Source of the DNA: an uncultured Prevotellaceae bacterium
GTDB lineage: Bacteria; Bacteroidota; Bacteroidia; Bacteroidales; Bacteroidaceae
DNA: 64,000 nucleotides
NCBI GenBank assembly: GCA_902781315.1
Contig: CACZIT010000012.1
Location: 1-64,000, forward strand
Direction of reading: 5' to 3'
Numbering within the stretch: position 1 is the first letter of the stretch; every line of letters begins with the position of its first letter. Positions 1 through 64,000 of the stretch are shown here, in pieces. The notes beneath the pieces are model-generated. The model was given only the letters and a program-made list of their open reading frames with translations, ran no database searches and was not told the origin of the DNA. The position numbers and the translations under genes are program-made.

Positions 1-66
1 GAGTACATCAGAATGCAGAGAAGAGTAAATGCTGACCTCACAACAGAATTAAAGAATATTAACTAA
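1..66 (+). CDS. possible 3' end of a gene cut by the window edge
   Basis: Frame 1 is open from the first base to a TAA at 64-66 and would encode 21 residues beginning EYIRMQRRV and ending ELKNIN. The mixed charged and hydrophobic composition is compatible with a real protein C-terminus, but the stretch is too short to name. It would be the only plus-strand gene at this end and would converge on the outer membrane protein gene at 127-1014. It could equally be a chance open frame. Confidence 0.3.
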   Translation, partial: EYIRMQRRVNADLTTELKNIN

Positions 67-126
67 ATATGTTTGGATAAAATCATAGGAAGCGGGGCGC
101 TCTATGCCGTCTGCCACGATCATTTA

Positions 127-1014
127 CTATATGTAGATACCAACGCTGAGCGACTGGAACTTCGGGGCGTAGTCAGTCTTCAGCACGTTGCAGGGAGAGT
201 ATTTCAGGTAGAGCTCGATGACGGGCGTATCGATGATGCCCATGAAGTCGACCGACACCGGATTCACACGTGCGTCATTCGCCTTGTCCTTGTATTTCTG
301 TCCGTCAATCTTATAACGCGTCTTCAGACTGCTATGCGTGTTCAGGTTCAGCACCGGCCCTACGCTAAAGGCAAAATCCTTGCTGAACTTGTAGCGATAG
401 AGCAAGGGCATCTGCAGGCTGAACACCTTCACCCGCGAGAACTTCGGAACGACATTCTCGCCCGCATAAGGCGAAACGATCACGTTGTTGTCGGCGGTTT
501 TCTGAAACCGCATGTTGCCATTCATGCGGTAGTTGCGCCATCCGATGCCAAAGCCCACCGACCATGTGCTGCGGCTGTTCTTCGGTGTATAGTCCCATTG
601 GGCGATGGTCCAGAAGATTTCAAACGAATGGTTCATCGACACATCCATCTCTTCCGGCGCGCCCAGAGCTGTGCAACCGCCGACACCCAAGTGCATCGTC
701 ACTTCGTTTTCCACCCATTCGTCGGTGCGCTTCTTGCCGATGGGCAGCGAGAACTCCCAGTTGTCGCCGTTGAGCATGAGGTTGCTCACATAGTTGGAGT
801 CCACCAGCTGCAGCGTGTTCTCGTAGCGGAAGTCGGGGTCGTCGTGGCGGCCTTCGATGCGGATGGTCTGCAGCGAGTCGCCGGTGATGACGGTCACCTT
901 GCTGGGATTGTTCACGATGAGGGTGTCGTTGTCGGCTTCAGGTGTGGAGCCATTCGATGCAAAGGCAGTGGTGCATGTGGCCAAAGCCAGCAGAATTGTC
1001 ATTTTCGTTTTCAT
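127..1014 (-). CDS. outer membrane beta-barrel protein
   Basis: A 295-residue protein with a clear signal peptide (MKTKMTILLALATCTTAFAS). The rest alternates polar and aromatic residues in short strands, for example in the stretches around RSTWSVGFGIGWRNYR and LPLLYRYKFSKDFAFSVG, and ends in a strand (LSVGIYI), typical of a Bacteroidota outer membrane beta-barrel. It is the last gene of a minus-strand operon with an ECF sigma factor, an anti-sigma-like protein and a small secreted protein, so it is probably a target or partner of that envelope-stress regulator. The exact role is unknown; no substrate-binding motif is visible. Confidence 0.85.
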   Translation of the reverse strand: MKTKMTILLALATCTTAFASNGSTPEADNDTLIVNNPSKVTVITGDSLQTIRIEGRHDDPDFRYENTLQLVDSNYVSNLMLNGDNWEFSLPIGKKRTDEWVENEVTMHLGVGGCTALGAPEEMDVSMNHSFEIFWTIAQWDYTPKNSRSTWSVGFGIGWRNYRMNGNMRFQKTADNNVIVSPYAGENVVPKFSRVKVFSLQMPLLYRYKFSKDFAFSVGPVLNLNTHSSLKTRYKIDGQKYKDKANDARVNPVSVDFMGIIDTPVIELYLKYSPCNVLKTDYAPKFQSLSVGIYI

Positions 1015-1086
1015 GTCATTCTATTGTTTTGTTACTTTTTTTATCTCCTTATTATAATTGATAGCATCTGTCCTTTACCATGATTG

Positions 1087-1611
1087 CTACTTGAAGATTT
1101 CCTTCAGTTCGTCGAGCGACGACACCGTGCCTTCCAAGTAGATGACCGTCATGACATCGTCAACAACCTTATAGCAGAGGTAGCGGTTTGTGGAGCCATG
1201 CGGTGCAAGTTCGTACATCTGCGTGAACAACTTCCTTCCGCGCGCCTTTTTCATCGAGTCAGAGTGGTAGAAGCCACGGCTGTCGGGCTGTCGGTCTTTC
1301 AGTTTCTCCGAATCGTTCACGAAATCCCTCACGATCAGGTGATCAATCTTCTTCACCAGTGCCTCATCGGCCTTGAAGCGCACGCTATGGAAATAGGACA
1401 GCTTGTACTTGCTGATGGCCTTGCCGCGGATGAGTGTCTCCACCATCTGGCGTTTCGGCACAATCTTGCCTTCGAAGAGCTGGTTGATGTGCAGGCCGCT
1501 CTGGGCTGAGCAAGGTAACAAGGCGACAAAGCAACAAATGACCATTGTTGCCAAGAACCGATGTCGCCTGTTGACTGATATGCTGATGTTCGTTTTCATT
1601 CTCATTGCCAT
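1087..1611 (-). CDS. small secreted protein, DUF6108-like
   Basis: A 174-residue protein with an N-terminal hydrophobic segment (about residues 18-36, ending PCSAQSG) that looks like a signal peptide. The mature part is rich in charged residues, and its last third (YKVVDDVMTVIYLEGTVSS) resembles the Bacteroidota family I remember as DUF6108; that name is from memory. An ATG four codons in (1599) is an alternative start. It lies 36 bases after the anti-sigma-like gene and 72 bases before the barrel gene. The ECF-sigma operon context suggests an envelope role; the biochemical function is unknown. Confidence 0.75.
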   Translation of the reverse strand: MAMRMKTNISISVNRRHRFLATMVICCFVALLPCSAQSGLHINQLFEGKIVPKRQMVETLIRGKAISKYKLSYFHSVRFKADEALVKKIDHLIVRDFVNDSEKLKDRQPDSRGFYHSDSMKKARGRKLFTQMYELAPHGSTNRYLCYKVVDDVMTVIYLEGTVSSLDELKEIFK

Positions 1612-1647
1612 ATGTTCGTTATTAACTTCTTCAAATTCCGGAAAAGC

Positions 1648-2178
1648 CTATTCAGCGAAGAGTTCCTTCATCTGTTGCTCCATCGTGGCGGTAGCTTCGT
1701 CAGCATCGATAGAGGCCAGGGCGGTCTGCATCTCCTGAAGCACGACCGACGGGTCGGTGACGCGCTCGCCATAGACGTAGGCCACGCATTGGTTCTGCCG
1801 CTCATAGCCGTACCACATGGAGCCGAGCGTGAAGAGCAGGAGCAGCGAGGCAGCGAGGGAGAGCCAGACGCACCAATACCCACCCCCAACCCCTCCCGAG
1901 GGGAGGGGAGTTTGACTAGTTTTGTAGGTAGCATTATCAGCAGGAAGAGATTTCAGACTCCCCTCCCCTCGGGAGGGGTTGGGGGTGGGTATCTGGGTGC
2001 TGGGTATCTGGGCGTCGAGCCTGCCCAAATCCAGCATCATCTCCCTCAACGCTTCCAGATCGGCAGGCAGTGTCTCGGCCTCGCCATAGAGTTCGTAGAG
2101 ACGGCGCTCCTCGGCCAGCGAGGTCTCGCCGTCGAAGAAGCGCTCAGTCAGCGTCCGTATTTCAAGTTCATTCATCAT
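1648..2178 (-). CDS. membrane anti-sigma-like protein carrying an in-frame repeat insertion
   Basis: A 176-residue protein starting three bases after the sigma factor stop, so very probably translated with it. Residues 1-57 form a helical acidic domain (TERFFDGETSLAEERRLYELY) of the sort that opens Bacteroidota anti-sigma or regulatory proteins. One transmembrane helix lies at about 101-123, and the last 50 residues would be periplasmic. No HxxxC zinc motif is present. Residues 58-100 are not part of any such family: they are the translation of an inverted-repeat element (PTPNPSRGEGSL ... TPLPSGGVGGG) that also interrupts genes near 52-54 kb. It separates the cytoplasmic domain from the membrane anchor. 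Confidence 0.8.
   Translation of the reverse strand: MMNELEIRTLTERFFDGETSLAEERRLYELYGEAETLPADLEALREMMLDLGRLDAQIPSTQIPTPNPSRGEGSLKSLPADNATYKTSQTPLPSGGVGGGYWCVWLSLAASLLLLFTLGSMWYGYERQNQCVAYVYGERVTDPSVVLQEMQTALASIDADEATATMEQQMKELFAE
1877..1992 (-). repeat. PTPNPS-type inverted-repeat element, copy inside the anti-sigma-like gene
   Basis: Two arms of about 35 bases (1878-1913 and 1956-1991) are near-perfect reverse complements. Each arm carries an inner palindrome built on CCCCTCCCGAGGGGAGG. The 40-base spacer resembles the spacers of the copies near 52 and 54 kb. The element keeps the gene open on the minus strand. A short direct duplication (ATCTGGGTGCTGGGTATCTGGG) follows at 1991-2012. Confidence 0.9.
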
Positions 2179-2181
2179 ATC

Positions 2182-2661
2182 TCACACTCCTTTTTCTTTT
2201 CGCATGAATAAATACTTCTCTCTCACTGCCTGGCGAGCCCTACTGAGAGCCTTGCGCACGGCCACCTCGTTACTGCCAGTGAGTTCTGCAATGTCGGCCA
2301 TCTCCATGCCTTCCATGTGTCGCAGGCGCAGGATGGTTTGCTGCAGCGGCGGCAGCATGTCGACGATGGCTAGGATGCGCTCGGTGCGTTCATCGGTCGT
2401 CGGCACCTCTTCGGCAACCGCCCCGTCGAGCGATGCTCTCGGCCGACGGCGACGCAGGTGATCGATGGCAAGGTTTCGCGTCACCACCACCGCCATGCGC
2501 ACCAGCGGCGGCGTGAGTTGCTCGCGCATCTGCCACAGCCTCAGCAGTGCGTCCTGCACCACGTCCTCGGCATCGTCGGTATCGGCAAGATACCGTCGGG
2601 CCTGATTGATGAGCTGTGGGCGCATGGCATGCGCCTCCTGTTTAAACTCTTCGGCTGTCAC
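2182..2661 (-). CDS. ECF-family RNA polymerase sigma factor
   Basis: A 159-residue sigma-70 factor of the extracytoplasmic type. Region 2 is visible as YLADTDDAEDVVQDALLRLW at about residues 24-43, followed by TRNLAIDHLRRRRPR. Region 4 is visible at about 100-150 (LPPLQQTILRLRHMEGM, then a helix-turn-helix with AVRKALSRARQAVREKY). Length is normal for Bacteroidota ECF factors. The start is GTG at 2661; the first ATG is 12 codons further in. It leads a four-gene operon with an anti-sigma-like membrane protein three bases downstream. It probably directs transcription of envelope genes, perhaps including its own operon. Confidence 0.93.
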   Translation of the reverse strand: MTAEEFKQEAHAMRPQLINQARRYLADTDDAEDVVQDALLRLWQMREQLTPPLVRMAVVVTRNLAIDHLRRRRPRASLDGAVAEEVPTTDERTERILAIVDMLPPLQQTILRLRHMEGMEMADIAELTGSNEVAVRKALSRARQAVREKYLFMRKEKGV

Positions 2662-2749
2662 CTCTAACTCGTTAATGATTCATTTCTTTGCCACTTATAC
2701 GCAGAAGCGTCTGATTTGTGACATGAAATGACGAAAAAAAGAAAAAAAT

Positions 2750-2812
2750 CCCCCTGCCTCCCCCCTGCCCTTCTCTAATCGGAGAGGGAGGTGGGGGGAG
2801 ACAGGGGGGAAG
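2750..2812 (-). terminator. repeat-derived hairpin terminator
   Basis: A G/C-rich imperfect inverted repeat: one side reads CCCCTGCC then CTCCCCCC, the other GGGGGGAG then ACAGGGG, with TAATCG at the centre. Read on the minus strand it lies just after the esterase stop codon and is followed by a T-rich run (the complement of 2731-2748), so it has the form of a rho-independent terminator. Its composition matches the element in the aminotransferase gene at 53010-53128, so it looks like a repeat copy that now ends transcription. Confidence 0.6.
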
Positions 2813-2822
2813 GGTCTTCTGC

Positions 2823-3704
2823 TTATTGCTTAAATACCCGTGTCACAAACGGCAGACAGGTGTAGAGGGCGGAGTGCCAATACTCCCAGGTGTGGCCGCC
2901 ATCACGAACGCGCAGCTGGCAGGGGATACGGGCTTCGCGCATGGCCTGATAGAACTCCAGATTGCGGTCGAGCAGGAAGTCGTCGTCGCCACAGTCAACA
3001 AACCACTGCACCGTGCGCAGCTGCCTCTTCACCTCGTCGGTGGCTTCACGCAGGAACTTCGTGCAGCCGAGGTTGCGCACCGACACATAGAGTTGCCCCT
3101 CCATGCTCTCGAGGTCGGTGTTCTGCTCTTGTTCGGGGGTGTACTGCGGCAGTTCCATCAGCGCACTCATGGCATAGCATGCACCAAACAGGTCGCAGTG
3201 GCGCTCGGCATAGCTCGTAGAGCCACCACCCCCCATCGACAGGCCTGCCACGGCGCGGTGCTGCTTGTCGCCAATGACGCGATACTGCTTCTCCACCTTC
3301 GGCAGCAACTCGTTGAAGAAGAAGTCCTCGTAGGCCCAGCCCTTCATGTTGAAGTAGCCGTTCCACTCCTTTCCGACCACGCCGCCGGCATTCGGCATGA
3401 CGATAATCATCTCACAAGCCTCGCCCGAAGCCACCAGCTGATCCATCACGTCCTTCACATGTCCGCGGCCGTCCCAGTCCTTGTTGGTTCCCCACATGCC
3501 ATGCAGGAGATAGAGCACGGGGTATTGGCGGTCTTTGTCCTGTTCGAAACTGCGGGGAATGAACACGTTATAGGCCCGCCACGCCTTCAGCGTCTGGCTG
3601 TAGATGCTGTCGGTCACCACTTTGCTCTGAGGTCCCCAGCCTTGAGCCATTCCCATTGCACACTGCACAAGGCACCATGCGAAAATCAGAAGTTGTTTCT
3701 TCAT
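2823..3704 (-). CDS. secreted alpha/beta-hydrolase, esterase D-type
   Basis: A 293-residue protein with a signal peptide (MKKQLLIFAWCLVQCAMGMA). The esterase D / feruloyl-esterase fold is shown by YPVLYLLHGMWGTNKDW at about 60-76 (oxyanion loop), the nucleophile elbow AGLSMGG with Ser155, FVDCGDDDFL as the likely acid strand, and GGHTWEYW holding the likely catalytic His. Family members cleave acyl esters from sugars, including acetyl or feruloyl groups on plant xylans; the substrate here is not shown. The open frame extends upstream to 3944, but I chose the ATG at 3704 because the signal peptide begins there. A possible -7 box (CAAAGATA read on the plus strand) lies at 3746-3753. Confidence 0.92.
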   Translation of the reverse strand: MKKQLLIFAWCLVQCAMGMAQGWGPQSKVVTDSIYSQTLKAWRAYNVFIPRSFEQDKDRQYPVLYLLHGMWGTNKDWDGRGHVKDVMDQLVASGEACEMIIVMPNAGGVVGKEWNGYFNMKGWAYEDFFFNELLPKVEKQYRVIGDKQHRAVAGLSMGGGGSTSYAERHCDLFGACYAMSALMELPQYTPEQEQNTDLESMEGQLYVSVRNLGCTKFLREATDEVKRQLRTVQWFVDCGDDDFLLDRNLEFYQAMREARIPCQLRVRDGGHTWEYWHSALYTCLPFVTRVFKQ

Positions 3705-3802
3705 TTTGTTAGCGTTTTTTGTTGAACATTTAAACTTTACATGTGCAAAGATAAGAAAACATTTTCTATTATTGTCATAAAAATGGAAGATGATGATAAA
3801 AA

Positions 3803-3833
3803 AATCCGACTGAACCAAATGCTCAGTCGGATT
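3803..3833 (-). terminator. rho-independent terminator after the FMN-binding gene
   Basis: An 11-base perfect stem (AATCCGACTGA with TCAGTCGGATT) and a 9-base loop. On the minus strand it follows the stop codon at 3859 by about 25 bases and is followed by a run of seven T. Confidence 0.9.
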
Positions 3834-3858
3834 CTCGTATGGGGTTGTAGAGGGCCGC

Positions 3859-4248
3859 CTACTTATTCTTCTCGTAGTACTCGAGGCCCTTCTGCACGTT
3901 TTTCTTGAGGGCTTCGCTGGTAAACGTGGCACCAGTGACGGCATCCACCTTCAGCTTCTTGGCCTTCGCCACGCTCTTACCTTCGTACTTTTCGAGCAGT
4001 TTCTTGGCCTTGGCCATGTACTTCGGGCCCTCCTGCGAGCGCAGCACCTCAATCTTTGAGACCTTGCCCTTCTCAATGAATATCTTGACAGGCGTCGGAC
4101 CGGCATAGCCCTGAATGCTCTTGCCGATGGTCTGGGTGTTGACGACGGTGGTGTTGCCTTCCTTCGTGATGACCTGATCGCCGGGCATGGCGCTCATCAG
4201 GAAGGTGGCCAGGAGCGTGGCTCCTAAGATGGTTCTGATCTTCTTCAT
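3859..4248 (-). CDS. exported FMN-binding domain protein
   Basis: A 129-residue protein with a short signal peptide (MKKIRTILGATLLATFLMSA) and one FMN-binding domain. The attachment motif DAVTGATFTS is at residues 102-111; in this family a Thr of such a motif is covalently flavinylated by ApbE. It is small, a single domain, and monocistronic: it has its own terminator and a likely -7 box (CAAATTTA on the plus strand at 4285-4292). It is probably a periplasmic electron carrier or the flavin part of a redox system encoded elsewhere. The start at 4248 was preferred to the in-frame ATG at 4287 because the latter overlaps the promoter and adds a charged leader before the signal peptide. Confidence 0.88.
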   Translation of the reverse strand: MKKIRTILGATLLATFLMSAMPGDQVITKEGNTTVVNTQTIGKSIQGYAGPTPVKIFIEKGKVSKIEVLRSQEGPKYMAKAKKLLEKYEGKSVAKAKKLKVDAVTGATFTSEALKKNVQKGLEYYEKNK

Positions 4249-4346
4249 AACGCGTTTTCTGTTTTTTATTGATGCTTTTGGCTGCAAATTTACATGATTA
4301 TTGTGAGAAAATTGTTTTTCGAAGACGTTTTCTCACTTTTTTTATG

Positions 4347-4354
4347 TATTTTTG
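4347..4354 (+). promoter_or_regulatory. -7 promoter box of parC
   Basis: TATTTTTG matches the Bacteroidota -7 consensus TAnnTTTG and sits 25 bases before the chosen ATG. The in-frame ATG at 4352 lies within the box, which argues against it as the start. No clear TTTG was found at the -33 position. Confidence 0.5.
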
Positions 4355-4378
4355 CATGATAATTTCGAAAAAAGACCT

Positions 4379-7198
4379 ATGGACGAGAATACTAAAGACG
4401 ACGAATTGCTGAACGAGAACGAGCACTCGGACTATCGGCCCGTGAATCGTTTCGACGCTGCTGCCGTGCACCACCTGAGCGGTATGTACCAGAACTGGTT
4501 TCTGGACTATGCCTCCTACACCATACTGGATCGCGCCGTTCCGCACATCGAGGACGGCTTCAAGCCCGTGCAGCGCCGCATCCTGCACTCGATGAAGCGT
4601 ATGGACGACGGGCGCTACAACAAGGTGGCCAACATCGTGGGACACACGATGCAGTTCCACCCGCACGGCGACGCCAGTATCGGCGACGCCCTGGTGCAGC
4701 TGGGCCAGAAGGAACTGCTCATCGACACGCAGGGCAACTGGGGCAACATCCTGACGGGATCGAGCGCCGCCGCCCCACGATACATCGAGGCTCGCCTGTC
4801 GAAGTTTGCCCTCGACGTGGTGTTTAACCCGAAGACCACCGAATGGCAGATGTCCTACGACGGCCGCAACAAGGAACCCATCACGCTGCCCGTGAAGTTT
4901 CCGCTGCTGCTGGCACAGGGCGCAGAGGGCATCGCCGTGGGTCTGTCGACGAAGGTGCTGCCCCACAACTTCAACGAGATTTGCGATGCCGCCATCAGCT
5001 ATCTGCGCGGCGAGGAGTTCCAATTGTACCCCGACTTCCCGACGAGCGGCTCCATCGACGTGTCGAAATACAACGACGGCCAGCGAGGCGGCGTGGTGAA
5101 GGTGAGGGCGAAGATTGAGAAACTCGACCAGAAGACGCTGGTCATTCGCGAGATACCGTTCTCGAAGACCTCAGAGACACTGCAAGACTCCATCGTGAAG
5201 GCCATCGAGAAAGGCAAGATCAAGGCCAAGAAGGTGGAGGACCTGACAGCTGCCAACGTGGAGATACAGGTGCACCTGGCTCCCGGCGTGTCGAGCGACA
5301 AGACCATTGACGCGCTCTATGCCTTTACCGACTGCGAAATCAACATCTCGCCCAACTGCTGCGTGATCAGGGACAATAAGCCGTGCTTCCTGACCGTGAG
5401 CGACGTGCTGCGCCACAACACCGACCGCACGAAAGCCCTGCTGCGCATGGAACTGGAAATCAGGAAGGGCGAACTGGAGGAACAGCTGTTCTTCGCCTCG
5501 CTGGAACGCATTTTCATCGAAGAACGCATGTACAAGGACCGCCAGTTTGAACAGGCGCCGAACATGGACGCCGTGGTGAAGCATCTGGACCAGCGACTGG
5601 AGCCCTTCAAGAAAAACCTGATACGCGAGGTGACGCGCGACGACATCCTGCGGCTCATGGAAATCAAGATGCAGCGCATTCTGAAGTTCAACAAGGAAAA
5701 GGCCGACAACCTCATCGCCAGCATCAAAAAGGAAATCAAGGACATCAACTACGACCTGGCCCACATGGTGGAAGTCACCATCGACTGGTTTGAGCGCATC
5801 AAGGAGAAATATGGCAAGGAGCACCCGCGGCGCACGGAGATTCGCAACTTCGACAGCATCGAGGCTGCAAAGGTGATCGAGGCTACGCAGAAACTCTACA
5901 TCAACCGCCAGGAAGGCTTCATAGGCACGGGACTGAAGAAGGACGAGTTCGTGTGCAACTGCTCGGACATTGACGACATCATCATCTTCTATCGCGACGG
6001 CAAGATGAAGGTGGTGCGCGTGGCCGAGAAACTGTTCGTAGGCAAGAACATCCTGCACGTGCAGGTGTTCAAGAAGAACGACTCGCGCACAACCTACAAC
6101 ATGGTGTATCGCGACGGAAAGACAGGACCTTACTACATCAAGCGTTTCCACGTACCCACCATCACCCGCGACCGGGAAGTGGACCTGACGCAGGGCAAGC
6201 CCGGATCGAAAGTGCTCTACTTCACCGCCAACCCGAACGGCGAGGCCGAGACCATCAAGGTGACGCTCGACTCCATCTTGCAGACCAAGAGTCGAAACAA
6301 GAAACTGTTCATCGAACGTTCGTTCGCCGATATCGCCATCAAGGGACGAGCCGCACGCGGCAACACGCTGACGAAGGATCCCGTGTCGCGCATCTCGCTG
6401 AAGAGCCTGGGCCACTCGACGCTGGGCGGACTGAAGGTGTGGTGGGACGCCGACATCAACCGACTAAACTACGACGAGCACGGCAAGTACCTCGGTGAGT
6501 TCTTCGACGACGACCTGATACTGGTCATCCTGCAAAACGGCGACTACTACTGCACGAACTTCGACGTGAACAACCACTACGAGAACGACATCATGCGCAT
6601 CGAGAAGTTCGATGCCGAGAAGGTGTGGACGGCTGTGGTCTACGACGCTGATAACAAGGGCTATCCCTACGCCAAGCGATTCCTCATGGAGGCCACGAAG
6701 TCGCGCAAGAGTTTCGTGGGCGACAACAAGAACTCGCAGCTGGTGCTGCTGAGCGACCAACCCTATCCGCGCATCCGCGTCACCTTCAGCGGTGAGGACG
6801 AAGGCCGCGAGCCGATGGAGATAGAACTGGAGGAATTCATCGCCGTGAAGGGCTTCAAGGCCAAGGGCAAGCGCATCACGACATGGAAGATTGGTAGCAT
6901 CGAGGAGATTGAACCCACCCGGTTGCCCGAACCTGAGGTGACCGAGGAGGGGGCTGACGAGGATGCTGACGGCGACGCAGCCGAGCCCGTCGGACAGGAA
7001 ACGCCAGTGACCACCAACGAGGCCGCTGCCAAGGAGCCAGAGCCTGCAGAAGAAAAACCTGCTGAAGAGGAAAAACCTGCCCAAGAGGAAAAACCTGCTG
7101 AGGAGGAAAAACCTACTGAGGAGGAAGAGAAGAGTCCGCAATTTAAATACGACCCGAAGACGGGCCAACTAAGTCTGTTTGGCGATGACGACATGTAG
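4379..7198 (+). CDS. parC: DNA topoisomerase IV subunit A (ParC/GyrA family)
   Basis: A 939-residue type IIA topoisomerase subunit that breaks and rejoins DNA. The N-terminal part has DGFKPVQRRILHSM, the quinolone-resistance region HPHGDASIGDAL, and the active-site tyrosine in APRYIEARLSK. The core continues to about 480, followed by a beta-pinwheel C-terminal domain (strands such as SRNKKLFIERS and IAIKG-like turns). It lacks an obvious GyrA box (QRRGGKG), which points to ParC rather than GyrA. The last 90 residues are a low-complexity acidic tail with EEKPA repeats, ending DPKTGQLSLFGDDDM. The stop overlaps the next gene by 14 bases, so the two are probably translationally coupled. The partner parE is not in the window. 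Confidence 0.92.
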   Translation: MDENTKDDELLNENEHSDYRPVNRFDAAAVHHLSGMYQNWFLDYASYTILDRAVPHIEDGFKPVQRRILHSMKRMDDGRYNKVANIVGHTMQFHPHGDASIGDALVQLGQKELLIDTQGNWGNILTGSSAAAPRYIEARLSKFALDVVFNPKTTEWQMSYDGRNKEPITLPVKFPLLLAQGAEGIAVGLSTKVLPHNFNEICDAAISYLRGEEFQLYPDFPTSGSIDVSKYNDGQRGGVVKVRAKIEKLDQKTLVIREIPFSKTSETLQDSIVKAIEKGKIKAKKVEDLTAANVEIQVHLAPGVSSDKTIDALYAFTDCEINISPNCCVIRDNKPCFLTVSDVLRHNTDRTKALLRMELEIRKGELEEQLFFASLERIFIEERMYKDRQFEQAPNMDAVVKHLDQRLEPFKKNLIREVTRDDILRLMEIKMQRILKFNKEKADNLIASIKKEIKDINYDLAHMVEVTIDWFERIKEKYGKEHPRRTEIRNFDSIEAAKVIEATQKLYINRQEGFIGTGLKKDEFVCNCSDIDDIIIFYRDGKMKVVRVAEKLFVGKNILHVQVFKKNDSRTTYNMVYRDGKTGPYYIKRFHVPTITRDREVDLTQGKPGSKVLYFTANPNGEAETIKVTLDSILQTKSRNKKLFIERSFADIAIKGRAARGNTLTKDPVSRISLKSLGHSTLGGLKVWWDADINRLNYDEHGKYLGEFFDDDLILVILQNGDYYCTNFDVNNHYENDIMRIEKFDAEKVWTAVVYDADNKGYPYAKRFLMEATKSRKSFVGDNKNSQLVLLSDQPYPRIRVTFSGEDEGREPMEIELEEFIAVKGFKAKGKRITTWKIGSIEEIEPTRLPEPEVTEEGADEDADGDAAEPVGQETPVTTNEAAAKEPEPAEEKPAEEEKPAQEEKPAEEEKPTEEEEKSPQFKYDPKTGQLSLFGDDDM

Positions 7199-8072
7199 CC
7201 AACCATTGCCCCACCCTGCCAGCGAGTACCTCAGGAAGTCTCTGGTCCTGCTGGTTTTGTTTGTTGCGATTCTATCGCAACGACCTCTGCAGCTCTATGC
7301 CCAGCCCTCTGCCGCCCCCGAATCGGCGCTGCAGGGACGTCTCATCGACCCGTTGTCATCAGAGCGAACGCGCTCCAGCATGCTGGCCATTGGCTCTGCC
7401 AACCTACTTGACACCTATCTCTCGGCTGAGAAGTACAGCGGAACAGAACTGCGCTACATCAGCACTCTGACGAAGAACACTCGCTGGCGCAACATCCGGC
7501 AGACAATCTTCCACGAAGGCAAACTGGACGTCGTCAGCAATCGCGCCGACAACAACGACGAACTGGGAGGCATGTACCGATTCCAATACCACCTGCGCCG
7601 ACAGTGGGCATGGGCGAACGGATTCTCCCTGGAGGCCGGCGGTGGCATAGGAGCCGAACTGGGATTCCTCTACAACACGCGCAACAGCAACAATCCAGCC
7701 CAGGCCTACGCGGCGCTGCAACTCCTGCCGTCGGCAGCTGCCAGCCAGCAAATCCGCGTCTTCAACTGGCCAGTGCGCCTGTGCTACGAAGCCTGCGTGC
7801 CATTGCTGGGACTGGCTTTCTCGCCCAACTACGGACAATCGTACTACGAACTATTCTCGCGCGGCAACTACGACCACAACATCGTGCCGACAACCATTCT
7901 CTCGACGCCCTCGCTGCGCCACATGCTGACAGCTGACATTCCGCTCTCGCGCAAGCATTCTTCAGCACTGCGCATCGGCTACCTCGGCGACTACCAGCAG
8001 GCCGAATTGAACAATCTGAAACGCCATCAATATGCCCACATGCTCATCATCGGCATCACAGTGACACGGTAA
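7185..8072 (+). CDS. outer membrane protein, DUF3316-like
   Basis: A 295-residue protein with a delayed signal peptide (hydrophobic LVLLVLFVAIL, about residues 20-32, cleavage near LYAQPSA). The body resembles the Bacteroidota DUF3316 family as I remember it: a conserved opening LDTYLSAEKYSGTELRY, then amphipathic strands (FSLEAGGGIGAELGFLYN, then YAHMLIIGITVTR at the end). It is probably an outer membrane barrel of unknown function. The ATG at 7185 overlaps the parC end; a TTG at 7179 is also possible. The gene is 14 bases before the S41 protease gene, so parC, this gene and the protease form one transcription unit. Confidence 0.8.
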   Translation: MTTCSQPLPHPASEYLRKSLVLLVLFVAILSQRPLQLYAQPSAAPESALQGRLIDPLSSERTRSSMLAIGSANLLDTYLSAEKYSGTELRYISTLTKNTRWRNIRQTIFHEGKLDVVSNRADNNDELGGMYRFQYHLRRQWAWANGFSLEAGGGIGAELGFLYNTRNSNNPAQAYAALQLLPSAAASQQIRVFNWPVRLCYEACVPLLGLAFSPNYGQSYYELFSRGNYDHNIVPTTILSTPSLRHMLTADIPLSRKHSSALRIGYLGDYQQAELNNLKRHQYAHMLIIGITVTR

Positions 8073-8086
8073 CAAAGAAAAAACAT

Positions 8087-9166
8087 ATGAGAAGTATTCA
8101 TCAAAAAAGCCGGCAATGGAAAGCAGCGGGGAAACTTACCACATGGTTCCCTCGCCATCTTGGTATGTTACTTTGCTACCTTTTTACCTTGTCACTTTGT
8201 GTAGCCTGTGTTGACGAAGACGACTTCAGTGACACGCCGCAAGGCAACTTCGAGGCCCTGTGGCGCATTATCGACGAGCACTACTGCTTCTTCGACTACA
8301 AGCAGAAGGAGTACGGACTGGACTGGCAGGAGGTCTATCGCCGCTACAAACCGCAGTTTGATGCCTCCATGTCGAAGAAGCAGCAGTTTGAGGTGCTGGC
8401 CAACATGCTCAGCGAACTGCGCGACGGTCACGTGAACCTCTATTCGCCGTTCGACGTTGCGCGCAACTGGTCGTGGCAGGAAGACTACCCCGCCAACCTG
8501 AGCGACACACTCATCAGGAAATACCTGGGCACCGACTACCATATCGCATCTGGCATGCAGTACCGCATTCTGGACGACCAGACTGCCTACCTGCGCTGCG
8601 AATCGTTCTCTGTCGAGTTGGGCGAAGGAAACCTCGACGAAATTCTCTACTACCTGTCGCCATGCCGCGGCCTCATCATCGACATTCGGGGCAACGGCGG
8701 CGGACTGCTCACGTCATGTGAGCAGCTGGCTGCACGCTTCACCAACGAAGAGTTGCTGGTGGGCTACATGCAACACAAGACGGGCCGTGGCCACAACGAT
8801 TTTTCCAAAATGGAGGAGCAGCGACTGAAGCCTTCACAGGGCATCCGCTGGCAGAAGCCGGTCGTCGTGCTGACCAATCGTGGAGTTTTCTCGGCAGCCA
8901 ACGAGTTTGTGAAATACATGAAGTGCTGTCCACGGGCTGTTGTCGTGGGCGATCGCACAGGCGGCGGCGCAGGTCTGCCCTTCTCTTCGGAACTGCCCTG
9001 CGGTTGGAGCGTGAGGTTCTCCGCCTGCCCGATGTACGACCGCGACCACCAGTCAACAGAGTTCGGCATTGCCCCCGACCACCACGTGGCGCTGACCGAC
9101 GAAGACTTCGCCAAAGGCACCGACACGCTCATTGAGTATGCGAGACGGGTGATAGGTAATAGGTAA
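8087..9166 (+). CDS. S41-family (C-terminal processing-like) lipoprotein protease
   Basis: A 359-residue protein with a lipoprotein signal (LSLCVAC, lipid Cys at residue 41). The peptidase S41 fold shows as LRDGHVNLYS in the N-terminal cap, the strand IDIRGNGGG, and the nucleophile loop LTNRGVFSAANEF with Ser at about residue 270. GDRTGGGAGLP follows as the usual glycine turn. No PDZ domain is evident, as in many Bacteroidota lipoprotein forms. It probably acts in the periplasm or on the surface on an unknown substrate. The last codons (VIGNR) are encoded by a heptamer repeat that runs through the stop, so the natural C-terminus may have been altered. Confidence 0.9.
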   Translation: MRSIHQKSRQWKAAGKLTTWFPRHLGMLLCYLFTLSLCVACVDEDDFSDTPQGNFEALWRIIDEHYCFFDYKQKEYGLDWQEVYRRYKPQFDASMSKKQQFEVLANMLSELRDGHVNLYSPFDVARNWSWQEDYPANLSDTLIRKYLGTDYHIASGMQYRILDDQTAYLRCESFSVELGEGNLDEILYYLSPCRGLIIDIRGNGGGLLTSCEQLAARFTNEELLVGYMQHKTGRGHNDFSKMEEQRLKPSQGIRWQKPVVVLTNRGVFSAANEFVKYMKCCPRAVVVGDRTGGGAGLPFSSELPCGWSVRFSACPMYDRDHQSTEFGIAPDHHVALTDEDFAKGTDTLIEYARRVIGNR

Positions 9167-9179
9167 TAGGTGATAGGTA
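9152..9179. repeat. heptamer tandem array at a stop codon
   Basis: Four units of ATAGGTA (one ATAGGTG) in a 7-base period, spanning the TAA stop (9164-9166) of the S41 protease gene. Confidence 0.9.
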
Positions 9180-9247
9180 GTAATACGGGGGAGATTGGCT
9201 GAAAAAGAGGAAAAACATAGGGTTAACGAAAGAAAATTGCAGAATAA

Positions 9248-9279
9248 TTTGCATAATTCACAAAAACATTGTACTTTTG
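9248..9279 (+). promoter_or_regulatory. promoter of the tRNA-Leu/tRNA-Val operon
   Basis: TTTG at 9248-9251, a 20-base gap, then TACTTTTG at 9272-9279: an exact match to the Bacteroidota housekeeping promoter TTTG-N(19-21)-TAnnTTTG. It lies 44 bases before the tRNA-Leu. Confidence 0.85.
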
Positions 9280-9322
9280 CAGCCGCAAACCTATCTCTCA
9301 GCGACGGAGAGACGCAGCATAT

Positions 9323-9404
9323 GCGCCTGTGGCGGAATTGGTAGACGCGTCAGACTTAGGATCTGGTGTCTTGCGACGTGCAGGTTCGAGTCCTGTCAGG
9401 CGCA
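9323..9404 (+). tRNA. tRNA-Leu (anticodon TAG)
   Basis: The acceptor stem GCGCCTG pairs with CAGGCGC, followed by discriminator A. The D-arm reads GGCGGAATTGGTAGACGC, typical of leucine tRNAs. The anticodon loop CTTAGGA gives TAG, reading CUA. There is a short variable arm, and the T-arm is GGTTCGAGTCC. CCA is not encoded. It is the first of two tRNAs sharing one promoter and terminator. Confidence 0.95.
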
Positions 9405-9437
9405 CTACTGACAAAGTAACAAGTTTGCACACATTTT

Positions 9438-9511
9438 GTCGGCATAGCTCAGCTGGTTAGAGTATCACCTTGACATGGTGGGGGTCCTTGGTTCGAGTCC
9501 AAGTGTCGACA
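9438..9511 (+). tRNA. tRNA-Val (anticodon GAC)
   Basis: The acceptor GTCGGCA pairs with TGTCGAC (one G-T pair), discriminator A. The D-arm is GCTCAGCTGGTTAGAG, the anticodon loop TTGACAT gives GAC (valine, GUC), and the T-loop is GGTTCGAGTCC. CCA is not encoded. It lies 33 bases after the tRNA-Leu. Confidence 0.95.
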
Positions 9512-9519
9512 CAAAGAGA

Positions 9520-9560
9520 AAGCCCCTCGGTACATCAACGCACCGAGGGGCTTTTCTTTT
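9520..9560. terminator. bidirectional terminator between tRNA-Val and the C10 protease gene
   Basis: The stem AAGCCCCTCGGT pairs with ACCGAGGGGCTT around an 11-base loop, with T-rich runs on both sides. It can end the tRNA transcript on the plus strand and the protease transcript on the minus strand. Confidence 0.85.
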
Positions 9561-9610
9561 TCTATTCAGTCAACAGCCGTTATGGAAAGCCGCAGGGTTG
9601 TCGTGAATGA

Positions 9611-12493
9611 TTATTTCACGACAACCTTGCGAACCTGATTGCCACGCTTAACGATGACGATGCCACGCTCCAGACCCTGCAGACGCACGCCCGACAGCGA
9701 GTAGTATTCAGCGGGACCACTGGCAGCAGCCGTCTGCACGTCAGGCGTCTCGATGCCTGTGGTCACGGCTGTGAGGAAGGCCTCGATGGCAGCCTCCAGA
9801 TCGACAATCTCCTGACGGACCTCTGAGGATTTCTCGGGTGTGCAGAAGGTGAAGGCATCCTCAGCCTTCTTGATGCTTTCCTCGAAGGCAGCCAGCGCAG
9901 CCGTGCCGGCCATCTCTGGATGCTCAGCCTTCAGAAGCGTAGCCGTCTCGATGTCTTTCGCCAGATCAGGATAGGAAACGTCGCTGATGGCGATGGCACG
10001 CAGACCGCTGGCATTGTATTTCTGCGAAACAATGCGGAACGGCTCGACGATGCTCTGCGTGACAGGCATGAAGTACGGCACGTTGCCCTTAAAGCCCAGC
10101 GTCATATTGCGCACGTCGGTGGCGGTGAACACCGTAGCAGCGGTCAGTTCGCCATCGGCGGCCGACAGCAGACTGTCGACGCCTACAACGACATCGCTGC
10201 CCGTCAGCACAGCATCGCCACTGTGGGCCGTCAGGTAGATAATCGGTGCATCAGCACCCGTCAGCCGGCTCTTCTCAATGGTCATCGCAGCGCTGCCGAC
10301 AGCCGTGATGCGCTTGCCCTGCATACCATAGGGCAGTTCCATCGTGAAGGGGATGAACAAATCGCCCCACACACCGGCTTCGCAATTCTCGATAACGAAC
10401 GTTGCCTTGCGAGCCTTGAAAGCCTGTGTAGGACAGAACTCATTGCCTGCCTTCACCACAAGGCTGTCGCACTCCTCGCCCACAACCATGTTCCAGGCAC
10501 CAGGCACAGCCTCCTTCACGTAGAACACGGCATTCGGATTCGTGGCAACAGGCTTCTCGGCGAGTTCCTTCACCTCCGTCATGTCAAACGAGCAGACGCT
10601 GGCGTCCATCGGTGTATTTTCAAAGATAGTAGAGTTCCAGTGGCCGCGAGCCGTAGCCTGACGCCCAGTGACCTCCACCACGAAGTCGGCCGTGCGCACG
10701 GTGAAGCAGACGGCCGTATCGGCTGTGGCATAACGCAGTTCGCAGGCGTCAGTGGCCGTCACCTTACCATCGATGAAAGCCTTGTAGTACTTACCCTCTT
10801 CGAGCGAACGGAACGTGAACGTGACGTCGCGTGTGTCGCCCTTCTCAAACACATCGGAAGAAGCATACTGATGGGTCACCTCACTCCACTCCTTGCCGTC
10901 GGTGTCGTAGACGTACAGATGGCAGTTCACCGTGGGCTGGCAGAACGTTCCGTCTTCGCCATTGGTGAGGCGAGCCTTCACGGTGGCCGTGGTGTTGTTG
11001 ACCATGCCGAACGTCATGCCATCTACTTCCGACGTCAGCGTTCCGGCATCCACGCCGATATGCTCCAGCACGAGGTCGGCCTTACTCTCCTTCACCTCCA
11101 CGCGGCAAGAGTCGAGGATGTTCTTATTGGCATCGGTCAGGAAGAGCCACAATTCCGGATAGCGCGAAGGCTGGAACGTGGGACGGTAGGTGAACTCCAG
11201 GTCGCCGCTCTCGCCCACCTTCACGACGGTTTCCTTGTCGGTCTTCGTAGGCGAAGAGGGCATCTTCGAGGAAGTGCTCACGTAGAAGTTGAATCCCGAG
11301 TAGTCGAGCGTGCCGTTGTTCTCCACATGGGCCTTGATCGTAGCCGTGGCGCGGTGGTAGAAAGCGTCCTGCTTCATCTCAGCCTTCAGGTTGGGCTTGC
11401 GCGGGCGGAAGTTCATGCAGCCGCGCTGGTCGTAGGGGAATCCGTTCATACCGTTCTCGTCGTCCACGGTGTACCAGCCGTCGCCCTGACCACCCCAACC
11501 GAAGTTGAAGTGGAAGAGGCCCGTCTTGGCCTGGTAGCCGTCGAGCACCACGGCGTGGCCGCCCGACTTATCCTTTGCCGTGGCACCGTAGAGCATCGGG
11601 CTGCCCGCCTTCAGGCTCTTGTAAATCAGGTTTTCCCACTGCTGCTGCGTGTAGTCCCACTTGCCGCGGTAGTCGTTGTCCAGCCAGAACTGGCCCGCCA
11701 TGGCCTTGCCGCAATCGTTGGGCTGACCGCCTGTCGACTCGCCGTAGGTCAGGTAGGAGCTGGTGCCGATGGCATACATCAGCACGGCCACGGCATGGTT
11801 TTGCTTTGCCGTGCCCTTACCGCTCAGGCGCATCAGGTCGTACTCCACGGGCGTGCCCTTCGGCAGCGATTCCACCACGGGGAAGCCGTACGAGTAGGTA
11901 GGCGTATTGTACTGCAGTTCGGCGGGGTTGTCCTTGCGGAAGTAGTAGATAATCTGCGAGGCTGCCGTGGCCACACATCCCGTCACGGCGCGCTTCGTGC
12001 CGTCCTCGCTCATCGGGCAGAGGTCGTTGTAGGGCGAACTCTGGTGCCAGTGGGTCTGGCACATCACGGGCACGTCCTCCCATTTCTCCTTGAAGCTCTC
12101 CACGCCGCGGCGGGCAGCCTCCAGTCGCTCGCTCACGCTGCGACGTGGTCCGACGCGCCGCGGAGCCTTCTGCGTTTCACCGATGGCCTGTTCCCACGCC
12201 TTCAGCATCTGCTGCAGCTGCTCGGGCAGTTCGTCCCAAACGAAGTCCCCCTGCTCGGTGTAGCCCAGGATGGGAGCCGTAGAATCGTCGCCGCTGACGA
12301 TGACGAAACCCTTGCCGGCTCCGCGCGAGAAAATATAATAAGGTGCAATGGGCCCCGTGTCGTCCGAAGTGTCGTCGATACCCACACACTCCTCGGCCAA
12401 CAGCCGGGCCTCAGCCCTGTCGATGGGATTGGCCGAAGCCCCCAGCACCATGCCCGCCAGGAGCAGTAACAATGTAGAAACTTTTTTCATCAT
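9611..12493 (-). CDS. secreted C10-family cysteine protease (streptopain/interpain type)
   Basis: A 960-residue secreted protease. A signal peptide (LLLLLAGMVLGASANP) precedes a Spi-type propeptide (about 22-130; GFVIVSGDDSTAPILGYTEQG). The catalytic domain at about 140-370 has Cys173 in VTGCVATAASQ and His313 in SGGHAVVLDGY; the block FNFGWGGQGDGWY follows. Family members in oral Prevotella (interpain) are papain-like proteases that cleave host proteins such as complement C3; that activity is known for relatives, not shown here. About 500 residues of Ig-like repeats follow, then a tail ending SLSGVRLQGLERGIVIVKRG and KVVVK that resembles the short C-terminal tail of other secreted proteins in the window. 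It is monocistronic with its own promoter. Confidence 0.94.
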   Translation of the reverse strand: MMKKVSTLLLLLAGMVLGASANPIDRAEARLLAEECVGIDDTSDDTGPIAPYYIFSRGAGKGFVIVSGDDSTAPILGYTEQGDFVWDELPEQLQQMLKAWEQAIGETQKAPRRVGPRRSVSERLEAARRGVESFKEKWEDVPVMCQTHWHQSSPYNDLCPMSEDGTKRAVTGCVATAASQIIYYFRKDNPAELQYNTPTYSYGFPVVESLPKGTPVEYDLMRLSGKGTAKQNHAVAVLMYAIGTSSYLTYGESTGGQPNDCGKAMAGQFWLDNDYRGKWDYTQQQWENLIYKSLKAGSPMLYGATAKDKSGGHAVVLDGYQAKTGLFHFNFGWGGQGDGWYTVDDENGMNGFPYDQRGCMNFRPRKPNLKAEMKQDAFYHRATATIKAHVENNGTLDYSGFNFYVSTSSKMPSSPTKTDKETVVKVGESGDLEFTYRPTFQPSRYPELWLFLTDANKNILDSCRVEVKESKADLVLEHIGVDAGTLTSEVDGMTFGMVNNTTATVKARLTNGEDGTFCQPTVNCHLYVYDTDGKEWSEVTHQYASSDVFEKGDTRDVTFTFRSLEEGKYYKAFIDGKVTATDACELRYATADTAVCFTVRTADFVVEVTGRQATARGHWNSTIFENTPMDASVCSFDMTEVKELAEKPVATNPNAVFYVKEAVPGAWNMVVGEECDSLVVKAGNEFCPTQAFKARKATFVIENCEAGVWGDLFIPFTMELPYGMQGKRITAVGSAAMTIEKSRLTGADAPIIYLTAHSGDAVLTGSDVVVGVDSLLSAADGELTAATVFTATDVRNMTLGFKGNVPYFMPVTQSIVEPFRIVSQKYNASGLRAIAISDVSYPDLAKDIETATLLKAEHPEMAGTAALAAFEESIKKAEDAFTFCTPEKSSEVRQEIVDLEAAIEAFLTAVTTGIETPDVQTAAASGPAEYYSLSGVRLQGLERGIVIVKRGNQVRKVVVK

Positions 12494-12526
12494 TCTTTTT
12501 TGTTGCGTAATAGATTAATTTGCCTG

Positions 12527-12557
12527 CAAAGTTACGAAAAATTGAGTGCAGAACAAA
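12527..12557 (-). promoter_or_regulatory. promoter of the C10 protease gene
   Basis: On the plus strand CAAAGTTA (12527-12534) and CAAA (12554-12557), 19 bases apart: the complement of TTTG-N19-TAACTTTG. It lies 34 bases before the ATG. Confidence 0.75.
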
Positions 12558-12610
12558 AGAAACGCGTTTCTTTTTTATGCCGAAATGGAGTAAGTTCGCG
12601 ACTTTTGTCG

Positions 12611-12739
12611 CAAAGTTACGAATAAGTGAGCGAAATGCAAAGTAAAAATAAAAGTTTTTGCTTTCATTTCCGAATGAAAGTAAGTTCGGCGAAGCCAAAG
12701 TTACGAATAAGTGAGCGAAATGCAAAGTAAAAATAAAAG
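12611..12739. repeat. 44-base direct repeat, two perfect copies
   Basis: Copies at 12611-12654 and 12696-12739 are identical over 44 bases (each begins CAAAGTTACGAATAAGTGAG), with an 85-base period. Each contains CAAAGTTA and CAAAGTAA, which look like minus-strand -7 boxes. The bases between the copies include a small inverted repeat (TTTCATT/AATGAAA). Confidence 0.9.
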
Positions 12740-12908
12740 CTATTGCCCCATTCCGTGCAGGGGCAAATTATATATAGTTCCCTATTTTAAAAAGATTTTC
12801 ACTGAAAAAAAACAGGGACTTTACTGAATGGATTTGCAGAAAAGATGTCAAGGAGATACCTTTGCACTGTGTTTTATCTTTAAATAATAGAATAAGGAGG
12901 CTCATTAT

Positions 12909-13073
12909 GGACGCAAAAACAAGGTGAACGACGGCAACGTGCGCGTCATCAGCGCCGGCAGCACGGCGGCCACGGTATCGTCGCTCGCCTCGCCCTACTC
13001 CACCTGCGGCTCCAGCACGGGCGGCATGGGCCGCGGAGGCATGCCGTCGGGTGGCGGCCGCGGAGGCAGATAG
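12909..13073 (+). pseudogene. gene-end fragment with a Gly/Arg-rich C-terminus
   Basis: An open stretch of 54 codons to a TAG at 13071-13073 with no in-frame start codon near its beginning. It reads GRKNKVNDGNVRVISAG and ends in GGMGRGGMPSGGGRGGR. G/C-rich coding-like sequence here contrasts sharply with the A/T-rich repeats on either side. It looks like the remaining 3' end of a secreted protein gene whose body has been lost. The family cannot be named; Gly-rich ends like this occur in some carbohydrate-binding surface proteins. It points towards the truncated gene at 13127-13432, so the pair could be remains of an inversion or deletion. Confidence 0.45.
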
Positions 13074-13081
13074 TTCCGACG

Positions 13082-13180
13082 AAGCATTGCCCTGCAGAAG
13101 CAAAATGAGCTGTTTTGCGGAGCAAATTAAGTTGTTTTCCTGAGCAAATTAAGTTGTTTTGCTGATGCAGGGCAATGCTT
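13082..13180. repeat. 22-base-period array flanked by 15-base inverted repeats
   Basis: Three units start at 13100, 13122 and 13144 (exactly 22 bases each; typical core AAATTAAGTTGTTTT plus a 7-base spacer). They are framed by AAGCATTGCCCTGCA (13082-13096) and its exact reverse complement (13166-13180). The unit core resembles that of the array at 41156-41287. Confidence 0.9.
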
Positions 13181-13432
13181 TCCCAGAACGATTTGAACAC
13201 CGGCGACACAATAAAACGACCACACAAAACGTTTATCATAATAACAAGCGTCGCCCACCTGATAGGCTTTGCCTTCGATGGTGAGCGTGGTGCCCTGTGT
13301 GAAGGGCATGTCGCCAGCGTTGGCGGCCCGATGGACATAGGTGACCGACCCAACTTTCACGTTGAGCACTTGCGCCTGGGCAGCCACGACTGCGAGGCTG
13401 ACGATTACGAATAGAACCAAATATCTCTTCAT
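13127..13432 (-). pseudogene. truncated start of a secreted carbohydrate-binding-type protein
   Basis: An open frame of 101 codons. The first 60 or so (signal peptide MKRYLVLFVIVSLAVVAAQA, then VLNVKVGSVTYVHRAANAGD and TTLTIEGKAYQVGD) match what I remember as the opening of Prevotella Cthe_2159-type carbohydrate-binding surface proteins, which are usually 500 or more residues long. After that the frame runs into A/T-rich bases and the 22-base array, and the residues (SAKQLNLLRKTT) are repeat translation. It therefore appears to be a decayed gene that kept its start and a possible -7 box (CAAAAGTA on the plus strand, 13480-13487). It could still make a short secreted peptide. Confidence 0.55.
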
Positions 13433-13488
13433 CGTTTGAATCTCCTTTTTTATTCTATAAATGGTTTTCCAATTTTCTGCAAAAGTAC

Positions 13489-13531
13489 AAAAAAAGACCC
13501 GTCTACAGGAAACTTATTCAGCAAACGGGTC
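13489..13531 (-). terminator. terminator of the VTC-DUF4956-DUF2490 operon
   Basis: The stem GACCCGT/ACGGGTC (13496-13502 with 13525-13531) is followed on the minus strand by a run of T (complement of 13489-13494). It lies 35 bases beyond the DUF2490 stop. Confidence 0.75.
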
Positions 13532-13565
13532 GTATTTTTCAGTAAAAAAGATGGTGAGCGTCGGC

Positions 13566-14501
13566 TCAGAACTTAAACTTATAGCCTACTCCGATGATGT
13601 GGCAACTGCGGTCGTTATTGCCAAAGAGCGACGCATCGTAATTAGCTGAAGGCAGCTGGTAAACCGGTGAGCCGCTATCGTCGGTCAGGTTCTGCACCAC
13701 GCCATAAAGTTTCTCGCCATGGTCCGACGAGCTCTTATGCTGATAGCGATAATAGGCTTCCACGGAGTGCTGCTTCGTGATCTTGTACTCCAAGCCCACG
13801 GTGTAGCGCATCTTCTGCAAGCCGAAGTGGCTTCCGCCATGATATGCCTCGATGCTGGCAAACGGCTTCCATGCCACACCCTTCTTGTCGTATTGTGCCT
13901 GCAGACGCGAACGCAGCAGATGGCTGTCCTTGCTGCTCACGGAGTCTATCTCGGTGGGAATGGTCTCCTCGTCCCACTCGTCGAGCATGTACTTGGTGCC
14001 GGCACGCTTGGTGGTTGTCGACAAGCGGTGGTTGTATTGCCACTGCTCGCGCAGCGACAGCTCGATGGAGCCAAACTTCTTCTGGAACGTCAGCGAAGCG
14101 AACACGCGGTGACGGGTGTTCCAGTAAGGATCCGACGTGCGGATCTTGATATTTTCAATCTCGGTCTCCTCTTCGTCGGCAAACTTCGTCACCTTGGCCT
14201 TTGTTTCAGCCAGATTGTTGAATCGAATGAACTTATAGCCAGCATCTATCTTCAGCCACTTCAAAGGTTTGTAGGCTCCGCTAAGGCCTATGGTCCAGCG
14301 GTCGGCAGAACTCAGGTTGTCCTGCACGCGGTACTCACCCTCAAGGCTCACGCTCCACTTCTTATTGATTTTCTTCTGCACCTCTATGGAGGTCCACAGC
14401 CCGAAGTCGTCGCCCTGGGCCCATGCTGTCATGGCCGTCATGGCCATCAGCAGCAAACATATTCTTTTTCTCATATCTCGTTTCAATGTCTGTTCGTTCA
14501 T
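13566..14501 (-). CDS. DUF2490-like outer membrane barrel protein
   Basis: A 311-residue protein. A signal peptide (MRKRICLLLMAMTAMTAWAQ) is followed by many amphipathic strands: FGLWTSIEVQKKINKKWSVS near the start, typical of DUF2490, then LEGEYRVQDNL, and a last strand HIIGVGYKFKF that ends in Phe as outer membrane barrels do. The ATG at 14501 overlaps the previous stop as ATGA; an ATG at 14474 begins directly at the signal peptide and is an alternative. It is third in an operon with a VTC-domain protein and a DUF4956 membrane protein. The role is unknown; the context suggests an envelope function linked to a polyphosphate- or polyanion-type enzyme. Confidence 0.88.
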   Translation of the reverse strand: MNEQTLKRDMRKRICLLLMAMTAMTAWAQGDDFGLWTSIEVQKKINKKWSVSLEGEYRVQDNLSSADRWTIGLSGAYKPLKWLKIDAGYKFIRFNNLAETKAKVTKFADEEETEIENIKIRTSDPYWNTRHRVFASLTFQKKFGSIELSLREQWQYNHRLSTTTKRAGTKYMLDEWDEETIPTEIDSVSSKDSHLLRSRLQAQYDKKGVAWKPFASIEAYHGGSHFGLQKMRYTVGLEYKITKQHSVEAYYRYQHKSSSDHGEKLYGVVQNLTDDSGSPVYQLPSANYDASLFGNNDRSCHIIGVGYKFKF

Positions 14502-15136
14502 ACTTCACGCCACTGCGACTTGCGCACCTGATATAGGTTGTCGACATCGCCGCCGCCATCGCCTTCGTAGGTGACGCGCAGCACGGCAGTGTCTCTCAGG
14601 AAGTCGACGCCCCCCACGTAGACCTTCACAATCTTCAGCCCTGTGCGGGCTTCGAGGTCGGCAATGAGTTCCTCTCGACGCTCGGGTTTGATGAGTTCCA
14701 GGCGGTCGTACTGGATGAGTTTAGTTTGCTGCACCTTCAGATTGAGTTCGCACAGCCAGATGGCAAGCACAGTAATCACGTCGACCAGTGCCAGTTCGGC
14801 ATACTCTTCGGCCATGGCGTGAACCACGGAGAGGCAGATGATGATGAACAGATAGGTCATCTCGCGAACAGGCATGGCATCGGTGCGATAGCGCATGATG
14901 CTGAAGATGCCGAACAGTCCGAGGCCGACACCCATCGTGGCCTTACCGCGGTCGATACCCATCATGAAGTAGACCAGGAAGAAGATGGCCACGGACATAA
15001 GCATGAACGTGAAGTAGAAGTCGCGCCGATGGCTCTTGCGGTAATAGAGGCGGTCGATGATGAACCAGTTGACCACTACACAGATGAGGAATCTCACCAG
15101 TGTGTTCAGAAACTCTGCAGAAAATAGTGTATCCAT
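14498..15136 (-). CDS. DUF4956 inner membrane protein
   Basis: A 212-residue protein with four predicted membrane helices in the first 130 residues (LIRFLICVVVNWFII-like, YFTFMLMSVAIFFLVYF, TMGVGLGLFGIFSIMRYR, TYLFIIICLSVVHAM) and a cytoplasmic C-terminal domain (about 135-212). The stretch FGIFSIMRYRTDAMPVREMT is characteristic of DUF4956. Across bacteria this family is commonly found next to VTC-domain proteins, as here. The stop overlaps the next gene (ATGA). It probably forms a membrane partner of the VTC protein; its biochemical function is not established. Confidence 0.9.
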   Translation of the reverse strand: MDTLFSAEFLNTLVRFLICVVVNWFIIDRLYYRKSHRRDFYFTFMLMSVAIFFLVYFMMGIDRGKATMGVGLGLFGIFSIMRYRTDAMPVREMTYLFIIICLSVVHAMAEEYAELALVDVITVLAIWLCELNLKVQQTKLIQYDRLELIKPERREELIADLEARTGLKIVKVYVGGVDFLRDTAVLRVTYEGDGGGDVDNLYQVRKSQWREV

Positions 15137-15144
15137 TTTTTAAG

Positions 15145-15198
15145 GGGGAGTTAGGGTGATTAGGGTAATTAGGGGAGTTAGGGTGATTAGGGGAGTTA
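15145..15198. repeat. nonamer tandem array at a stop codon
   Basis: Six 9-base units (GGGGAGTTA, GGGTGATTA, GGGTAATTA and repeats of these), exactly 54 bases. The last three bases are the stop codon of the minus-strand VTC gene, and the rest fill the gap to the DUF4956 gene. Confidence 0.9.
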
Positions 15199-15954
15199 CA
15201 GGGAATATCTCAGGATGCGGTCCACGTCGCGCAGTTTCGGTTTGAAGCGGTTGACGGGCAGCACAGGGTTGGTAAGGGCCGAGCCCATGCAGTATTTCGA
15301 GAAGCCGTGGGGGTGGATGTGCAGCTGGCGCAGCATCTCCAGCACGGGCGAATAGCAGAGGCCGTCACGCTTCAGCTCGATGATGACGAGCGGCCCCATC
15401 TCGAGGTTCTTTCCACTGACGAGGTTGAAGAACTTCAGGTTGGTGTCGATGGTCAGGCGTTCGGTCTTGGCGCGGTTGACGAGGGTAATGCGGTCGAAGT
15501 TGTTGCGGATGGCGGGTATCAGCGTATCGACGTCGTAGTGCAGCCGCTCGGCCAGGAAAGCGCGCTTCTCCTCGTCGCCGAGGTCCATATCGGTGACGGG
15601 GATGCGCTTCTTCTTCGTGCGACCGTGGTTGTTCTTCGTCTTCACTTCCATGAACTGCAGGTTGCTGCTCACGTAGGTGCGGAAGCGCAATTTCTGGCGG
15701 CCGCTGTGGCCGGTCTGGTGGATGCGGTACATGGCGAAGTCGTCGGTGTCGAAGTAGGTGGTGTCGTAACGCGAGAGCCGTTCGCTCTGAATTTCCTGTG
15801 CCCAATAGTCGTCGCGGGCCATCTGGAGCAGGCGCATGAGTTGCGGCCGCGTCGTCACGAATTTCGTGTCGATGCGGTTCATGAGCTTGATGCCGCTCAT
15901 CTCTTCAAGCATAATAGGCTCGAACGACGACAGGATATCAGTCAGCAATTCCAT
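15196..15954 (-). CDS. VTC-domain (polyphosphate polymerase-type) protein
   Basis: A 252-residue soluble protein with the VTC tunnel fold. Visible basic and acidic tunnel motifs include MNRIDTKFVT at about 25-34, RQKLRFRTY, FMEVKTKNNHGRTKKKR and IELKRDG. In eukaryotic VTC4 this domain makes polyphosphate from ATP; the activity of bacterial relatives is less certain. It is the first gene of a three-gene operon with DUF4956 and DUF2490 proteins, suggesting a unit from cytoplasm through inner membrane to outer membrane. The promoter lies at 15971-16002. A nonamer array begins at its stop codon. Confidence 0.9.
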   Translation of the reverse strand: MELLTDILSSFEPIMLEEMSGIKLMNRIDTKFVTTRPQLMRLLQMARDDYWAQEIQSERLSRYDTTYFDTDDFAMYRIHQTGHSGRQKLRFRTYVSSNLQFMEVKTKNNHGRTKKKRIPVTDMDLGDEEKRAFLAERLHYDVDTLIPAIRNNFDRITLVNRAKTERLTIDTNLKFFNLVSGKNLEMGPLVIIELKRDGLCYSPVLEMLRQLHIHPHGFSKYCMGSALTNPVLPVNRFKPKLRDVDRILRYSL

Positions 15955-15970
15955 ACTTTGTTTTTATTTG

Positions 15971-16002
15971 CAAAGATAGGCTCTCTGCCACGGCCTGGCA
16001 AA
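15971..16002 (-). promoter_or_regulatory. promoter of the VTC operon, overlapping a palindrome
   Basis: On the plus strand CAAAGATA (15971-15978) and CAAA (15999-16002) with a 20-base gap, the complement of TTTG-N20-TATCTTTG. A near-palindrome TGCCACGGCCTGGCA lies between the boxes (15987-16001). It resembles the unit of the arrays at 20374 and 62955 (TACCACGGCCTGGTA), so it may be a binding site. Confidence 0.7.
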
Positions 16003-16028
16003 TGATTTCAGCCAATCAGCTCTTTTCA

Positions 16029-17039
16029 TCAGCCAATATTGCCAACGCTGATGAGATACTCGGCAATCTGCACGGCATTCAGCGCGGCACCCTTGCGAAT
16101 CTGGTCGCCCGACAGCCACAGCGTCAGCCCGCAGTCGTCGGCCAGGTCTTTGCGGATGCGGCCCACGAAGACATCGTCCTTGCCGGCAGTCTCGAGCGGC
16201 ATGGGATAGACAAGATGGGCGGGGTCGTCGACCAGCGTGCAGCCGGGAGCAGCGGCAATGGCTGCGCGGGCCTCCTCGACGCTGATGGGGCGCTCGGTCT
16301 CTATCCACACGCTCTCGGAATGGGAGCGCAACGAACTGACGCGCACGCAGGTGGCCGAGCAGCAGGCATCGGTGTGCATGATCTTGCGCGTCTCGTTGAA
16401 CATCTTCATTTCTTCCTTCGTGTAGCCGTTGTCGGTGAAGACATCTATCTGGGGAATCACGTTGTAGGCCAACTGATGAGGGAATTTCTTCACGGTGACG
16501 GGCTCGCCGTTCACGAGTTCGCGGTACTGCTGCTGCAGTTCGGCCATGGCAGCGGCACCGGCACCGCTGGCACTCTGGTAGGAGCTCACGCGGATGCGCT
16601 TGATGTGGCTCAGCTTCTCGAGCGGCTGCAACACCACAACCATCATGATGGTCGTGCAGTTGGGGTTGGCAATGATGCCGCGCGGACGACGGAGGGCATC
16701 CTCGGCATTGCACTCGGGCACCACCAGAGGCACGTCCTCGTCCATGCGGAAGGCACTGGAATTGTCGATCATCACGCAGCCGTGCTTCGTGATGGTGTCG
16801 GCAAAGTCCTTCGACGTGCCGCCACCGGCTGAGACAAAGGCCACGTCGATGTCGCGGAAGTCGTCGTTGTGCTGCAACAACTTGACCTCATACTCCTTGC
16901 CGCAAAACTCATACTTGCGACCAGCACTGCGCTCCGATCCAAAGAGCACTAATTCGTCAATGGGGAAACGGCGCTCGGCCAAAATGCGCAGGAACTCTTG
17001 TCCTACGGCTCCGCTGGCGCCAACAATTGCAACTTTCAT
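16029..17039 (-). CDS. asd: aspartate-semialdehyde dehydrogenase
   Basis: A 336-residue NADP-dependent enzyme that converts aspartyl phosphate to aspartate semialdehyde, for lysine/diaminopimelate, threonine and methionine synthesis. It begins with the dinucleotide-binding motif [14 protein letters not shown]. The catalytic Cys128 is in NPNCTT, and the active-site region [11 protein letters not shown] carries the expected His. [10 protein letters not shown] is the usual substrate loop. Length is normal. The open frame extends upstream to 17354, but the ATG at 17039 begins exactly at the Rossmann motif. A -7 box (CAAAGTTA on the plus strand) is at 17075-17082. It is transcribed away from the antiporter. 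Confidence 0.96.
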
Positions 17040-17074
17040 CGTTTTCGTTTCTTCTAAATAATTAAATCTGCCGA

Positions 17075-17082
17075 CAAAGTTA
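17075..17082 (-). promoter_or_regulatory. -7 box of asd
   Basis: CAAAGTTA on the plus strand, the complement of TAACTTTG, 36 bases before the asd ATG. No clear -33 partner is seen. Confidence 0.45.
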
Positions 17083-17151
17083 GCAAAAAAAAACTGATTT
17101 GTCAGCTTTTCTTCGCTTTTTTGTGTTTTTATGAGTAATTTTGCAGTTGAA

Positions 17152-19335
17152 ATGATGAACCTGTCACAATATTTCCCCATTACCGACCCGACGCTGACGT
17201 TTCTGGTGGTGCTGCTGATTATCCTCTCAGCACCTATCGTCATGGGTAAGCTGCGCATTCCGCACATCATCGGAATGGTGCTCGCCGGCGTGCTCGTGGG
17301 CAAGTACGGACTGAACATTTTGGAGCGCGACGACTCGTTTGAGCTGTTCGGCAAAGTGGGACTCTACTACATCATGTTCCTGGCTTCGCTGGAGATGGAC
17401 ATGGACGGACTGCGCAAGAACATTCCGCAGATGACCATCTTCGGCCTGCTGTCGTTTCTCATTCCTTTCATCCTGACCTATCTCACGTCGGTTTGGTTCT
17501 TGGGCTACAGCCACGAAGCGTCGTTCCTGCTGGGCGCGCTGATGGCATCGAACACGCTCATTGCCTACCCCATCGTTGGTCGCTACGGCCTGCAGCACAA
17601 GCCTAGCGTGACCATCAGCGTTGGAGGATCGATGCTCGCCCTGCTGCTGGCTCTGATTTGCCTTGCTGCACTGGAGGCTGCCCACGACACGGGCGGCGGA
17701 TTCTTCTTCTGGGTTTGGTTCTTCGCAAAGGTGGTGGGGTTCGTCGTCGTGCTGCTGGCCATCATACCCAGATTCACGCGGTGGTTCCTGCGACGCTACA
17801 GCGATGCCGTCATGCAGTTCATCTTCATCATGTCAATGCTCTTCATGAGTGCGGCGCTGAGCGAAGCCATCGGACTGGAAGGCATCGTGGGCGCATTCCT
17901 CTCGGGGCTTATCCTGAACCGCTACATCCCGCATGTGTCGCCACTGATGAGCCGACTGGAATTCATCGGTAACGCCATCTTCATACCATATTTCCTCATC
18001 GGCGTGGGCATGCTCATCAATCTGCGCCTGCTCTTCCAGGGAGGAGGAATCATCTGGGTGGTGCTGGCCATGGTGTTCTTCGGCACGTTCGGAAAGGCGC
18101 TGGCGGCCTACTTGGCAAGCATTCTCTTCCGCCTGCCGCTGTCGTCGGGCCACATGATGTTCGGACTGACCTCGGCCCACGCAGCCGGAGCCATCGCCAT
18201 TGCCATGGTGGGTATGCAAATTGAGACTGCGCCAGGACAATATCTCATCGGCGGCGACGTGCTCAACGGCATCATCATCATGATTCTCTTCACCTGCATC
18301 ATCTCAACGATAGTCACCGAACAGGCGGCCCAGCAAATCATCATACGCGACAAGGAAATGGCCAGTGAAGACGAGGCACAAAACGATGACGAGCGCATGC
18401 TCATCCCCGTGAAGTACCCGGAATATGCATCAGAGCTTATCAACCTGGCAGTCCTCATGCGCAACCAGAAGCTGAATCGCGGGCTAGTGGCCATCAACGT
18501 GGTCTACGACGACACAAACATCCGCAAAAACCAAGAACAGGGACAGCTGTTGCTGGAAAGACTCTCACAGCAGGCCGCAGCCAGCGACGTGAGGATGCAG
18601 ACACAGGTGCGCATAGCAGCCAACATCGCCAACGGCATCAAGCACTCGTTCAAGGAGTTCAGAGCCAGCGAAATTCTCATCGGACTGCATGGCGCTGCAG
18701 GCGGCGGATCGCCCGCGAAGTTCTGGGGACAGTTCCATCAGAGCCTTTTCAACGGACTGAACCGACAGATTATTATGGCACGACTGCGCCAGCCGCTCAG
18801 CACCATCAGGCGCATACAGGTGGCAGTGCCGTCGAGGGCGCAGTTCGAGCCGGGCTTCTATCGCTGGCTGGAACGACTGGCCCGACTGGCCGAGAATCTG
18901 GAATGCCGCATCGTGTTCCACGGACGCAGCGACACGTTGGCCTTCGTCAACGAATACATGCGCAACCGCCACCACAGCGTCAGGGCGGAATACATGTCGA
19001 TGCCTCATTGGAACGAATTGCCACGGCTGGCCGGCACCATTGCCGAAGACCATCTCTTCGTCGTCGTAACGGCACGAAAAGGCACCGTGTCCTACAAGAC
19101 TGCGATGGAACGCCTGCCCGAGGAACTGACACGATTCTTCTCGGGAACGAACATGATGATCATCTTCCCCGACCAGTTCGGCGACGCCATGGACGAGATG
19201 ACATTCGCCCAGCCGCAGCACACCGAGGAACTCTCGGCCTACGACCTTCTGAGAAAGTGGGGCAGAAAACTGAACATCCCCCACCCCTTCCGGAGGAAGA
19301 AGAAAGCATCTGGCGAACTCCATGAATCAGCGTAA
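17152..19335 (+). CDS. CPA2-family cation/proton antiporter with a C-terminal soluble domain
   Basis: A 727-residue protein. The first 400 residues form about 12 membrane helices of a Kef/NhaA-like antiporter ([20 protein letters not shown] near the start, then [16 protein letters not shown] and [15 protein letters not shown]). After a hinge near 405 there is a soluble region of about 320 residues that resembles two universal-stress-protein-like domains. It lacks the TrkA-N domain of KefB/C. It probably exchanges K+ or Na+ for H+. The ATG at 17152 was chosen because a -7-like TAATTTTG (17136-17143) overlaps the upstream in-frame ATG at 17131; if that promoter is real the mRNA is nearly leaderless. 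lolD follows 42 bases later. Confidence 0.92.
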
Positions 19336-19377
19336 TAATAAATAAAGTATAGAGATTTCCTATAATAAGAATAGACA

Positions 19378-20247
19378 ATGGAAGACAACATGATAAGCAG
19401 CACAGCGCAAGCTACGGAGAACAACGAGAACCGACAGGCGCAAGCCTCAGAGACCAACATAAGCCAGCAGGCACTCCCCTCCTTCGGAGGAGCCGGAGGA
19501 GGTATTCTGATCCGCAACATCACCAAGAGTTTCGGCTCGCTGCAGGTGCTGAAAGGCATCGACCTGGAAATAAAGAAAGGAGAAATCGTAAGCATCGTGG
19601 GCCCCTCGGGAGCCGGAAAGACCACGCTACTGCAAATCATCGGCACCCTCGACCGCCCCGACACGGGTTCGGTATGTGTCGACGGCATCGACACCACCAC
19701 GCTCTCGCAGAAGCAACTCTCCGACTTCCGCAACCAGCACATCGGCTTCGTCTTCCAGTTCCACCAGCTGTTGCCGGAGTTCACGGCCATCGAGAACGTC
19801 ATGATTCCAGCCTTCATTGCCGGCAAAAGCCACAGCGAGGCCAAAAGGCATGCCGAGGAACTGCTGGCGTTCATGAACCTGAGCGACCGCGCCACGCACA
19901 AGCCGGCCGAGTTGTCGGGCGGTGAGAAGCAGCGTGTGGCCGTGGCCCGCGCCCTGATGAACAACCCTGCCGTCATCCTGGCCGACGAGCCCAGTGGCTC
20001 GCTCGACTCGCAGCACAAGCAGGAGTTGCACCAGTTGTTCTTCGACCTGCGCGACAAGTTCGGACAGACCTTCATCATCGTCACCCACGACGAGGGCCTC
20101 GCCGCCATCACCGACCGCACCATCCATCTGCGCGACGGCCAGATAGTAGCCCCGTCCCCTGCTACAGCCGCCCCCGAGGAAGTCGCCCAGCAGTCAGAGG
20201 AAACAGCCGCCCAGCCAGAGGAGACAGCCCCGCAGTCCGAGGAATAA
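19378..20247 (+). CDS. lolD: ABC transporter ATPase, LolD type, with unusual extensions
   Basis: A 289-residue ATPase, probably of the lipoprotein-releasing Lol complex. The normal domain starts near residue 43 ([19 protein letters not shown]). Walker [10 protein letters not shown] is at 75-83, the LolD-typical [18 protein letters not shown] at about 124-141, the signature [15 protein letters not shown] at 179-193, and Walker [12 protein letters not shown] at 200-210. The first 42 residues are extra; their end ([13 protein letters not shown]) is half of the PTPNPS-type repeat. The last 30 residues are an acidic low-complexity tail (PEE/QSEE units). A 22-base-period array begins at the final codons. 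A diverged second 3' end lies at 20535-20705. LolC/E is not in the window. Confidence 0.92.
19471..19503 (+). repeat. half copy of the PTPNPS-type element inside lolD
   Basis: One arm only: CTCCCCTCCTTCGGAGGAG then CCGGAGGAGGT, translated as [11 protein letters not shown]. It parallels the right arm of the copies at 52256 and 54446. Confidence 0.7.
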
Positions 20248-20320
20248 AGCCTCTCTGACCGGAAAAGAAAGCCTTTCTGACCGAGGAATAAAGCCTCCCT
20301 GACCGAGGAATAAAGCCTTA
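20237..20320. repeat. 22-base-period array running through the lolD stop codon
   Basis: Units start at 20237, 20259, 20281 and 20303; the first three are exactly 22 bases, the last is partial. The core is GAGGAATAAAGCCTC with spacer TCTGACC (15 plus 7). The lolD stop TAA lies in the first unit. Confidence 0.88.
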
Positions 20321-20373
20321 ACCAATAATAAAAACTCCCAATTTTAACGAATAGCTGTATCGTTTCACGAATA

Positions 20374-20476
20374 TACCACGGCCTGGTAATATCTTTACCA
20401 CGGCCTGGTACAAGTATTACCACGGCCTGGTAAACCGTTTACCACGGCCTGGTACAAGTATTACCAGGCCGTGGTA
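20374..20476. repeat. 22-base-period array of TACCACGGCCTGGTA, five units
   Basis: Units start at 20374, 20396, 20418, 20440 and 20462, each exactly 22 bases apart. The first four read TACCACGGCCTGGTA and the fifth is its reverse complement. The 15-mer is a palindrome except for one pair. Spacers are 7 bases and vary (ATATCTT, CAAGTAT, AACCGTT, CAAGTAT). The same unit in the other orientation makes the array at 62955-63057. Confidence 0.95.
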
Positions 20477-20534
20477 ATCAATCTGGTAATACCGAATACG
20501 CTTCCAAGCGCAAGCTTCCCTACGCCCCTCCAGG

Positions 20535-20705
20535 TTCGGACAGACCTTCATCATCGTCACCCACGATGAAGAGCTTGCCAGCATCACCGATCGAACCATT
20601 CACCTACGCGACGGCCTTATCGTAGAGCCGGAAGGGCCAAGCGTGGAGCAGGAGGAGGGGCCCGTTGCTGAGCAGGAAGCTCCAATCGCAGGGCAGGAAG
20701 CCTGA
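20535..20705 (+). pseudogene. second, diverged lolD 3' end
   Basis: An open stretch encoding [20 protein letters not shown], then [14 protein letters not shown] and a Glu-rich end, to a TGA at 20703-20705. It lines up with residues 228 to the end of the intact LolD at 19378-20247. The first 33 bases or so are identical to that gene; later differences are mostly at third codon positions. The ATP-binding core is absent, so it cannot be active. It looks like the end of a second lolD-like gene left by recombination, or a partial duplication with later gene conversion. Its own acidic tail ([13 protein letters not shown]) differs from that of the intact gene. Confidence 0.8.
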
Positions 20706-20927
20706 TGAAAGACCCCAAAGGGGTCACACTATGGTAACCGCGGGTCAGACCCGCGGTGGGTAGATATCTCAAAGTGCATCGACCCCAACGGGGTCGCACA
20801 GCAACAGGAATGCCAATTCGTCTGCTTGGTTATGTGCGACCCCTTTGGGGGCGGATGTCTAGGGGATGTCATCCTCCGCAGGTCAAGACCTGCGGTTACT
20901 ATTGTGTGACCCCTTTGGGGTCTTTCA
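20706..20927. repeat. long inverted repeat with GACCCCAAAGGGGTC palindromes
   Basis: Arms of about 55 bases (20706-20760 and 20872-20927) are near reverse complements. Each begins or ends with ATGAAAGACCCCAAAGGGG and contains a second palindrome (CCGCGGGTCAGACCCGCGG in one arm, CCGCAGGTCAAGACCTGCGG in the other). The interior holds further copies of GACCCCAACGGGGTC (20781-20795) and GACCCCTTTGGGG (20838-20850). It starts directly at the stop of the lolD fragment and ends 68 bases before the M56 stop. Confidence 0.9.
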
Positions 20928-20994
20928 TTAGCTCTCCCGTTCTACCAGGAAACTCCGGCATGTGCTCCACCACATTGAAGACATCACCATCAGC

Positions 20995-22620
20995 TTACGT
21001 ATTCGGGCTAAAGCTTCCTGTTGCCGTAGGAGTGTTTTCTTTTGCGGCTTCCTTATCTTTGGACTTGACAACCACGACATAATCCTTTTTCCTTTCGTCA
21101 CTGTTGGCGTACTCCTTGGTGATGATGAAGATGATGCCGTTCGACGTGTCGGCATTGAACTTGTCACCGTAGACTCTCAGAAGGTCTTTCTTATCCTCGC
21201 TGTACTTCACGACATTGATATGGTCGATGCTACTCTGGTCGAGAGCCATCGCTTGCTCCTTCGTTACCACCTTACCATCGAGGACGAACAACGGTTCCGG
21301 ACCATTCGGCTCGCCAAAGATCAGCTTCGGAGCATCCTTGGCCTCTTGCTTTGCCTGACGGAAGACGAGAATGCCTTCTTTGTCTTTGTAGTTCCACTTC
21401 GGATCACCCGCGGTATTAGGCCGATAGATTATCTCAAACAGCTCGTAGCCAAGCGACTTGCGGTTCATAACTTCCTCAAGGGTAGCCACATGGTCGTCGA
21501 AGAAGATGCGTCCGATGGTGAACTCCAATGGTTGTCTGGGGTCGGGCTTGCCTTCGCTCGATAGTCCCGTGATACGGCCATACTGGTCAACATCGGCATG
21601 CAAAGCGAACGGACGGTCGTCAGCCGGCCCGGCTTCGGCCTTCACTTCAAGGGTCGCGTCGCCCAGCTTCACTTGAGCTTCCTTGCGACCTTTCTTCACA
21701 ACTTTCTTTTGCTGCTGTTGCTGGGTGTCTGCGCAGACGTAGTCGTTCACGGTCTCGGCGTTCATAGCCAGCGTAACACCCACAATGGGCAACAGGGCAA
21801 GCAACTTCAACCAGCTCGCGCGATTGGTTTTCTTATGTGTAAGCATCATGTTTATGCGGTTTTTGAGGGTACTGTGAGTGATGCCGTTAGCCACGGAGTA
21901 CCCGCACGTGGCGACGGCTTTTTGGATAAGCAGATACTGATACTGACGCATATTGATGCCTTGAGAGAGTACCGCCGCATCGGCTTCATACTCATGGATG
22001 GCACGCAGGTCTTGGCGAAGCATCCACATAGCAGGATTAAACCATTGCAGGGCGGTGAGTATGTCAACGAGGAGTACATCTGCCGAGTGATGTTGGCTGA
22101 TGTGTCCTCGTTCATGGGCGAGCACAGAGGGGTCTTGAGCCTCGTAGTCGCTGCGTGAGAGTACGATGTAGTTCATCCAACTGAAGGGCGACACATCGCC
22201 TTCAGCGACACAGATCGTTGTTCCATCTGGCTGCCAGTGGCGTTCGCTGCAACTGATGAGTCGCCAGACTTTCAGCAAAGCCAAGAGGGTGTGGCCCAGC
22301 ACAAGAGCCATGCCCGCGAAGAACACCACAACGGCGAGCATTTGCCAGAGAGGCATGGTGGGCTCTGTCACCTCAGCCATTTCAGCCACTACAGGACCAA
22401 GATAGTCGAGCATGACCGACCCGACGTCTTTGCTCACGACGACTGTTTTGTGCAACGTGATGATGCAAAAGGGCAGCACAAACGAGGCAACGGCTGTGGC
22501 GAGCAACACGATTCGGTTCACGCGGTGAAACGTCTCGTGGCTCAGCAGCAGGCGGTAGAACATATAGAACACCGCTATCAGCACGGCAACCTTCAGGTCG
22601 TAGGCAAGGAACTCCATCAT
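20995..22620 (-). CDS. BlaR1-like M56 membrane metalloprotease with a plug-like C-terminus
   Basis: A 541-residue protein. Membrane helices are in the first 120 residues and near 275-290. The M56 zinc site is LAHERGHISQHHSADVLLVD (HExxH at about residue 168), with the downstream helix AIHEYEADAAVLS supplying the Glu. This is the sensor-protease of BlaR1/MecR1 pairs, which inactivates the BlaI repressor encoded just upstream. The C-terminal 230 residues lack a penicillin-binding sensor and instead end in a motif like a TonB-receptor plug (PLFVLDGKVV ... IDHINVVKYSED ... GIIFIITKEY), as in many Bacteroidota BlaR1-type proteins. The signal sensed is unknown. Confidence 0.92.
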   Translation of the reverse strand: MMEFLAYDLKVAVLIAVFYMFYRLLLSHETFHRVNRIVLLATAVASFVLPFCIITLHKTVVVSKDVGSVMLDYLGPVVAEMAEVTEPTMPLWQMLAVVVFFAGMALVLGHTLLALLKVWRLISCSERHWQPDGTTICVAEGDVSPFSWMNYIVLSRSDYEAQDPSVLAHERGHISQHHSADVLLVDILTALQWFNPAMWMLRQDLRAIHEYEADAAVLSQGINMRQYQYLLIQKAVATCGYSVANGITHSTLKNRINMMLTHKKTNRASWLKLLALLPIVGVTLAMNAETVNDYVCADTQQQQQKKVVKKGRKEAQVKLGDATLEVKAEAGPADDRPFALHADVDQYGRITGLSSEGKPDPRQPLEFTIGRIFFDDHVATLEEVMNRKSLGYELFEIIYRPNTAGDPKWNYKDKEGILVFRQAKQEAKDAPKLIFGEPNGPEPLFVLDGKVVTKEQAMALDQSSIDHINVVKYSEDKKDLLRVYGDKFNADTSNGIIFIITKEYANSDERKKDYVVVVKSKDKEAAKENTPTATGSFSPNT

Positions 22621-22685
22621 ACTATTTTCGGATTTATGGGATTTCTTCGTGATTTATAATTACAGGGCGAGCAATACTCGGAGTC

Positions 22686-23057
22686 CTATCTGCTGTTTTC
22701 ATCAGCGCTTTCAATCCTCTCAATGAGTTCCTTCAGCTCATCCACTGAAATCTTCTCTTCCTTCACGAAGCTGGAAACGGCACTCAGATAGGAGTCATCG
22801 AAGTAGTTCTTGATGATACCCGTCAGGCTCGAGCGACCGTAGTCTCGTTCGCTGATCGTGGGGAAGTACTGGTAGGACGTTCCGAACTGCTTATGGTCCA
22901 GGAAGCCTTTCTTCTCCAATATGCGAACCGTTGTCGACAGCGTATTGAAGTGTGGACGCGGTTCATCGTAGAACTCCAGGAGCTCCTTCACGAACATTGG
23001 GCCGTGCTTCCAGTACAGCTCCATGATTTCCTTCTCTTTTGTAGTCAGTCGTTTCAT
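22686..23057 (-). CDS. BlaI/MecI-type transcriptional repressor
   Basis: A 123-residue winged-helix repressor (MKRLTTKEKEIMELYWKHGP, then HFNTLSTTVRILEKKGFLDH as recognition region) with a C-terminal dimerisation helix. In the family, proteolysis triggered by the M56 partner releases it from DNA. The partner gene begins 65 bases downstream on the same strand. An ATG at 23066 (MINMKRL) is an alternative start. Two 17-base perfect palindromes at 23125-23164 are probable operators, implying autoregulation of this pair. Confidence 0.93.
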   Translation of the reverse strand: MKRLTTKEKEIMELYWKHGPMFVKELLEFYDEPRPHFNTLSTTVRILEKKGFLDHKQFGTSYQYFPTISERDYGRSSLTGIIKNYFDDSYLSAVSSFVKEEKISVDELKELIERIESADENSR

Positions 23058-23124
23058 ATTGATCAATTTTTCATGATTCTTTTTCTAATCATCTTGCGTC
23101 TGCATCTGTATCCATTTGCAAATT

Positions 23125-23164
23125 AACTAAAAGTTTTAGTTACAACCAACTAAAGCCTTTAGTT
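23125..23164. promoter_or_regulatory. twin BlaI-type operators
   Basis: Two perfect palindromes with the same outer sequence: AACTAAAAGTTTTAGTT at 23125-23141 and AACTAAAGCCTTTAGTT at 23148-23164, 23 bases between starts. They lie 68 bases upstream of the blaI-type ATG, where BlaI/MecI dimers usually bind. Confidence 0.85.
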
Positions 23165-23224
23165 TTTATATTTTATTAAGGAGAAAGACGCCTATTTCTT
23201 AGTTGTTCACACATGCCGACGATG

Positions 23225-23331
23225 CAAAAGCATTGTTCCTACCTGCATGCAACATTGTCATGACGCGCTAAAAGCATTGATTTTAGGGGGGCAAAAGCAA
23301 TGCTCTTAGGGGGGTAAAAGCATGCTTTTAG
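23225..23331. repeat. array of AAAAGCATT-type units, about 23-base period
   Basis: Units start at 23269, 23292 and 23315 (23-base steps) with cores such as AAAAGCATTGATTTT and AAAAGCAATGCTCTT, separated by AGGGGGG-type spacers. Two degenerate units precede them (CAAAAGCATTG at 23225, CAACATTG near 23250). Cores are 15-base near-palindromes. The array lies between the blaI operators and the terminator of the next gene. Confidence 0.8.
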
Positions 23332-23372
23332 AAAGAAAGCCTGCTCCGCGCATGGCGAAGCAGGCTTTCTTT
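23332..23372 (-). terminator. terminator of the 1002-residue secreted protein gene
   Basis: A 14-base perfect stem (AAAGAAAGCCTGCT with AGCAGGCTTTCTTT) and a 13-base loop, 25 bases beyond the stop at 23398. The stem's A/T end gives a T-rich run on either strand. Confidence 0.85.
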
Positions 23373-23397
23373 ATTTTAGTTTTTGATAAACTTGCTG

Positions 23398-26300
23398 TTA
23401 TTTCACAACGATCTTCTTGCCACCGACAATGTTGATGCCCTTCTGCAGCTTGCTGACGCGCTGGCCTGCAACGTTGTAGATAGCACCTGCCTCAGCAGCG
23501 GTCTGGATAGTGTCGATAGCAGTGGGAGTTGCAGGAACAGCAGCACCGATGATGGCCATCTTAGCCTCGGGATCGGGTTCGGCAGCTACCCAATAGGTCT
23601 CGCCGTCGATGAGCACCTCGGCCACCGACTGGTCTGCCGTGGGAACGATAGCAGCACTGGTAGTGACAGCAGCGTAAGCACCGCTCTTCTCAACGACATC
23701 GAAGCCCAGCCCGCCCTCAACGGGATTCTCGTTGGGGTTGTAGTAGCCGACGAAGTTGAAGTCGTCACCATTAACGACGGTTGCAACGGTCTTCGAGATG
23801 GCGACGTTGTGGAAGATATAGCGATGTGAGCTCTTCACAGCGGTAGGCTTCACGAGCACGGGAACATTGGCCTCGATAGCGGCCTCCTTCAGCGTTGTGA
23901 ACTCAACGGTGTTGCCCTTGGCCTGAGCCAGCGTGGCCACCTGAGTGCCCTTACCAAACTGCTCCTCGATGGTAGCTGCGTCGAGATCCATCGGCAACAC
24001 GAGCGAGTTCCAGTCGTCCTGCTTCAGCGTGCGGTGCAAGAGCACGTCGAGCTGCTCGGCGCGGTCGTTGTAGAACTCCTGGTCCTCTGCGATGTAGCGG
24101 GTGACATCGCCCAGACGCACCAGACGGAAGTTGCCCACCTCAGCCCAAGAGTCGCGGCCGGCAATGGGAACGAAGCGTGCACCAAGCACGGCCTCGCCGT
24201 CGGCAGTCATGGTGAAGAAGTCGCTGGCATCGTCCCAGCCCTCGCCATAGACGCCACCCTCGCGGTCGTTGCGGGCGATAGACTGATAGCGCTCCAGACG
24301 GTCGTTGTTGATGGCCATCACCTGCAGACGCTCTTCGATGGTCTCGGCAATGGTGTTGTACTTCTGGCCACGGCCAGTGGCAGTGAGCATGTAGCGGCCA
24401 GCCTTCAGGGGCACGGTCATATAGACGCGGGCTACGATGTCCTTGCCCTGAGCCTTGTAATAACCTTCACCCTCGATGCCTTCGCCGTCGGTGAACTCTT
24501 CGACGGTCCACTCACCGGCAAGCTGGTCGGTGATGTCCTCGGCCTCGCTGAGACCTTCACCGTGAGAGTGAGAACGAGCCACTTCCTTCATGACCTCAGC
24601 CAGCTGCTCTTCGTTGCCCTGCTCGAGGAGTTCCTTGGCCTGGGCAATGAGTTCGGGCTTGGCATAGGGGTACTTGCTGAGCTGGGTGCTGCCGGCAGAA
24701 CCGCTCTGAGGAGCACCTTCGAGATAGGTGACCTCAACGAGCGAAGCGCGCACCTGCTTGTTCTCAACAACAAACGAAACCTCGGAAGCAGAACCTGTCC
24801 AGACCTTTCCTTCCATCTTACCAGTGGAAGGAGCGCCGAAACCGGAAACGGGGTTCGACTTCACGTCAGTGAACTCAATCTTGGTGATGGTGCCACCAGG
24901 AGCCGAGAAGGTCAGCGTGGCATTCTTATAGTAGCGGTAGGCCTTGCCATCGCCGAACATACCGTTGGTGATGGACATCGTGATGCCGTCCTTGGTCAGC
25001 GAGAACTCGCCCTGACCTTCGGCAGTCTTGTCCTTCGTAGCATCGAAGGTGGCTGTCTTCTCAACTGCGACGGGCTCGCTGCCACCTTCGTCAAGCACGT
25101 AGAGCGTGGGCAGCACAGCGTTGTCCTGCTCCTTGTTGTAGCTGCCATAGGAACCGTAGCGGGTGGAATACTGCATCCACTTGTTCTTCAGCACGTTGGT
25201 GATGGTATAGGTGCCGTCGCCATTGGCAACAGCGGTCCAGACATCGCCCTCGGGAGCCTTTTCGGCTACGTTGAAGCTGTTGTAGTTACCAGTCTGATAG
25301 AGGTAGCGGCCATCGCTCTGAAGGATGGTGTAGCCACCGTCGGTAGCGGTGAAGACAAATTCGTTGGTGGCATCGTCCTGCTCGATGACGCCATTCTCGA
25401 TGGTCACGTCGTCGACGAGCAGATAACCATAGTTCTTGGCAATGGGAGTAGCAACCTTGCCCTCGCTCTCGGCAACGAGCAGATAGCCCTTGCCGCTCTC
25501 GATGCTGGTGGCCTTCTTATACTGGCGCTTACCTGTGGGCTGCGGATCGACGGGGTCGTCGGGACCAGGAGTCTCGCCGCCCTCGATGCTGACGAAATAG
25601 GCATTCAGCACCTCGTCCTTGTCACCAAAGGAACCACGGTTGCCGATAATGGTGATGACGGAGCCTTCCTTGATGCCCTTGTCGGCAACAAGCTGCTGGA
25701 ACTGCTGCTTGGGACCACCCTTCTCAGAGAGCAGACCATAGACATAGACGCTGCCCGTGGCATCCTCGAGGTCGAAGTTGCCATACTTGTCGCCATCCTT
25801 CAGGTTCTTCACCGAACCCTTCAGCTGATACCAAACAGTGGTGCTCTCGGCGGCAGCGAGGAAATCGGCCACGGAAACGGCCTTCACCTCGTCGGTGACG
25901 GGATCATCGGGTTTGGGATCGGGATCGACAGGACCCACTTCGCCGCCACCTACGGTCACGGTAAGCGACTTGATCTGAGTGTTGCCGCCAATCGTGATGA
26001 CAACTTCGCTGGCACTACCGCTCCAGACGCCATTACTCGTGAACGAACCAGTGTTGCAGGTATTGTTGCCCCACTTGTTGTTGTTAAGCGTGAAGTTCAA
26101 GGCAGTAATCGTCTGCTTGGCACTGACGGTGAGCGTTCCACCATAGAGACGCATCGAACCGGACCACATGCGGTTGGGGGTGTTGGTCGTAGAGGGGGAA
26201 ACCGTAATAGTTACACCGCCTACGGTAACTGACTTGTTCTCTGTGAAGTCACCATCGGAAGAACCGCTGGCAGAAAAGCCTGCCAGTCCGAACTGCTCAT

Positions 26301-26406
26301 AGGCATTGTCGCCCGAGAAGTCGAAAGTGACGTCGTCAGCATAACTGTTGATGCCAAAAAGCACCATCAGCACGCTCAAGAATGAAAAACGTAAAAACTT
26401 GTTCAT
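23398..26406 (-). CDS. large secreted protein with OB-fold-like domain and sorting-type tail
   Basis: A 1002-residue protein of unrecognised function. A signal peptide (FLSVLMVLFGINSYA) precedes a beta-rich N-terminal domain with SGSASEVVITIGGNTQIKSL; a similar block (SGSASEVSFVVENKQVRAS) recurs near 560. An OB-fold-like stretch lies at about 180-280 (VWYQLKGSVKNLKDGDKYGN). Proline/Asp linkers separate domains. Near 820 is the module WNSLVLPMDLDAATIEEQFG shared with other proteins here, and the end reads IYNVAGQRVSKLQKGINIVG then GKKIVVK, a tail common to several secreted proteins in the window and similar to type IX-type C-terminal signals. Probably exported and surface-exposed. A -7 box lies at 26443-26450. 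Confidence 0.85.
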   Translation of the reverse strand: MNKFLRFSFLSVLMVLFGINSYADDVTFDFSGDNAYEQFGLAGFSASGSSDGDFTENKSVTVGGVTITVSPSTTNTPNRMWSGSMRLYGGTLTVSAKQTITALNFTLNNNKWGNNTCNTGSFTSNGVWSGSASEVVITIGGNTQIKSLTVTVGGGEVGPVDPDPKPDDPVTDEVKAVSVADFLAAAESTTVWYQLKGSVKNLKDGDKYGNFDLEDATGSVYVYGLLSEKGGPKQQFQQLVADKGIKEGSVITIIGNRGSFGDKDEVLNAYFVSIEGGETPGPDDPVDPQPTGKRQYKKATSIESGKGYLLVAESEGKVATPIAKNYGYLLVDDVTIENGVIEQDDATNEFVFTATDGGYTILQSDGRYLYQTGNYNSFNVAEKAPEGDVWTAVANGDGTYTITNVLKNKWMQYSTRYGSYGSYNKEQDNAVLPTLYVLDEGGSEPVAVEKTATFDATKDKTAEGQGEFSLTKDGITMSITNGMFGDGKAYRYYKNATLTFSAPGGTITKIEFTDVKSNPVSGFGAPSTGKMEGKVWTGSASEVSFVVENKQVRASLVEVTYLEGAPQSGSAGSTQLSKYPYAKPELIAQAKELLEQGNEEQLAEVMKEVARSHSHGEGLSEAEDITDQLAGEWTVEEFTDGEGIEGEGYYKAQGKDIVARVYMTVPLKAGRYMLTATGRGQKYNTIAETIEERLQVMAINNDRLERYQSIARNDREGGVYGEGWDDASDFFTMTADGEAVLGARFVPIAGRDSWAEVGNFRLVRLGDVTRYIAEDQEFYNDRAEQLDVLLHRTLKQDDWNSLVLPMDLDAATIEEQFGKGTQVATLAQAKGNTVEFTTLKEAAIEANVPVLVKPTAVKSSHRYIFHNVAISKTVATVVNGDDFNFVGYYNPNENPVEGGLGFDVVEKSGAYAAVTTSAAIVPTADQSVAEVLIDGETYWVAAEPDPEAKMAIIGAAVPATPTAIDTIQTAAEAGAIYNVAGQRVSKLQKGINIVGGKKIVVK

Positions 26407-26442
26407 GATAGATTGTTGTTATAATAATATTCTTTTGCGGTG

Positions 26443-26450
26443 CAAAATTA
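26443..26450 (-). promoter_or_regulatory. -7 box of the 1002-residue protein gene
   Basis: CAAAATTA on the plus strand (complement of TAATTTTG), 37 bases before the ATG. CAAC at 26471, 20 bases beyond, may stand in for the -33 CAAA. Confidence 0.5.
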
Positions 26451-26522
26451 AAAATAAAAATCGAGAATAACAACTGTTAGAAAGGTTTTTCCTCCGTTTT
26501 TTACATTATTTACACACAAAAA

Positions 26523-26549
26523 GAGCGGACTCCGCATTGGAGTCCGCTC
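26523..26549 (-). terminator. terminator of the 1374-residue protein gene
   Basis: The stem GAGCGGACTCC/GGAGTCCGCTC around a 5-base loop is followed on the minus strand by TTTTTGTG. It lies 27 bases beyond the stop. Confidence 0.9.
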
Positions 26550-26575
26550 AATTCAGTTATAGCGTGTGGAAGTGA

Positions 26576-29500
26576 TTACTTCGTAACCTTCTTACCGTTC
26601 ACGATGTAAACGCCCTTCTGGTTCATGTTGTTCATGCGAACACCGTTGAGGTTGTAGATAGCGTTGTTAGCGTTCTCAACATTCACCTCATTGATACCAG
26701 TGGTACCCTCTGCAGACTTCGGATACTTAGCGCGGACAGCCTCGATGTCGGCGTCGGCGAAGTAAGTCAGCGAGAAGTTATCGAAGATGCACCAGTAGTC
26801 GGTAGCGTCGCACTTAGCACCAATCGTCATCTTGCCATCGGTAACCTCGAGGATGATAGGATCGACGAAGTACTTGCCAGCAGAGAAGCTGCCAGAGAGC
26901 TTATTCATGCTTGTAGCACGGTCGTCCTCCTCCATCTCGCAGAACTGTACGCTCTCGTTGTTAGCATAGACAACGGGATAGTCAGCACGCTTGTCGTAAG
27001 CACCAGTGTAGTCGGTCAGAGCAGCCTGAGCATTCAGCATGTAGACACCGTTCGGGAGTTCAATCTCCTGAGAGAGTACGAAGGTGTGAGTCCAGCTTTC
27101 AGCGCAGAAGTTCTCGTTAGCACCAGCGATGTTGTGGTTCTCGGTCTCCCAGATCCAAGCAGCAGCGTCGCGGTTGTTGCGGCCGAAGTTAGCGTCCTTG
27201 ATGAGGAACGTGACATCCTGAGGATTGTCGACAGAAGCCTCGGGCATAGCAGCAACGAGATCCTCAACAGAAGTGATTCTCCACTGAGCAGCCTCGCTCT
27301 TGCCATCGGCAAGAACACCGCTCAGAACGGTGGTAGAACCGTCGTAGCCAAGGAAGCCAGTGCCCTCGTCACCAGTGCAGTTGATGGTGTAGATACCCTC
27401 ACCAACCGGAGTGATGGTCAGAGCCATCGGGTTGCCATTGTCAACGAAGTAGTTCGAGCCAAGGAAGTTCTGGCCTTCGCCATTGCTGTAGCGGCTCTCG
27501 ATGGTGTAAGCACCGTCCTCAAGCTTAGCCAGCGTGACATATTCGGGATGATCGGTGAGCGAAGCACGGGTACCCCAGCTATTGGCACCACCGAAGTACT
27601 TACCAGTAGCAACGTTCTGCAGGATGTAGTTGCCTGCCTCGAGAGTACCAGCGATGAAGATCTGCTCCTTATACTCAGCGATAGCAGCAGCAAGTTCCTC
27701 AGTCAGACCATCGATAGGAGCAGCCTTCAGCAGAGCATCGAAACGCTTCTGCAGACGCTCAATCTTCTTCTGGAAGGCAGCGTCGGCGCCTTCAACGAGC
27801 TCGTTGTGGTCAGAAGCAAGGAGTTCCTTAGCCTGAGCCATCAGAGCATTGAACTTCTTAGAGGGCTCGTAAGCCTTCTGAGCCTCGATGATAGTAGCCT
27901 TGATGTTCTTCAGGGCATTCATGTAGTCCTCGAGATAATTCAGCTCAGGAACAGTGGTGAGCACCTTCGTCATAGCGGCGGGGATGCCAGGATACCAGGT
28001 AGCCTTCTGCTGACCAAGGTTCAGAGCGTCAACAACCTGCTGGAAGAGGATGTCGAGTTCGTCGTCAACGACGGGGAGGATTTCGCCCTCACCATCGGTG
28101 GTAACATAAGCGGTGAACGCCTTCAGCGTGTCGCAGAACTCGATAGTGTAATATTCGGGGAACTTGGGCTGATAGTCATAGTTCACGTGGAAGGTGACAT
28201 GATCCTTGTTGTCGGTGAGCCAAATCAGCGAGTTCATGAACATTTCTTCATCCACATTGTAGCCAAGAGGCCAGTAAACGAAAGTAGCATCGGGAGAGTT
28301 GCCAACCTCAACATTGTTGAAGCTGTAGCGGTGGCTCTGCTTGGTCTTGGCAGGCTTAATCAGGTAAGGCAGGTTAGCCAGCATACCATTGGTAACGCGG
28401 TTTTCATCCTCAGGATCGGAAACGTCCCAGCTCCAGAAGTTGAGCACGCGCGAACCATCCTCGAGGTCGTAACCGTAGACAGGCCATGCCAGACGAGTAC
28501 CCTCACCGAACTGAGCAGCGATTTGCTCTTCAGAAATGTAGGCGGGAACAGCGATAGAATACCACTTGTCAGCCTGCATCTCCTTGCGGAGCAGCACGTC
28601 AGCCGGGCAGTTGTAAGAACCAAAGAACATATCAGCAATTTCCGGACCATAGCGCTTTTCATACTGCTTGTAATAGTTGTAAACCTCCATCGGAGCAAGC
28701 TGATCGCCATAAGACTCTAACTCATTGAAGTAGAGCGTAGCGTCGCCCAGACGAGCCAGGCGGAAGTTAGAGACAGAGGCCTTGGCCTTCTGATCGGTAG
28801 CGGCACGCACACCAATCTTGGCCACACCGTCAGACTTCATGGTGAACATGATAGAAGCGTCGTTCCAACCGTAACCGAAGATACCAGCGGACTTGCCGAA
28901 GCCTTCAGTAGGAATAGACATACGACGGTCAACACCCTGGTCGTTGATAGCATAGACCTGGAAGTACTTGGCGGGATCCTGAGCACCTACCTCAGTGAAG
29001 GCATTGGCAGTACCACGGCCAGTAGCAGTGAGGATGTAGCGGCCAGCAGGCAGGAAGATGTCCTGATAGATGTCAGCCTTGAAGCCATCCTCAGACTCCT
29101 GCTCAATGTAGAGAGGCTGAGCACCATTATAGTCAGTCATAGGCTCGTCGGAGAGAGTCTCCTCGCCCCAACCTTCGTTCGTCCAAGCACCAAAGTACTC
29201 GTCGAAGGTGTACATCCAATCGTAGTCAGCACTCGGGTTCACGTGCTCGTCGCCCTGCAGATAGAGCTGAGCAGCCCAAGAGTGAGTGGTCACAACGCCA
29301 CGAGCCAGACGGGTCAGTTCGGCAACCATTTCGTCGGTATCGAACTCCTCACCGCTCTCGCATTTTGCGAGCAGTTCGCGCAGAGGATCAACGTATTTTT
29401 CCTTCCAAGCGTAAGCATACTTGCCGCTGTCATAGCCGGCGAGTACTTCCTTAGCCAGATTCTTAGCAATATTCAGAGCGTCAGCATCGTTGTAGGCATC

Positions 29501-30700
29501 CTGCAGAGCCTGGATAGCCTCTTGAATCTCAGCATTGGTAGCATCGGGATTGTCATAGACTGCCTGAGCAGCATCGACAGCCTCCTGCAGACCTGCAGCA
29601 TTCTGCTCGTCGAGAGTAGGAATAAGCTCGCTGGCCTTGTCAATAGCATTCTCCAGCAAAGGAGCCATACCCTTATACTCCAAACGGAAGTTTGCGAAAG
29701 GCATCCAGTCACCACCAGGAGCATCCATCTGCTTCACACCTACGCGGATGCTACCATTGGTAACGGTGACGTCAACAGAGTTGTCATACTTGCCATCATA
29801 GAAGGCAGCAGCGGCATTCCGAAGGTCGTTGCCAGCACCATAGCTCTTATAAGCATCAGTCTCAGCTGTCAGCGGACTCATAGCATCGTTGGCATAAACA
29901 TAGCCACGAATGCCATCATGACCGCGATAGAAACTATTCACATGAAGCGTGTACTTGCCATTGGGCACTTCTGTAATGTCTTGATAGAAATTGAAAGATT
30001 TCCAGTTCCAAGCCTCAATAGCATAGGGCGTAGCAGCACTACCATTGCCACCTGCACCATTCATGGCGAATTGGCACCAACGGCCGTCGGCATCGCGCTC
30101 CATCTTCCAAACATTATTGTTACTGAAAAGCTGGCGATCACCTGTTACCTGTGCACGGGTGTTGTTACGGCTCGTACGCTGGCCAATGATGAAACCAGTC
30201 ACATCGACAACGTCAGTAGCCTTAGCATCAAGAGCAGCCTGGGCAATGTCGGCCTTCGAGACAAGAATCCACTGCGACAATGCACCTTCATTGCCCTTAA
30301 GATTCACATTGGTGTCACTGGTGTTTGCGGTCAGGAACTGCTGTCCGTTGCCAATGGTGTAAGCAATTGCACCATCTTCGGTCTTCACTTGCGTAAAGGT
30401 CCAGCTCATGGAAGCTCCATCGCACCATTCACCATTCAGGAAGTGGCTGTTTCCACCATTACTCAACTGAGAGTCAAGGGTATAAGCGCCATTGCTACCA
30501 GCGAGGATAAAGTCGATACCGTAGTCAGCTACTGAAGCGTGTGTACCCCAGTTGTTACCACCGCAGAGCCACTTGCCTGTCCCTACGTTGTAGAGATAGT
30601 ACGTACCTGCTGCTGCCTCGTTACCGGTCCAAGTCTGCGCGAAAGCAGATGTTCCGACCAGGGCAAGCAGAGATACCAAAAGTGTTTTTAAATACCTCAT
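26576..30700 (-). CDS. very large secreted multi-domain protein with sorting-type tail
   Basis: A 1374-residue protein of unrecognised function. The signal peptide is LLVSLLALVGTSAFAQ. Two blocks look related: the start (GTYYLYNVGTGKWLCGGNNW) and a region near 1050 (GNYILQNVATGKYFGGANSW), both resembling ricin-like/carbohydrate-binding beta-trefoil starts. Helical FIVAR-like segments follow (LQEAVDAAQAVYDNPDATNA). Near 740 is WYSIAVPAYISEEQIAAQFG, the module shared with the neighbour. The last residues (IYNLNGVRMNNMNQKGVYIV, then NGKKVTK) form the shared tail. It is likely exported and surface-attached, perhaps binding glycans; no catalytic motif was recognised. Single gene with its own promoter and terminator. 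Confidence 0.85.
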   Translation of the reverse strand: MRYLKTLLVSLLALVGTSAFAQTWTGNEAAAGTYYLYNVGTGKWLCGGNNWGTHASVADYGIDFILAGSNGAYTLDSQLSNGGNSHFLNGEWCDGASMSWTFTQVKTEDGAIAYTIGNGQQFLTANTSDTNVNLKGNEGALSQWILVSKADIAQAALDAKATDVVDVTGFIIGQRTSRNNTRAQVTGDRQLFSNNNVWKMERDADGRWCQFAMNGAGGNGSAATPYAIEAWNWKSFNFYQDITEVPNGKYTLHVNSFYRGHDGIRGYVYANDAMSPLTAETDAYKSYGAGNDLRNAAAAFYDGKYDNSVDVTVTNGSIRVGVKQMDAPGGDWMPFANFRLEYKGMAPLLENAIDKASELIPTLDEQNAAGLQEAVDAAQAVYDNPDATNAEIQEAIQALQDAYNDADALNIAKNLAKEVLAGYDSGKYAYAWKEKYVDPLRELLAKCESGEEFDTDEMVAELTRLARGVVTTHSWAAQLYLQGDEHVNPSADYDWMYTFDEYFGAWTNEGWGEETLSDEPMTDYNGAQPLYIEQESEDGFKADIYQDIFLPAGRYILTATGRGTANAFTEVGAQDPAKYFQVYAINDQGVDRRMSIPTEGFGKSAGIFGYGWNDASIMFTMKSDGVAKIGVRAATDQKAKASVSNFRLARLGDATLYFNELESYGDQLAPMEVYNYYKQYEKRYGPEIADMFFGSYNCPADVLLRKEMQADKWYSIAVPAYISEEQIAAQFGEGTRLAWPVYGYDLEDGSRVLNFWSWDVSDPEDENRVTNGMLANLPYLIKPAKTKQSHRYSFNNVEVGNSPDATFVYWPLGYNVDEEMFMNSLIWLTDNKDHVTFHVNYDYQPKFPEYYTIEFCDTLKAFTAYVTTDGEGEILPVVDDELDILFQQVVDALNLGQQKATWYPGIPAAMTKVLTTVPELNYLEDYMNALKNIKATIIEAQKAYEPSKKFNALMAQAKELLASDHNELVEGADAAFQKKIERLQKRFDALLKAAPIDGLTEELAAAIAEYKEQIFIAGTLEAGNYILQNVATGKYFGGANSWGTRASLTDHPEYVTLAKLEDGAYTIESRYSNGEGQNFLGSNYFVDNGNPMALTITPVGEGIYTINCTGDEGTGFLGYDGSTTVLSGVLADGKSEAAQWRITSVEDLVAAMPEASVDNPQDVTFLIKDANFGRNNRDAAAWIWETENHNIAGANENFCAESWTHTFVLSQEIELPNGVYMLNAQAALTDYTGAYDKRADYPVVYANNESVQFCEMEEDDRATSMNKLSGSFSAGKYFVDPIILEVTDGKMTIGAKCDATDYWCIFDNFSLTYFADADIEAVRAKYPKSAEGTTGINEVNVENANNAIYNLNGVRMNNMNQKGVYIVNGKKVTK

Positions 30701-30821
30701 AAATGTTAATGTTTAAATGAATTAATAAATAATAGATGTTTATAAGTCTTCAACTAATTAGTACACGCCAAAGCTGGACAGAAGCTGTCCAATAATGGCA
30801 AAGATATTCTCTTTCAATTTG

Positions 30822-30852
30822 CAAATTTAGTGATATTTTTCAATTCTACAAA
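30822..30852 (-). promoter_or_regulatory. promoter of the 1374-residue protein gene
   Basis: On the plus strand CAAATTTA (30822-30829) and CAAA (30849-30852), 19 bases apart, the complement of TTTG-N19-TAAATTTG. The leader to the ATG at 30700 is about 115 bases. Confidence 0.75.
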
Positions 30853-30920
30853 CTTTTTTCTTAATTTTTCTTACTTTTAGCAGTATTTTTCGCGGTTTTT
30901 TTACGTTTAACATAAAAAAA

Positions 30921-30944
30921 GGTGTCCACACTAGTGCGGACACC
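30921..30944 (-). terminator. terminator of the lipoprotein-OmpA operon
   Basis: The stem GGTGTCC/GGACACC with further pairing (CACTAGTG) is followed on the minus strand by seven T. It lies 22 bases beyond the OmpA stop. Confidence 0.9.
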
Positions 30945-30966
30945 TTTTATATTAATAAGCTTGGGC

Positions 30967-32064
30967 TTACTCAGCGATACAGATAGTAACGCGGTTGAGG
31001 TCGTTCTCAGCGAACGGCTGCACGCGCGAACCCTTGCTGTCCTTCATGATGCGGTCAGCGGGGATGTTGTACTTCTCGGTGAGCAACTTAGCAACGATGT
31101 CAGCACGACCAGCGGCCAGACGATCGTTGATGCGGTCGTTACCGGTACCGGCGTCGGCATAGCCAGTCACGCTGACCTTAGCCTTCGGATACTTGTTCAG
31201 GTAGTCGACGATATCGCGCACCTTAGCCTCTTCCTTCTCAACAACCTTTGTAGAGTTGATGGTGAAGAACACGTCGCGGCGCATGGGCTCAACCTTCACG
31301 GGCTTGGGCTCGGGCTTCACAACGGGCTTCTCCTCGACAACCTTCACAGGCTCGGGCTCCGGCTCGGGAACAACAACGGGCTCCACCTTGGTGTAGCTCT
31401 TGCCGAGGTTGATGCGGAAACCAGCGAGTGCGTTGAAGTACCAGTCGGGGTTGTCGGCCTTCTTCGAGTTGTACTTATCGGTAGTGATGTTAGCGTTAGC
31501 CTCGATGACGAAGCGAACAGCGTCGCTCAGACGGAACGAAGCCTCCAGACCACCACGGCCGAAGGGCAGAATCTGATTATCCTCCCAGAGATAGCGGAAG
31601 GGAACGTGCTGCTGATAGAGAGCCACAGCCTCGTCGTTGTCGAAGCCAAAGTTGGCACCACCACCCAGGAAAGCGGTCAGATTGAACACGCGCTTGGGAT
31701 TCCAGCCGCAGAAGAGGTTCGACAGGTTGAACATGAAGTCCAGACCGGGAGCCACATACTTGTACTTATAAACCGTGTTGATGTCGGTGTTGAAACCACC
31801 CTTGCTCTGCCAGCCATTAGCCTGAATGCGGGCAGCGAACCAAGGATTGAACTGATAACCCAGACCGAGCTGTACGTTCGGAGAGATCAGATCACCAAAC
31901 TTAGCCTCACCAAGAGTATGCTGAGCGCCGCCCTCGATGTTGAGGAAAGCGTGCTTCTTAAACTGATACTCTGTGCCATCGGCAGCCGTGTAGGTAGCCT
32001 GAGCGTTGGCATTCATGCCAGCGGCGAGGAACAGTGAAACAAAAAGATACTTAATGAATTTCAT
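30967..32064 (-). CDS. OmpA-family outer membrane protein
   Basis: A 365-residue protein. Signal peptide KYLFVSLFLAAGMNANA, an N-terminal beta-barrel (about 40-225; for example LGLGYQFNPWFAARIQANGW), a Pro/Glu/Val-rich linker (PEPEPEPVKVVEEKP), and a C-terminal OmpA peptidoglycan-binding domain (about 265-365; VSVTGYADAGTGN, then NDRLAAGRADIVAKLL). It tethers the outer membrane to peptidoglycan and is probably abundant. The gene follows a small lipoprotein gene by 12 bases, so the two are co-transcribed. Confidence 0.95.
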   Translation of the reverse strand: MKFIKYLFVSLFLAAGMNANAQATYTAADGTEYQFKKHAFLNIEGGAQHTLGEAKFGDLISPNVQLGLGYQFNPWFAARIQANGWQSKGGFNTDINTVYKYKYVAPGLDFMFNLSNLFCGWNPKRVFNLTAFLGGGANFGFDNDEAVALYQQHVPFRYLWEDNQILPFGRGGLEASFRLSDAVRFVIEANANITTDKYNSKKADNPDWYFNALAGFRINLGKSYTKVEPVVVPEPEPEPVKVVEEKPVVKPEPKPVKVEPMRRDVFFTINSTKVVEKEEAKVRDIVDYLNKYPKAKVSVTGYADAGTGNDRINDRLAAGRADIVAKLLTEKYNIPADRIMKDSKGSRVQPFAENDLNRVTICIAE

Positions 32065-32076
32065 AAAACTTTTCTT

Positions 32077-32595
32077 TTAGTTTTTAATTCGAGATCCATG
32101 TGTTGAGTCCGTCTGCGTGTCGGCCATAGTGAGATACCACTGACCTTCGCGGCGGACCGGTTTGATGAAGAACGAAATCTTATTGGAAACAGGATCGTCG
32201 TCGGCTTTCTCGAAGAGTGTAGCCGTGTAGCGCACCTGGCAATCGGTTTCAGTCACGAAACGGGCTTCGTCGATTTTGTAGGTCAGTCCGAGGAAGTTTC
32301 CAAGGATCATGCGCTGACGCTGCTCCAACTCCTGTGGGAGAGCAACGATATCCCTTCCATCTTTCAGATAGTGCAACATTCCTATTGCAGCGTCGAGGTC
32401 GCTATTCTTCAGATAGTCAAGGAACTGATTGGTGAGATCATAGACGGCAACAGTGTCGTTATGATTCATGTCGATAATAGTCTTATCGGCCAGTTCTTCA
32501 TCAATCTTCTGAAGCGTCGATTTCTTCTTAGAGCAAGAAGTCACTACGAACAGGGCAGCACACAAAATAAGGAAAAAAGATATTCTTTTCATCAT
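32077..32595 (-). CDS. small lipoprotein
   Basis: A 172-residue protein with lipobox VVTSC near residue 21 followed by a Lys-rich start (SKKKSTLQKIDEEL). The mature part contains an NTF2-like or SnoaL-like pattern: a helical start (VYDLTNQFLDYLKNSDLDAAI) and beta strands (CQVRYTATLFEKADDD, ISFFIKPVRREGQWYLTM). The function is not recognised. It sits directly upstream of an OmpA gene in one operon, so a role in the outer membrane-peptidoglycan layer is plausible. The start was set at the ATG at 32595 because the codon before it is TTG. Confidence 0.85.
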   Translation of the reverse strand: MMKRISFFLILCAALFVVTSCSKKKSTLQKIDEELADKTIIDMNHNDTVAVYDLTNQFLDYLKNSDLDAAIGMLHYLKDGRDIVALPQELEQRQRMILGNFLGLTYKIDEARFVTETDCQVRYTATLFEKADDDPVSNKISFFIKPVRREGQWYLTMADTQTDSTHGSRIKN

Positions 32596-32618
32596 CAAAA
32601 ACTATTTTTGTTTTAAAA

Positions 32619-32644
32619 AGGGGTGCCAACGAGTTGACACCCCT
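32619..32644 (-). terminator. terminator of the coiled-coil lipoprotein gene
   Basis: The stem AGGGGTG/CACCCCT, with a second short pairing CAA/TTG inside, is followed on the minus strand by TTTTTAAAAC. It lies 29 bases beyond the stop. Confidence 0.75.
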
Positions 32645-32672
32645 CTTATTGTTGGTTTAATTGATTACTCAA

Positions 32673-35600
32673 TTAGAACTTCTTAGCGTTCTCAACAGTC
32701 TTCTTAACAGTGATCACACTGTAGATAGGCTGAGTCTTGGTACCCCACTTGTAGGTGATGGTCAGAGGAATGTAGAGGTGGAAGTTCTGCACGTTACCGC
32801 TGTTGTTAGCGTAGGTGATGAACTGACCCTCGAACTTCTTAGCCTTCTCGTTCCAAGTGATAGTAGCATCCTCGGGATCAACACCCAGGAGGAGGTTGCT
32901 GGTCACCTCAGAGAGCTTCTTCAGAGTCTCGGGCTTGTCAGTTACGACACGCTTGTCCTCGTCGAGATTGAGGTCGGTGCGGACATTCTTCAGGTCAGGA
33001 GTGATAGCCTTAACCTCATAGTAGTCGATGTAGTCGGGGTGCTGCTCGAACTTGTAGTCGCGCCAGTCGGTCAGCTTCACGAGATCCATCACATTGATCT
33101 TAGAACCGTTGTCAACAGCATCCTCCATCACATACTCGTTACCGGGCAGGAGGTTCACAGGACGCAGGAAGCGAACGTTGAAGTACTCAGAGTTGTCAAG
33201 CAGGAAGAGGTCGTAGCAAGCCTCAACAGCAACCTTGATGAAAGCAGTGAAGGTCTTCATCTCATCGAGCTCGTCGTGACCGACGTAGTTCAGAATGTCA
33301 TAAGCAGCCTCATTCTTCTGATACTCAATAACGTTATTCATATCGCCGCTCAGCTTCACGATAGGAGCAGGATACTGTACGCCCTCGAGTTCAGGACCAT
33401 TAACAGCAACAATCGTCAGGTTCTTGTCTGCAAGAGCCAGTGTGTATTTCTCACCGCTGTTACCAGTAACAGTCCACTCACCATTTTTGTTAGCTTCATT
33501 GAGAGGATTCTCAATATTACCCTTAGCAACGGCGGGAGTTGTGAATTCGAACGAAGTAACAGCCTGCTCATTGAACTTCGGGAAGTTCTCATCAATCTTG
33601 GCGGGAACAACAGTGTTACCAACGAAGGTAGACAGCATGTCGAAAGCGAATTCGCAGTCGTCAGTCTGAGTTCCGGGAACAACCACGTTAGCGCGGATTT
33701 CCTTCTTGCCAGGAGCAGCAGAATTCAGTGCATACCAGTAAGAAGCAATCTTGTTGTCGTCGATCTTACCAGTTGCGAAGCGGAACGTACCAGCGGGGAT
33801 GGTGAAGTTCACCCAGATATCCTTCTGGCTCTTCTCCTTACCCTCGAACTTCACGTAAACCACGATGTCGTTGGTGTTCAGGCCAGTCTTAGGATCAACC
33901 TTACCCTCGGCGATGAAGTTCTCGATAGTCTGGTGGTCGATGACCCATGAGAGAACAGAAGTCTCAGCATTGCCCTCGTCCTTCTTCAGAGTAACAGTAC
34001 CAATCTTGTTAGCGAGCTCCTTGAAGTCAGCACCGAACTGAGTAGCCTCACCCTGCTGAACATTGGCGATCACGTCACCAGTGCCAACGAGTGTCCAGTT
34101 AGCCTCGAAGAACTTCTTAGAATACTGGTCGTTCAGAGCCTTCTCATCCTGGAGGATGCGAGCCTCAACCTGCGACCAAGTCATGGTGTACTCGTAGTTA
34201 GCGTCGTCGCAGTCAACATAGAACTTCTGCTCTGAAGTGAACGGACCAACAACAGCCTCTTCCTTCGGAGTGTCGGGAGTCTCTTCCTCGACGATGATGA
34301 ACTTCATGTAACCGTAAGCAGCAACCTGGTTGTCAGCGGTCTTGATGAGCACGCGGACGATAGGCATGCGGTCAACAGCAGCCTTACCAGCCTGAACCTC
34401 AGCAGCATGGCCATCCTCAGTCACCTTAGAAGGAGTCAGGATGTGGTCGCCGTTTTCATCCTCAGAAATCCAAGCGTGAGCAGACTCACTTGTCTTATTG
34501 TCACCGAGAGTGTAGTTAACGAGAGCAAACTCGTAGTGGAGACCGAACTTCTCGAAAGTAGCCTCGTCCATCAGCATGTCAGCGCTCTTCTCCTCAACGC
34601 CCTGAGCGTTGCGGTAGCTGTAGCTGTAGTGAGTGCGAACGAGCTGATCCAGATTCACATTGCCGCTGTAGAGCACCTCGTGAGTAGCGGGGATCTCGGG
34701 ATTAGCGAGCTTAACGAGTTCCTTGGTCAGGTGACCACACTCGGGAGTCTCGAGGACAGCGTCGTGGTTGTTCCAAGTCACGTCAGCAAGAATGAGGTCG
34801 CTGTACTGTGTGGGAGCGATAAGAGCCCAGTCAGAAGAAACGTTAACTTCCTTACCGTCGATGGTCTGCTGATAACGGAGAGCAGCCTGCGGAACTTTGC
34901 CAGCCTTCAGGAGAGCGTTGACAGCCTCGAAGCTACCAGTGAACTCAACGGGAAGAACACCGAGGTTCTTGTTGTCCTTCATGTCGTTAGCGAGAGTCTC
35001 TTTCACGGGCTTGATGAGGGTGTTCACCTCGTACTCAGCACCAGTGCGAGTCTTAGCCTCGTTGATGAGGAAAGCAACCTTAGCGCCGTCGATGTCAGCG
35101 TTCCAGGGGTTCAGGTGATAGTAAGCGAAGCCACCCTTGCAAACGTCGATAGCGGCACCCTTAGCGTCCTTTGCCCAAACTTCCTCGAGAGTCAGCTCCT
35201 TATCATTCGGAACGTAAGCCTGATCGTAGAGAGCGGGGAATTCGATAGCCTCGATACCACCATAGAAGAACTCGGGCTTCAGATAAATGCTGGAGAGAAC
35301 CTTGGTGAGGTAGAGGTCGAGCACGTTCACCTTAGCAACAGAAGCGCCGAGCTCAGCAATCTTCTTGTCAGCCTCGCCCATAGCGATCTTGATTTCCTCG
35401 ATAGCCTTAGCGTTCTTGTCAACGCCGAGGATCTGAGACTCCAGCGTCTCGATGCGAGTCTTCAGAGCGGCAACAGTATCGCCCTTCTTCAGCTCGTCGA
35501 TCTGATCCTGCAGTTCCTTCTTGGCAGCGCTGATAGCGTCGTTCAGCTCCTTCTTCATTGTCTCCATAGCAGCCTTCTGCTCCTCGAGACCCTTGAGAGC

Positions 35601-36248
35601 CTTCTCAACGTCAGCCTTCACACCGGGGAAGTCCTTCTCGACCTGCTCCTTGAAAGCTTCCAGGGCAGTGATCTGGTTCTTCATCTGCTCGATAGCAGCG
35701 GTGTTAGCCTCAACGGCACCCTCAACTTTAGCCAGACGGCCGTCGATACCGGCGATCTTGCCTTCGAGCTCCTGCACCTTAGCGGTGAAGTCAGCAACGT
35801 CAACCTTCTTGGCGTCGAGAGCATCGACGAGAGCCTTAGCCTGAGCAACAGCCTCTTCGATAGCCTCAGCCTTGGCAGCGGCAGCAGCCTTAGCAGCAGC
35901 GGCGTCAGCATACTCCTGAGCCTCAGCCTTCAGCTTAGTGTCGGCAGCCTCGTAACCATTGACAACATTCTCGATGGCAGCCTTGAGCTCTTCCTTGGTA
36001 GCAGCCTTAGCCTCGAGAGCCTTGATGGCAGCGTCGAGACGACCCTGCTCAATCTTGCAGTCGGCAACGCACTTGTCCTGTGCAGCCTGCAAATCAGCAA
36101 CCTTCTGGTTGAGTTCACTTCTCAGACCATCAACCTGGTTCTGGAGACCAGTGATGTCGTCGTCGTAGTCCTTACAGGACGTAAACAAACTTACAGATGC
36201 GATGAAGAACGCACCCATAAGCAATGAACTGAAAATTTTCTTGTTCAT
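32673..36248 (-). CDS. large coiled-coil surface lipoprotein
   Basis: A 1191-residue protein. The lipoprotein signal ends SLFTSC (Cys at about residue 19) and the mature protein starts KDYDDDITGLQNQVDGLRSE, an opening I associate with abundant Bacteroidales surface lipoproteins. Residues 25-310 are an Ala/Glu/Lys-rich coiled coil (for example AAAKAAAAAKAEAIEEAVAQ). The remaining 880 residues are beta-rich with no recognised domain. The length and long coil suggest a stalk carrying a surface head, perhaps S-layer-like. The first in-frame ATG (36272) is eight codons upstream; 36248 fits the signal peptide. The promoter at 36386-36417 gives a leader of about 130 bases. Confidence 0.87.
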   Translation of the reverse strand: MNKKIFSSLLMGAFFIASVSLFTSCKDYDDDITGLQNQVDGLRSELNQKVADLQAAQDKCVADCKIEQGRLDAAIKALEAKAATKEELKAAIENVVNGYEAADTKLKAEAQEYADAAAAKAAAAAKAEAIEEAVAQAKALVDALDAKKVDVADFTAKVQELEGKIAGIDGRLAKVEGAVEANTAAIEQMKNQITALEAFKEQVEKDFPGVKADVEKALKGLEEQKAAMETMKKELNDAISAAKKELQDQIDELKKGDTVAALKTRIETLESQILGVDKNAKAIEEIKIAMGEADKKIAELGASVAKVNVLDLYLTKVLSSIYLKPEFFYGGIEAIEFPALYDQAYVPNDKELTLEEVWAKDAKGAAIDVCKGGFAYYHLNPWNADIDGAKVAFLINEAKTRTGAEYEVNTLIKPVKETLANDMKDNKNLGVLPVEFTGSFEAVNALLKAGKVPQAALRYQQTIDGKEVNVSSDWALIAPTQYSDLILADVTWNNHDAVLETPECGHLTKELVKLANPEIPATHEVLYSGNVNLDQLVRTHYSYSYRNAQGVEEKSADMLMDEATFEKFGLHYEFALVNYTLGDNKTSESAHAWISEDENGDHILTPSKVTEDGHAAEVQAGKAAVDRMPIVRVLIKTADNQVAAYGYMKFIIVEEETPDTPKEEAVVGPFTSEQKFYVDCDDANYEYTMTWSQVEARILQDEKALNDQYSKKFFEANWTLVGTGDVIANVQQGEATQFGADFKELANKIGTVTLKKDEGNAETSVLSWVIDHQTIENFIAEGKVDPKTGLNTNDIVVYVKFEGKEKSQKDIWVNFTIPAGTFRFATGKIDDNKIASYWYALNSAAPGKKEIRANVVVPGTQTDDCEFAFDMLSTFVGNTVVPAKIDENFPKFNEQAVTSFEFTTPAVAKGNIENPLNEANKNGEWTVTGNSGEKYTLALADKNLTIVAVNGPELEGVQYPAPIVKLSGDMNNVIEYQKNEAAYDILNYVGHDELDEMKTFTAFIKVAVEACYDLFLLDNSEYFNVRFLRPVNLLPGNEYVMEDAVDNGSKINVMDLVKLTDWRDYKFEQHPDYIDYYEVKAITPDLKNVRTDLNLDEDKRVVTDKPETLKKLSEVTSNLLLGVDPEDATITWNEKAKKFEGQFITYANNSGNVQNFHLYIPLTITYKWGTKTQPIYSVITVKKTVENAKKF

Positions 36249-36578
36249 ACTTGTTGTTTTTAAATTAGACATAAATTTTTAAAAGTTAATAATAAAATAT
36301 TGTTTATCTCATTTTTCTCTCGTTTCGACCTCATTTCAGGGCATAGCACCCCACTCTATTCAGCCTAGGAGATAGAATTTCGGTGCAAATATAGAGATAA
36401 TTCTTAAAACAAACAAATAAATTTGAAGTTTTTTTTGAAATATCTTGATTTTTTTGACGAATTTGCACGATTTTTTTCGTTTTGTCTTATTTTTTCGGCT
36501 GTTTCCGAGTGTTTTTTGCTGATTTATGCACTCTGGGCAATGAGTGTCTACGCGCCTATATATAATATATAAGGTGTA
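36249..36578. other. A/T-rich intergenic region between asnS and the coiled-coil lipoprotein gene
   Basis: 330 bases without a gene. It holds the lipoprotein promoter (36386-36417) and long T and A runs. No hairpin or repeat of note was seen apart from a short alternating stretch TATATATAATATATA near 36557. Confidence 0.6.
36386..36417 (-). promoter_or_regulatory. promoter of the coiled-coil lipoprotein gene
   Basis: On the plus strand CAAATATA (36386-36393) and CAAA (36414-36417), exactly 20 bases apart: the complement of TTTG-N20-TATATTTG. A strong consensus match suits an abundant surface protein. Confidence 0.8.
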
Positions 36579-38030
36579 TCAGAATTCAGCATTCTTCGGC
36601 GTGCGCGGGAACGGGATGACGTCGCGTATGTTCTGCATTCCGGTGACGAAGAGGATGAGTCGCTCGAAGCCCAGTCCGAAGCCGGCATGGGGGCAGCTGC
36701 CCCAGCGACGGGTGTCGAGATACCACCAGAGGTGGGTCATGTCCATCTCGCGACGGTTGATTTCGGCCATGAGCTTGTCGTAGCTTTCCTCACGCACGGA
36801 GCCGCCGATGATTTCGCCGATCTGCGGGAACAGCACGTCGGTGCCCTGCATGGTGGGACCGGGAGCCACGGCACCCTTGTAGCCTACGCTTGCGCCATTG
36901 GCAGCATTGCCATCCACAGGAGCGTTCTGCTTCATATAGAACGACTTGAAGGCACGCGGGTAGTCGGTCATGATGACAGGCTTCTTGAAGTGCTCTTCCA
37001 CGAGGTAGCGCTCGTGCTCGCTGGCGAGGTCGTCGCCCCACTGGCAGGGGAACTCGAACTTCTTGCCCTTGCTGATGGCTTCCTGCAGGATGCGGATGCC
37101 TTCGGTGTAGGGCAGGCGCACGAAGGTTTCCTTCAGCACGCCTTCGAGACGCTCAAGGAGGGTCTTGTCGATCATCTTATTGAGGAACTCCAGGTCGTCG
37201 CGGCAGTTGTCGAGTGCCCAGCGCACGCAATACTTGATGAAGTCTTCTTCGAGGTCCATGAGCTCTTCCTGGTCGATGAACGCCACCTCGGGCTCCACCA
37301 TCCAGAACTCGGCCAGGTGGCGGGGCGTGTTGCTGTTCTCGGCGCGGAAGGTGGGGCCGAAGGTGTAGATGGCTCCGAGCGCAGTGGCTCCGAGCTCGCC
37401 TTCGAGCTGTCCGCTGACGGTGAGCGATGTCTGCTCGCCGAAGAAGTCGTCATCGTAGATAATCTTACCCTGCTCGTCCTTCTTCAGGTCGTAGAGATTC
37501 TTCGTGGTCACCTGGAACATGTTGCCGGCGCCTTCGCAGTCGCTGGCGGTGATGAGCGGTGTATGGAAGTAGAAGAACCCGTGCTCGTGGAAGTAAGTGT
37601 GGATAGCCATCGCCATGTTGTGGCGGATGCGCATGACGGCGCCGAAGGTGTTGGTGCGCAGGCGCATGTGGGCATTCTTGCGCATGGCCTCGAACGACTG
37701 TCCCTTCTTCTGCATGGGGTAGTCGGCACCGCAGAGGCCCAGCACTTCTATCTTCTCGGCCTGCACCTCAGAGGGCTGGCCAGCAGCGGGACTCTCGACG
37801 AGCGTGCCTTCGACAGCGATGCAGGCACCAGTGGTGATCTGCTTCAGCAGTTCGGCATCAAACTTCGCGGGATCGGCCACCACCTGCACGTTCTTGATGG
37901 TGGAGCCATCGTTCAGGGCGATGAAGTCGACAGCCTTGCTGGAGCGGTGGGTACGCACCCAGCCCTTCAGGCAGATGGGCTGCCCGTAGTCGGTAGACTG
38001 GAGTGCGTCAATAACTTTTGTACGTTTCAT
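36579..38030 (-). CDS. asnS: asparaginyl-tRNA synthetase
   Basis: A 483-residue class IIb aminoacyl-tRNA synthetase that charges tRNA-Asn. The N-terminal OB-fold anticodon-binding domain is at about 15-105 ([20 protein letters not shown]). Class II motif 2 region reads [20 protein letters not shown], and motif 3 is [13 protein letters not shown] near the C-terminus. EFWMVEPE is typical of AsnRS. Length is in the normal range. The pseudouridine synthase gene lies 15 bases upstream on the same strand, so the two form an operon. Confidence 0.97.
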
Positions 38031-38045
38031 ATTATTGTGATTAAA

Positions 38046-39548
38046 TTATTCAAACGCACCCATGCGGAGCATTTCCACTTCCTTCTCGGTGAGGAAGCGC
38101 CAGTCGCCGCGGCGCAAGTTCTTCTTGGTGAGGCCGGCAAACTGCACGCGGTCGAGCTTGACGACGCGATAGCCGAGGCTCTCGAAGATGCGGCGCACAA
38201 TGCGGTTCTTGCCCGAGTGGATTTCAATGCCCACCTGCGACTTGTCGGTGTCGCTGGCATAGGCGATGGCATCGGCACGAATCTCGCCGTCGTCGAGGGT
38301 GATGCCCTCGGCAATCTGCTGGATGTCGTGAGCGGTGACGTTCTTATCGAGATAGACGTGGTAGACCTTCTTCTTGAGGAACTTCGGATGGGTGAGCTTC
38401 GAAGCGAGGTCGCCGTCGTTGGTGAGCAGGAGCACACCCGTGGTGTTGCGGTCGAGGCGTCCTACGGGATAGATGCGCTCGGGGCAGGCATCCTTCACAA
38501 GATCCATGACGGTCTTGCGCTGCTGCGGGTCGTCGCTCGTGGTGACGGTGTCCTTCGGTTTGTTGAGGAGCACGTAGACTTTCTTCTCGAGCACTACGGG
38601 CTGATCGTGGAACACCACCGTGTCGGTGCGCTTCACCTTCGTGCCCAGCTCCTTCACCACCTCGCCGTTGACGGTGACGACACCTGCCTGGATGAAGTCG
38701 TCGGCCTCGCGGCGCGAGCACACGCCGGCATTAGCCAGGAACTTGTTCAGACGGATGGGTTCGTTGGGATCGATATGTTCTTCCTTATATTCGATGCGCT
38801 TCTTCAGGCTGTACTTGGCATTGGGGTTGTAGCCGGGGCGCTGCTGCTGACCGTAGCCGTAGGGCTTGTATCCCTGCTGACGGGGCTGGCCGTAGCCACC
38901 ACCCTGCTGCGGGTTGCTATAGCGCGGACGGAAGCCGCCACCCTGCTGCGGGTTGTTGTAGCGCGGACGGAAACCGCCCTGCTGACGGGGCTGACCGTAG
39001 CCACCACCCTGCTGGCGGGGCTGATAGCCACCCTGCTCGCCATCGGCGTTGTAACGGGGACGATAGCCACCCTGCTGGCGGGGCTGATAGCCACCCTGCT
39101 CGCCATCGGCGTTGAAGCGGGGACGATAGCCACCCTGCTGGCGGGGCTGATAGCCACCCTGCTCGCCATCGGCATTGTAGCGGGGACGATAGCCACCCTG
39201 CTGACGAGGCTGATAGCCACCCTGCTCGCCATCGGCGTTGTAGCGGGGACGATAGCCACCCTGCTGGCGGGGCTGATAGCCACCCTGCTGACCATTGAAG
39301 CGCGGACGGAATGTGCGTTGCTGTCCTTGCTGGAGTCCGGCCCCGAAGCCTTCGGGACGGAAGCTTTCCTCCTCACTGCGTCCGTTCTCGCTGCTGTAGG
39401 CACGCTGCGAATGGATGCGAGGGCGCTGACCCTTGCCCACCGGACGATATTCTTTCTGATAGTTGCCTGCCGGCACATAGCCCTCACGGCTGTTGTCGTT
39501 CTGCTCTGCAGCATTCTCCTGCTGCTTGTTTTCTAAATCCTGACTCAT
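38046..39548 (-). CDS. rRNA pseudouridine synthase (RluB/RsuA family) with a repeat-rich N-terminal extension
   Basis: A 500-residue protein. The C-terminal 240 residues are a normal RluB/RsuA enzyme: S4 RNA-binding domain (IRLNKFLANAGVCSRREADD, about 262-320), then the catalytic loop VGRLDRNTTGVLLLTNDG with the active-site Asp, and KNRIVRRIFESLGYRV. It isomerises a uridine in rRNA. The first 260 residues are Gln/Gly/Arg/Tyr-rich and contain about four perfect or near-perfect 21-residue repeats (GGYQPRQQGGYRPRYNADGE plus Q) and shorter RPRYNNPQQGGG units, probably disordered and RNA-binding. Such extensions occur in Bacteroidota relatives; this one is long. Located 15 bases before asnS. Confidence 0.94.
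   Translation of the reverse strand: MSQDLENKQQENAAEQNDNSREGYVPAGNYQKEYRPVGKGQRPRIHSQRAYSSENGRSEEESFRPEGFGAGLQQGQQRTFRPRFNGQQGGYQPRQQGGYRPRYNADGEQGGYQPRQQGGYRPRYNADGEQGGYQPRQQGGYRPRFNADGEQGGYQPRQQGGYRPRYNADGEQGGYQPRQQGGGYGQPRQQGGFRPRYNNPQQGGGFRPRYSNPQQGGGYGQPRQQGYKPYGYGQQQRPGYNPNAKYSLKKRIEYKEEHIDPNEPIRLNKFLANAGVCSRREADDFIQAGVVTVNGEVVKELGTKVKRTDTVVFHDQPVVLEKKVYVLLNKPKDTVTTSDDPQQRKTVMDLVKDACPERIYPVGRLDRNTTGVLLLTNDGDLASKLTHPKFLKKKVYHVYLDKNVTAHDIQQIAEGITLDDGEIRADAIAYASDTDKSQVGIEIHSGKNRIVRRIFESLGYRVVKLDRVQFAGLTKKNLRRGDWRFLTEKEVEMLRMGAFE
39005..39300 (-). repeat. 63-base coding tandem repeat
   Basis: About four and a half units of 63 bases encoding 21 residues each in the N-terminal extension of the pseudouridine synthase. 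Adjacent units are almost identical at the DNA level, for example CATCGGC recurring at 39041 and 39104, suggesting recent expansion. Confidence 0.9.
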
Positions 39549-39628
39549 GGGTTGAAATCTTTTTAAAATCTTAAATGCTTTTCTAATTCTCTCTGATATA
39601 AAAGTATGTTGTTGGTTTCTGGGGGTCG

Positions 39629-40981
39629 TCAGATGCCCGTGTAGCTTGACGGCGTAATGGCCAGCAACTCCTGGCGCACGCTGTCGCTGACATTGAGCGT
39701 CATGATGAACTCGCGGATGACGTCGGCCGTCATCTTGCGGTTGGTGCGGGTGAGTGCCTTCAGCGCCTCGTAGGGATGCGGATAGGCCTCGCGGCGCAGG
39801 ATGGTCTGAATGGCCTCGGCCACCACGGCCCAGTTGTCGTCGAGGTCGGCCTGCAGCTTCGGCTCGTTGAGGATGAGCTTGCGCAGGCCCTTCAGCGTGC
39901 TCTGGATGGCAATGACACCGTGGCCGAGGGGCACGCCGATGTTGCGCAGCACCGTGGAGTCGGTGAGATCGCGCTGCAGACGGCTGATGGGCAGTTTCTG
40001 GGCGAGGAACTGCAACAGAGCGTTGGCCAGTCCGAGGTTGCCCTCGCTATTCTCGAAATCGATGGGGTTCACCTTGTGCGGCATGGCACTCGAACCTACC
40101 TCGCCTGCCTTGATCTTCTGCTTGAAATACTCCATTGAGATGTACATCCAGAAGTCGCGGTCGAGGTCGATGATGATGGTATTGATGCGTCGCACGGCGT
40201 CGAAGACGGCTGCCAGTGCATCGTAGTTACTGATCTGAGTGGTGTACTGTTCGCGCTGCAGGCCCAGTTTCTCGCTGACAAAGCGGTTGGCAAAGGTGCG
40301 CCAGTCGTAGTCGGGATAGGCCACGTGGTGGGCGTTCATATTGCCCGTGGCACCACCGAATTTAGCCGTGAGCACACAGGCGCGCAACGAGCGCAACTGT
40401 TCGGTGAGGCGATAGACATAGACCATGACCTCCTTGCCCAGTCGCGTGGGCGAGGCGGGCTGGCCGTGGGTCTTGGCCAGCATGGGAATGTCAGACCATT
40501 CGTCGGCATACTGCTGCAGCTGGGCGATAAGTTCCTCCACCTGCGGGCAGAACACGTCGTTGAGGGCATCCTTCAGCGAGAGGGGCACACTGGTATTATT
40601 GATGTCCTGAGAAGTCAGGCCAAAGTGGACGAACTCCTTGAAAGGAGTGAGGTCGACGGCAGAAATCTTGTCGAACTGCTCCTTAATATAGTATTCCACA
40701 GCCTTCACGTCGTGGTTGGTGACCTGCTCGATTTCCTTCACGCGCTGGGCATCTGCCACCTGAAAATCCTGATAGATAGCACGCAGGCGGGGGAACAACT
40801 CAGTCGGGAAACCAGCCAACTGAGGCAACGGCAACTCGCACAACGAGATGAAGTACTCAATCTCTACACGAATGCGGTAGCGAATGAGTGCATATTCAGA
40901 AAAATAAGCTGCTAAGGGTTCAGTTTTTCCGCGATAGCGGCCGTCAACAGGCGAAATAGCTGTCAGTAATTCCAGTGTCAT
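39629..40981 (-). CDS. purB: adenylosuccinate lyase
   Basis: A 450-residue enzyme of the fumarase/aspartase superfamily. It removes fumarate from SAICAR and from adenylosuccinate in purine synthesis. The superfamily signature is SSAMPHKVNPIDFENSEGN near 290-308; other landmarks are TSQDINNTS and KTHGQPASPTRLGKE (His near 170). Length matches the longer (E. coli-type) PurB. It has its own consensus promoter at 41085-41116 with a leader of about 100 bases. guaB, another purine gene, lies 9 kb away. Confidence 0.97.
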   Translation of the reverse strand: MTLELLTAISPVDGRYRGKTEPLAAYFSEYALIRYRIRVEIEYFISLCELPLPQLAGFPTELFPRLRAIYQDFQVADAQRVKEIEQVTNHDVKAVEYYIKEQFDKISAVDLTPFKEFVHFGLTSQDINNTSVPLSLKDALNDVFCPQVEELIAQLQQYADEWSDIPMLAKTHGQPASPTRLGKEVMVYVYRLTEQLRSLRACVLTAKFGGATGNMNAHHVAYPDYDWRTFANRFVSEKLGLQREQYTTQISNYDALAAVFDAVRRINTIIIDLDRDFWMYISMEYFKQKIKAGEVGSSAMPHKVNPIDFENSEGNLGLANALLQFLAQKLPISRLQRDLTDSTVLRNIGVPLGHGVIAIQSTLKGLRKLILNEPKLQADLDDNWAVVAEAIQTILRREAYPHPYEALKALTRTNRKMTADVIREFIMTLNVSDSVRQELLAITPSSYTGI

Positions 40982-41084
40982 GACAATTGTTAATGTGTTA
41001 TCGATTGCGTTCTCAAAACGTTACGTTATCTACTATTCTGTTTAAAAACAAACTTCCTTACATGTCTCCTCTCATTAGAGAGTG

Positions 41085-41116
41085 CAAAATTACGTCTTTT
41101 CGCCTAAATAACCAAA
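41085..41116 (-). promoter_or_regulatory. promoter of purB
   Basis: On the plus strand CAAAATTA (41085-41092) and CAAA (41113-41116), exactly 20 bases apart: the complement of TTTG-N20-TAATTTTG. Confidence 0.82.
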
Positions 41117-41155
41117 ACTATCGCCTTGTTTTTTCAAAAAATTAACCACTATCTG

Positions 41156-41287
41156 CAAAATGAATGTATTTCCATTGAAAAAAGAGCATCCATCTTTTGC
41201 AAAATGAGTATATTTCCATGGCAAAACAAGTTGTTTTCCCAAACAAAACAAGTTATTTTCCCAAACAAAACAAGTTATTTTCCCGCA
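41156..41287. repeat. 22-base-period array, six units
   Basis: 132 bases that divide into six 22-base units starting at 41156, 41178, 41200, 41222, 41244 and 41266. The last three carry the palindromic core AAAACAAGTTGTTTT or its variant AAAACAAGTTATTTT plus spacer CCCAAAC. The first three are more diverged, and unit 2 is barely recognisable. The array lies between the purB promoter and the tRNA-Val gene, and resembles the array at 13100-13165. Confidence 0.88.
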
Positions 41288-41349
41288 CGAAAAGTATGGG
41301 CACAAAAAAATCCCGACAGCCACTAAGGACTACCGGGAAACACCCCAAG

Positions 41350-41424
41350 TGGGCGTTGACGGATTCGAACCGCCGACCCTCTGCTTGTAAGGCAGATGCT
41401 CTAAACCAGCTGAGCTAAACGCCC
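41350..41424 (-). tRNA. tRNA-Val (anticodon TAC)
   Basis: On the minus strand: acceptor GGGCGTT pairs with AACGCCC, discriminator A. D-arm AGCTCAGCTGGTTTAGAG, anticodon loop CTTACAA giving TAC (valine, GUA), and T-arm CGGTTCGAATCCG. CCA is not encoded. A short hairpin (CCCGACAG...CTACCGGG near 41311) lies downstream. Confidence 0.95.
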
Positions 41425-41610
41425 GTTGCTTTTTCTAAGCGGGTGCAAAGGTACGACTTTTTTCTGAACCCACCAAATTTTTTCCTCATTTTTTTACTTT
41501 TCTGCGTAAAAACAGTGAAATAGATATAGATGACAACACTATTGCGACGTGGAACACGTACATAAAAGCAGGGTTGACATCTGCGACATCGGCTCCACCA
41601 AAAAGAAAAT

Positions 41611-41649
41611 GACTATGTAGAGTCAGACAAAATCCGACTCTACATAGTC
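41611..41649 (-). terminator. terminator of the second OmpA gene
   Basis: A 14-base perfect stem (GACTATGTAGAGTC with GACTCTACATAGTC) and an 11-base loop, followed on the minus strand by ATTTTCTTTTT. It is 41 bases beyond the OmpA stop. Confidence 0.92.
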
Positions 41650-41690
41650 ATTATTTGCGTTCAAAAAGAGACGCTGTTGTCAGTGTGAGA

Positions 41691-42869
41691 TTACTTCACC
41701 TGAACAGTTGCGCGGCGGTTGAACGAGATGGGCGAAAGCTCATCAACACCACCCTTAGCAACGGTCTCAATCTTGTCGCGGCTGACACCCATCTTCACGA
41801 GTTCCTCAGCGACAGTCTTGGCACGCTCCTCAGACAGCCACATGTTGTGGTCAGCCTTACCAGTAGCGCTGTCAGCGTAACCAGTGACGAGGAGGTTGGT
41901 GTTGTTCTCCTTAGCATACTTAGCAACACCCTCGATGTTCACGAGGTCCTTCTGCGAAGCGATGTTGGTCTTGTCGAGGTTGAAGAACACCGAAACGGGA
42001 GTGGTAACGAACTCACGAACAGCCTTCGGAGTCTCAGCGGGCTTCTGGTTGGCCAGAGCCTCACGCAGACGAGCGTTCAGGCGAGCGTTCTCAGCGTTAG
42101 CATCGTTGAGCTGTGCGTTGAGGGCGTCGATCTGGCTCTGCGAGAGGGCCTTGATAGCGTCCACATCGGGAGTCTTGTCCCAACCTACGCGACCGAGGTT
42201 GAAGGTCAGACCGATCTCGCCAGTGAACCAACGGTCGTGGTTCGAGGGAGAGGGATCGCCACCCTTACCACCGAGGTCGGCATACTTCTTGGCACCGAGG
42301 CGGCCTTCGAAGTCGTCACCGCACATGGTCATACCGAGGTCGAGGTTGAGCAGCACGCGCTTCGAGAGCTTCCAGGTATTCAGGATACCAGCGCTAGCGG
42401 CGAGCTCATAAGTGTTGTACGAGCAGTTACGGGTGATACCAACACCAGCGTAGGGAATGAAATTCCAAACGCGGGTTGCGCTGTAACCGCAGAGCATGTT
42501 GCTCAGGTTGAACAGAGCCTGCTCCTGTGCATTCCAGAACTTAACGTCGTTGGCGTCCTTGTTCTCGCTGATCACGCTGCGGCCGTTCATGGCAGCAAAC
42601 TTAGTGCGAAGACCGAGACCAGGAGTAAACCACTTACCAACTGCTACCGAGAAACCGGGAGCGCTGCGGAAATCCTTGAAAGGACCCTTAGCGAAGTCAT
42701 CACCCTTCTCCTCGTTAGAGTAGAAAGCATTCCAAGAACCGTTCACCTGAATGAACCAGTTCTGCCAGAACGAGTTTGTTGCTACGCTATACTTCAGCGT
42801 AGGATCTTCCTGTGCCATAGAGGCCATGGAAACACTGGCGAAAGCCAGAATCATCAAAAACTTTTTCAT
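41691..42869 (-). CDS. OmpA-family outer membrane protein
   Basis: A 392-residue protein. Signal peptide MKKFLMILAFASVSMASMAQ, an N-terminal barrel (about 25-230; SVAVGKWFTPGLGLRTKFAA), a short coiled coil (about 240-275; QSQIDALNAQLNDANAENAR), and a C-terminal OmpA domain (about 290-392; LLVTGYADSATGKADHNM, then LSEERAKTVAEELVKMG) that binds peptidoglycan. The domain order differs from the OmpA at 30967, where a Pro-rich linker replaces the coil. Single gene; a possible -7 box (CAAAGTTA on the plus strand) lies at 42942-42949. Confidence 0.95.
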   Translation of the reverse strand: MKKFLMILAFASVSMASMAQEDPTLKYSVATNSFWQNWFIQVNGSWNAFYSNEEKGDDFAKGPFKDFRSAPGFSVAVGKWFTPGLGLRTKFAAMNGRSVISENKDANDVKFWNAQEQALFNLSNMLCGYSATRVWNFIPYAGVGITRNCSYNTYELAASAGILNTWKLSKRVLLNLDLGMTMCGDDFEGRLGAKKYADLGGKGGDPSPSNHDRWFTGEIGLTFNLGRVGWDKTPDVDAIKALSQSQIDALNAQLNDANAENARLNARLREALANQKPAETPKAVREFVTTPVSVFFNLDKTNIASQKDLVNIEGVAKYAKENNTNLLVTGYADSATGKADHNMWLSEERAKTVAEELVKMGVSRDKIETVAKGGVDELSPISFNRRATVQVK

Positions 42870-43049
42870 AACTTAATTAAATTAAAAAAAATATACCATT
42901 AAATATTATTCATTCGTTGTCAATACGACATATTTCGGGCACAAAGTTAATAATTATTTTCAAACGGTGTCACTTTTTTTTAAGTTTTTTTCGTTTTTTA
43001 GGGCAAAAAGATGCTTTTTTAGGGCATTTTTCTTGATTTTTGTCGTTTT

Positions 43050-44885
43050 TCAGCCGAAAAGTCGTTCTATTTCCTGTTGTTTCAGAATAGACAGTATCGC
43101 CTTGCCATCGGGGGTGTAGTTGACATTCTGGCATGCAAACAGGCCATTGACGATGTTGTCCATCTCGTCGTTACCAAGCACTTGGCCCACGGGAATGGCG
43201 GCATTGCGGGCAAGGCTGAGTGCGAGTGAATGGTTGATTTCATCCTTCAGCCGACCATAGGAGTTGGCTGCTCCTTCTATCATCTCGCGCACGAGCGTGA
43301 CGGGGTTGACGCCATCGAGGCCGGCCGGAATGGCATTGACGGCATAGCTGTCGCCGCCGAGCGAGGTGAGTTCGAAGCCCATGGCTGCCAGTTCGTCGGC
43401 AATGGCGACATAGGTGCGCAGTTCGGGCTTCGAGAGCTGTATGATTTCGGGGAACAGCAGTTTCTGTGATGCCCACTGTCGCGATTCCTGGCGTGCCAGA
43501 TACTGCTCATATAAAATACGTATATGCGCGCGATGCTGGTCGATAATCATCAGCCCCGACTTCACGGCCGTCATGATGTACTGTCCCTTGTACTGATAGT
43601 GGACGGGCGAAGCATCAGCAATGAGGGAGCCCGCGGCAGCATCCGAACCAGCCTCAGGTTGTCCTTTGTCAAAGAGCTGCGGCTGTGTGGCAGGAGTCTG
43701 ACGATTCTGCAACCCCTCGTAGAACTGCTGCCAGTCGTTGACGGCCTTGCGCGGCTGTCCGCCGGAAGGAGACGTCTTGAAAGGATTGTACTGCGGGTTA
43801 TATTCGACCTTCGGCATGGCTGGAGGGGTGCTGCCAGGCACGAAGACGGGGATGTCGGGTTTGCCTGCAGTGTCGAAGGGAATAGACGGCACGTCGTTGA
43901 AGATTCCGATGGATTCCTTCACGGCGGCTGCAAGAATCTGCCAAATGGCCTGCTCGTTCTCGAACTTAATCTCGGTCTTGGTGGGATGGATGTTCACATC
44001 GATATCGGACGAGGGCACTTCGAAGTAGATGAAGTAAGGCACTTGCTCGCCTGCCGGCACCAGGCGCTCGAAGGCATTCTGCACCGCCTTGTGGAAATAG
44101 GGATGCTTCATGAAACGACCGTTGACGAAGAAATACTGCTGGGCATTCTTCTTGCGCGCCGATTCAGGTTTGCCTACAAAGCCATAGATTTTGCCCAGTG
44201 ACGTCTTGACATCGACTGGCAGGAGGTCCTGATTGAGCCTTTTGCCAAACACATCTACGATGCGCTGGCGCAGGTTGCCAGCCTTGAGGTTGAACAGTTC
44301 GACATCATTGCTGTGCATGGTGAAGGAGATGTCGGGATAGACCAGCACGATGCGTTCGAAGGCTGCAATGATATTGTTCAACTCTGTGGTGTTGGACTTC
44401 AGGAATTTCCGGCGTGCGGGAACGTTGAAGAAAAGATTCTCAATCTTGAAACTGCTGCCCACGGGACACGAACAAGGTTCCTGACTGACGAAACGTGATC
44501 CCGAGAGCGACAGTTGGATGCCCAGTTCCTCGTTGGGTTGACGGGTGCGCAACTCCACCTGCGAAACGGCAGCAATGGAAGGCAGCGCCTCGCCGCGGAA
44601 GCCCATCGTGTGGAGGTCGAACAGGTCGTCGGCCTTGCGAATCTTCGACGTTGCATGGCGTTCGAAAGCCAGACGGGCATCGGTCTCCGACATACCGCAA
44701 CCATCGTCGATGACCTGAATCATCGTCCTTCCAGCATCAACTACGACCAGATTAATGGTCTTGGCGCCGGCATCAACAGCATTTTCGACAAGCTCTTTGA
44801 CGACGCTCGCCGGACGCTGAATGACCTCACCAGCAGCAATCTGGTTGGCCACGGAATCGGGAAGAAGCTGAATGACATCGGTCAT
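43050..44885 (-). CDS. mutL: DNA mismatch repair protein MutL
   Basis: A 611-residue mismatch repair ATPase. The N-terminal GHKL ATPase is visible as [33 protein letters not shown] and [14 protein letters not shown] Pro/Gln-rich linker (about 340-420) leads to the C-terminal dimerisation domain. The endonuclease metal motif DQHAxxExxxxE appears here as [12 protein letters not shown] near residue 446, with Arg for Ala and Ile for the Glu; whether nicking activity survives is unclear. It is the last gene of the guaB operon, 12 bases after the OstA-like gene. Confidence 0.96.
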
Positions 44886-44897
44886 AACAAGAGGGGG

Positions 44898-46634
44898 TTA
44901 CGGGGTTTCGGTGGTTTCGGGTGTTGAAGAATCGGTAGTCGGTACGGGGGCTGCAGGCGCAGGCACAGCGGGGTTTTCCGACGGCAACTGCTGCAAAGGA
45001 GCGGCATGGCGCTCGATGACTTTCAGTTTTGCCTCCTCGCCTTTGCCACGCCATACGAAGATGTCTTCTTTGTTGACAGGGCGGATATCCTCGAACCAGG
45101 CAAAGCGTTCCAATTTGAGTTTCGACGACGGAATCTGGGTCAGCGGATACCACGTGCCACTGGCCTTCGGCATCCATATCTTATAGAGTTTTCGCTCTGG
45201 GGTGAAGTACATCCGCAACGTGTCGGTCTCGGTATAATCCATGACGATGATAGTGCTATCCTTCTCGTCGATGGGATAATAGACCGCCTGCACGTTGCCG
45301 TAGGAGACTGCCTCATGGATTTTTCCATCGGTGAAGAAGGCTTCCATCTCTTTCGAAGAAATCTGATTATAGTGCTCGTCCTCATCGACTTTCTCAACGG
45401 AGAATGCCTGCCCGATGACGTGTGCACGGCGAATGCTGGAATCGTTCATGAAGACCTGTATCTCCTCGCCCAGCAACTGCCTTTCACCATTCCAGACGAT
45501 GGGATCTTGATACATCGTCATGCATGAATCCTGCGAGTTGAAGACCAGCGAGTCGCACACGGCCTGTGCATCGGTGCGGAAAGCCCTCACGTGGGGATAG
45601 CAGTGTACCTTGCGATAGACAGAATCAGTATTGATATTGAACGTGAAGATGCGGATGGTGTCGCCGTGCATGTAGAGCGTGTCGGGCTGTGAGAAGTCCT
45701 TCACCACTGCACGCTGAGTGGCCATGCCGGCACCCGTCTTCTCGTTGTAGACCATGTGGTCGCAATTCAGTTCATTCTTATTCTCTTTGTCCACGTAGAC
45801 GACGTTGCCATAGGCTTCGCTCTCGCCGGACTTATCGTCGTAGAAGAGGCTGTCGCCCGTGATGGTCTTCTGCTTGTCGACCACCGTCGAGCGGCCGTAC
45901 ATCTGCGCCTGATCGGTCTTGGTATTGAAGTAGCCGTTCTCGGTGTCGATGGTGCTGCCCTGCGACGTCACCTTCGACGGCCCCACGACATGGGCTACCG
46001 ACTTCGACGTGTCGTAGTAGAGTGTGTCGGTAGTGACAAGCCTGTTGCCGTTGTACAACTTCACGTCGTAATAGAAGACGGCCTCGCGCGTACCTGTATT
46101 ATATTGTCCCCAGTCGGACACGAGGTGATCCTTGCCGTCGACGAGTTTTCCGCCCTCCACGAAGTAGGCCGTCTTATAGAGGCGGTCGTAGGTGAGGCTG
46201 TCGGTATAGAGCGTCTGGCGGCGATGAGTAAGCACCACGTTCTTGCTGGCCACCATCAGTTCCTCGGCGCCGTCGTAGGTTCCCACGTCACATCGCAGCG
46301 TCAGTGTGTCGCCCTGCTTGAAACGCACGTGGCCGAAGGCCTTCACCGAGTTGGAAGCCTCGTAGTAGTAGGCGCTGTCGCACCATAGATGAGCCCCCTG
46401 GTGAATAAAGTGCACCCGTCCCTTGGCAATCTGCGCGTCGCGCGTCTGGCCGTACAGGTCGTAGCGCAGTTCGTCGGCATGCTCCAGGTAGACCTTGTCG
46501 TCCTTCTTCGGCGCCTTGCGTCCTTTTCGCACAGGAGTCATCGCACAGACAAAGCATAGGCCAAACAGGCATAGAACCATCATCATGATTCTATGCCCGC
46601 CTGCAAATGGGTTATGTCGGGGGGAAAATATCAT
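44898..46634 (-). CDS. OstA/LptA-like LPS transport protein
   Basis: A 578-residue protein with a hydrophobic segment near the N-terminus (IMMMVLCLFGLCFVCAMTPV) acting as signal or anchor. The body is a long run of OstA-type beta units (for example AKGRVHFIHQGAHLWCDSAY, then VRFKQGDTLTLRCDVG, and AQMYGRSTVVDKQKTITGDS), consistent with an extended beta-jellyroll that shields lipid A in transit. It ends with a Pro/Thr-rich tail. Bacteroidota use such long OstA-like proteins. The ATG overlaps the previous stop as ATGA, so it is translationally coupled with the SurA-like gene; both fit outer membrane assembly. Confidence 0.88.
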   Translation of the reverse strand: MIFSPRHNPFAGGHRIMMMVLCLFGLCFVCAMTPVRKGRKAPKKDDKVYLEHADELRYDLYGQTRDAQIAKGRVHFIHQGAHLWCDSAYYYEASNSVKAFGHVRFKQGDTLTLRCDVGTYDGAEELMVASKNVVLTHRRQTLYTDSLTYDRLYKTAYFVEGGKLVDGKDHLVSDWGQYNTGTREAVFYYDVKLYNGNRLVTTDTLYYDTSKSVAHVVGPSKVTSQGSTIDTENGYFNTKTDQAQMYGRSTVVDKQKTITGDSLFYDDKSGESEAYGNVVYVDKENKNELNCDHMVYNEKTGAGMATQRAVVKDFSQPDTLYMHGDTIRIFTFNINTDSVYRKVHCYPHVRAFRTDAQAVCDSLVFNSQDSCMTMYQDPIVWNGERQLLGEEIQVFMNDSSIRRAHVIGQAFSVEKVDEDEHYNQISSKEMEAFFTDGKIHEAVSYGNVQAVYYPIDEKDSTIIVMDYTETDTLRMYFTPERKLYKIWMPKASGTWYPLTQIPSSKLKLERFAWFEDIRPVNKEDIFVWRGKGEEAKLKVIERHAAPLQQLPSENPAVPAPAAPVPTTDSSTPETTETP

Positions 46635-48064
46635 TTAATCCAACCTTGATATTCAAATTCACAATCCTTGTAGCGGTCGTTCATGCGCACGTAGGTATGC
46701 TTGATCTTGTCGGAGAGCCACTCGTGCAGCACATCCTCACGACGCTTGGCCAGCACGACATTCTTCAGCACCTGGAAATCCTCGGTGATCGTGGCCTTGT
46801 GGGACTCGATGCGGTTGCGCAGTTTCACGATGGCGCCCACCAGCTTACCCTTATCGTTGATCATGGTGAAAGCCTTCGACACTTCGCCGACCTTCAGCGT
46901 GTCGACGGCACGTGCCACCTCGGGGGCGAGGTTTTTCATCTGGATGCGCGACGAGAGTACGTCGGTCTCCCTGTCGAAGTACGACATCAGACCGTGGTTG
47001 TTGCGTGTTTCCTTGTCGTCGGAGATAAAGGTTGCACCCTCTTCGAACGAGAACTTCCCACCGCGGATGTCATCGCCGATACTGTCGAGGCGTTCTTTCA
47101 CCTGTTCGATGGCCTCGGCCGACACCTGGGGCTTCAGCAAGATGTGGCGGCAGTTCACGCGGTCGCCACGCTTATCGATGAGCTGGATGATGTGGAAGCC
47201 AAATTCCGACTCCACAATCTTCGACACCTTCTTCGGGTCGGTCAGGTTGAAAGCCACATTGGCAAAAGCCGGATCGAGCATACCGCGACCCATATAGCCC
47301 AGTTCACCACCCTTACGGGCCGATCCGGGGTCTTCCGAATAGAAGCGTGCCAGCGTGGCAAAAGTTGTCTCGCCCTTGTTCACGCGATCGGTGTACTCGC
47401 GCAGTTTATCCTTCACGCGGTTGGTCTCCTCCATCGAGATGCGAGGCTGCAGCGTGATGATTTCCACCTCCACCTCGGTCGGCACGAAGGGGATACTGTC
47501 TTCCGATACGCCCTTGAAGTAGTTGCGCACGTCGGAAGGCGTCACGGTCACATCCTCCACCAACTTCTGGCGCATCTGCTGCACCATCAGCGTGTTCTTG
47601 TATTCGTCGTGAATATCGTTACGAATCTGGGCCATCGTCTTGTTCTGGTACTCTTCCAGTTTCTCCTGCGAGCCCACCATCTGCACCCAACGCTCAATCT
47701 GGTTGTCGATGCCCTGCATCACCTCCGACTCCGTCACTTCGATGGAGTCGATGGCAGCCTGATGCAGAAAGAGTTTCTGCACGGCAATCTGCTCAGGTAT
47801 CGTGCAGTCGGGATTGCCCTTAAAACGGTTGCCCTCGGCCTCAGCCTGCAGGCGCATGGCCTCCACGTCCGACTTCAGGATGGGTTCGTCGCCCACCACC
47901 CAGATGACCTCATCGACGATGCTGGTCTCGGGAATGGCGGCTACGACCGTCTTCGTCGAGTCGTCGGCCACGCTGTCCGACGATGACATATAGTTGGCTT
48001 TCACGCCCATCGCCGTAAGGAGCGAAGCGGCAACGACAGCCGAGAATAGAGACATTCTTTTCAT
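46631..48064 (-). CDS. SurA-like periplasmic peptidyl-prolyl isomerase
   Basis: A 477-residue chaperone with a signal peptide (AVVAASLLTAMGVKA). The SurA N-terminal domain is at about 45-190 (IVDEVIWVVGDEPILKSDVE). Two parvulin domains follow: one with SARKGGELGYMGRGMLDPAF and FGFHIIQLID, and a second (VNCRHILLKPQ) ending near 400. It helps fold outer membrane proteins in the periplasm. It is nine bases after another parvulin-type isomerase and overlaps the OstA-like gene by four bases. Confidence 0.93.
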   Translation of the reverse strand: MKRMSLFSAVVAASLLTAMGVKANYMSSSDSVADDSTKTVVAAIPETSIVDEVIWVVGDEPILKSDVEAMRLQAEAEGNRFKGNPDCTIPEQIAVQKLFLHQAAIDSIEVTESEVMQGIDNQIERWVQMVGSQEKLEEYQNKTMAQIRNDIHDEYKNTLMVQQMRQKLVEDVTVTPSDVRNYFKGVSEDSIPFVPTEVEVEIITLQPRISMEETNRVKDKLREYTDRVNKGETTFATLARFYSEDPGSARKGGELGYMGRGMLDPAFANVAFNLTDPKKVSKIVESEFGFHIIQLIDKRGDRVNCRHILLKPQVSAEAIEQVKERLDSIGDDIRGGKFSFEEGATFISDDKETRNNHGLMSYFDRETDVLSSRIQMKNLAPEVARAVDTLKVGEVSKAFTMINDKGKLVGAIVKLRNRIESHKATITEDFQVLKNVVLAKRREDVLHEWLSDKIKHTYVRMNDRYKDCEFEYQGWIK

Positions 48065-48073
48065 ACATTCATT

Positions 48074-49495
48074 TTAATGTTTGTTGACTGTCTTCAGCAC
48101 TTCCTCGTCAACCTTCACGGCGTAGCGGCGACGCAGGTCGGCCACCCACTCCTTCTCGAGTTGCTCCTGGTAGTCCACCACCACCTGTCCGCGCACGTCC
48201 TGATAGTTCTCGGGGGCCTTCAGTTTCTTGCCATAGACTGCATCGATGGGGAATTTTTCAAGAGCCTTCACCGTGGTGTCCTTCTTGAAGATTTCGCGGT
48301 CTACGAGTGCGTTGTCGCCTTTCTTGAAGATGCCCTTCTCCACGCGGATGCGCAGCACGGAGTCGTTGTTGAACGTCGTGCGCAGTTTGTCAGCCCACTG
48401 GTCGAAGGGCAGACCCTTCACGGCTTTCTTCACCGCCTTCACGTCGTCCTTCACCTTCACGTGGTAGGCCATGCCCTTGAATCGGGGCTCCTCCCAGGCG
48501 TATTTCTTCTTGTTCTTCTTGAAGTACGCTGCCAGTCCGGCCTCGTCCTTGGCGGCCTTGTCCCATACTTTCTGATTGCCTATTTCGAAAGCCAGCAAAC
48601 CGTCGTGGTACTCCTGAATGAGATACTTCAAGTCGCTGTCGGCGGCCACCATCTCATTCTTCTTGGCTTCCAGGAGTTTCTCGGCTGTGGTGTTCTCCTT
48701 CTCAGCGAGTTCGGCAAGTTTACGGTCTACGATCGCCTCGCGCAGTCCACGCTGGTCGATGAAGCGCAGGATATCGGTACGTACGGAGTCGTAGGGGAAG
48801 AAACCACCCTTCTCCATCATCTTGATGATGTGCCATCCGGCCTGCGTCAACACGGGAGCGCTCATCTGACCGGGCTCCAGGCCGAAGGCCACCTTCTCGA
48901 AGTCGGGCAGCGTCTGCCCTTTCGTGATCCAAGGCAGTTCACCGCCATTGCGGGCCGACCCATTGTCGTCGCTCACCTTCTTGGCCATCAGGGCGAAGTC
49001 GGCACCGTTCTGCAATGCCTGATACACAGAGTCGATGCGCTCCTTGGCAGCCTTCTGCTGCTCGTCGGTGGCACGCTGGTTCACCATGATCAGGATGTGC
49101 GAAGGCTTCACCATGCCCCCCAGCGAGTCGATGCGATGCTTCGTCTCGGCATAGATGCGCTGGGCCTCAGCCTCAAGGTCGGCATCCTCGATGAATGCCG
49201 GGCGAATCTGCTGGTCGCGGTACGATGCAAACTCATCCTTGAACGACTTCAGTGTGTCCAGGTGGGCATCCTTAGCGGCCTGCACCTTCATCTTGTAGTT
49301 GACGAAGAGATCCACATATTCCTCAACGCTCTTCTTGTCGATGACACCGTCGGCGTTGTTCTTGTTGTAGGAATACTCAAATTCCGAACGCAGCACGGGC
49401 TGCCCGTTGATGGTCATCACCACGGGGTCGTCCTGTGTCTGTGCGCTCACTGCCATTGCTGCAAGGAGCAAGGCAGCAAAAAGGATTTTTCTCAT
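48074..49495 (-). CDS. parvulin-type peptidyl-prolyl isomerase (PpiD/SurA-like)
   Basis: A 473-residue periplasmic protein with a signal peptide (MRKILFAALLLAAMAVSAQ). An N-terminal SurA/PpiD-like segment (VMTINGQPVLRSEFEYSYNK) is followed by a parvulin domain at about 120-225 (KPSHILIMVNQRA, then GSARNGGELPWITKGQTLPD and GWHIIKMM). The C-terminal half is Lys-rich and helical, of unknown fold. The open frame reaches further upstream to 49669, but the signal peptide sets the ATG at 49495. It lies 41 bases after guaB and nine before the second isomerase. Confidence 0.92.
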   Translation of the reverse strand: MRKILFAALLLAAMAVSAQTQDDPVVMTINGQPVLRSEFEYSYNKNNADGVIDKKSVEEYVDLFVNYKMKVQAAKDAHLDTLKSFKDEFASYRDQQIRPAFIEDADLEAEAQRIYAETKHRIDSLGGMVKPSHILIMVNQRATDEQQKAAKERIDSVYQALQNGADFALMAKKVSDDNGSARNGGELPWITKGQTLPDFEKVAFGLEPGQMSAPVLTQAGWHIIKMMEKGGFFPYDSVRTDILRFIDQRGLREAIVDRKLAELAEKENTTAEKLLEAKKNEMVAADSDLKYLIQEYHDGLLAFEIGNQKVWDKAAKDEAGLAAYFKKNKKKYAWEEPRFKGMAYHVKVKDDVKAVKKAVKGLPFDQWADKLRTTFNNDSVLRIRVEKGIFKKGDNALVDREIFKKDTTVKALEKFPIDAVYGKKLKAPENYQDVRGQVVVDYQEQLEKEWVADLRRRYAVKVDEEVLKTVNKH

Positions 49496-49536
49496 ACCTA
49501 TTTTATTAATTATTGAGATAAGTATCGATTGTTGTT

Positions 49537-51036
<1,500 letters not shown>

Positions 51037-51193
51037 TTATTAAGGTGCAAAATTAGCAATAAAAATCCACATTAACCCACGCAGATTGGGGTTTTTCGGT
51101 TTCTTTAACACGATTTAATGTGTTGGCAGATGAGAATCGGCCACAAAGTTACGTTTTTTCCTCCAAAAAAGCGAATTATTGGTCCGTTTTTCG

Positions 51194-51201
51194 TAACTTT
51201 G
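51194..51201 (+). promoter_or_regulatory. -7 box of the DUF3737 gene
   Basis: TAACTTTG matches the consensus, 30 bases before the ATG at 51231. No clear -33 element. Confidence 0.55.
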
Positions 51202-51230
51202 CAACCTGCAAACAAATTGAATACAAAAAT

Positions 51231-52076
51231 ATGGACATTATCAGAGACAAAGACTTTGGCGGCGAGCGCCCGCTCTTCGCCACTCACGACCTTCGACTGG
51301 AAAACATCACCATCACCGACGGCGAGTCGGGCATCAAGCAGTGCCAGAACATAGAGGCCTACGACTGCAAGTTCTACGGCAAGTATCCCTGGTGGCACGT
51401 CGACGGTGCCCGCATCGAGAATTGCTACTTCGCCATGGGCTCGCGATCGGCCATTTGGTACACCAACGACCTGGTGATGCGCAACTCGCGCATCGATGGG
51501 CCGAAGTTCTTCCGCGAGATGCACAACGTCGAACTGGAGAACGTGCAGATCACTGATGCCGACGAGACGTTCTGGAAGGTGGACGGCCTGCGGCTGAAAA
51601 ACGTGCGCCTGCACGGCGGCACCTATCCGTTCATGTTCTCGCAGAACATCTATGTCGACGGACTCGAAAGCGACTCGAAATACGTCTTCCAGTACTGCAA
51701 GAACGTCGAGGTGCACAACGCCAAAATCCTGACTAAGGACTCCTTCTGGGAGTGTGAAAACGTCACCGTCTACGACTCAGTGCTCGACGGCGAGTATCTG
51801 GCCTGGCACTCCAAGAACGTGCGCCTCGTCAACTGCCACCTGGCAGGCGAGCAGTTGCTCTGCTACGTCGACAACCTCGTGCTCGAAAACTGCACCTTCG
51901 ACAAGATGTGCGACCGCGTGTTCGAGTACAGCACCGTCGAGGCCGACATCCGTGGCCACATCGAGAACATCAAGAACCCCACCAGCGGTCATATCGTGGC
52001 CAACAGCATCGGCTCCGTCACCATCGACGAGAACGTGCGACAGCCCAACGACTGCATCATAGAAACAAGGGCATAA
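51231..52076 (+). CDS. DUF3737-like right-handed beta-helix protein
   Basis: A 281-residue cytoplasmic-looking protein without signal peptide. It consists of short repeating beta units with polar turns (IKQCQNIEAYDCKFYGKYPW, then NVELENVQITDADETFWK and NVRLVNCHLAGEQLL), the pattern of the DUF3737 family with a pectin-lyase-like beta-helix. The start MDIIRDKDFGGERPLFATHD is typical. The function is unknown; some genomes place it by aminotransferase genes, as here: a MalY/PatB-type aminotransferase follows 41 bases later on the same strand. The ATG at 51231 was chosen over the upstream in-frame start at 51120 because the promoter lies between them. Confidence 0.9.
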   Translation: MDIIRDKDFGGERPLFATHDLRLENITITDGESGIKQCQNIEAYDCKFYGKYPWWHVDGARIENCYFAMGSRSAIWYTNDLVMRNSRIDGPKFFREMHNVELENVQITDADETFWKVDGLRLKNVRLHGGTYPFMFSQNIYVDGLESDSKYVFQYCKNVEVHNAKILTKDSFWECENVTVYDSVLDGEYLAWHSKNVRLVNCHLAGEQLLCYVDNLVLENCTFDKMCDRVFEYSTVEADIRGHIENIKNPTSGHIVANSIGSVTIDENVRQPNDCIIETRA

Positions 52077-52117
52077 CACTCCTCACACGCTGCAAAGCAG
52101 CCTTACACTTTCTAACT

Positions 52118-53614
52118 ATGTACGACTTCGACAAACCCATCAACCGTCGCGGCACCAACTGTGTGAAATGGGATGAACCCACCCCCCACCCCTCCCAAGG
52201 GGAGGAGAGTCTGGATACTATATGTGATAGAAACGCTGCAACCGAAACTAACCAAGCCCCCCTCCCCTCGGGAGGGGATGGGGGTGGGTTAATCCCCCTC
52301 TGGGTGGCCGACATGGACTTCGAGGCAGCACCCGCCATCCGCGAGGCGCTGCGCAAGCGCGTCGACCACGGCGTGTTCGGCTATGCCATTGTGCAGCCAA
52401 GCTACTACGACGCCGTCATCCGGTGGTACGAGCGTCGCCACCAGTGGCACATCCGCCGCGAGTGGATTCTATACACCACAGGCGTCGTGCCCGCCATCTC
52501 GGCCGTCATCAAGGCCATCACCATGCCCGGCGAGCGCGTGCTCATCCTCACACCCGTCTACAACTGCTTCTTCTCCTCCATCCGCAACAACGGCTGCGAG
52601 GTCTTGGAAAGCAAACTCGTGCCGATAGAGGCAAAGAGACCCACCGCCCAAACACCCACCCCCAACCCCTCCCAAGGGGAGGGTAGTCTAAATACCCTTT
52701 CTCATCAAGACATAGCCACAGAAGCTAATCAAGCTCCCCTCCCCTCGGGAGGGGGTGGGGGTGGGTGTCTGGGGGGTGGGTGTCTCCTCACCTACTCCGT
52801 AGACTGGGACGACTTCGAGACGAAGTGTGCCGACGAGAAGACCACCGTCTTCCTGCTCTGCAACCCTCACAACCCTGCCGGACGCGTCTGGACGCGCGAC
52901 GAGCTGCAGCGCATGGCCGACATCTGCCAGCGCCACCACGTGCGCGTCGTCAGCGACGAAATCCATTGCGAACTCGTCATGCCCGGCCATGAGTTCGTGC
53001 CGATGGGAAGACTCTCCCCCCTGCCCCTCTCTGAAAGCGAGGGGAGTAAATACCCTCAAGGCGATGACCCGCAAGCAGAAATGCATTCCACTCCCCTCCC
53101 TTTACGGGAGGGGCAGGGGGGTGGGTCTCCAGTGATCTGCTGCTCGCCCTCCAAGTCGTTCAACACCGCAGGCCTGCAGATGGCCAACATCATCTGTGCC
53201 GACCCCGAGACGCGCCGACGCATCGACCGCGCCATCAACATCAACGAGATCTGCGACGTCAACCCCTTCGCACCGCTTGCCGTCGAGGCTGCCTACAACG
53301 AGGGCGCCGAGTGGATAGACGAGCTCAACCAGTACCTGTGGGGCAACTATCAGGCGCTACTCGCCTTCTTCGCCGAGCACCTGCCACAGCTGAAGGTCTT
53401 CAACCTCGAGGGCACCTACCTCGTCTGGGTGGACATCACTGCCACCGGCCTCACCTCCGACCAACTGGAAGAGAAACTCCTCAGCGAAGCTAACGTCTGG
53501 GTGAACAGCGGCACGATGTATGGCACCGACGGCTACATCCGCATCAACATCGCCACCCAGCGCGCCCGCCTCATGGAAGGACTACGGAGGATGGCGAGGG
53601 TGCTTGCCCCCTAA
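52118..53614 (+). CDS. MalY/PatB-family aminotransferase interrupted by three in-frame repeat insertions
   Basis: A PLP-dependent class I/II aminotransferase or cystathionine beta-lyase. Landmarks are LIPLWVADMDFEAAPAIREA, FLLCNPHNPAGRVW, VVSDEIHCELV and the PLP-lysine loop SPSKSFNTAGLQ (Lys346). Relatives have about 385-390 residues; this has 498. The excess lies in three blocks: residues 20-57, 173-223 and 300-337, each the translation of an inverted-repeat element (PTPHPSQGE...APLPSGGDGGG; PTPNPSQGE...APLPSGGGGGG; SPLPLSESEGS...TPLPLREGQGGG). Core motifs on both sides stay intact and in frame. The first block lies between the usual N-terminal arm and the substrate-loop strand. Activity is unproven. 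Confidence 0.92.
   Translation: MYDFDKPINRRGTNCVKWDEPTPHPSQGEESLDTICDRNAATETNQAPLPSGGDGGGLIPLWVADMDFEAAPAIREALRKRVDHGVFGYAIVQPSYYDAVIRWYERRHQWHIRREWILYTTGVVPAISAVIKAITMPGERVLILTPVYNCFFSSIRNNGCEVLESKLVPIEAKRPTAQTPTPNPSQGEGSLNTLSHQDIATEANQAPLPSGGGGGGCLGGGCLLTYSVDWDDFETKCADEKTTVFLLCNPHNPAGRVWTRDELQRMADICQRHHVRVVSDEIHCELVMPGHEFVPMGRLSPLPLSESEGSKYPQGDDPQAEMHSTPLPLREGQGGGSPVICCSPSKSFNTAGLQMANIICADPETRRRIDRAININEICDVNPFAPLAVEAAYNEGAEWIDELNQYLWGNYQALLAFFAEHLPQLKVFNLEGTYLVWVDITATGLTSDQLEEKLLSEANVWVNSGTMYGTDGYIRINIATQRARLMEGLRRMARVLAP
52176..52290 (+). repeat. PTPNPS-type element, first copy in the aminotransferase gene
   Basis: Arms 52176-52212 and 52256-52290 are near reverse complements (CCCACCCC...CCTCCCAAGG and CCTCGGGAGG...GGGGTGGG). 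The spacer contains GAAACTAACCAAG, like the spacers at 52690-52735 and 54410-54445. Confidence 0.9.
52653..52784 (+). repeat. PTPNPS-type element, second copy in the aminotransferase gene
   Basis: Arms CACCCACCCCCAACCCCTCC (start) and CCCCTCGGGAGGGGGTGGG (end), with a short extra duplication GTGTCTGGGGGGTGGGTGTC at the 3' side. Translated in the same frame as the first copy. Confidence 0.9.
53010..53128 (+). repeat. variant inverted-repeat element, third insertion in the aminotransferase gene
   Basis: Arms ACTCTCCCCCCTGCCCCTCT and ACGGGAGGGGCAGGGGGGTG. The sequence is related in style to, but distinct from, the PTPNPS copies, and resembles the hairpin at 2750-2812. Confidence 0.85.
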
Positions 53615-53647
53615 CATAGGGGGTTGGGGGTCTCTTCTAGCCCCCAA

Positions 53648-53692
53648 TGGTTCAAGTGGTTCAAGTGGTTCAAATGGTTCAAGAGGTTCAAA
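53648..53692. repeat. nonamer tandem array after the aminotransferase gene
   Basis: Five 9-base units (TGGTTCAAG with single changes), exactly 45 bases, beginning 34 bases after the aminotransferase stop. Confidence 0.92.
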
Positions 53693-53814
53693 ACCCCAAA
53701 AACAGAAGATGATATGAATAATACTCGAGACCCCCAACCTGCCCTCCGTCGCGAATGAGGGATTCGCTCCCCTTTGTGGGGCCGCAGCCACACCGGTGGC
53801 TGCTCTGAAGGCCC

Positions 53815-53966
53815 CAGTCGCCCGAGGGGAGGGGGGCTTGAATAGCTATCATAACAATCTAAAGCCTATTGAAATGAACAATCCTAACTTTAAACATAGC
53901 CCTAATGCTAATCAAACTCCCCTCCCCTCGGGAGGGGCTGGGGGTGGGTGTCTGGGGGGTGGGTTC
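53815..53966 (+). repeat. PTPNPS-type element at the start of the CutC gene
   Basis: A degenerate left arm (CCCGAGGGGAGGGGGGC, 53820-53836) and a well-kept right arm (CTCCCCTCCCCTCGGGAGGG onwards to 53966). The spacer ends CTAATGCTAATCAA as in the copy at 54363. It supplies the start codon region and the first 30 codons of the CutC frame. Confidence 0.8.
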
Positions 53967-54875
53967 CACTTCGAAGTCTGCGCCAACAGCGTGGAAAGCT
54001 GCATCGCTGCCCAGCAGGGCGGCGCCGACCGCGTGGAACTCTGTGCCGGCATTCCCGAGGGTGGCACCACGCCGTCCTACGGCGAAATTCGCCAGGCACG
54101 CCGCCTCCTCGATGAGGGAGCAGCCCGCGGACTGAAACCCACCCGCCTGCACGTCATCATCCGTCCGCGAGGCGGCGACTTCCTTTACACCGAACTCGAG
54201 CTGCAGCGCATGCTCGACGACATCCGCATCTGTCGCGAACTCGGTGCCGACGGCGTTGTCTTCGGTTGCCTACGTCCCGACGGCTCTCTCGACACCGAGG
54301 CCAACGCCCGCCTCATGGAAGCAGCCAGGCAGAGACCCACCCCCAGCAGACCCACCCTCCAGACACCCACCCCCAGCCCCTCCCAAGGGGAGGGTAGTTT
54401 AGATACCTTTTCTTCTGATGATGCAACCTCTAATGCTAATCAAGCTCCCCTCCCCTCGGGAGGGGCTGGGGGTGGGTGTCTCTCCATCACTTTCCACCGC
54501 GCCTTCGACCGCTGTGCCAACCCCACGCAGGCCCTCGAGGAACTCATCCGGCAAGGCTTCGACCGCGTCTTGACCTCCGGACAGCAGCCCACCGCCGAGC
54601 AGGGTATTCCCCTGCTCCGCCAGCTGCACGAACAGGCCCGCGGCCGCATCATCATCCTGGCCGGCTGTGGCGTCAACGAGCAGAACATCCGACGCATCTA
54701 CGACGAGACGGGCGTCAGCGAGTACCACTTCTCCGCCCGCGAACCCCTGCGCAGCCAGATGCTCTTCTCCAATCCCGATGTCTATATGGGAGCCAAGGGT
54801 GCCGACGAAGACACCATCCTCCGCACCACGGCACGCCGCGTCAGCGAAACCATCAGGCAGCTGAAAGAGCAATAA
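53874..54875 (+). CDS. cutC: CutC-family protein with repeat-derived N-terminus and one internal insertion
   Basis: A TIM-barrel protein of the CutC family, historically linked to copper homeostasis; the true activity is uncertain. The core starts at residue 31 with FHFEVCANSVESCIAAQQGG and continues ADRVELC, LHVIIRPRGGDF, DGVVFGCL, ITFHRAFD and RVLTSGQQPTAEQG. From the ATG at 53874 it has 333 residues, against about 245-250 in relatives. Two blocks are repeat translation: residues 11-30 (TPLPSGGAGGG) and about 153-202 (PTPSPSQGEGSL...APLPSGGAGGG). The second sits between the barrel elements ending LMEAAR and starting SITFHRAFD. The frame is open further upstream to 53796 through another arm, so the true start is uncertain. 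Confidence 0.92.
   Translation: MNNPNFKHSPNANQTPLPSGGAGGGCLGGGFHFEVCANSVESCIAAQQGGADRVELCAGIPEGGTTPSYGEIRQARRLLDEGAARGLKPTRLHVIIRPRGGDFLYTELELQRMLDDIRICRELGADGVVFGCLRPDGSLDTEANARLMEAARQRPTPSRPTLQTPTPSPSQGEGSLDTFSSDDATSNANQAPLPSGGAGGGCLSITFHRAFDRCANPTQALEELIRQGFDRVLTSGQQPTAEQGIPLLRQLHEQARGRIIILAGCGVNEQNIRRIYDETGVSEYHFSAREPLRSQMLFSNPDVYMGAKGADEDTILRTTARRVSETIRQLKEQ
54333..54480 (+). repeat. PTPNPS-type element inside the CutC gene
   Basis: Arms at about 54363-54397 (CACCCACCCCCAGCCCCTCC start) and 54446-54480 (ending GGGGCTGGGGGTGGGTG). A partial extra left piece (ACCCACCCCCAGCAGACCC) precedes it at 54335-54354. In frame with the gene. Confidence 0.9.
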
Positions 54876-54944
54876 AAGTTTGCTTGCAAATTCTCTGATT
54901 CCCTGATTCTTGACAGATATTTCTGAACCGAAACAAGTCCCGAA

Positions 54945-54985
54945 GGCACTCCCCTCCCTACTGGGGAGGGCCGGGGTGGGGCTTC
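54945..54985. repeat. half copy of the PTPNPS-type element, intergenic
   Basis: ACTCCCCTCCCTACTGGGGA followed by GGGCCGGGGTGGGGCTTCC: a single right-arm-like palindrome between the CutC gene and the next terminator. Confidence 0.7.
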
Positions 54986-54993
54986 CTGAAACA

Positions 54994-55035
54994 AACAACC
55001 CTGCCACTCACACACAAGCGAGTGGCAGGGTTGTT
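54994..55035 (-). terminator. terminator of the split secreted-protein gene
   Basis: The stem AACAACCCTGCCACT/AGTGGCAGGGTTGTT with loop around CACACACAAGC, followed on the minus strand by TGTTTC. The 32-base core (54999-55030) is repeated exactly at 59192-59223. Confidence 0.8.
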
Positions 55036-55057
55036 GCAATCAGGAAAGGCACCAGAC

Positions 55058-56746
55058 TTATTCCTTGCCCAGAATCCGGTTCACCAGCTTCGTCACGTCG
55101 GCAATGCTAATCTTGCCGTCGCGGTTCACATCGTAGCGGTCGGTGTCGCCAATCGTAATCTGCCACACGGCGGGATCGCGGAGGTCGACGCCAAGGGCAG
55201 CCGCAACGTCAGCATTATTAAAGTCAAATCTATAAACCCACATGTTATCCCGAAGTTCCTTTGTAAACTTATCCGTAACATCAACACCATTGCGGAGGGC
55301 CGTAAATGATTCGTTCGGTAACGTACCAATCGTGAAGTCTGCATAAGTATTGTCGTAATCGGGGTTATAATCAGGCAAGAAGACCTCAGTAATTCCACCG
55401 ACCTGCACTCCCTTGCAAATATCACTTGCCTTATATTCGTAGTTGACTTCGGGATACAGTCCACCCTTGACGATGAAAGTCTGCTTGTGGCTGGTGTCAT
55501 AAGAGATGTCCCACGTCTGATCTTGAGTCATAGAAACTATATAAGTGACCCTATCTTCATTAATCCATTCATCATGCTTGCTGTATGTGACATCCTCGCC
55601 ATTGCACAGCACGCGGATAGGCTGACTCTCGGGGATGGGCACATGCAGATAAATGAACCTGGTGTTCTCGCGGTCGGAATCGTCGAAGAAACGCTCAACA
55701 TACTTGGCGATTTCGCCTGTTCCCGAATTCTTGAAGTACTCAGGAACGGTAGTGCCATCGGTATAGTTGCGTTCATAGACAATCTCCATCTGGTCGAGGT
55801 TGCTGACGCGGAGCGTCTTCATTTGTTCGGCGACGCTCTTATACACAATCTCCCACACGGCAGCATCACGGATGTCGAAGCCGAATTGCGAGACGGTGTT
55901 GTCGCCTTCGAAGTCGGCATCGTTGATATCCAAATCGTAGTACTTATAGCCGCTCTCTGCCTTCTCTTCGAAAAGTGCTGTGACGTCGACACCATTACGC
56001 TTGATAGTTACCCCTTCGCCTGCATTGGCATAAACCATCATGTCAATATTCGAGTTGTATTCACTGTTGAATGGAGGCAGGTAGATAGTTGCGGGACCGT
56101 CGTTGCGGAAGATACTGAAAACAGGTCCACCATACAAGATTTCACGACCAAAATCCACAAGAAGATCTCTTGTGCCACCCTTGACGACGAAGGTCTGGGG
56201 GCGGTCGGTGTTGTACGAGATGTCCCAGCTGCAGTTCGTCAGCTCGCTTACTGGCACCTCGTAGCAGAGGCGGACGCCGTCGCCGTCGTTCTGCTTTGTG
56301 CTGAACTGATAGCTTACGTCCTGCCCGTTCACCAGCACGCGCACGGGCTTGCTCTCGTTTTGGTTCTCGGCATACACCTTCAGGGTTACCTTGCTGACTT
56401 GAGTGTCATCGATGACCAGGTCGTTGAGGTTGCCCGCAAAGGTGGTAGTCTCCGTAGTGCCATCCTTCAAAGTTTGCTCCACTATCACGTCGCCCTCCGT
56501 CGCGTTGTGGATGCTCCACGTCGGGTTGGCATCAGGTGCGTCGTCGATGAGCAGGGTGTAGGTGTGGTTCTTGCGCTCAAGGTCGAGACGGGCATTGCCG
56601 GTTTTGGAGTCGTAAATCAACTGGCTGGTGATGTCCGTACCGTCGCAGAAGACATGGATGGTTTCTCCTTCTACGGGATTGAACCACAAGAGTTGGTAGT
56701 AACCCATGCCTGCTGCGTCCGACTCAGCTTCGGTGAAGTATTTCAA
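55058..56746 (-). CDS. downstream half of a secreted protein split by an in-frame TAG; dockerin-like end
   Basis: A 562-codon open stretch in the same frame as the gene at 56777-58936 and separated from it only by a TAG and ten codons. It has no signal peptide; its first codon here is TTG and the first ATG is at 56707, so it is unlikely to be an independent gene. It holds repeated units of about 130 residues, each running from a strand like FVVKGGTRDLLVDFG through RNGVDVTALFEEKA to DIRDAAVWEIVY. One such unit begins before the TAG and ends after it. The C-terminus DVNRDGKISIADVTKLVNRI is a dockerin-type EF-hand. It could be a dead 3' half, a readthrough product, or a strain-specific nonsense change. 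Confidence 0.75.
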   Translation of the reverse strand: MKYFTEAESDAAGMGYYQLLWFNPVEGETIHVFCDGTDITSQLIYDSKTGNARLDLERKNHTYTLLIDDAPDANPTWSIHNATEGDVIVEQTLKDGTTETTTFAGNLNDLVIDDTQVSKVTLKVYAENQNESKPVRVLVNGQDVSYQFSTKQNDGDGVRLCYEVPVSELTNCSWDISYNTDRPQTFVVKGGTRDLLVDFGREILYGGPVFSIFRNDGPATIYLPPFNSEYNSNIDMMVYANAGEGVTIKRNGVDVTALFEEKAESGYKYYDLDINDADFEGDNTVSQFGFDIRDAAVWEIVYKSVAEQMKTLRVSNLDQMEIVYERNYTDGTTVPEYFKNSGTGEIAKYVERFFDDSDRENTRFIYLHVPIPESQPIRVLCNGEDVTYSKHDEWINEDRVTYIVSMTQDQTWDISYDTSHKQTFIVKGGLYPEVNYEYKASDICKGVQVGGITEVFLPDYNPDYDNTYADFTIGTLPNESFTALRNGVDVTDKFTKELRDNMWVYRFDFNNADVAAALGVDLRDPAVWQITIGDTDRYDVNRDGKISIADVTKLVNRILGKE

Positions 56747-56776
56747 GTGGTAGACCGTGCTGCCCTCGGCAATAGG

Positions 56777-58936
56777 CTAATTGGTGAGGGTTCCATCGAC
56801 GTCTTCCTTCTCAAAGAGCACTTCCGTACGTCCGCCCTGACGGACAAAGTTGAGCGTGGCACCTGTCTCTACGGCAGTCTCCTCCGGCCCCATGGCGATG
56901 TTCACGACGTAGTCACCTATCCATACGTTCATTTCGTCGAAGCCCCAGTTAAGGGTATAGGTGTTCGTCGATTCATTATAATGGACATAGCGGTATTCTG
57001 GATGGACATACATCCCATAGTTTTCACCATAGAGCAGGTCTTCCCAAATGATTGTCTCACGACCATCCTCTTCATGAATATATCCCACCAACAGGGTCTT
57101 CAACGTCTGGCCTGCCACGGGAGTAATCTCGGCGCGGAAGCCCCACTCCGTTGTGTCAAAAGTATAACCTGCACCTCTACCCAGATAGTCATAATCGGGC
57201 ACGGTGACGGTGGTGACGGTGTTCGTGCAGTTGGACACGGCCGACACCACGACGCCATTCTCTGCGGGATAGCCAAACTGCTGTTCGTAAGCCGCTTGCG
57301 CTTGCTCTTCGGGAGCGCACAAGCCCTTGAACAGAATGTCGCCCTCGCCTGAACGCATAATCATGATTTCTGGCTGGTGGTGGGGAGGATCTTGCTGCTG
57401 CGGTGCCTGCCAGGTGAGATCCACCTCGGCCGTCGCTGCCGCAGGCACGGTGATGGTGGCTGTGGCTTCGCCGTTAGCCTTCGTCATCGACACCGTGCTT
57501 CCATTCAGACGAAGTACGTTCGGCGTGTATTGGTCATAGGGGATGGTGAGCTTCAGCTGGCTGCCCTGTGCACAGGTCACCGTCGGCGCGTAGGCAGTGA
57601 TGACGCCTGTCGATGTCGTGCCGTTCCAAGTCTTCTGATACATGATGCGTCCCGTGTAGCCCGTCTGGGCGAAGGTAAGCGTGCAGACCTTGTCGCTGAC
57701 AGACACTTCGTAACGCACATCCTGCTGCAGGTCCAGGTCTTCGTGGTACCTTAACGGCTGACCCTGGTCCTCGTAAGATTCAAGGGTCGCCACAGAGCCA
57801 TTGCGCAGCAATTGTACATTCTTGGTGTCGAAATCCACGTCTCTTATCTCTACGGCGTAGTTGCCACCACCCTTCACAGAGCCTGATTTAGAACCACTGG
57901 AGGTAAAAGCAATCTGCGATATGCCTGTTGCAGATACATAACTGGCATTGCCCTTAAGCTCTACAAAGTCAATCCTGGCATTGCCGTCGGTAGCAATCGT
58001 GTAGTTGACGTTGCTCTTGTGATTGACGATTTCCTTAAAGTCACACCATATAGCACTATTCTTTAATTCAGCCAGTTGATCGGCCGTTAAATCCCAGACG
58101 TGGGCCCGGATTTGCTTCTTCAACGATGACGGGAAATGGTCTTCCCATTGGGTGCCGGAGAATGACACTCCTGTAAAACTACTACCACTAAATAAAAGAT
58201 ATTCGCGTTTGAGAGCTGGAAAATAGACATCCGTAAGAGAACTACAATTAAACTTTCCTTTACAAGTGAGCTTGTTGAAATGAATCTCCGTAAGGCGATC
58301 GCTTGTCAGGGTTCCGCTGATGTCCAATGCACCATTAAGGTTAAGATTCCTCAGACCCACCACTAGCATATCGCCTTTAATGGTGGCATCACCCTGAAAG
58401 TTGAGCGTTTCAAGCGAGTTTGACGTAAACGGTCCATAAATCTCAATACCACCTTGAAAAGTCAGATTCTTGAGCCCACTATTACTAAAATTTATTGGCA
58501 CTGCGCTATATTCCCAATCGGTATTTAAAGCACCGTCGGGTCCAAAGTGGAATCCTGTATCATCCTTCCATTCGGATCTCCATCCAGGGTTAGTCGGAAC
58601 TGAGGAATCAAAAAAATACCTTGTCGGATAGCCTTTTAAGTATGTGTGTTTGCCTACAGATCTAACTTTGTAAGCTTTATTATCTATCGTTATTTCTGAT
58701 GGTACACTTAATGAGGTGCCTGCGGTTAGTAAGTGTATAATAGATGCATTGTAATAATTATTACTACCCAAAAGATAATAATTATTAACTAGAAAATTTG
58801 TTTCATAATACACACCATTCATTATAACAGTGTCTCTTTCGTATTCATAAATATTGTCAGCCGAGGCGCTCTGCACTCCCGCCACGATGAGGGCGAGCAG
58901 CAGGAATAAATTCCGCATATTTCCTATAGTTTTCAT
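56777..58936 (-). CDS. secreted LRR-like/beta-repeat protein, upstream part of a TAG-split gene
   Basis: A 719-residue product ending at TAG (56777-56779). The signal peptide is NLFLLLALIVAGVQSASA. Residues 130-270 contain short leucine/asparagine-rich units (NLTFQGGIEIYGPFTSNSLE, then TLNFQGDATIKGD) like BspA-type leucine-rich repeats. Further on are beta units with NVQLLRNGSVATLES. The last 30 residues before the stop (FVRQGGRTEVLFEKEDVDG) open a repeat unit whose continuation lies beyond the TAG in the same frame, so the original protein had about 1290 residues and a dockerin-like end. The protein at 61419-62666 has a related N-terminal layout. Function unknown; probably secreted. Confidence 0.85.
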   Translation of the reverse strand: MKTIGNMRNLFLLLALIVAGVQSASADNIYEYERDTVIMNGVYYETNFLVNNYYLLGSNNYYNASIIHLLTAGTSLSVPSEITIDNKAYKVRSVGKHTYLKGYPTRYFFDSSVPTNPGWRSEWKDDTGFHFGPDGALNTDWEYSAVPINFSNSGLKNLTFQGGIEIYGPFTSNSLETLNFQGDATIKGDMLVVGLRNLNLNGALDISGTLTSDRLTEIHFNKLTCKGKFNCSSLTDVYFPALKREYLLFSGSSFTGVSFSGTQWEDHFPSSLKKQIRAHVWDLTADQLAELKNSAIWCDFKEIVNHKSNVNYTIATDGNARIDFVELKGNASYVSATGISQIAFTSSGSKSGSVKGGGNYAVEIRDVDFDTKNVQLLRNGSVATLESYEDQGQPLRYHEDLDLQQDVRYEVSVSDKVCTLTFAQTGYTGRIMYQKTWNGTTSTGVITAYAPTVTCAQGSQLKLTIPYDQYTPNVLRLNGSTVSMTKANGEATATITVPAAATAEVDLTWQAPQQQDPPHHQPEIMIMRSGEGDILFKGLCAPEEQAQAAYEQQFGYPAENGVVVSAVSNCTNTVTTVTVPDYDYLGRGAGYTFDTTEWGFRAEITPVAGQTLKTLLVGYIHEEDGRETIIWEDLLYGENYGMYVHPEYRYVHYNESTNTYTLNWGFDEMNVWIGDYVVNIAMGPEETAVETGATLNFVRQGGRTEVLFEKEDVDGTLTN

Positions 58937-59249
58937 ATTCTTTTAGTGTTTAATTGGTTAATACTTGATTTTACGGTGTAAAGTTACGAAAAAATTTTAA
59001 TATATGCAAATAATTTGGCAAAAACCTTAATTTTTTCCCACAAACCTTCACTTTCCTTTGCTACAGGGCGTTTCACGCGACTCAATCGTTGGCGCTAATG
59101 AATCGTTCAGCGCTGATCATCCTCGTCCACATGCATCGCGCATCACCCCCTCGGCATTTTTTTAACCGGACACCAATTAAAAAACAACAAGCCCTGCCAC
59201 TCACACACAAGCGAGTGGCAGGGTTGCTGCATTCAAGAGATGGACGGCA
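58937..59249. other. intergenic region between two secreted-protein genes
   Basis: 313 bases without a gene. It holds the probable promoter of the split gene (an imperfect -7 box TAAAGTTA on the plus strand near 58978) and the terminator of the next gene at 59192-59223. The G/C-rich part near 59060-59155 shows nothing I can interpret. Confidence 0.5.
59192..59223 (-). terminator. terminator of the cohesin-like/dockerin protein gene
   Basis: The stem CCCTGCCACTC/GAGTGGCAGGG with loop ACACACAAGC, identical over 32 bases to the hairpin at 54999-55030. It is followed on the minus strand by CTTGTTGTTTTTTAATTGG. Confidence 0.85.
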
Positions 59250-61361
59250 TCACTCCTGAGACCCATCGGCAGAGCCGCCCCAGGTAATCACCTCCTCGCC
59301 GTCGACGTAGCCGACGACGGGCGAGACGTTGCGCACCTTATAGCCGGTGCCGATTGTGCCGCCTTCGGTCTTACCGAGGATGATGTTCACCAAGGCTGTC
59401 ACGTCGGCGATGGTCACCGAGTGGTCGCCGTTGATGTCGGCCACGTCGCCTGGGCTTTCCGTCTTACCGAGGATGATGTTCACCAGTGCCGTCACATCGG
59501 CGATGGTCACCGTCGTGTCACCGTTCACATCGCCGAGGGGCTTGCCCAGTGTCTCGAGCACTTCGTAGCGCGTCTTGCCCACGGCCACATACTGCTTGTC
59601 GCCCTCCGTGACTACCTGTCCGCTGACAGTCTTCGTCTGACCATCCTCGAAGGTTAGGTCGATCTCCGTCTGCGGCTCCACGTAGGCCACGTCGGTATAG
59701 CCTTCCAAGGCCGCTTTCACGGCATTGTAGTAGAAAACAGCATTGAAAGCATTCAGCGGAGCCTCCTTCTTCGTGCAGTGGAACTGTCCGTCGGAGATGA
59801 ACACCACATCCTCGAATTCGCTAAGCCGGTCGATTCCTATGTTGTCATAGATCACGGTCTCGCCGTCGATGCGCAGATAGTTGTTGGCTTGCCTGCAAAC
59901 GACGGTAGAACCTTGCTCGTTGACGGCGGGGAAGAAGTTGATTCCGCTCGGCGTCTTACCCGAGTCATATGTAAGCAGCACATCACGCAGGCGCACGGAA
60001 TTAAGGTCCTCGGTCGTCTTGATGAGGTAGTTCTTTCCCCTGACGATGCCATTGGCCACGTCGCACGTCTGGAACTGCAGGTGCAGGCTGTTGCCCAGAA
60101 GGGTGTGCCCCGCCTCAGTGCCTTGAGCCAACTGCACCCCCTCGCCGAAGGCCTCCGTCAGCTGTTCGCCCGAGAGGTCGAACGGCACGCAGAATGCACG
60201 CCACTCGTTAGCCTTGAACGCAACTTGCAAGTCAACGTTGACAGGGTACTTCTGACGCTGTGTTACGGGAGTGACGGACGAGCGCTCTTCACTAATGGTT
60301 CTCGTAAGGTCGTTATGAATCGTAAACTCACAAGGATCGGCCGTAACGCTCTTGTTGGCATCAACGCCCAACACCTGGTTATTGATGCGCACGAGGTGGT
60401 CGCCCGTGTTAAACGCGGTGCTGTTGTCACCTTCATAGGTGAACATGAGAGCCAGGGTGCTATCCCTCTCGGCCGTAGATCTATAGCCGAAATTATTCTC
60501 CGTTAGGCTGTATAGGATGACACGGTAGAAAGTGCCGTCCCCGTCCTCATGCTCAGTGATTGACACCTCATGATTGGTCGTCAATCCCTGGAAAGTCGAA
60601 TAGCTGAATGCACCTGTAGATGCGCTCTTTTTCAGTTTGATACCCTTAGGCAGATGCAGGTCGAACTGCGCCGAGCGGTAAGGATGACTGTCCTTCTGCC
60701 TTGCTTCAGTCTGGTCAATGGCAACAAGAATGTTCTCACAGCTGCCAAAATTCGTACGACCTGTGTTTGACGTATTGAAATCACGTGAGTACACCCCGCG
60801 TGCCCGCTCGCCCTTCACATAGCCGGCGGTGGTGAGGGTGATGGGCTGGTTGGCGGCATGCACGTTGGCGTCGCCGGTCTGACCCAGTATCTGGCCCTCG
60901 ATGGTGGCGGTGAGCTGCGATGCAGTGGGCACGTCGGCGTCGGCCTGCAGCCATAGCGAGAGCAGTGGGCCGGACGAGGCGGTGAAGCGCGTGTTGAGCA
61001 CATTATATATAATGAAGCGGTAGCGGTTCGCATCGGCATCGCCTTCCTTCAGCGTGATGCTCACGTTGGTGCCGATGGAGAAGAGGTCGCCCTGCGAGCA
61101 CTGGTATTCGCCCGACGCCTCGTTCTCGATGAGGGTGATGCCCTTGGGCAGCACGAGGTCGAACTGCAGCGAGCGGTAGGTCCGTCCGTCGGCCTCGTAG
61201 CCGTCGTCGCCCTGCAGCCAGAGCTGCAGCACGGCCTGTCCGCCGGGCACCACCTGCAGGGGCAGCGCCGTGACGCAGTCGGTGCGCCCGTCGTCGGCCG
61301 CTCGCAGCAGGCCTGCCCACGAGAGCAACACTGCTATGATGAAAATAACGTTATGTCTCAT
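59250..61361 (-). CDS. secreted protein with two cohesin-like domains and a dockerin-like pair
   Basis: A 703-residue protein. A signal peptide (VIFIIAVLLSWAGLLRAA) precedes two similar domains (about 28-180 and 205-350) built like cohesin/Ig-type folds: a start such as LPLQVVPGGQAVLQLWLQ, then SLQFDLVLPKGITL in one and SAQFDLHLPKGIKLKKS in the other, each ending in VHAANQPITL-like or CEFTIHN strands. Around 385 is WRAFCVPFDLSGEQLTEAFG, the module shared with other proteins here. Near 605-665 two EF-hand repeats (DVNGDTTVTIADVTALVNII and DINGDHSVTIADVTALVNII) form a complete type I dockerin-like pair. A 40-residue tail follows. Cohesin identity is my inference from pattern only. Confidence 0.85.
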   Translation of the reverse strand: MRHNVIFIIAVLLSWAGLLRAADDGRTDCVTALPLQVVPGGQAVLQLWLQGDDGYEADGRTYRSLQFDLVLPKGITLIENEASGEYQCSQGDLFSIGTNVSITLKEGDADANRYRFIIYNVLNTRFTASSGPLLSLWLQADADVPTASQLTATIEGQILGQTGDANVHAANQPITLTTAGYVKGERARGVYSRDFNTSNTGRTNFGSCENILVAIDQTEARQKDSHPYRSAQFDLHLPKGIKLKKSASTGAFSYSTFQGLTTNHEVSITEHEDGDGTFYRVILYSLTENNFGYRSTAERDSTLALMFTYEGDNSTAFNTGDHLVRINNQVLGVDANKSVTADPCEFTIHNDLTRTISEERSSVTPVTQRQKYPVNVDLQVAFKANEWRAFCVPFDLSGEQLTEAFGEGVQLAQGTEAGHTLLGNSLHLQFQTCDVANGIVRGKNYLIKTTEDLNSVRLRDVLLTYDSGKTPSGINFFPAVNEQGSTVVCRQANNYLRIDGETVIYDNIGIDRLSEFEDVVFISDGQFHCTKKEAPLNAFNAVFYYNAVKAALEGYTDVAYVEPQTEIDLTFEDGQTKTVSGQVVTEGDKQYVAVGKTRYEVLETLGKPLGDVNGDTTVTIADVTALVNIILGKTESPGDVADINGDHSVTIADVTALVNIILGKTEGGTIGTGYKVRNVSPVVGYVDGEEVITWGGSADGSQE

Positions 61362-61376
61362 AGTCTGTCAGCTTTT

Positions 61377-61411
61377 CAATTGTCAATTATCCATTATCAA
61401 TTGTCCATTGC
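61377..61411. repeat. heptamer tandem array between two secreted-protein genes
   Basis: Five 7-base units: CAATTGT, CAATTAT, CCATTAT, CAATTGT, CCATTGC. It lies just after the stop-codon side of the gene at 61419 and upstream of the gene at 59250-61361. Confidence 0.85.
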
Positions 61412-61418
61412 GACAGCC

Positions 61419-62666
61419 TTACTGCTTGTTGATTTCCTCAATCAGCTTGTCAATGTCGGAAACGTCAATAAAGCCGTCACCGTTCAGGTCGTAGGTAGAG
61501 ACTGTACTACCACTCGAACCAACAGGTTTGAAGGCGACGAAAAACTTGCCACCGCCTGACACGTTGTAAATGTACGTGCCGTCGCCCTGCGGTTCTATCG
61601 TGATCTGGCTACCTACGTTATTGGTTATGAAGGTGCCGTCCCACCAGAAGAAATCGAGCTCGTAGCCCTCGTCGGGAATGACGGTGAGCGGCATGTGTTC
61701 AGTCTTGCCAATGCTGAAATACATGGTGTTATTGTTTTGGACGGTGTTTGTTCCGTTCTTCTCAAACACCACCTTGCCACCCCTGCCGACGCTAAGGGCG
61801 AACTCATCATTCTTGTCCTGCGGAATGATTCGGATGTAGACATCTGTCTTCAGGTCTTGAAGCGTGTACTTCTTCACATTCTCTGCGTCGTAGAAGGGAC
61901 TGTCTTCTGGGTCGGCCTCCATGTCCTGAAGCACGTCCTTGCCGTTCACAAAGACGTTCTTCGTCGTGGCATAGGTTCCGTCGGCAACGAAGAAGGTTAA
62001 GTCGGCATGCTTGTTCCTTGTATAGACCTTGCTGCCACTACCATAGATATACTGAGAGGAGTTGATTTTAAACATGGCTGAGTGGGCAGGACTGTCTTCC
62101 TCCATAGTCACGTAGATGTTCACCGTCTCACTCACCGCCTCGTTATAGGGCACGATGTCATAGAAGTCGCTCCAGACGGTGGTGCTGTTTTTCAAAGTCT
62201 CAATCTCCTCATCCGTCTTATCGGTGACGTGAGCGGTGATGCCCGTCCTCGTGCCGAAGTAGTTAGAGAAGCTGCCACTGAGCGAAGGCGAACCTCCCTT
62301 GAACACGATGTCCGTCAGGGCAGGACAGTTGAAGGTGGGGTGTGAAGCATCATTTATTAAAGAAACATATCCCTCAAATATCAATGTCTTGACCGAGGAG
62401 ATGTTGACAGGGGCGGCCCTGTTGTTCAGTTTAATATTCATCACTCTATACGTCGTACTTCCATTAGTAACATACGCAGGAATCGTCAGCGTCTCGGCTG
62501 TGCCCGTGTAGCCTGTGACTACTGCACAAACAACACCTCCAAATGTTGTCCAAGTGGTGTAACTGACGCCTTTGATTTCAAAGTCGTCGGCCCACGCACT
62601 GCTTGCTCCCGCCCAGAAGAGGCAGAGCATCATGATCACTCTGATGAAAGAATTTTTCTGTACCAT
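61419..62666 (-). CDS. secreted LRR-like protein with a dockerin-type EF-hand
   Basis: A 415-residue protein. A signal peptide (IMMLCLFWAGASSAWA) is followed by a BspA-like start (FEIKGVSYTTWTTFGGVVCA, then ETLTIPAYVTNGSTTYRVMN) and leucine-rich-like turns (SVKTLIFEGYVSLINDA, ALTDIVFKGGSPSLSGS). Beta domains follow, one ending GKFFVAFKPVG. The last 25 residues (YDLNGDGFIDVSDIDKLIEE) are a dockerin-type calcium loop with helix. Related in layout to the split gene at 55058-58936. Function unknown. A -7 box (CAAAGTTA on the plus strand) lies at 62746-62753. Confidence 0.85.
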   Translation of the reverse strand: MVQKNSFIRVIMMLCLFWAGASSAWADDFEIKGVSYTTWTTFGGVVCAVVTGYTGTAETLTIPAYVTNGSTTYRVMNIKLNNRAAPVNISSVKTLIFEGYVSLINDASHPTFNCPALTDIVFKGGSPSLSGSFSNYFGTRTGITAHVTDKTDEEIETLKNSTTVWSDFYDIVPYNEAVSETVNIYVTMEEDSPAHSAMFKINSSQYIYGSGSKVYTRNKHADLTFFVADGTYATTKNVFVNGKDVLQDMEADPEDSPFYDAENVKKYTLQDLKTDVYIRIIPQDKNDEFALSVGRGGKVVFEKNGTNTVQNNNTMYFSIGKTEHMPLTVIPDEGYELDFFWWDGTFITNNVGSQITIEPQGDGTYIYNVSGGGKFFVAFKPVGSSGSTVSTYDLNGDGFIDVSDIDKLIEEINKQ

Positions 62667-62954
62667 AGTCGTTTCTGTTTTTATTGATGATTAATTGTTT
62701 TGGTTACCGAATCCAGCATGTGGCAAACACATGCCTACTCGCCTGCAAAGTTAATAAAAAAAACGGGAAACGACTTGTCATTTTAAAACATTTTTTAGTC
62801 AATCCCAATCAAAATGAAAGAAAAACGCTCTTTTTTTGCCTGTTTCCGCTGCCAACCCGCTGATTACCACCAATAGCCCCCTTGAGGGTGCACGCCACAT
62901 TTGCACCCAGCTCTTTCTCCGCTTCTTTCCTTTGCGCGGCTTTACCAGTTTCAT

Positions 62955-63057
62955 TACCAGCACGTGGTAAACGATGTACCAGGCCGTGGTAAACGATGTA
63001 CCAGGCCGTGGTAAACGATGTACCAGGCCGTGGTAAACGGTTTACCAGGCCGTGGTA
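62955..63057. repeat. 22-base-period array of TACCAGGCCGTGGTA, five units
   Basis: Units start at 62955, 62977, 62999, 63021 and 63043, exactly 22 bases apart. The first is degenerate (TACCAGCACGTGGTA); the other four are identical. Spacers are AACGATG (three times) and AACGGTT. The unit is the reverse complement of that in the array at 20374-20476, which also has five units. Confidence 0.95.
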
Positions 63058-63120
63058 CAATCCGTGGAATAGCCATCCGCAAAAAACAACCCACCGCTCC
63101 ACCCGCCAACAAGCATAAAA

Positions 63121-63160
63121 ATTGTCCGGTTTCAGCTGTCAAATGCCAAAACCGGACAAT
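63121..63160 (-). terminator. terminator of the partial gene at the right edge
   Basis: The stem ATTGTCCGGTTT/AAACCGGACAAT around a 16-base loop is followed on the minus strand by TTTTATGC. It lies about 110 bases beyond the stop at 63274. Confidence 0.7.
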
Positions 63161-63273
63161 ATCAATCATTCATCCGACTCCTCGCACAAGGAGTCATTTT
63201 TCTATCTCAAAGTTTTTTCCGCACATTTTTTTTGCAACGGAAACCTCAGATTCTTACCACTGTTTACATTCGT

Positions 63274-64000
63274 TTACTTCCACTTCAAACTCTTAGGCAT
63301 GTTGCCTTTCAGCATGAGTTTCTTGCCGTTGACGATATAGGTACCCATCGGCAGAACCTTGTCGCCGAGAGCTTTACCGTCAAGACCATAGACCGAGGGA
63401 GCAACGGCCGTCGGAGCGTCGCCATCGGAAGTGACAGCACCGATGCCGGTGGGCGTATCGTTGTCGCCGAAGCGCATCTTGATGGTCAGTGCATCATTGT
63501 TGAAGTAGCCCACGAAGTAGCAGCGGAAAGCATCGATGTCGGCCCAGGCTGTGTGGGTGTTCTCGAAGCGCGTACCCGCCTCGTTGAGGTAGTAAATCTG
63601 GTTGCGCTCGGCGGCATAGGTGCGACCGACAAAGTCGAACTTCTTGGCAGCGCCCATAGAAGTGATAGACTTATAGGATTCACTAATCTTGACGTTTTCT
63701 CCCGAGAACGTGAGTTCCTTACCTGTCAGCACCCACTTGTCGCCCCACTTCGAACTCTGTGCGGGCACGGTGATGATGTAAGGAGTCTCGGCGGCAAGCT
63801 TCGTAGCGGAGGTAGGATAGTCGAACACCACCGTATTGTCGTCGTCTTCCGAAGCGAAACGGTAGACCCAGAAGTTCTTACTACGCTCGCTCTTGGAAGT
63901 GAACCAACTGATAGCAGAGCCGTTTTCACGTGTCACGCTGCTAACATCGAACGGCAAGATCAGCGTCTCCCAGTTGCCCTGATTGCCATCATTGCCATTG
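63274..64000 (-). CDS. secreted protein C-terminus with sorting-type tail, cut by the window edge
   Basis: The frame is open from the right edge to the stop at 63274-63276, so only the C-terminal 240 or so residues are seen. It starts inside a Gly/Asn-rich stretch and reaches NWETLILPFDVSSVTRENGS, the module shared with the proteins at 23398, 26576 and 59250. Beta-rich residues follow (DKWVLTGKELTFSGENVKIS). The end reads VYGLDGKALGDKVLPMGTYI then VNGKKLMLKG with eight extra residues, a variant of the shared C-terminal tail. Function unknown; probably secreted. Confidence 0.85.
   Translation of the reverse strand, partial: NGNDGNQGNWETLILPFDVSSVTRENGSAISWFTSKSERSKNFWVYRFASEDDDNTVVFDYPTSATKLAAETPYIITVPAQSSKWGDKWVLTGKELTFSGENVKISESYKSITSMGAAKKFDFVGRTYAAERNQIYYLNEAGTRFENTHTAWADIDAFRCYFVGYFNNDALTIKMRFGDNDTPTGIGAVTSDGDAPTAVAPSVYGLDGKALGDKVLPMGTYIVNGKKLMLKGNMPKSLKWK

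Follow-up and report, generated by a model that had tools for sequence, protein, structure and literature searches.

The C-S Lyase Gene and Its Three Inserts

The window, a stretch of 64,000 nucleotides from an uncultured rumen Prevotellaceae bacterium whose nearest relatives are Prevotella and Prevotellaceae, carries a stop-free gene of 498 residues for a PatB/MalY-type C-S lyase (hereafter MalY) and, downstream of it, a cutC gene. Both genes contain in-frame palindromic elements, and a further one lies near the start of the window:

52118..53614, + strand: host gene, PatB/MalY-type C-S lyase with three in-frame inserts (498 aa)
52177..52289, + strand: element 1, family A REP doublet (residues ~21-57)
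52637..52785, + strand: element 2, family A REP doublet with an extra outer pair of ends (residues ~174-224)
52654..52766, + strand: inner element of element 2
53009..53128, + strand: element 3, family B REP doublet (residues ~299-337)
53821..53964, + strand: partly degraded family A element at the cutC start, spacer and right arm in the open frame
53877..54875, + strand: cutC gene with one element at its start and one inside (Pfam CutC, 214 bits)
54348..54481, + strand: family A doublet in frame inside cutC, 85% identical to element 2 over 134 nt
1859..2009, - strand: family A doublet in frame in the open reading frame 1651-2178, a codon-model gene call

The assignment to the PatB C-S lyases rests on the NCBIfam family TIGR04350 (378.6 bits against a cut-off of 340), together with the PLP lysine and the fold. 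A sequence-only reading of this DNA had described the gene as an aminotransferase interrupted by three in-frame inverted-repeat inserts, with the PLP lysine at 346 intact, and both points were borne out. The frame is open throughout, and inverted-repeat arms were found at 52170-52217/52249-52296 for block 1 (81% complementary), 52635-52686/52734-52785 for block 2 (88%), and 53009-53047/53090-53128 for block 3 (85%). When the folding of each block was compared with that of 200 dinucleotide shuffles, z-scores of -6.9, -8.7, and -7.7 were obtained for blocks 1, 2, and 3, respectively, and for none of the blocks did any of the 200 shuffles fold as well as the real sequence. The lysine K346 is invariant in all 49 aligned sequences.

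The unusual length of the enzyme was likewise confirmed. Among 80 homologue loci sampled from named genomes, 78 passed an ORF filter of 370-520 aa; 77 of these ORFs encode 374-436 residues, and the remaining one, which comes from the closest relative found, encodes 484. Alignment with homologues showed that relatives are mostly shorter at the three blocks: in a search of 60 genus genomes (own genome included), the relatives' protein matches listed came mostly as the pieces 57-168, 225-300, and 338-496, the parts that relatives lack thus being the three blocks; one exception among the matches listed is genome G047, with a single match over 222-496. The proposal that the whole excess lies in these blocks holds in this respect, but not as pure addition, as at sites 1 and 3 the insert replaces a short native loop. 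In the structures 6qp3 and 4dgt, sites 2 and 3 correspond to gaps of 3-7 residues, while site 1 corresponds to nine residues in 6qp3. In the AlphaFold model, the enzyme fold is kept, with a core pLDDT mostly above 90, and the blocks are low-confidence loops; segments of at least three residues with pLDDT below 50 occur only at 29-48, 50-54, 181-217, and 323-328. In another genome (locus L032, genome G041), the loop at site 2 is lengthened by a different repeat-like stretch, VECRVENVEFATA...STLYTMHSTF.

Anatomy and Families of the Elements

Each block is a REP doublet, in which a 45-50 nt spacer separates two GC-rich hairpins (for example CCCCTCCC-GAG-GGGAGGGG) that point toward one another, with hairpin heads such as ACCCACCCCC on the outer side of the doublet. 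Blocks 1 and 2 belong to family A and block 3 to family B, which refines the sequence-only reading; copies of a third family, C, are found at other places in the own genome. Element 2 is extended, an additional pair of ends lying outside the first. These double ends would fit a nested insertion of family A into family B at this site, which is not claimed here because other family A copies also have long ends. In some family B copies, as judged by eye, the stem is followed immediately by GTAG on one of the strands.

The family A consensus, also read by eye, contains one open frame per strand, and the sense frame encodes the peptide PTPSPSRGEGSL...ANQAPLPSGGAGGG. When this peptide was used in a search, 17 of the best 18 matches were stop-free and lay in open frames of 177-1048 aa. 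A comparison of spacers could score 27 doublets, with MalY elements 1 and 3 left out as their arms are too diverged. Twenty-four of the 27 lie in called genes, and 22 of these 24 share the sense orientation. The core length equals 2 mod 3 in 23 of the 24 in-gene doublets, which is weak as a sign of a frame constraint, being the modal length of the family in most of them and shared by two of the three intergenic doublets.

Distribution in the Genome and Host Genes

A BLAST search with the MalY gene gave 120 matches in the own genome (self and both strands counted), and a perfect hairpin pattern was found 160 times there against none for a reversed-pattern control. The search for the element in Prevotella genomes that the sequence-only reading had suggested found the hairpin pattern in 232 of 398 genus genomes, with 0 to 277 copies in each. 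In 37 regions fetched around the BLAST matches, together with the window, an open frame spans the element in 45 of 52 cases and none does in seven. A Pfam domain (E 1e-5) was detected in 28 of the 30 open frames scanned; one of the two frames without a domain (L053) is probably read on the wrong strand. The hosts include LeuRS, the NAD-dependent DNA ligase LigA, the diaminopimelate epimerase DapF, RsmF, a SpoU methylase, a P-type ATPase, a GH97 protein, and CutC, and further hosts examined were a helicase, a DUF554 protein, a creatininase, an HlyD-type gene, and an ABC-type ATPase taken for UvrA. Some of these host genes are usually essential. In LigA (L052), a second, diverged family B element is present at 2985-3110, about 0.27 kb past the start of the first one. 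The presence of three inserts in one conserved enzyme had been regarded as striking; the three are confirmed, but with so many other hosts MalY is one case of a genome-wide pattern and not a special gene.

As the fetched regions had been picked by similarity to in-gene copies, the first 50 hairpins listed were also sampled, unselected. Under our own codon-usage model, by which the coding density of the window is 88%, 30 of these hairpins are inside called genes and 20 outside; two of the 30 lie within 20 codons of the called start. Grouped into doublets, the hairpins of the same sample give 11 in genes and seven intergenic. Because the gene caller accepts only open frames, it would score a gene that an element had disrupted as intergenic. 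Among 22 intergenic places listed, 21 are no more than about 31 bp away from the 3′ end of some called gene, and four (L056, L062, L068, and L108), where the genes on either side are near and on the same strand, might be broken genes.

Empty and Occupied Sites in Related Genomes

The flanks of 14 own genes, with the insert omitted, were matched to relatives. Empty sites were found for LeuRS, the helicase, DUF554, GH97, and the creatininase. For instance, the stretch from F-x-V to TIFTT in LeuRS has seven residues in six relatives versus 39 in the own protein, and the corresponding gap in the Thermus LeuRS structure 1h3n has six. The own LeuRS and GH97 lack the residues of the native loop, as does the own MalY at sites 1 and 3; the insert thus occupies the position of the loop. 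Of 37 sister rows, 18 show no more than 17 residues at the site concerned, and such short rows exist for 11 of the 14 sites. At the LigA, GH97, and P-type ATPase sites, no such hairpin was present in the two sisters retrieved for each, and at the LeuRS site the sisters showed only a different insert of 26 residues, in genome G399. This LeuRS (L214) carries the unrelated insert LTSKQVEGNNSSTRQLVNSST at the loop that holds family A in the own genome.

The three nearest relatives, RUG178 (G398; MalY locus L114), RGIG7592 (G399; L115), and RUG12005 (G400), carry elements at some of these sites, and the occupants often differ. At MalY site 1, family A is present in both the own genome and RUG178. 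Site 2 holds family A in the own genome, family B in RUG178, and a short remnant-like stretch in RGIG7592, while site 3 holds B in the own genome, A in RGIG7592, and a single hairpin in RUG178. The SpoU site has A in the own genome versus C in RUG178, and the creatininase site has A versus a reversed A in RUG12005 (judged by peptide). At the DUF554 site, family A in the own genome is matched by B in RUG178, a partly duplicated A in RGIG7592, and a single hairpin in RUG12005; at the HlyD site, A occurs in the own genome and RUG12005 and a single hairpin in RUG178; and the RsmF site is B-like in the own genome, RUG178, and RGIG7592. A further family (CTTAGATGAAAGATTAG...) was seen in the MalY and CutC loops of locus L116, at 1986-2069 and 3194-3277, the two copies being 81% identical to each other.

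A uniform test, in which orthologous sister sites and control windows of the same ORFs were screened for perfect GC-rich stems with a minimum of 7 bp, detected stems at 22 of 49 sister sites (RUG178, 13/18; RGIG7592, only 4/13; RUG12005, only 5/18) versus 45 of 752 control windows, so element sites are common to the sisters well beyond the control. Sites therefore persist across sister species while the occupant often differs. The sister loops are too different around the junctions to define an insertion target.

Divergence of the Inserts, cutC, and Copying between Elements

Synonymous divergence was compared between inserts and their flanks for genes that carry an element in both the own genome and a sister. 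The lowest value was found for the HlyD-type gene in the comparison with RUG12005, where the insert dS is 0.057 versus 0.71 and 0.70 in the flanks; with two synonymous differences in 45 codons, the inserts are more than tenfold less diverged than the flanks. This near identity (L072 and L233) suggests a recent transfer or an exchange confined to the element. Insert dS is also low for RsmF (0.23 versus 1.44 and 0.93) and the helicase (0.17 versus 1.19 and 1.30), both compared with RUG178, although palindromic arms may be kept for other reasons, which would lower dS. In the other three of the six comparisons, insert dS is not clearly lower, as under plain vertical descent: MalY site 1 with RUG178 (0.533 versus 0.598), UvrA with RGIG7592 (0.83 versus 0.77 and 0.83), and RsmF with RGIG7592 (0.80 versus 1.49 and 0.85).

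The codon model calls the neighboring cutC gene as 53796-54872. There is no Met beside the motif FEVCAN, and the nearest upstream ATG, at 53877, is located within the spacer of the degraded element, which, judged from the sequence, may supply the cutC start codon. Between the enzyme gene and cutC, a 9-nt repeat (GGTTCAAGT-like) occurs four times at 53646-53691 of the window, and a similar run with the open-frame reading GSNGSNGSRGS lies upstream of cutC in RUG178. At the position of the internal cutC doublet, RUG178 has family B, judged by peptide. In RUG178, the insert of MalY site 2 matches that of the adjacent, unrelated cutC gene at 96% identity over 128 nt, the similarity stopping near the element edges; RUG12005 has another pair of inserts at MalY site 2 and cutC, with 81% identity over 84 nt. 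In the own genome, where both inserts belong to family A, the spacer of the cutC element is nearer to a copy on another contig (L046, 0.87) than to MalY element 2 (0.71), and the closest to MalY element 2 among the elements compared is the site 1 element of RUG178 (0.83). The 56 BLAST places in the own genome are clustered, with 28 pairs within 3 kb versus 2.6 expected and a maximum of 10 in 2000 simulations. By hand count, near neighbors in the own genome showed no excess of the same family (17 of 28 pairs versus an expected fraction of about 0.53). Taken together, these data speak more for copying from element to element, partly at short range, than for plain vertical descent; elements may also have been inserted independently into preferred loops.

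Candidate Mover and Comparison with Known Systems

Three genes for Y1 transposases (Y1_Tnp, PF01797) were identified in the own genome, two above the NCBIfam IS200/IS605 cut-off and the third just below it (50.6 versus 55). None of the three reaches the NCBIfam cut-off for a REP-associated transposase (RAYT), the scores being 23-24 bits versus 80. Perfect hairpins do not directly flank the Y1 genes; the nearest are about 1.0 kb away at two loci, and none was found at the third. A RAYT was accordingly set aside as the mover, although the assembly is 95% complete and a RAYT gene could have been missed. An IS200/IS605-type Y1 transposase acting in trans is a possible mover.

Coding palindromes are best known from Rickettsia. 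The Rickettsia palindromic elements (RPEs) are described as palindromic sequences of about 105-150 bp that encode a conserved peptide and lie in frame in conserved genes (PMC10969869, PMC2229807, as far as consulted). The elements described here share the palindromic structure, at about 100-150 bp, the in-frame position in conserved genes, and the recurrent peptide. They differ in the phylum of the host, in having a REP doublet as the unit, and in the turnover of occupants among sisters, so that the likeness is one of behavior. RPE-like behavior had been predicted from the sequence, and the dispersed copies, the open frames in many conserved genes, and the empty sites in many relatives agree with it; our analysis thus supports the view that the MalY blocks behave like RPEs, with Prevotella as the host.

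A close published counterpart consists of intragenic REPs and REP dimers of the GTAG and CGTC families, short palindromes in frame inside ORFs (PMC3733652). In the parts of that study considered here, REP dimers are described in uvrA and REP copies in genes for DNA ligase and tRNA synthetase, with some genes holding several REPs, as are different REPs at about the same recB site in two Xanthomonas species, and its authors also propose that loops tolerate REPs. Most REPs are intergenic there versus 30 of 50 sampled hairpins in called genes here. Prevotella was not found in its main text, and the sections considered are without the exchange of families at the same site between sisters, the change of orientation, and the copying between neighboring genes seen here. 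REPINs, as outlined in the sections considered of PMC3116915, are inverted REP pairs with a spacer that form a long hairpin, the doublet being the likely mobile unit, and the present elements have this structure. However, REPINs are defined there extragenically and tied to RAYT genes flanked by REPs, whereas coding copies dominate our sample and the own genome has no RAYT over the cut-off. A likeness also exists to MITEs and the enterobacterial RU, small non-autonomous inverted repeats that produce in-frame gene fusions (PMC2759123 and PMC2229807, in the passages considered); MITEs are recognized by a target-site duplication and a parent transposon whose ends match, while the likeness here rests on inverted repeats in genes. 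Given the likeness to RPEs and to published intragenic REPs, the kind of element is already known. Among the matches listed in the open-licence literature, no paper title concerned in-frame palindromes in Prevotella. What is new is the Prevotella system, the coding location of most sampled copies, and the turnover at fixed sites.

Interpretation

The three blocks are best explained as non-autonomous mobile REP doublets that sit in frame, are tolerated in loops, and have since undergone turnover of occupants, a reading to which we assign a probability of about 0.82. Small non-autonomous doublets would have entered the gene in frame, and transcription and translation of the element would yield a flexible Pro/Gly/Ser-rich segment, about 35-50 residues long, within a tolerant loop, whereas insertions that break the frame or the fold would be removed by selection. 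A loop that once carried an element would remain a site for elements, and with time copies of other elements, in part nearby ones, would take the place of its occupant, or the occupant would decay to a short remnant; recombination or re-insertion at the hairpin arms could provide the route of replacement. The dispersed copies, the open frames through conserved genes, the absence in relatives, and the predicted loop position are direct observations, from which we infer that the inserts are translated and that enzyme activity tolerates them. Site persistence with occupant replacement would form a second layer, likewise drawn from observed data.

Ordinary native protein loops with chance palindromic DNA were rejected. 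The regions do fall at variable-length loop positions of the family, but similar DNA is dispersed in unrelated genes and the folding z-scores reach -6.9 to -8.7, which leaves this idea a negligible chance. In addition, what the sequence-only reading had named as decisive against mobile inserts, identical residues in distant genera that lack the DNA repeat, did not turn up among the 80 homologue loci. An artefact of assembly or binning, or a set of decaying pseudogenes, is hardly more credible: the records of the nearest relatives are metagenome-derived and the own genome is in 60 contigs, but the hairpin occurs in more than half of the genus genomes, including genomes of different studies, and MalY has an open frame, an invariant catalytic lysine, and a dN well below dS (0.078 and 0.598 in codons outside the inserts, own gene versus RUG178). 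The inserts might also be lost on the way to the working protein, either skipped by translational bypassing or excised at the RNA or protein level. Mobile bypass elements occur in some yeast mitochondria, and both the very stable transcript hairpins and the presence of inserts in genes such as LeuRS and LigA would suit such removal. Removal would need no open frame, so the 45 of 52 elements with a spanning open frame and the stop-free family A peptide in 17 of the best 18 matches count against it; this argument is partly circular, as the in-gene set was itself called by open frames, and we consider removal very improbable.

Domestication, in which the inserts are kept as useful loops and not merely tolerated, deserves more attention but is still improbable. 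Sister loops hold elements more often than controls, 22 of 24 scored in-gene doublets have the same sense orientation, and the orthologous inserts at MalY site 1 have a dN of 0.209, below their dS of 0.533. However, the flanks have a dN 2.7 times lower than this, the orientation bias may reflect tolerance of the more polar peptide of that strand, the host proteins are unrelated, and the sister occupants differ or are short loops. The strongest competitor, though on balance unlikely, concerns only the turnover: elements at the same site in sisters could be independent insertions into preferred loops or targets instead of replacements. Points in its favor are the opposite orientation at the creatininase site and the change of family seen at the DUF554 and SpoU sites and at MalY sites 2 and 3. 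Against it, the nearest of the compared elements to own MalY element 2 is one that a sister carries at site 1, and the MalY and CutC inserts are alike within RUG178 and within RUG12005 but unlike between these genomes, which points to copying between elements.

With mobile REP doublets as the preferred reading, we tentatively put forward, at somewhat less than even odds, that such loops serve as inherited landing pads. The arms may allow other families, in either orientation, to replace the occupant while the gene stays unbroken, amounting to a cassette-like exchange of loop peptides in conserved proteins of the clade, with copying between neighboring but unrelated genes and possibly, as in the HlyD-type gene, between species.

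For annotation, these results are a warning that Pro/Gly/Ser-rich stretches like PTPSPSRGEGSL...APLPSGGAGGG are mobile DNA and not domains. In a large gut and rumen genus, over half of the sampled copies are in called genes, and sister genomes show empty, occupied, and exchanged states at one site. This would enable the direct measurement of how mobile DNA lengthens proteins, of how loops tolerate it, and of whether existing copies serve elements as safe sites.
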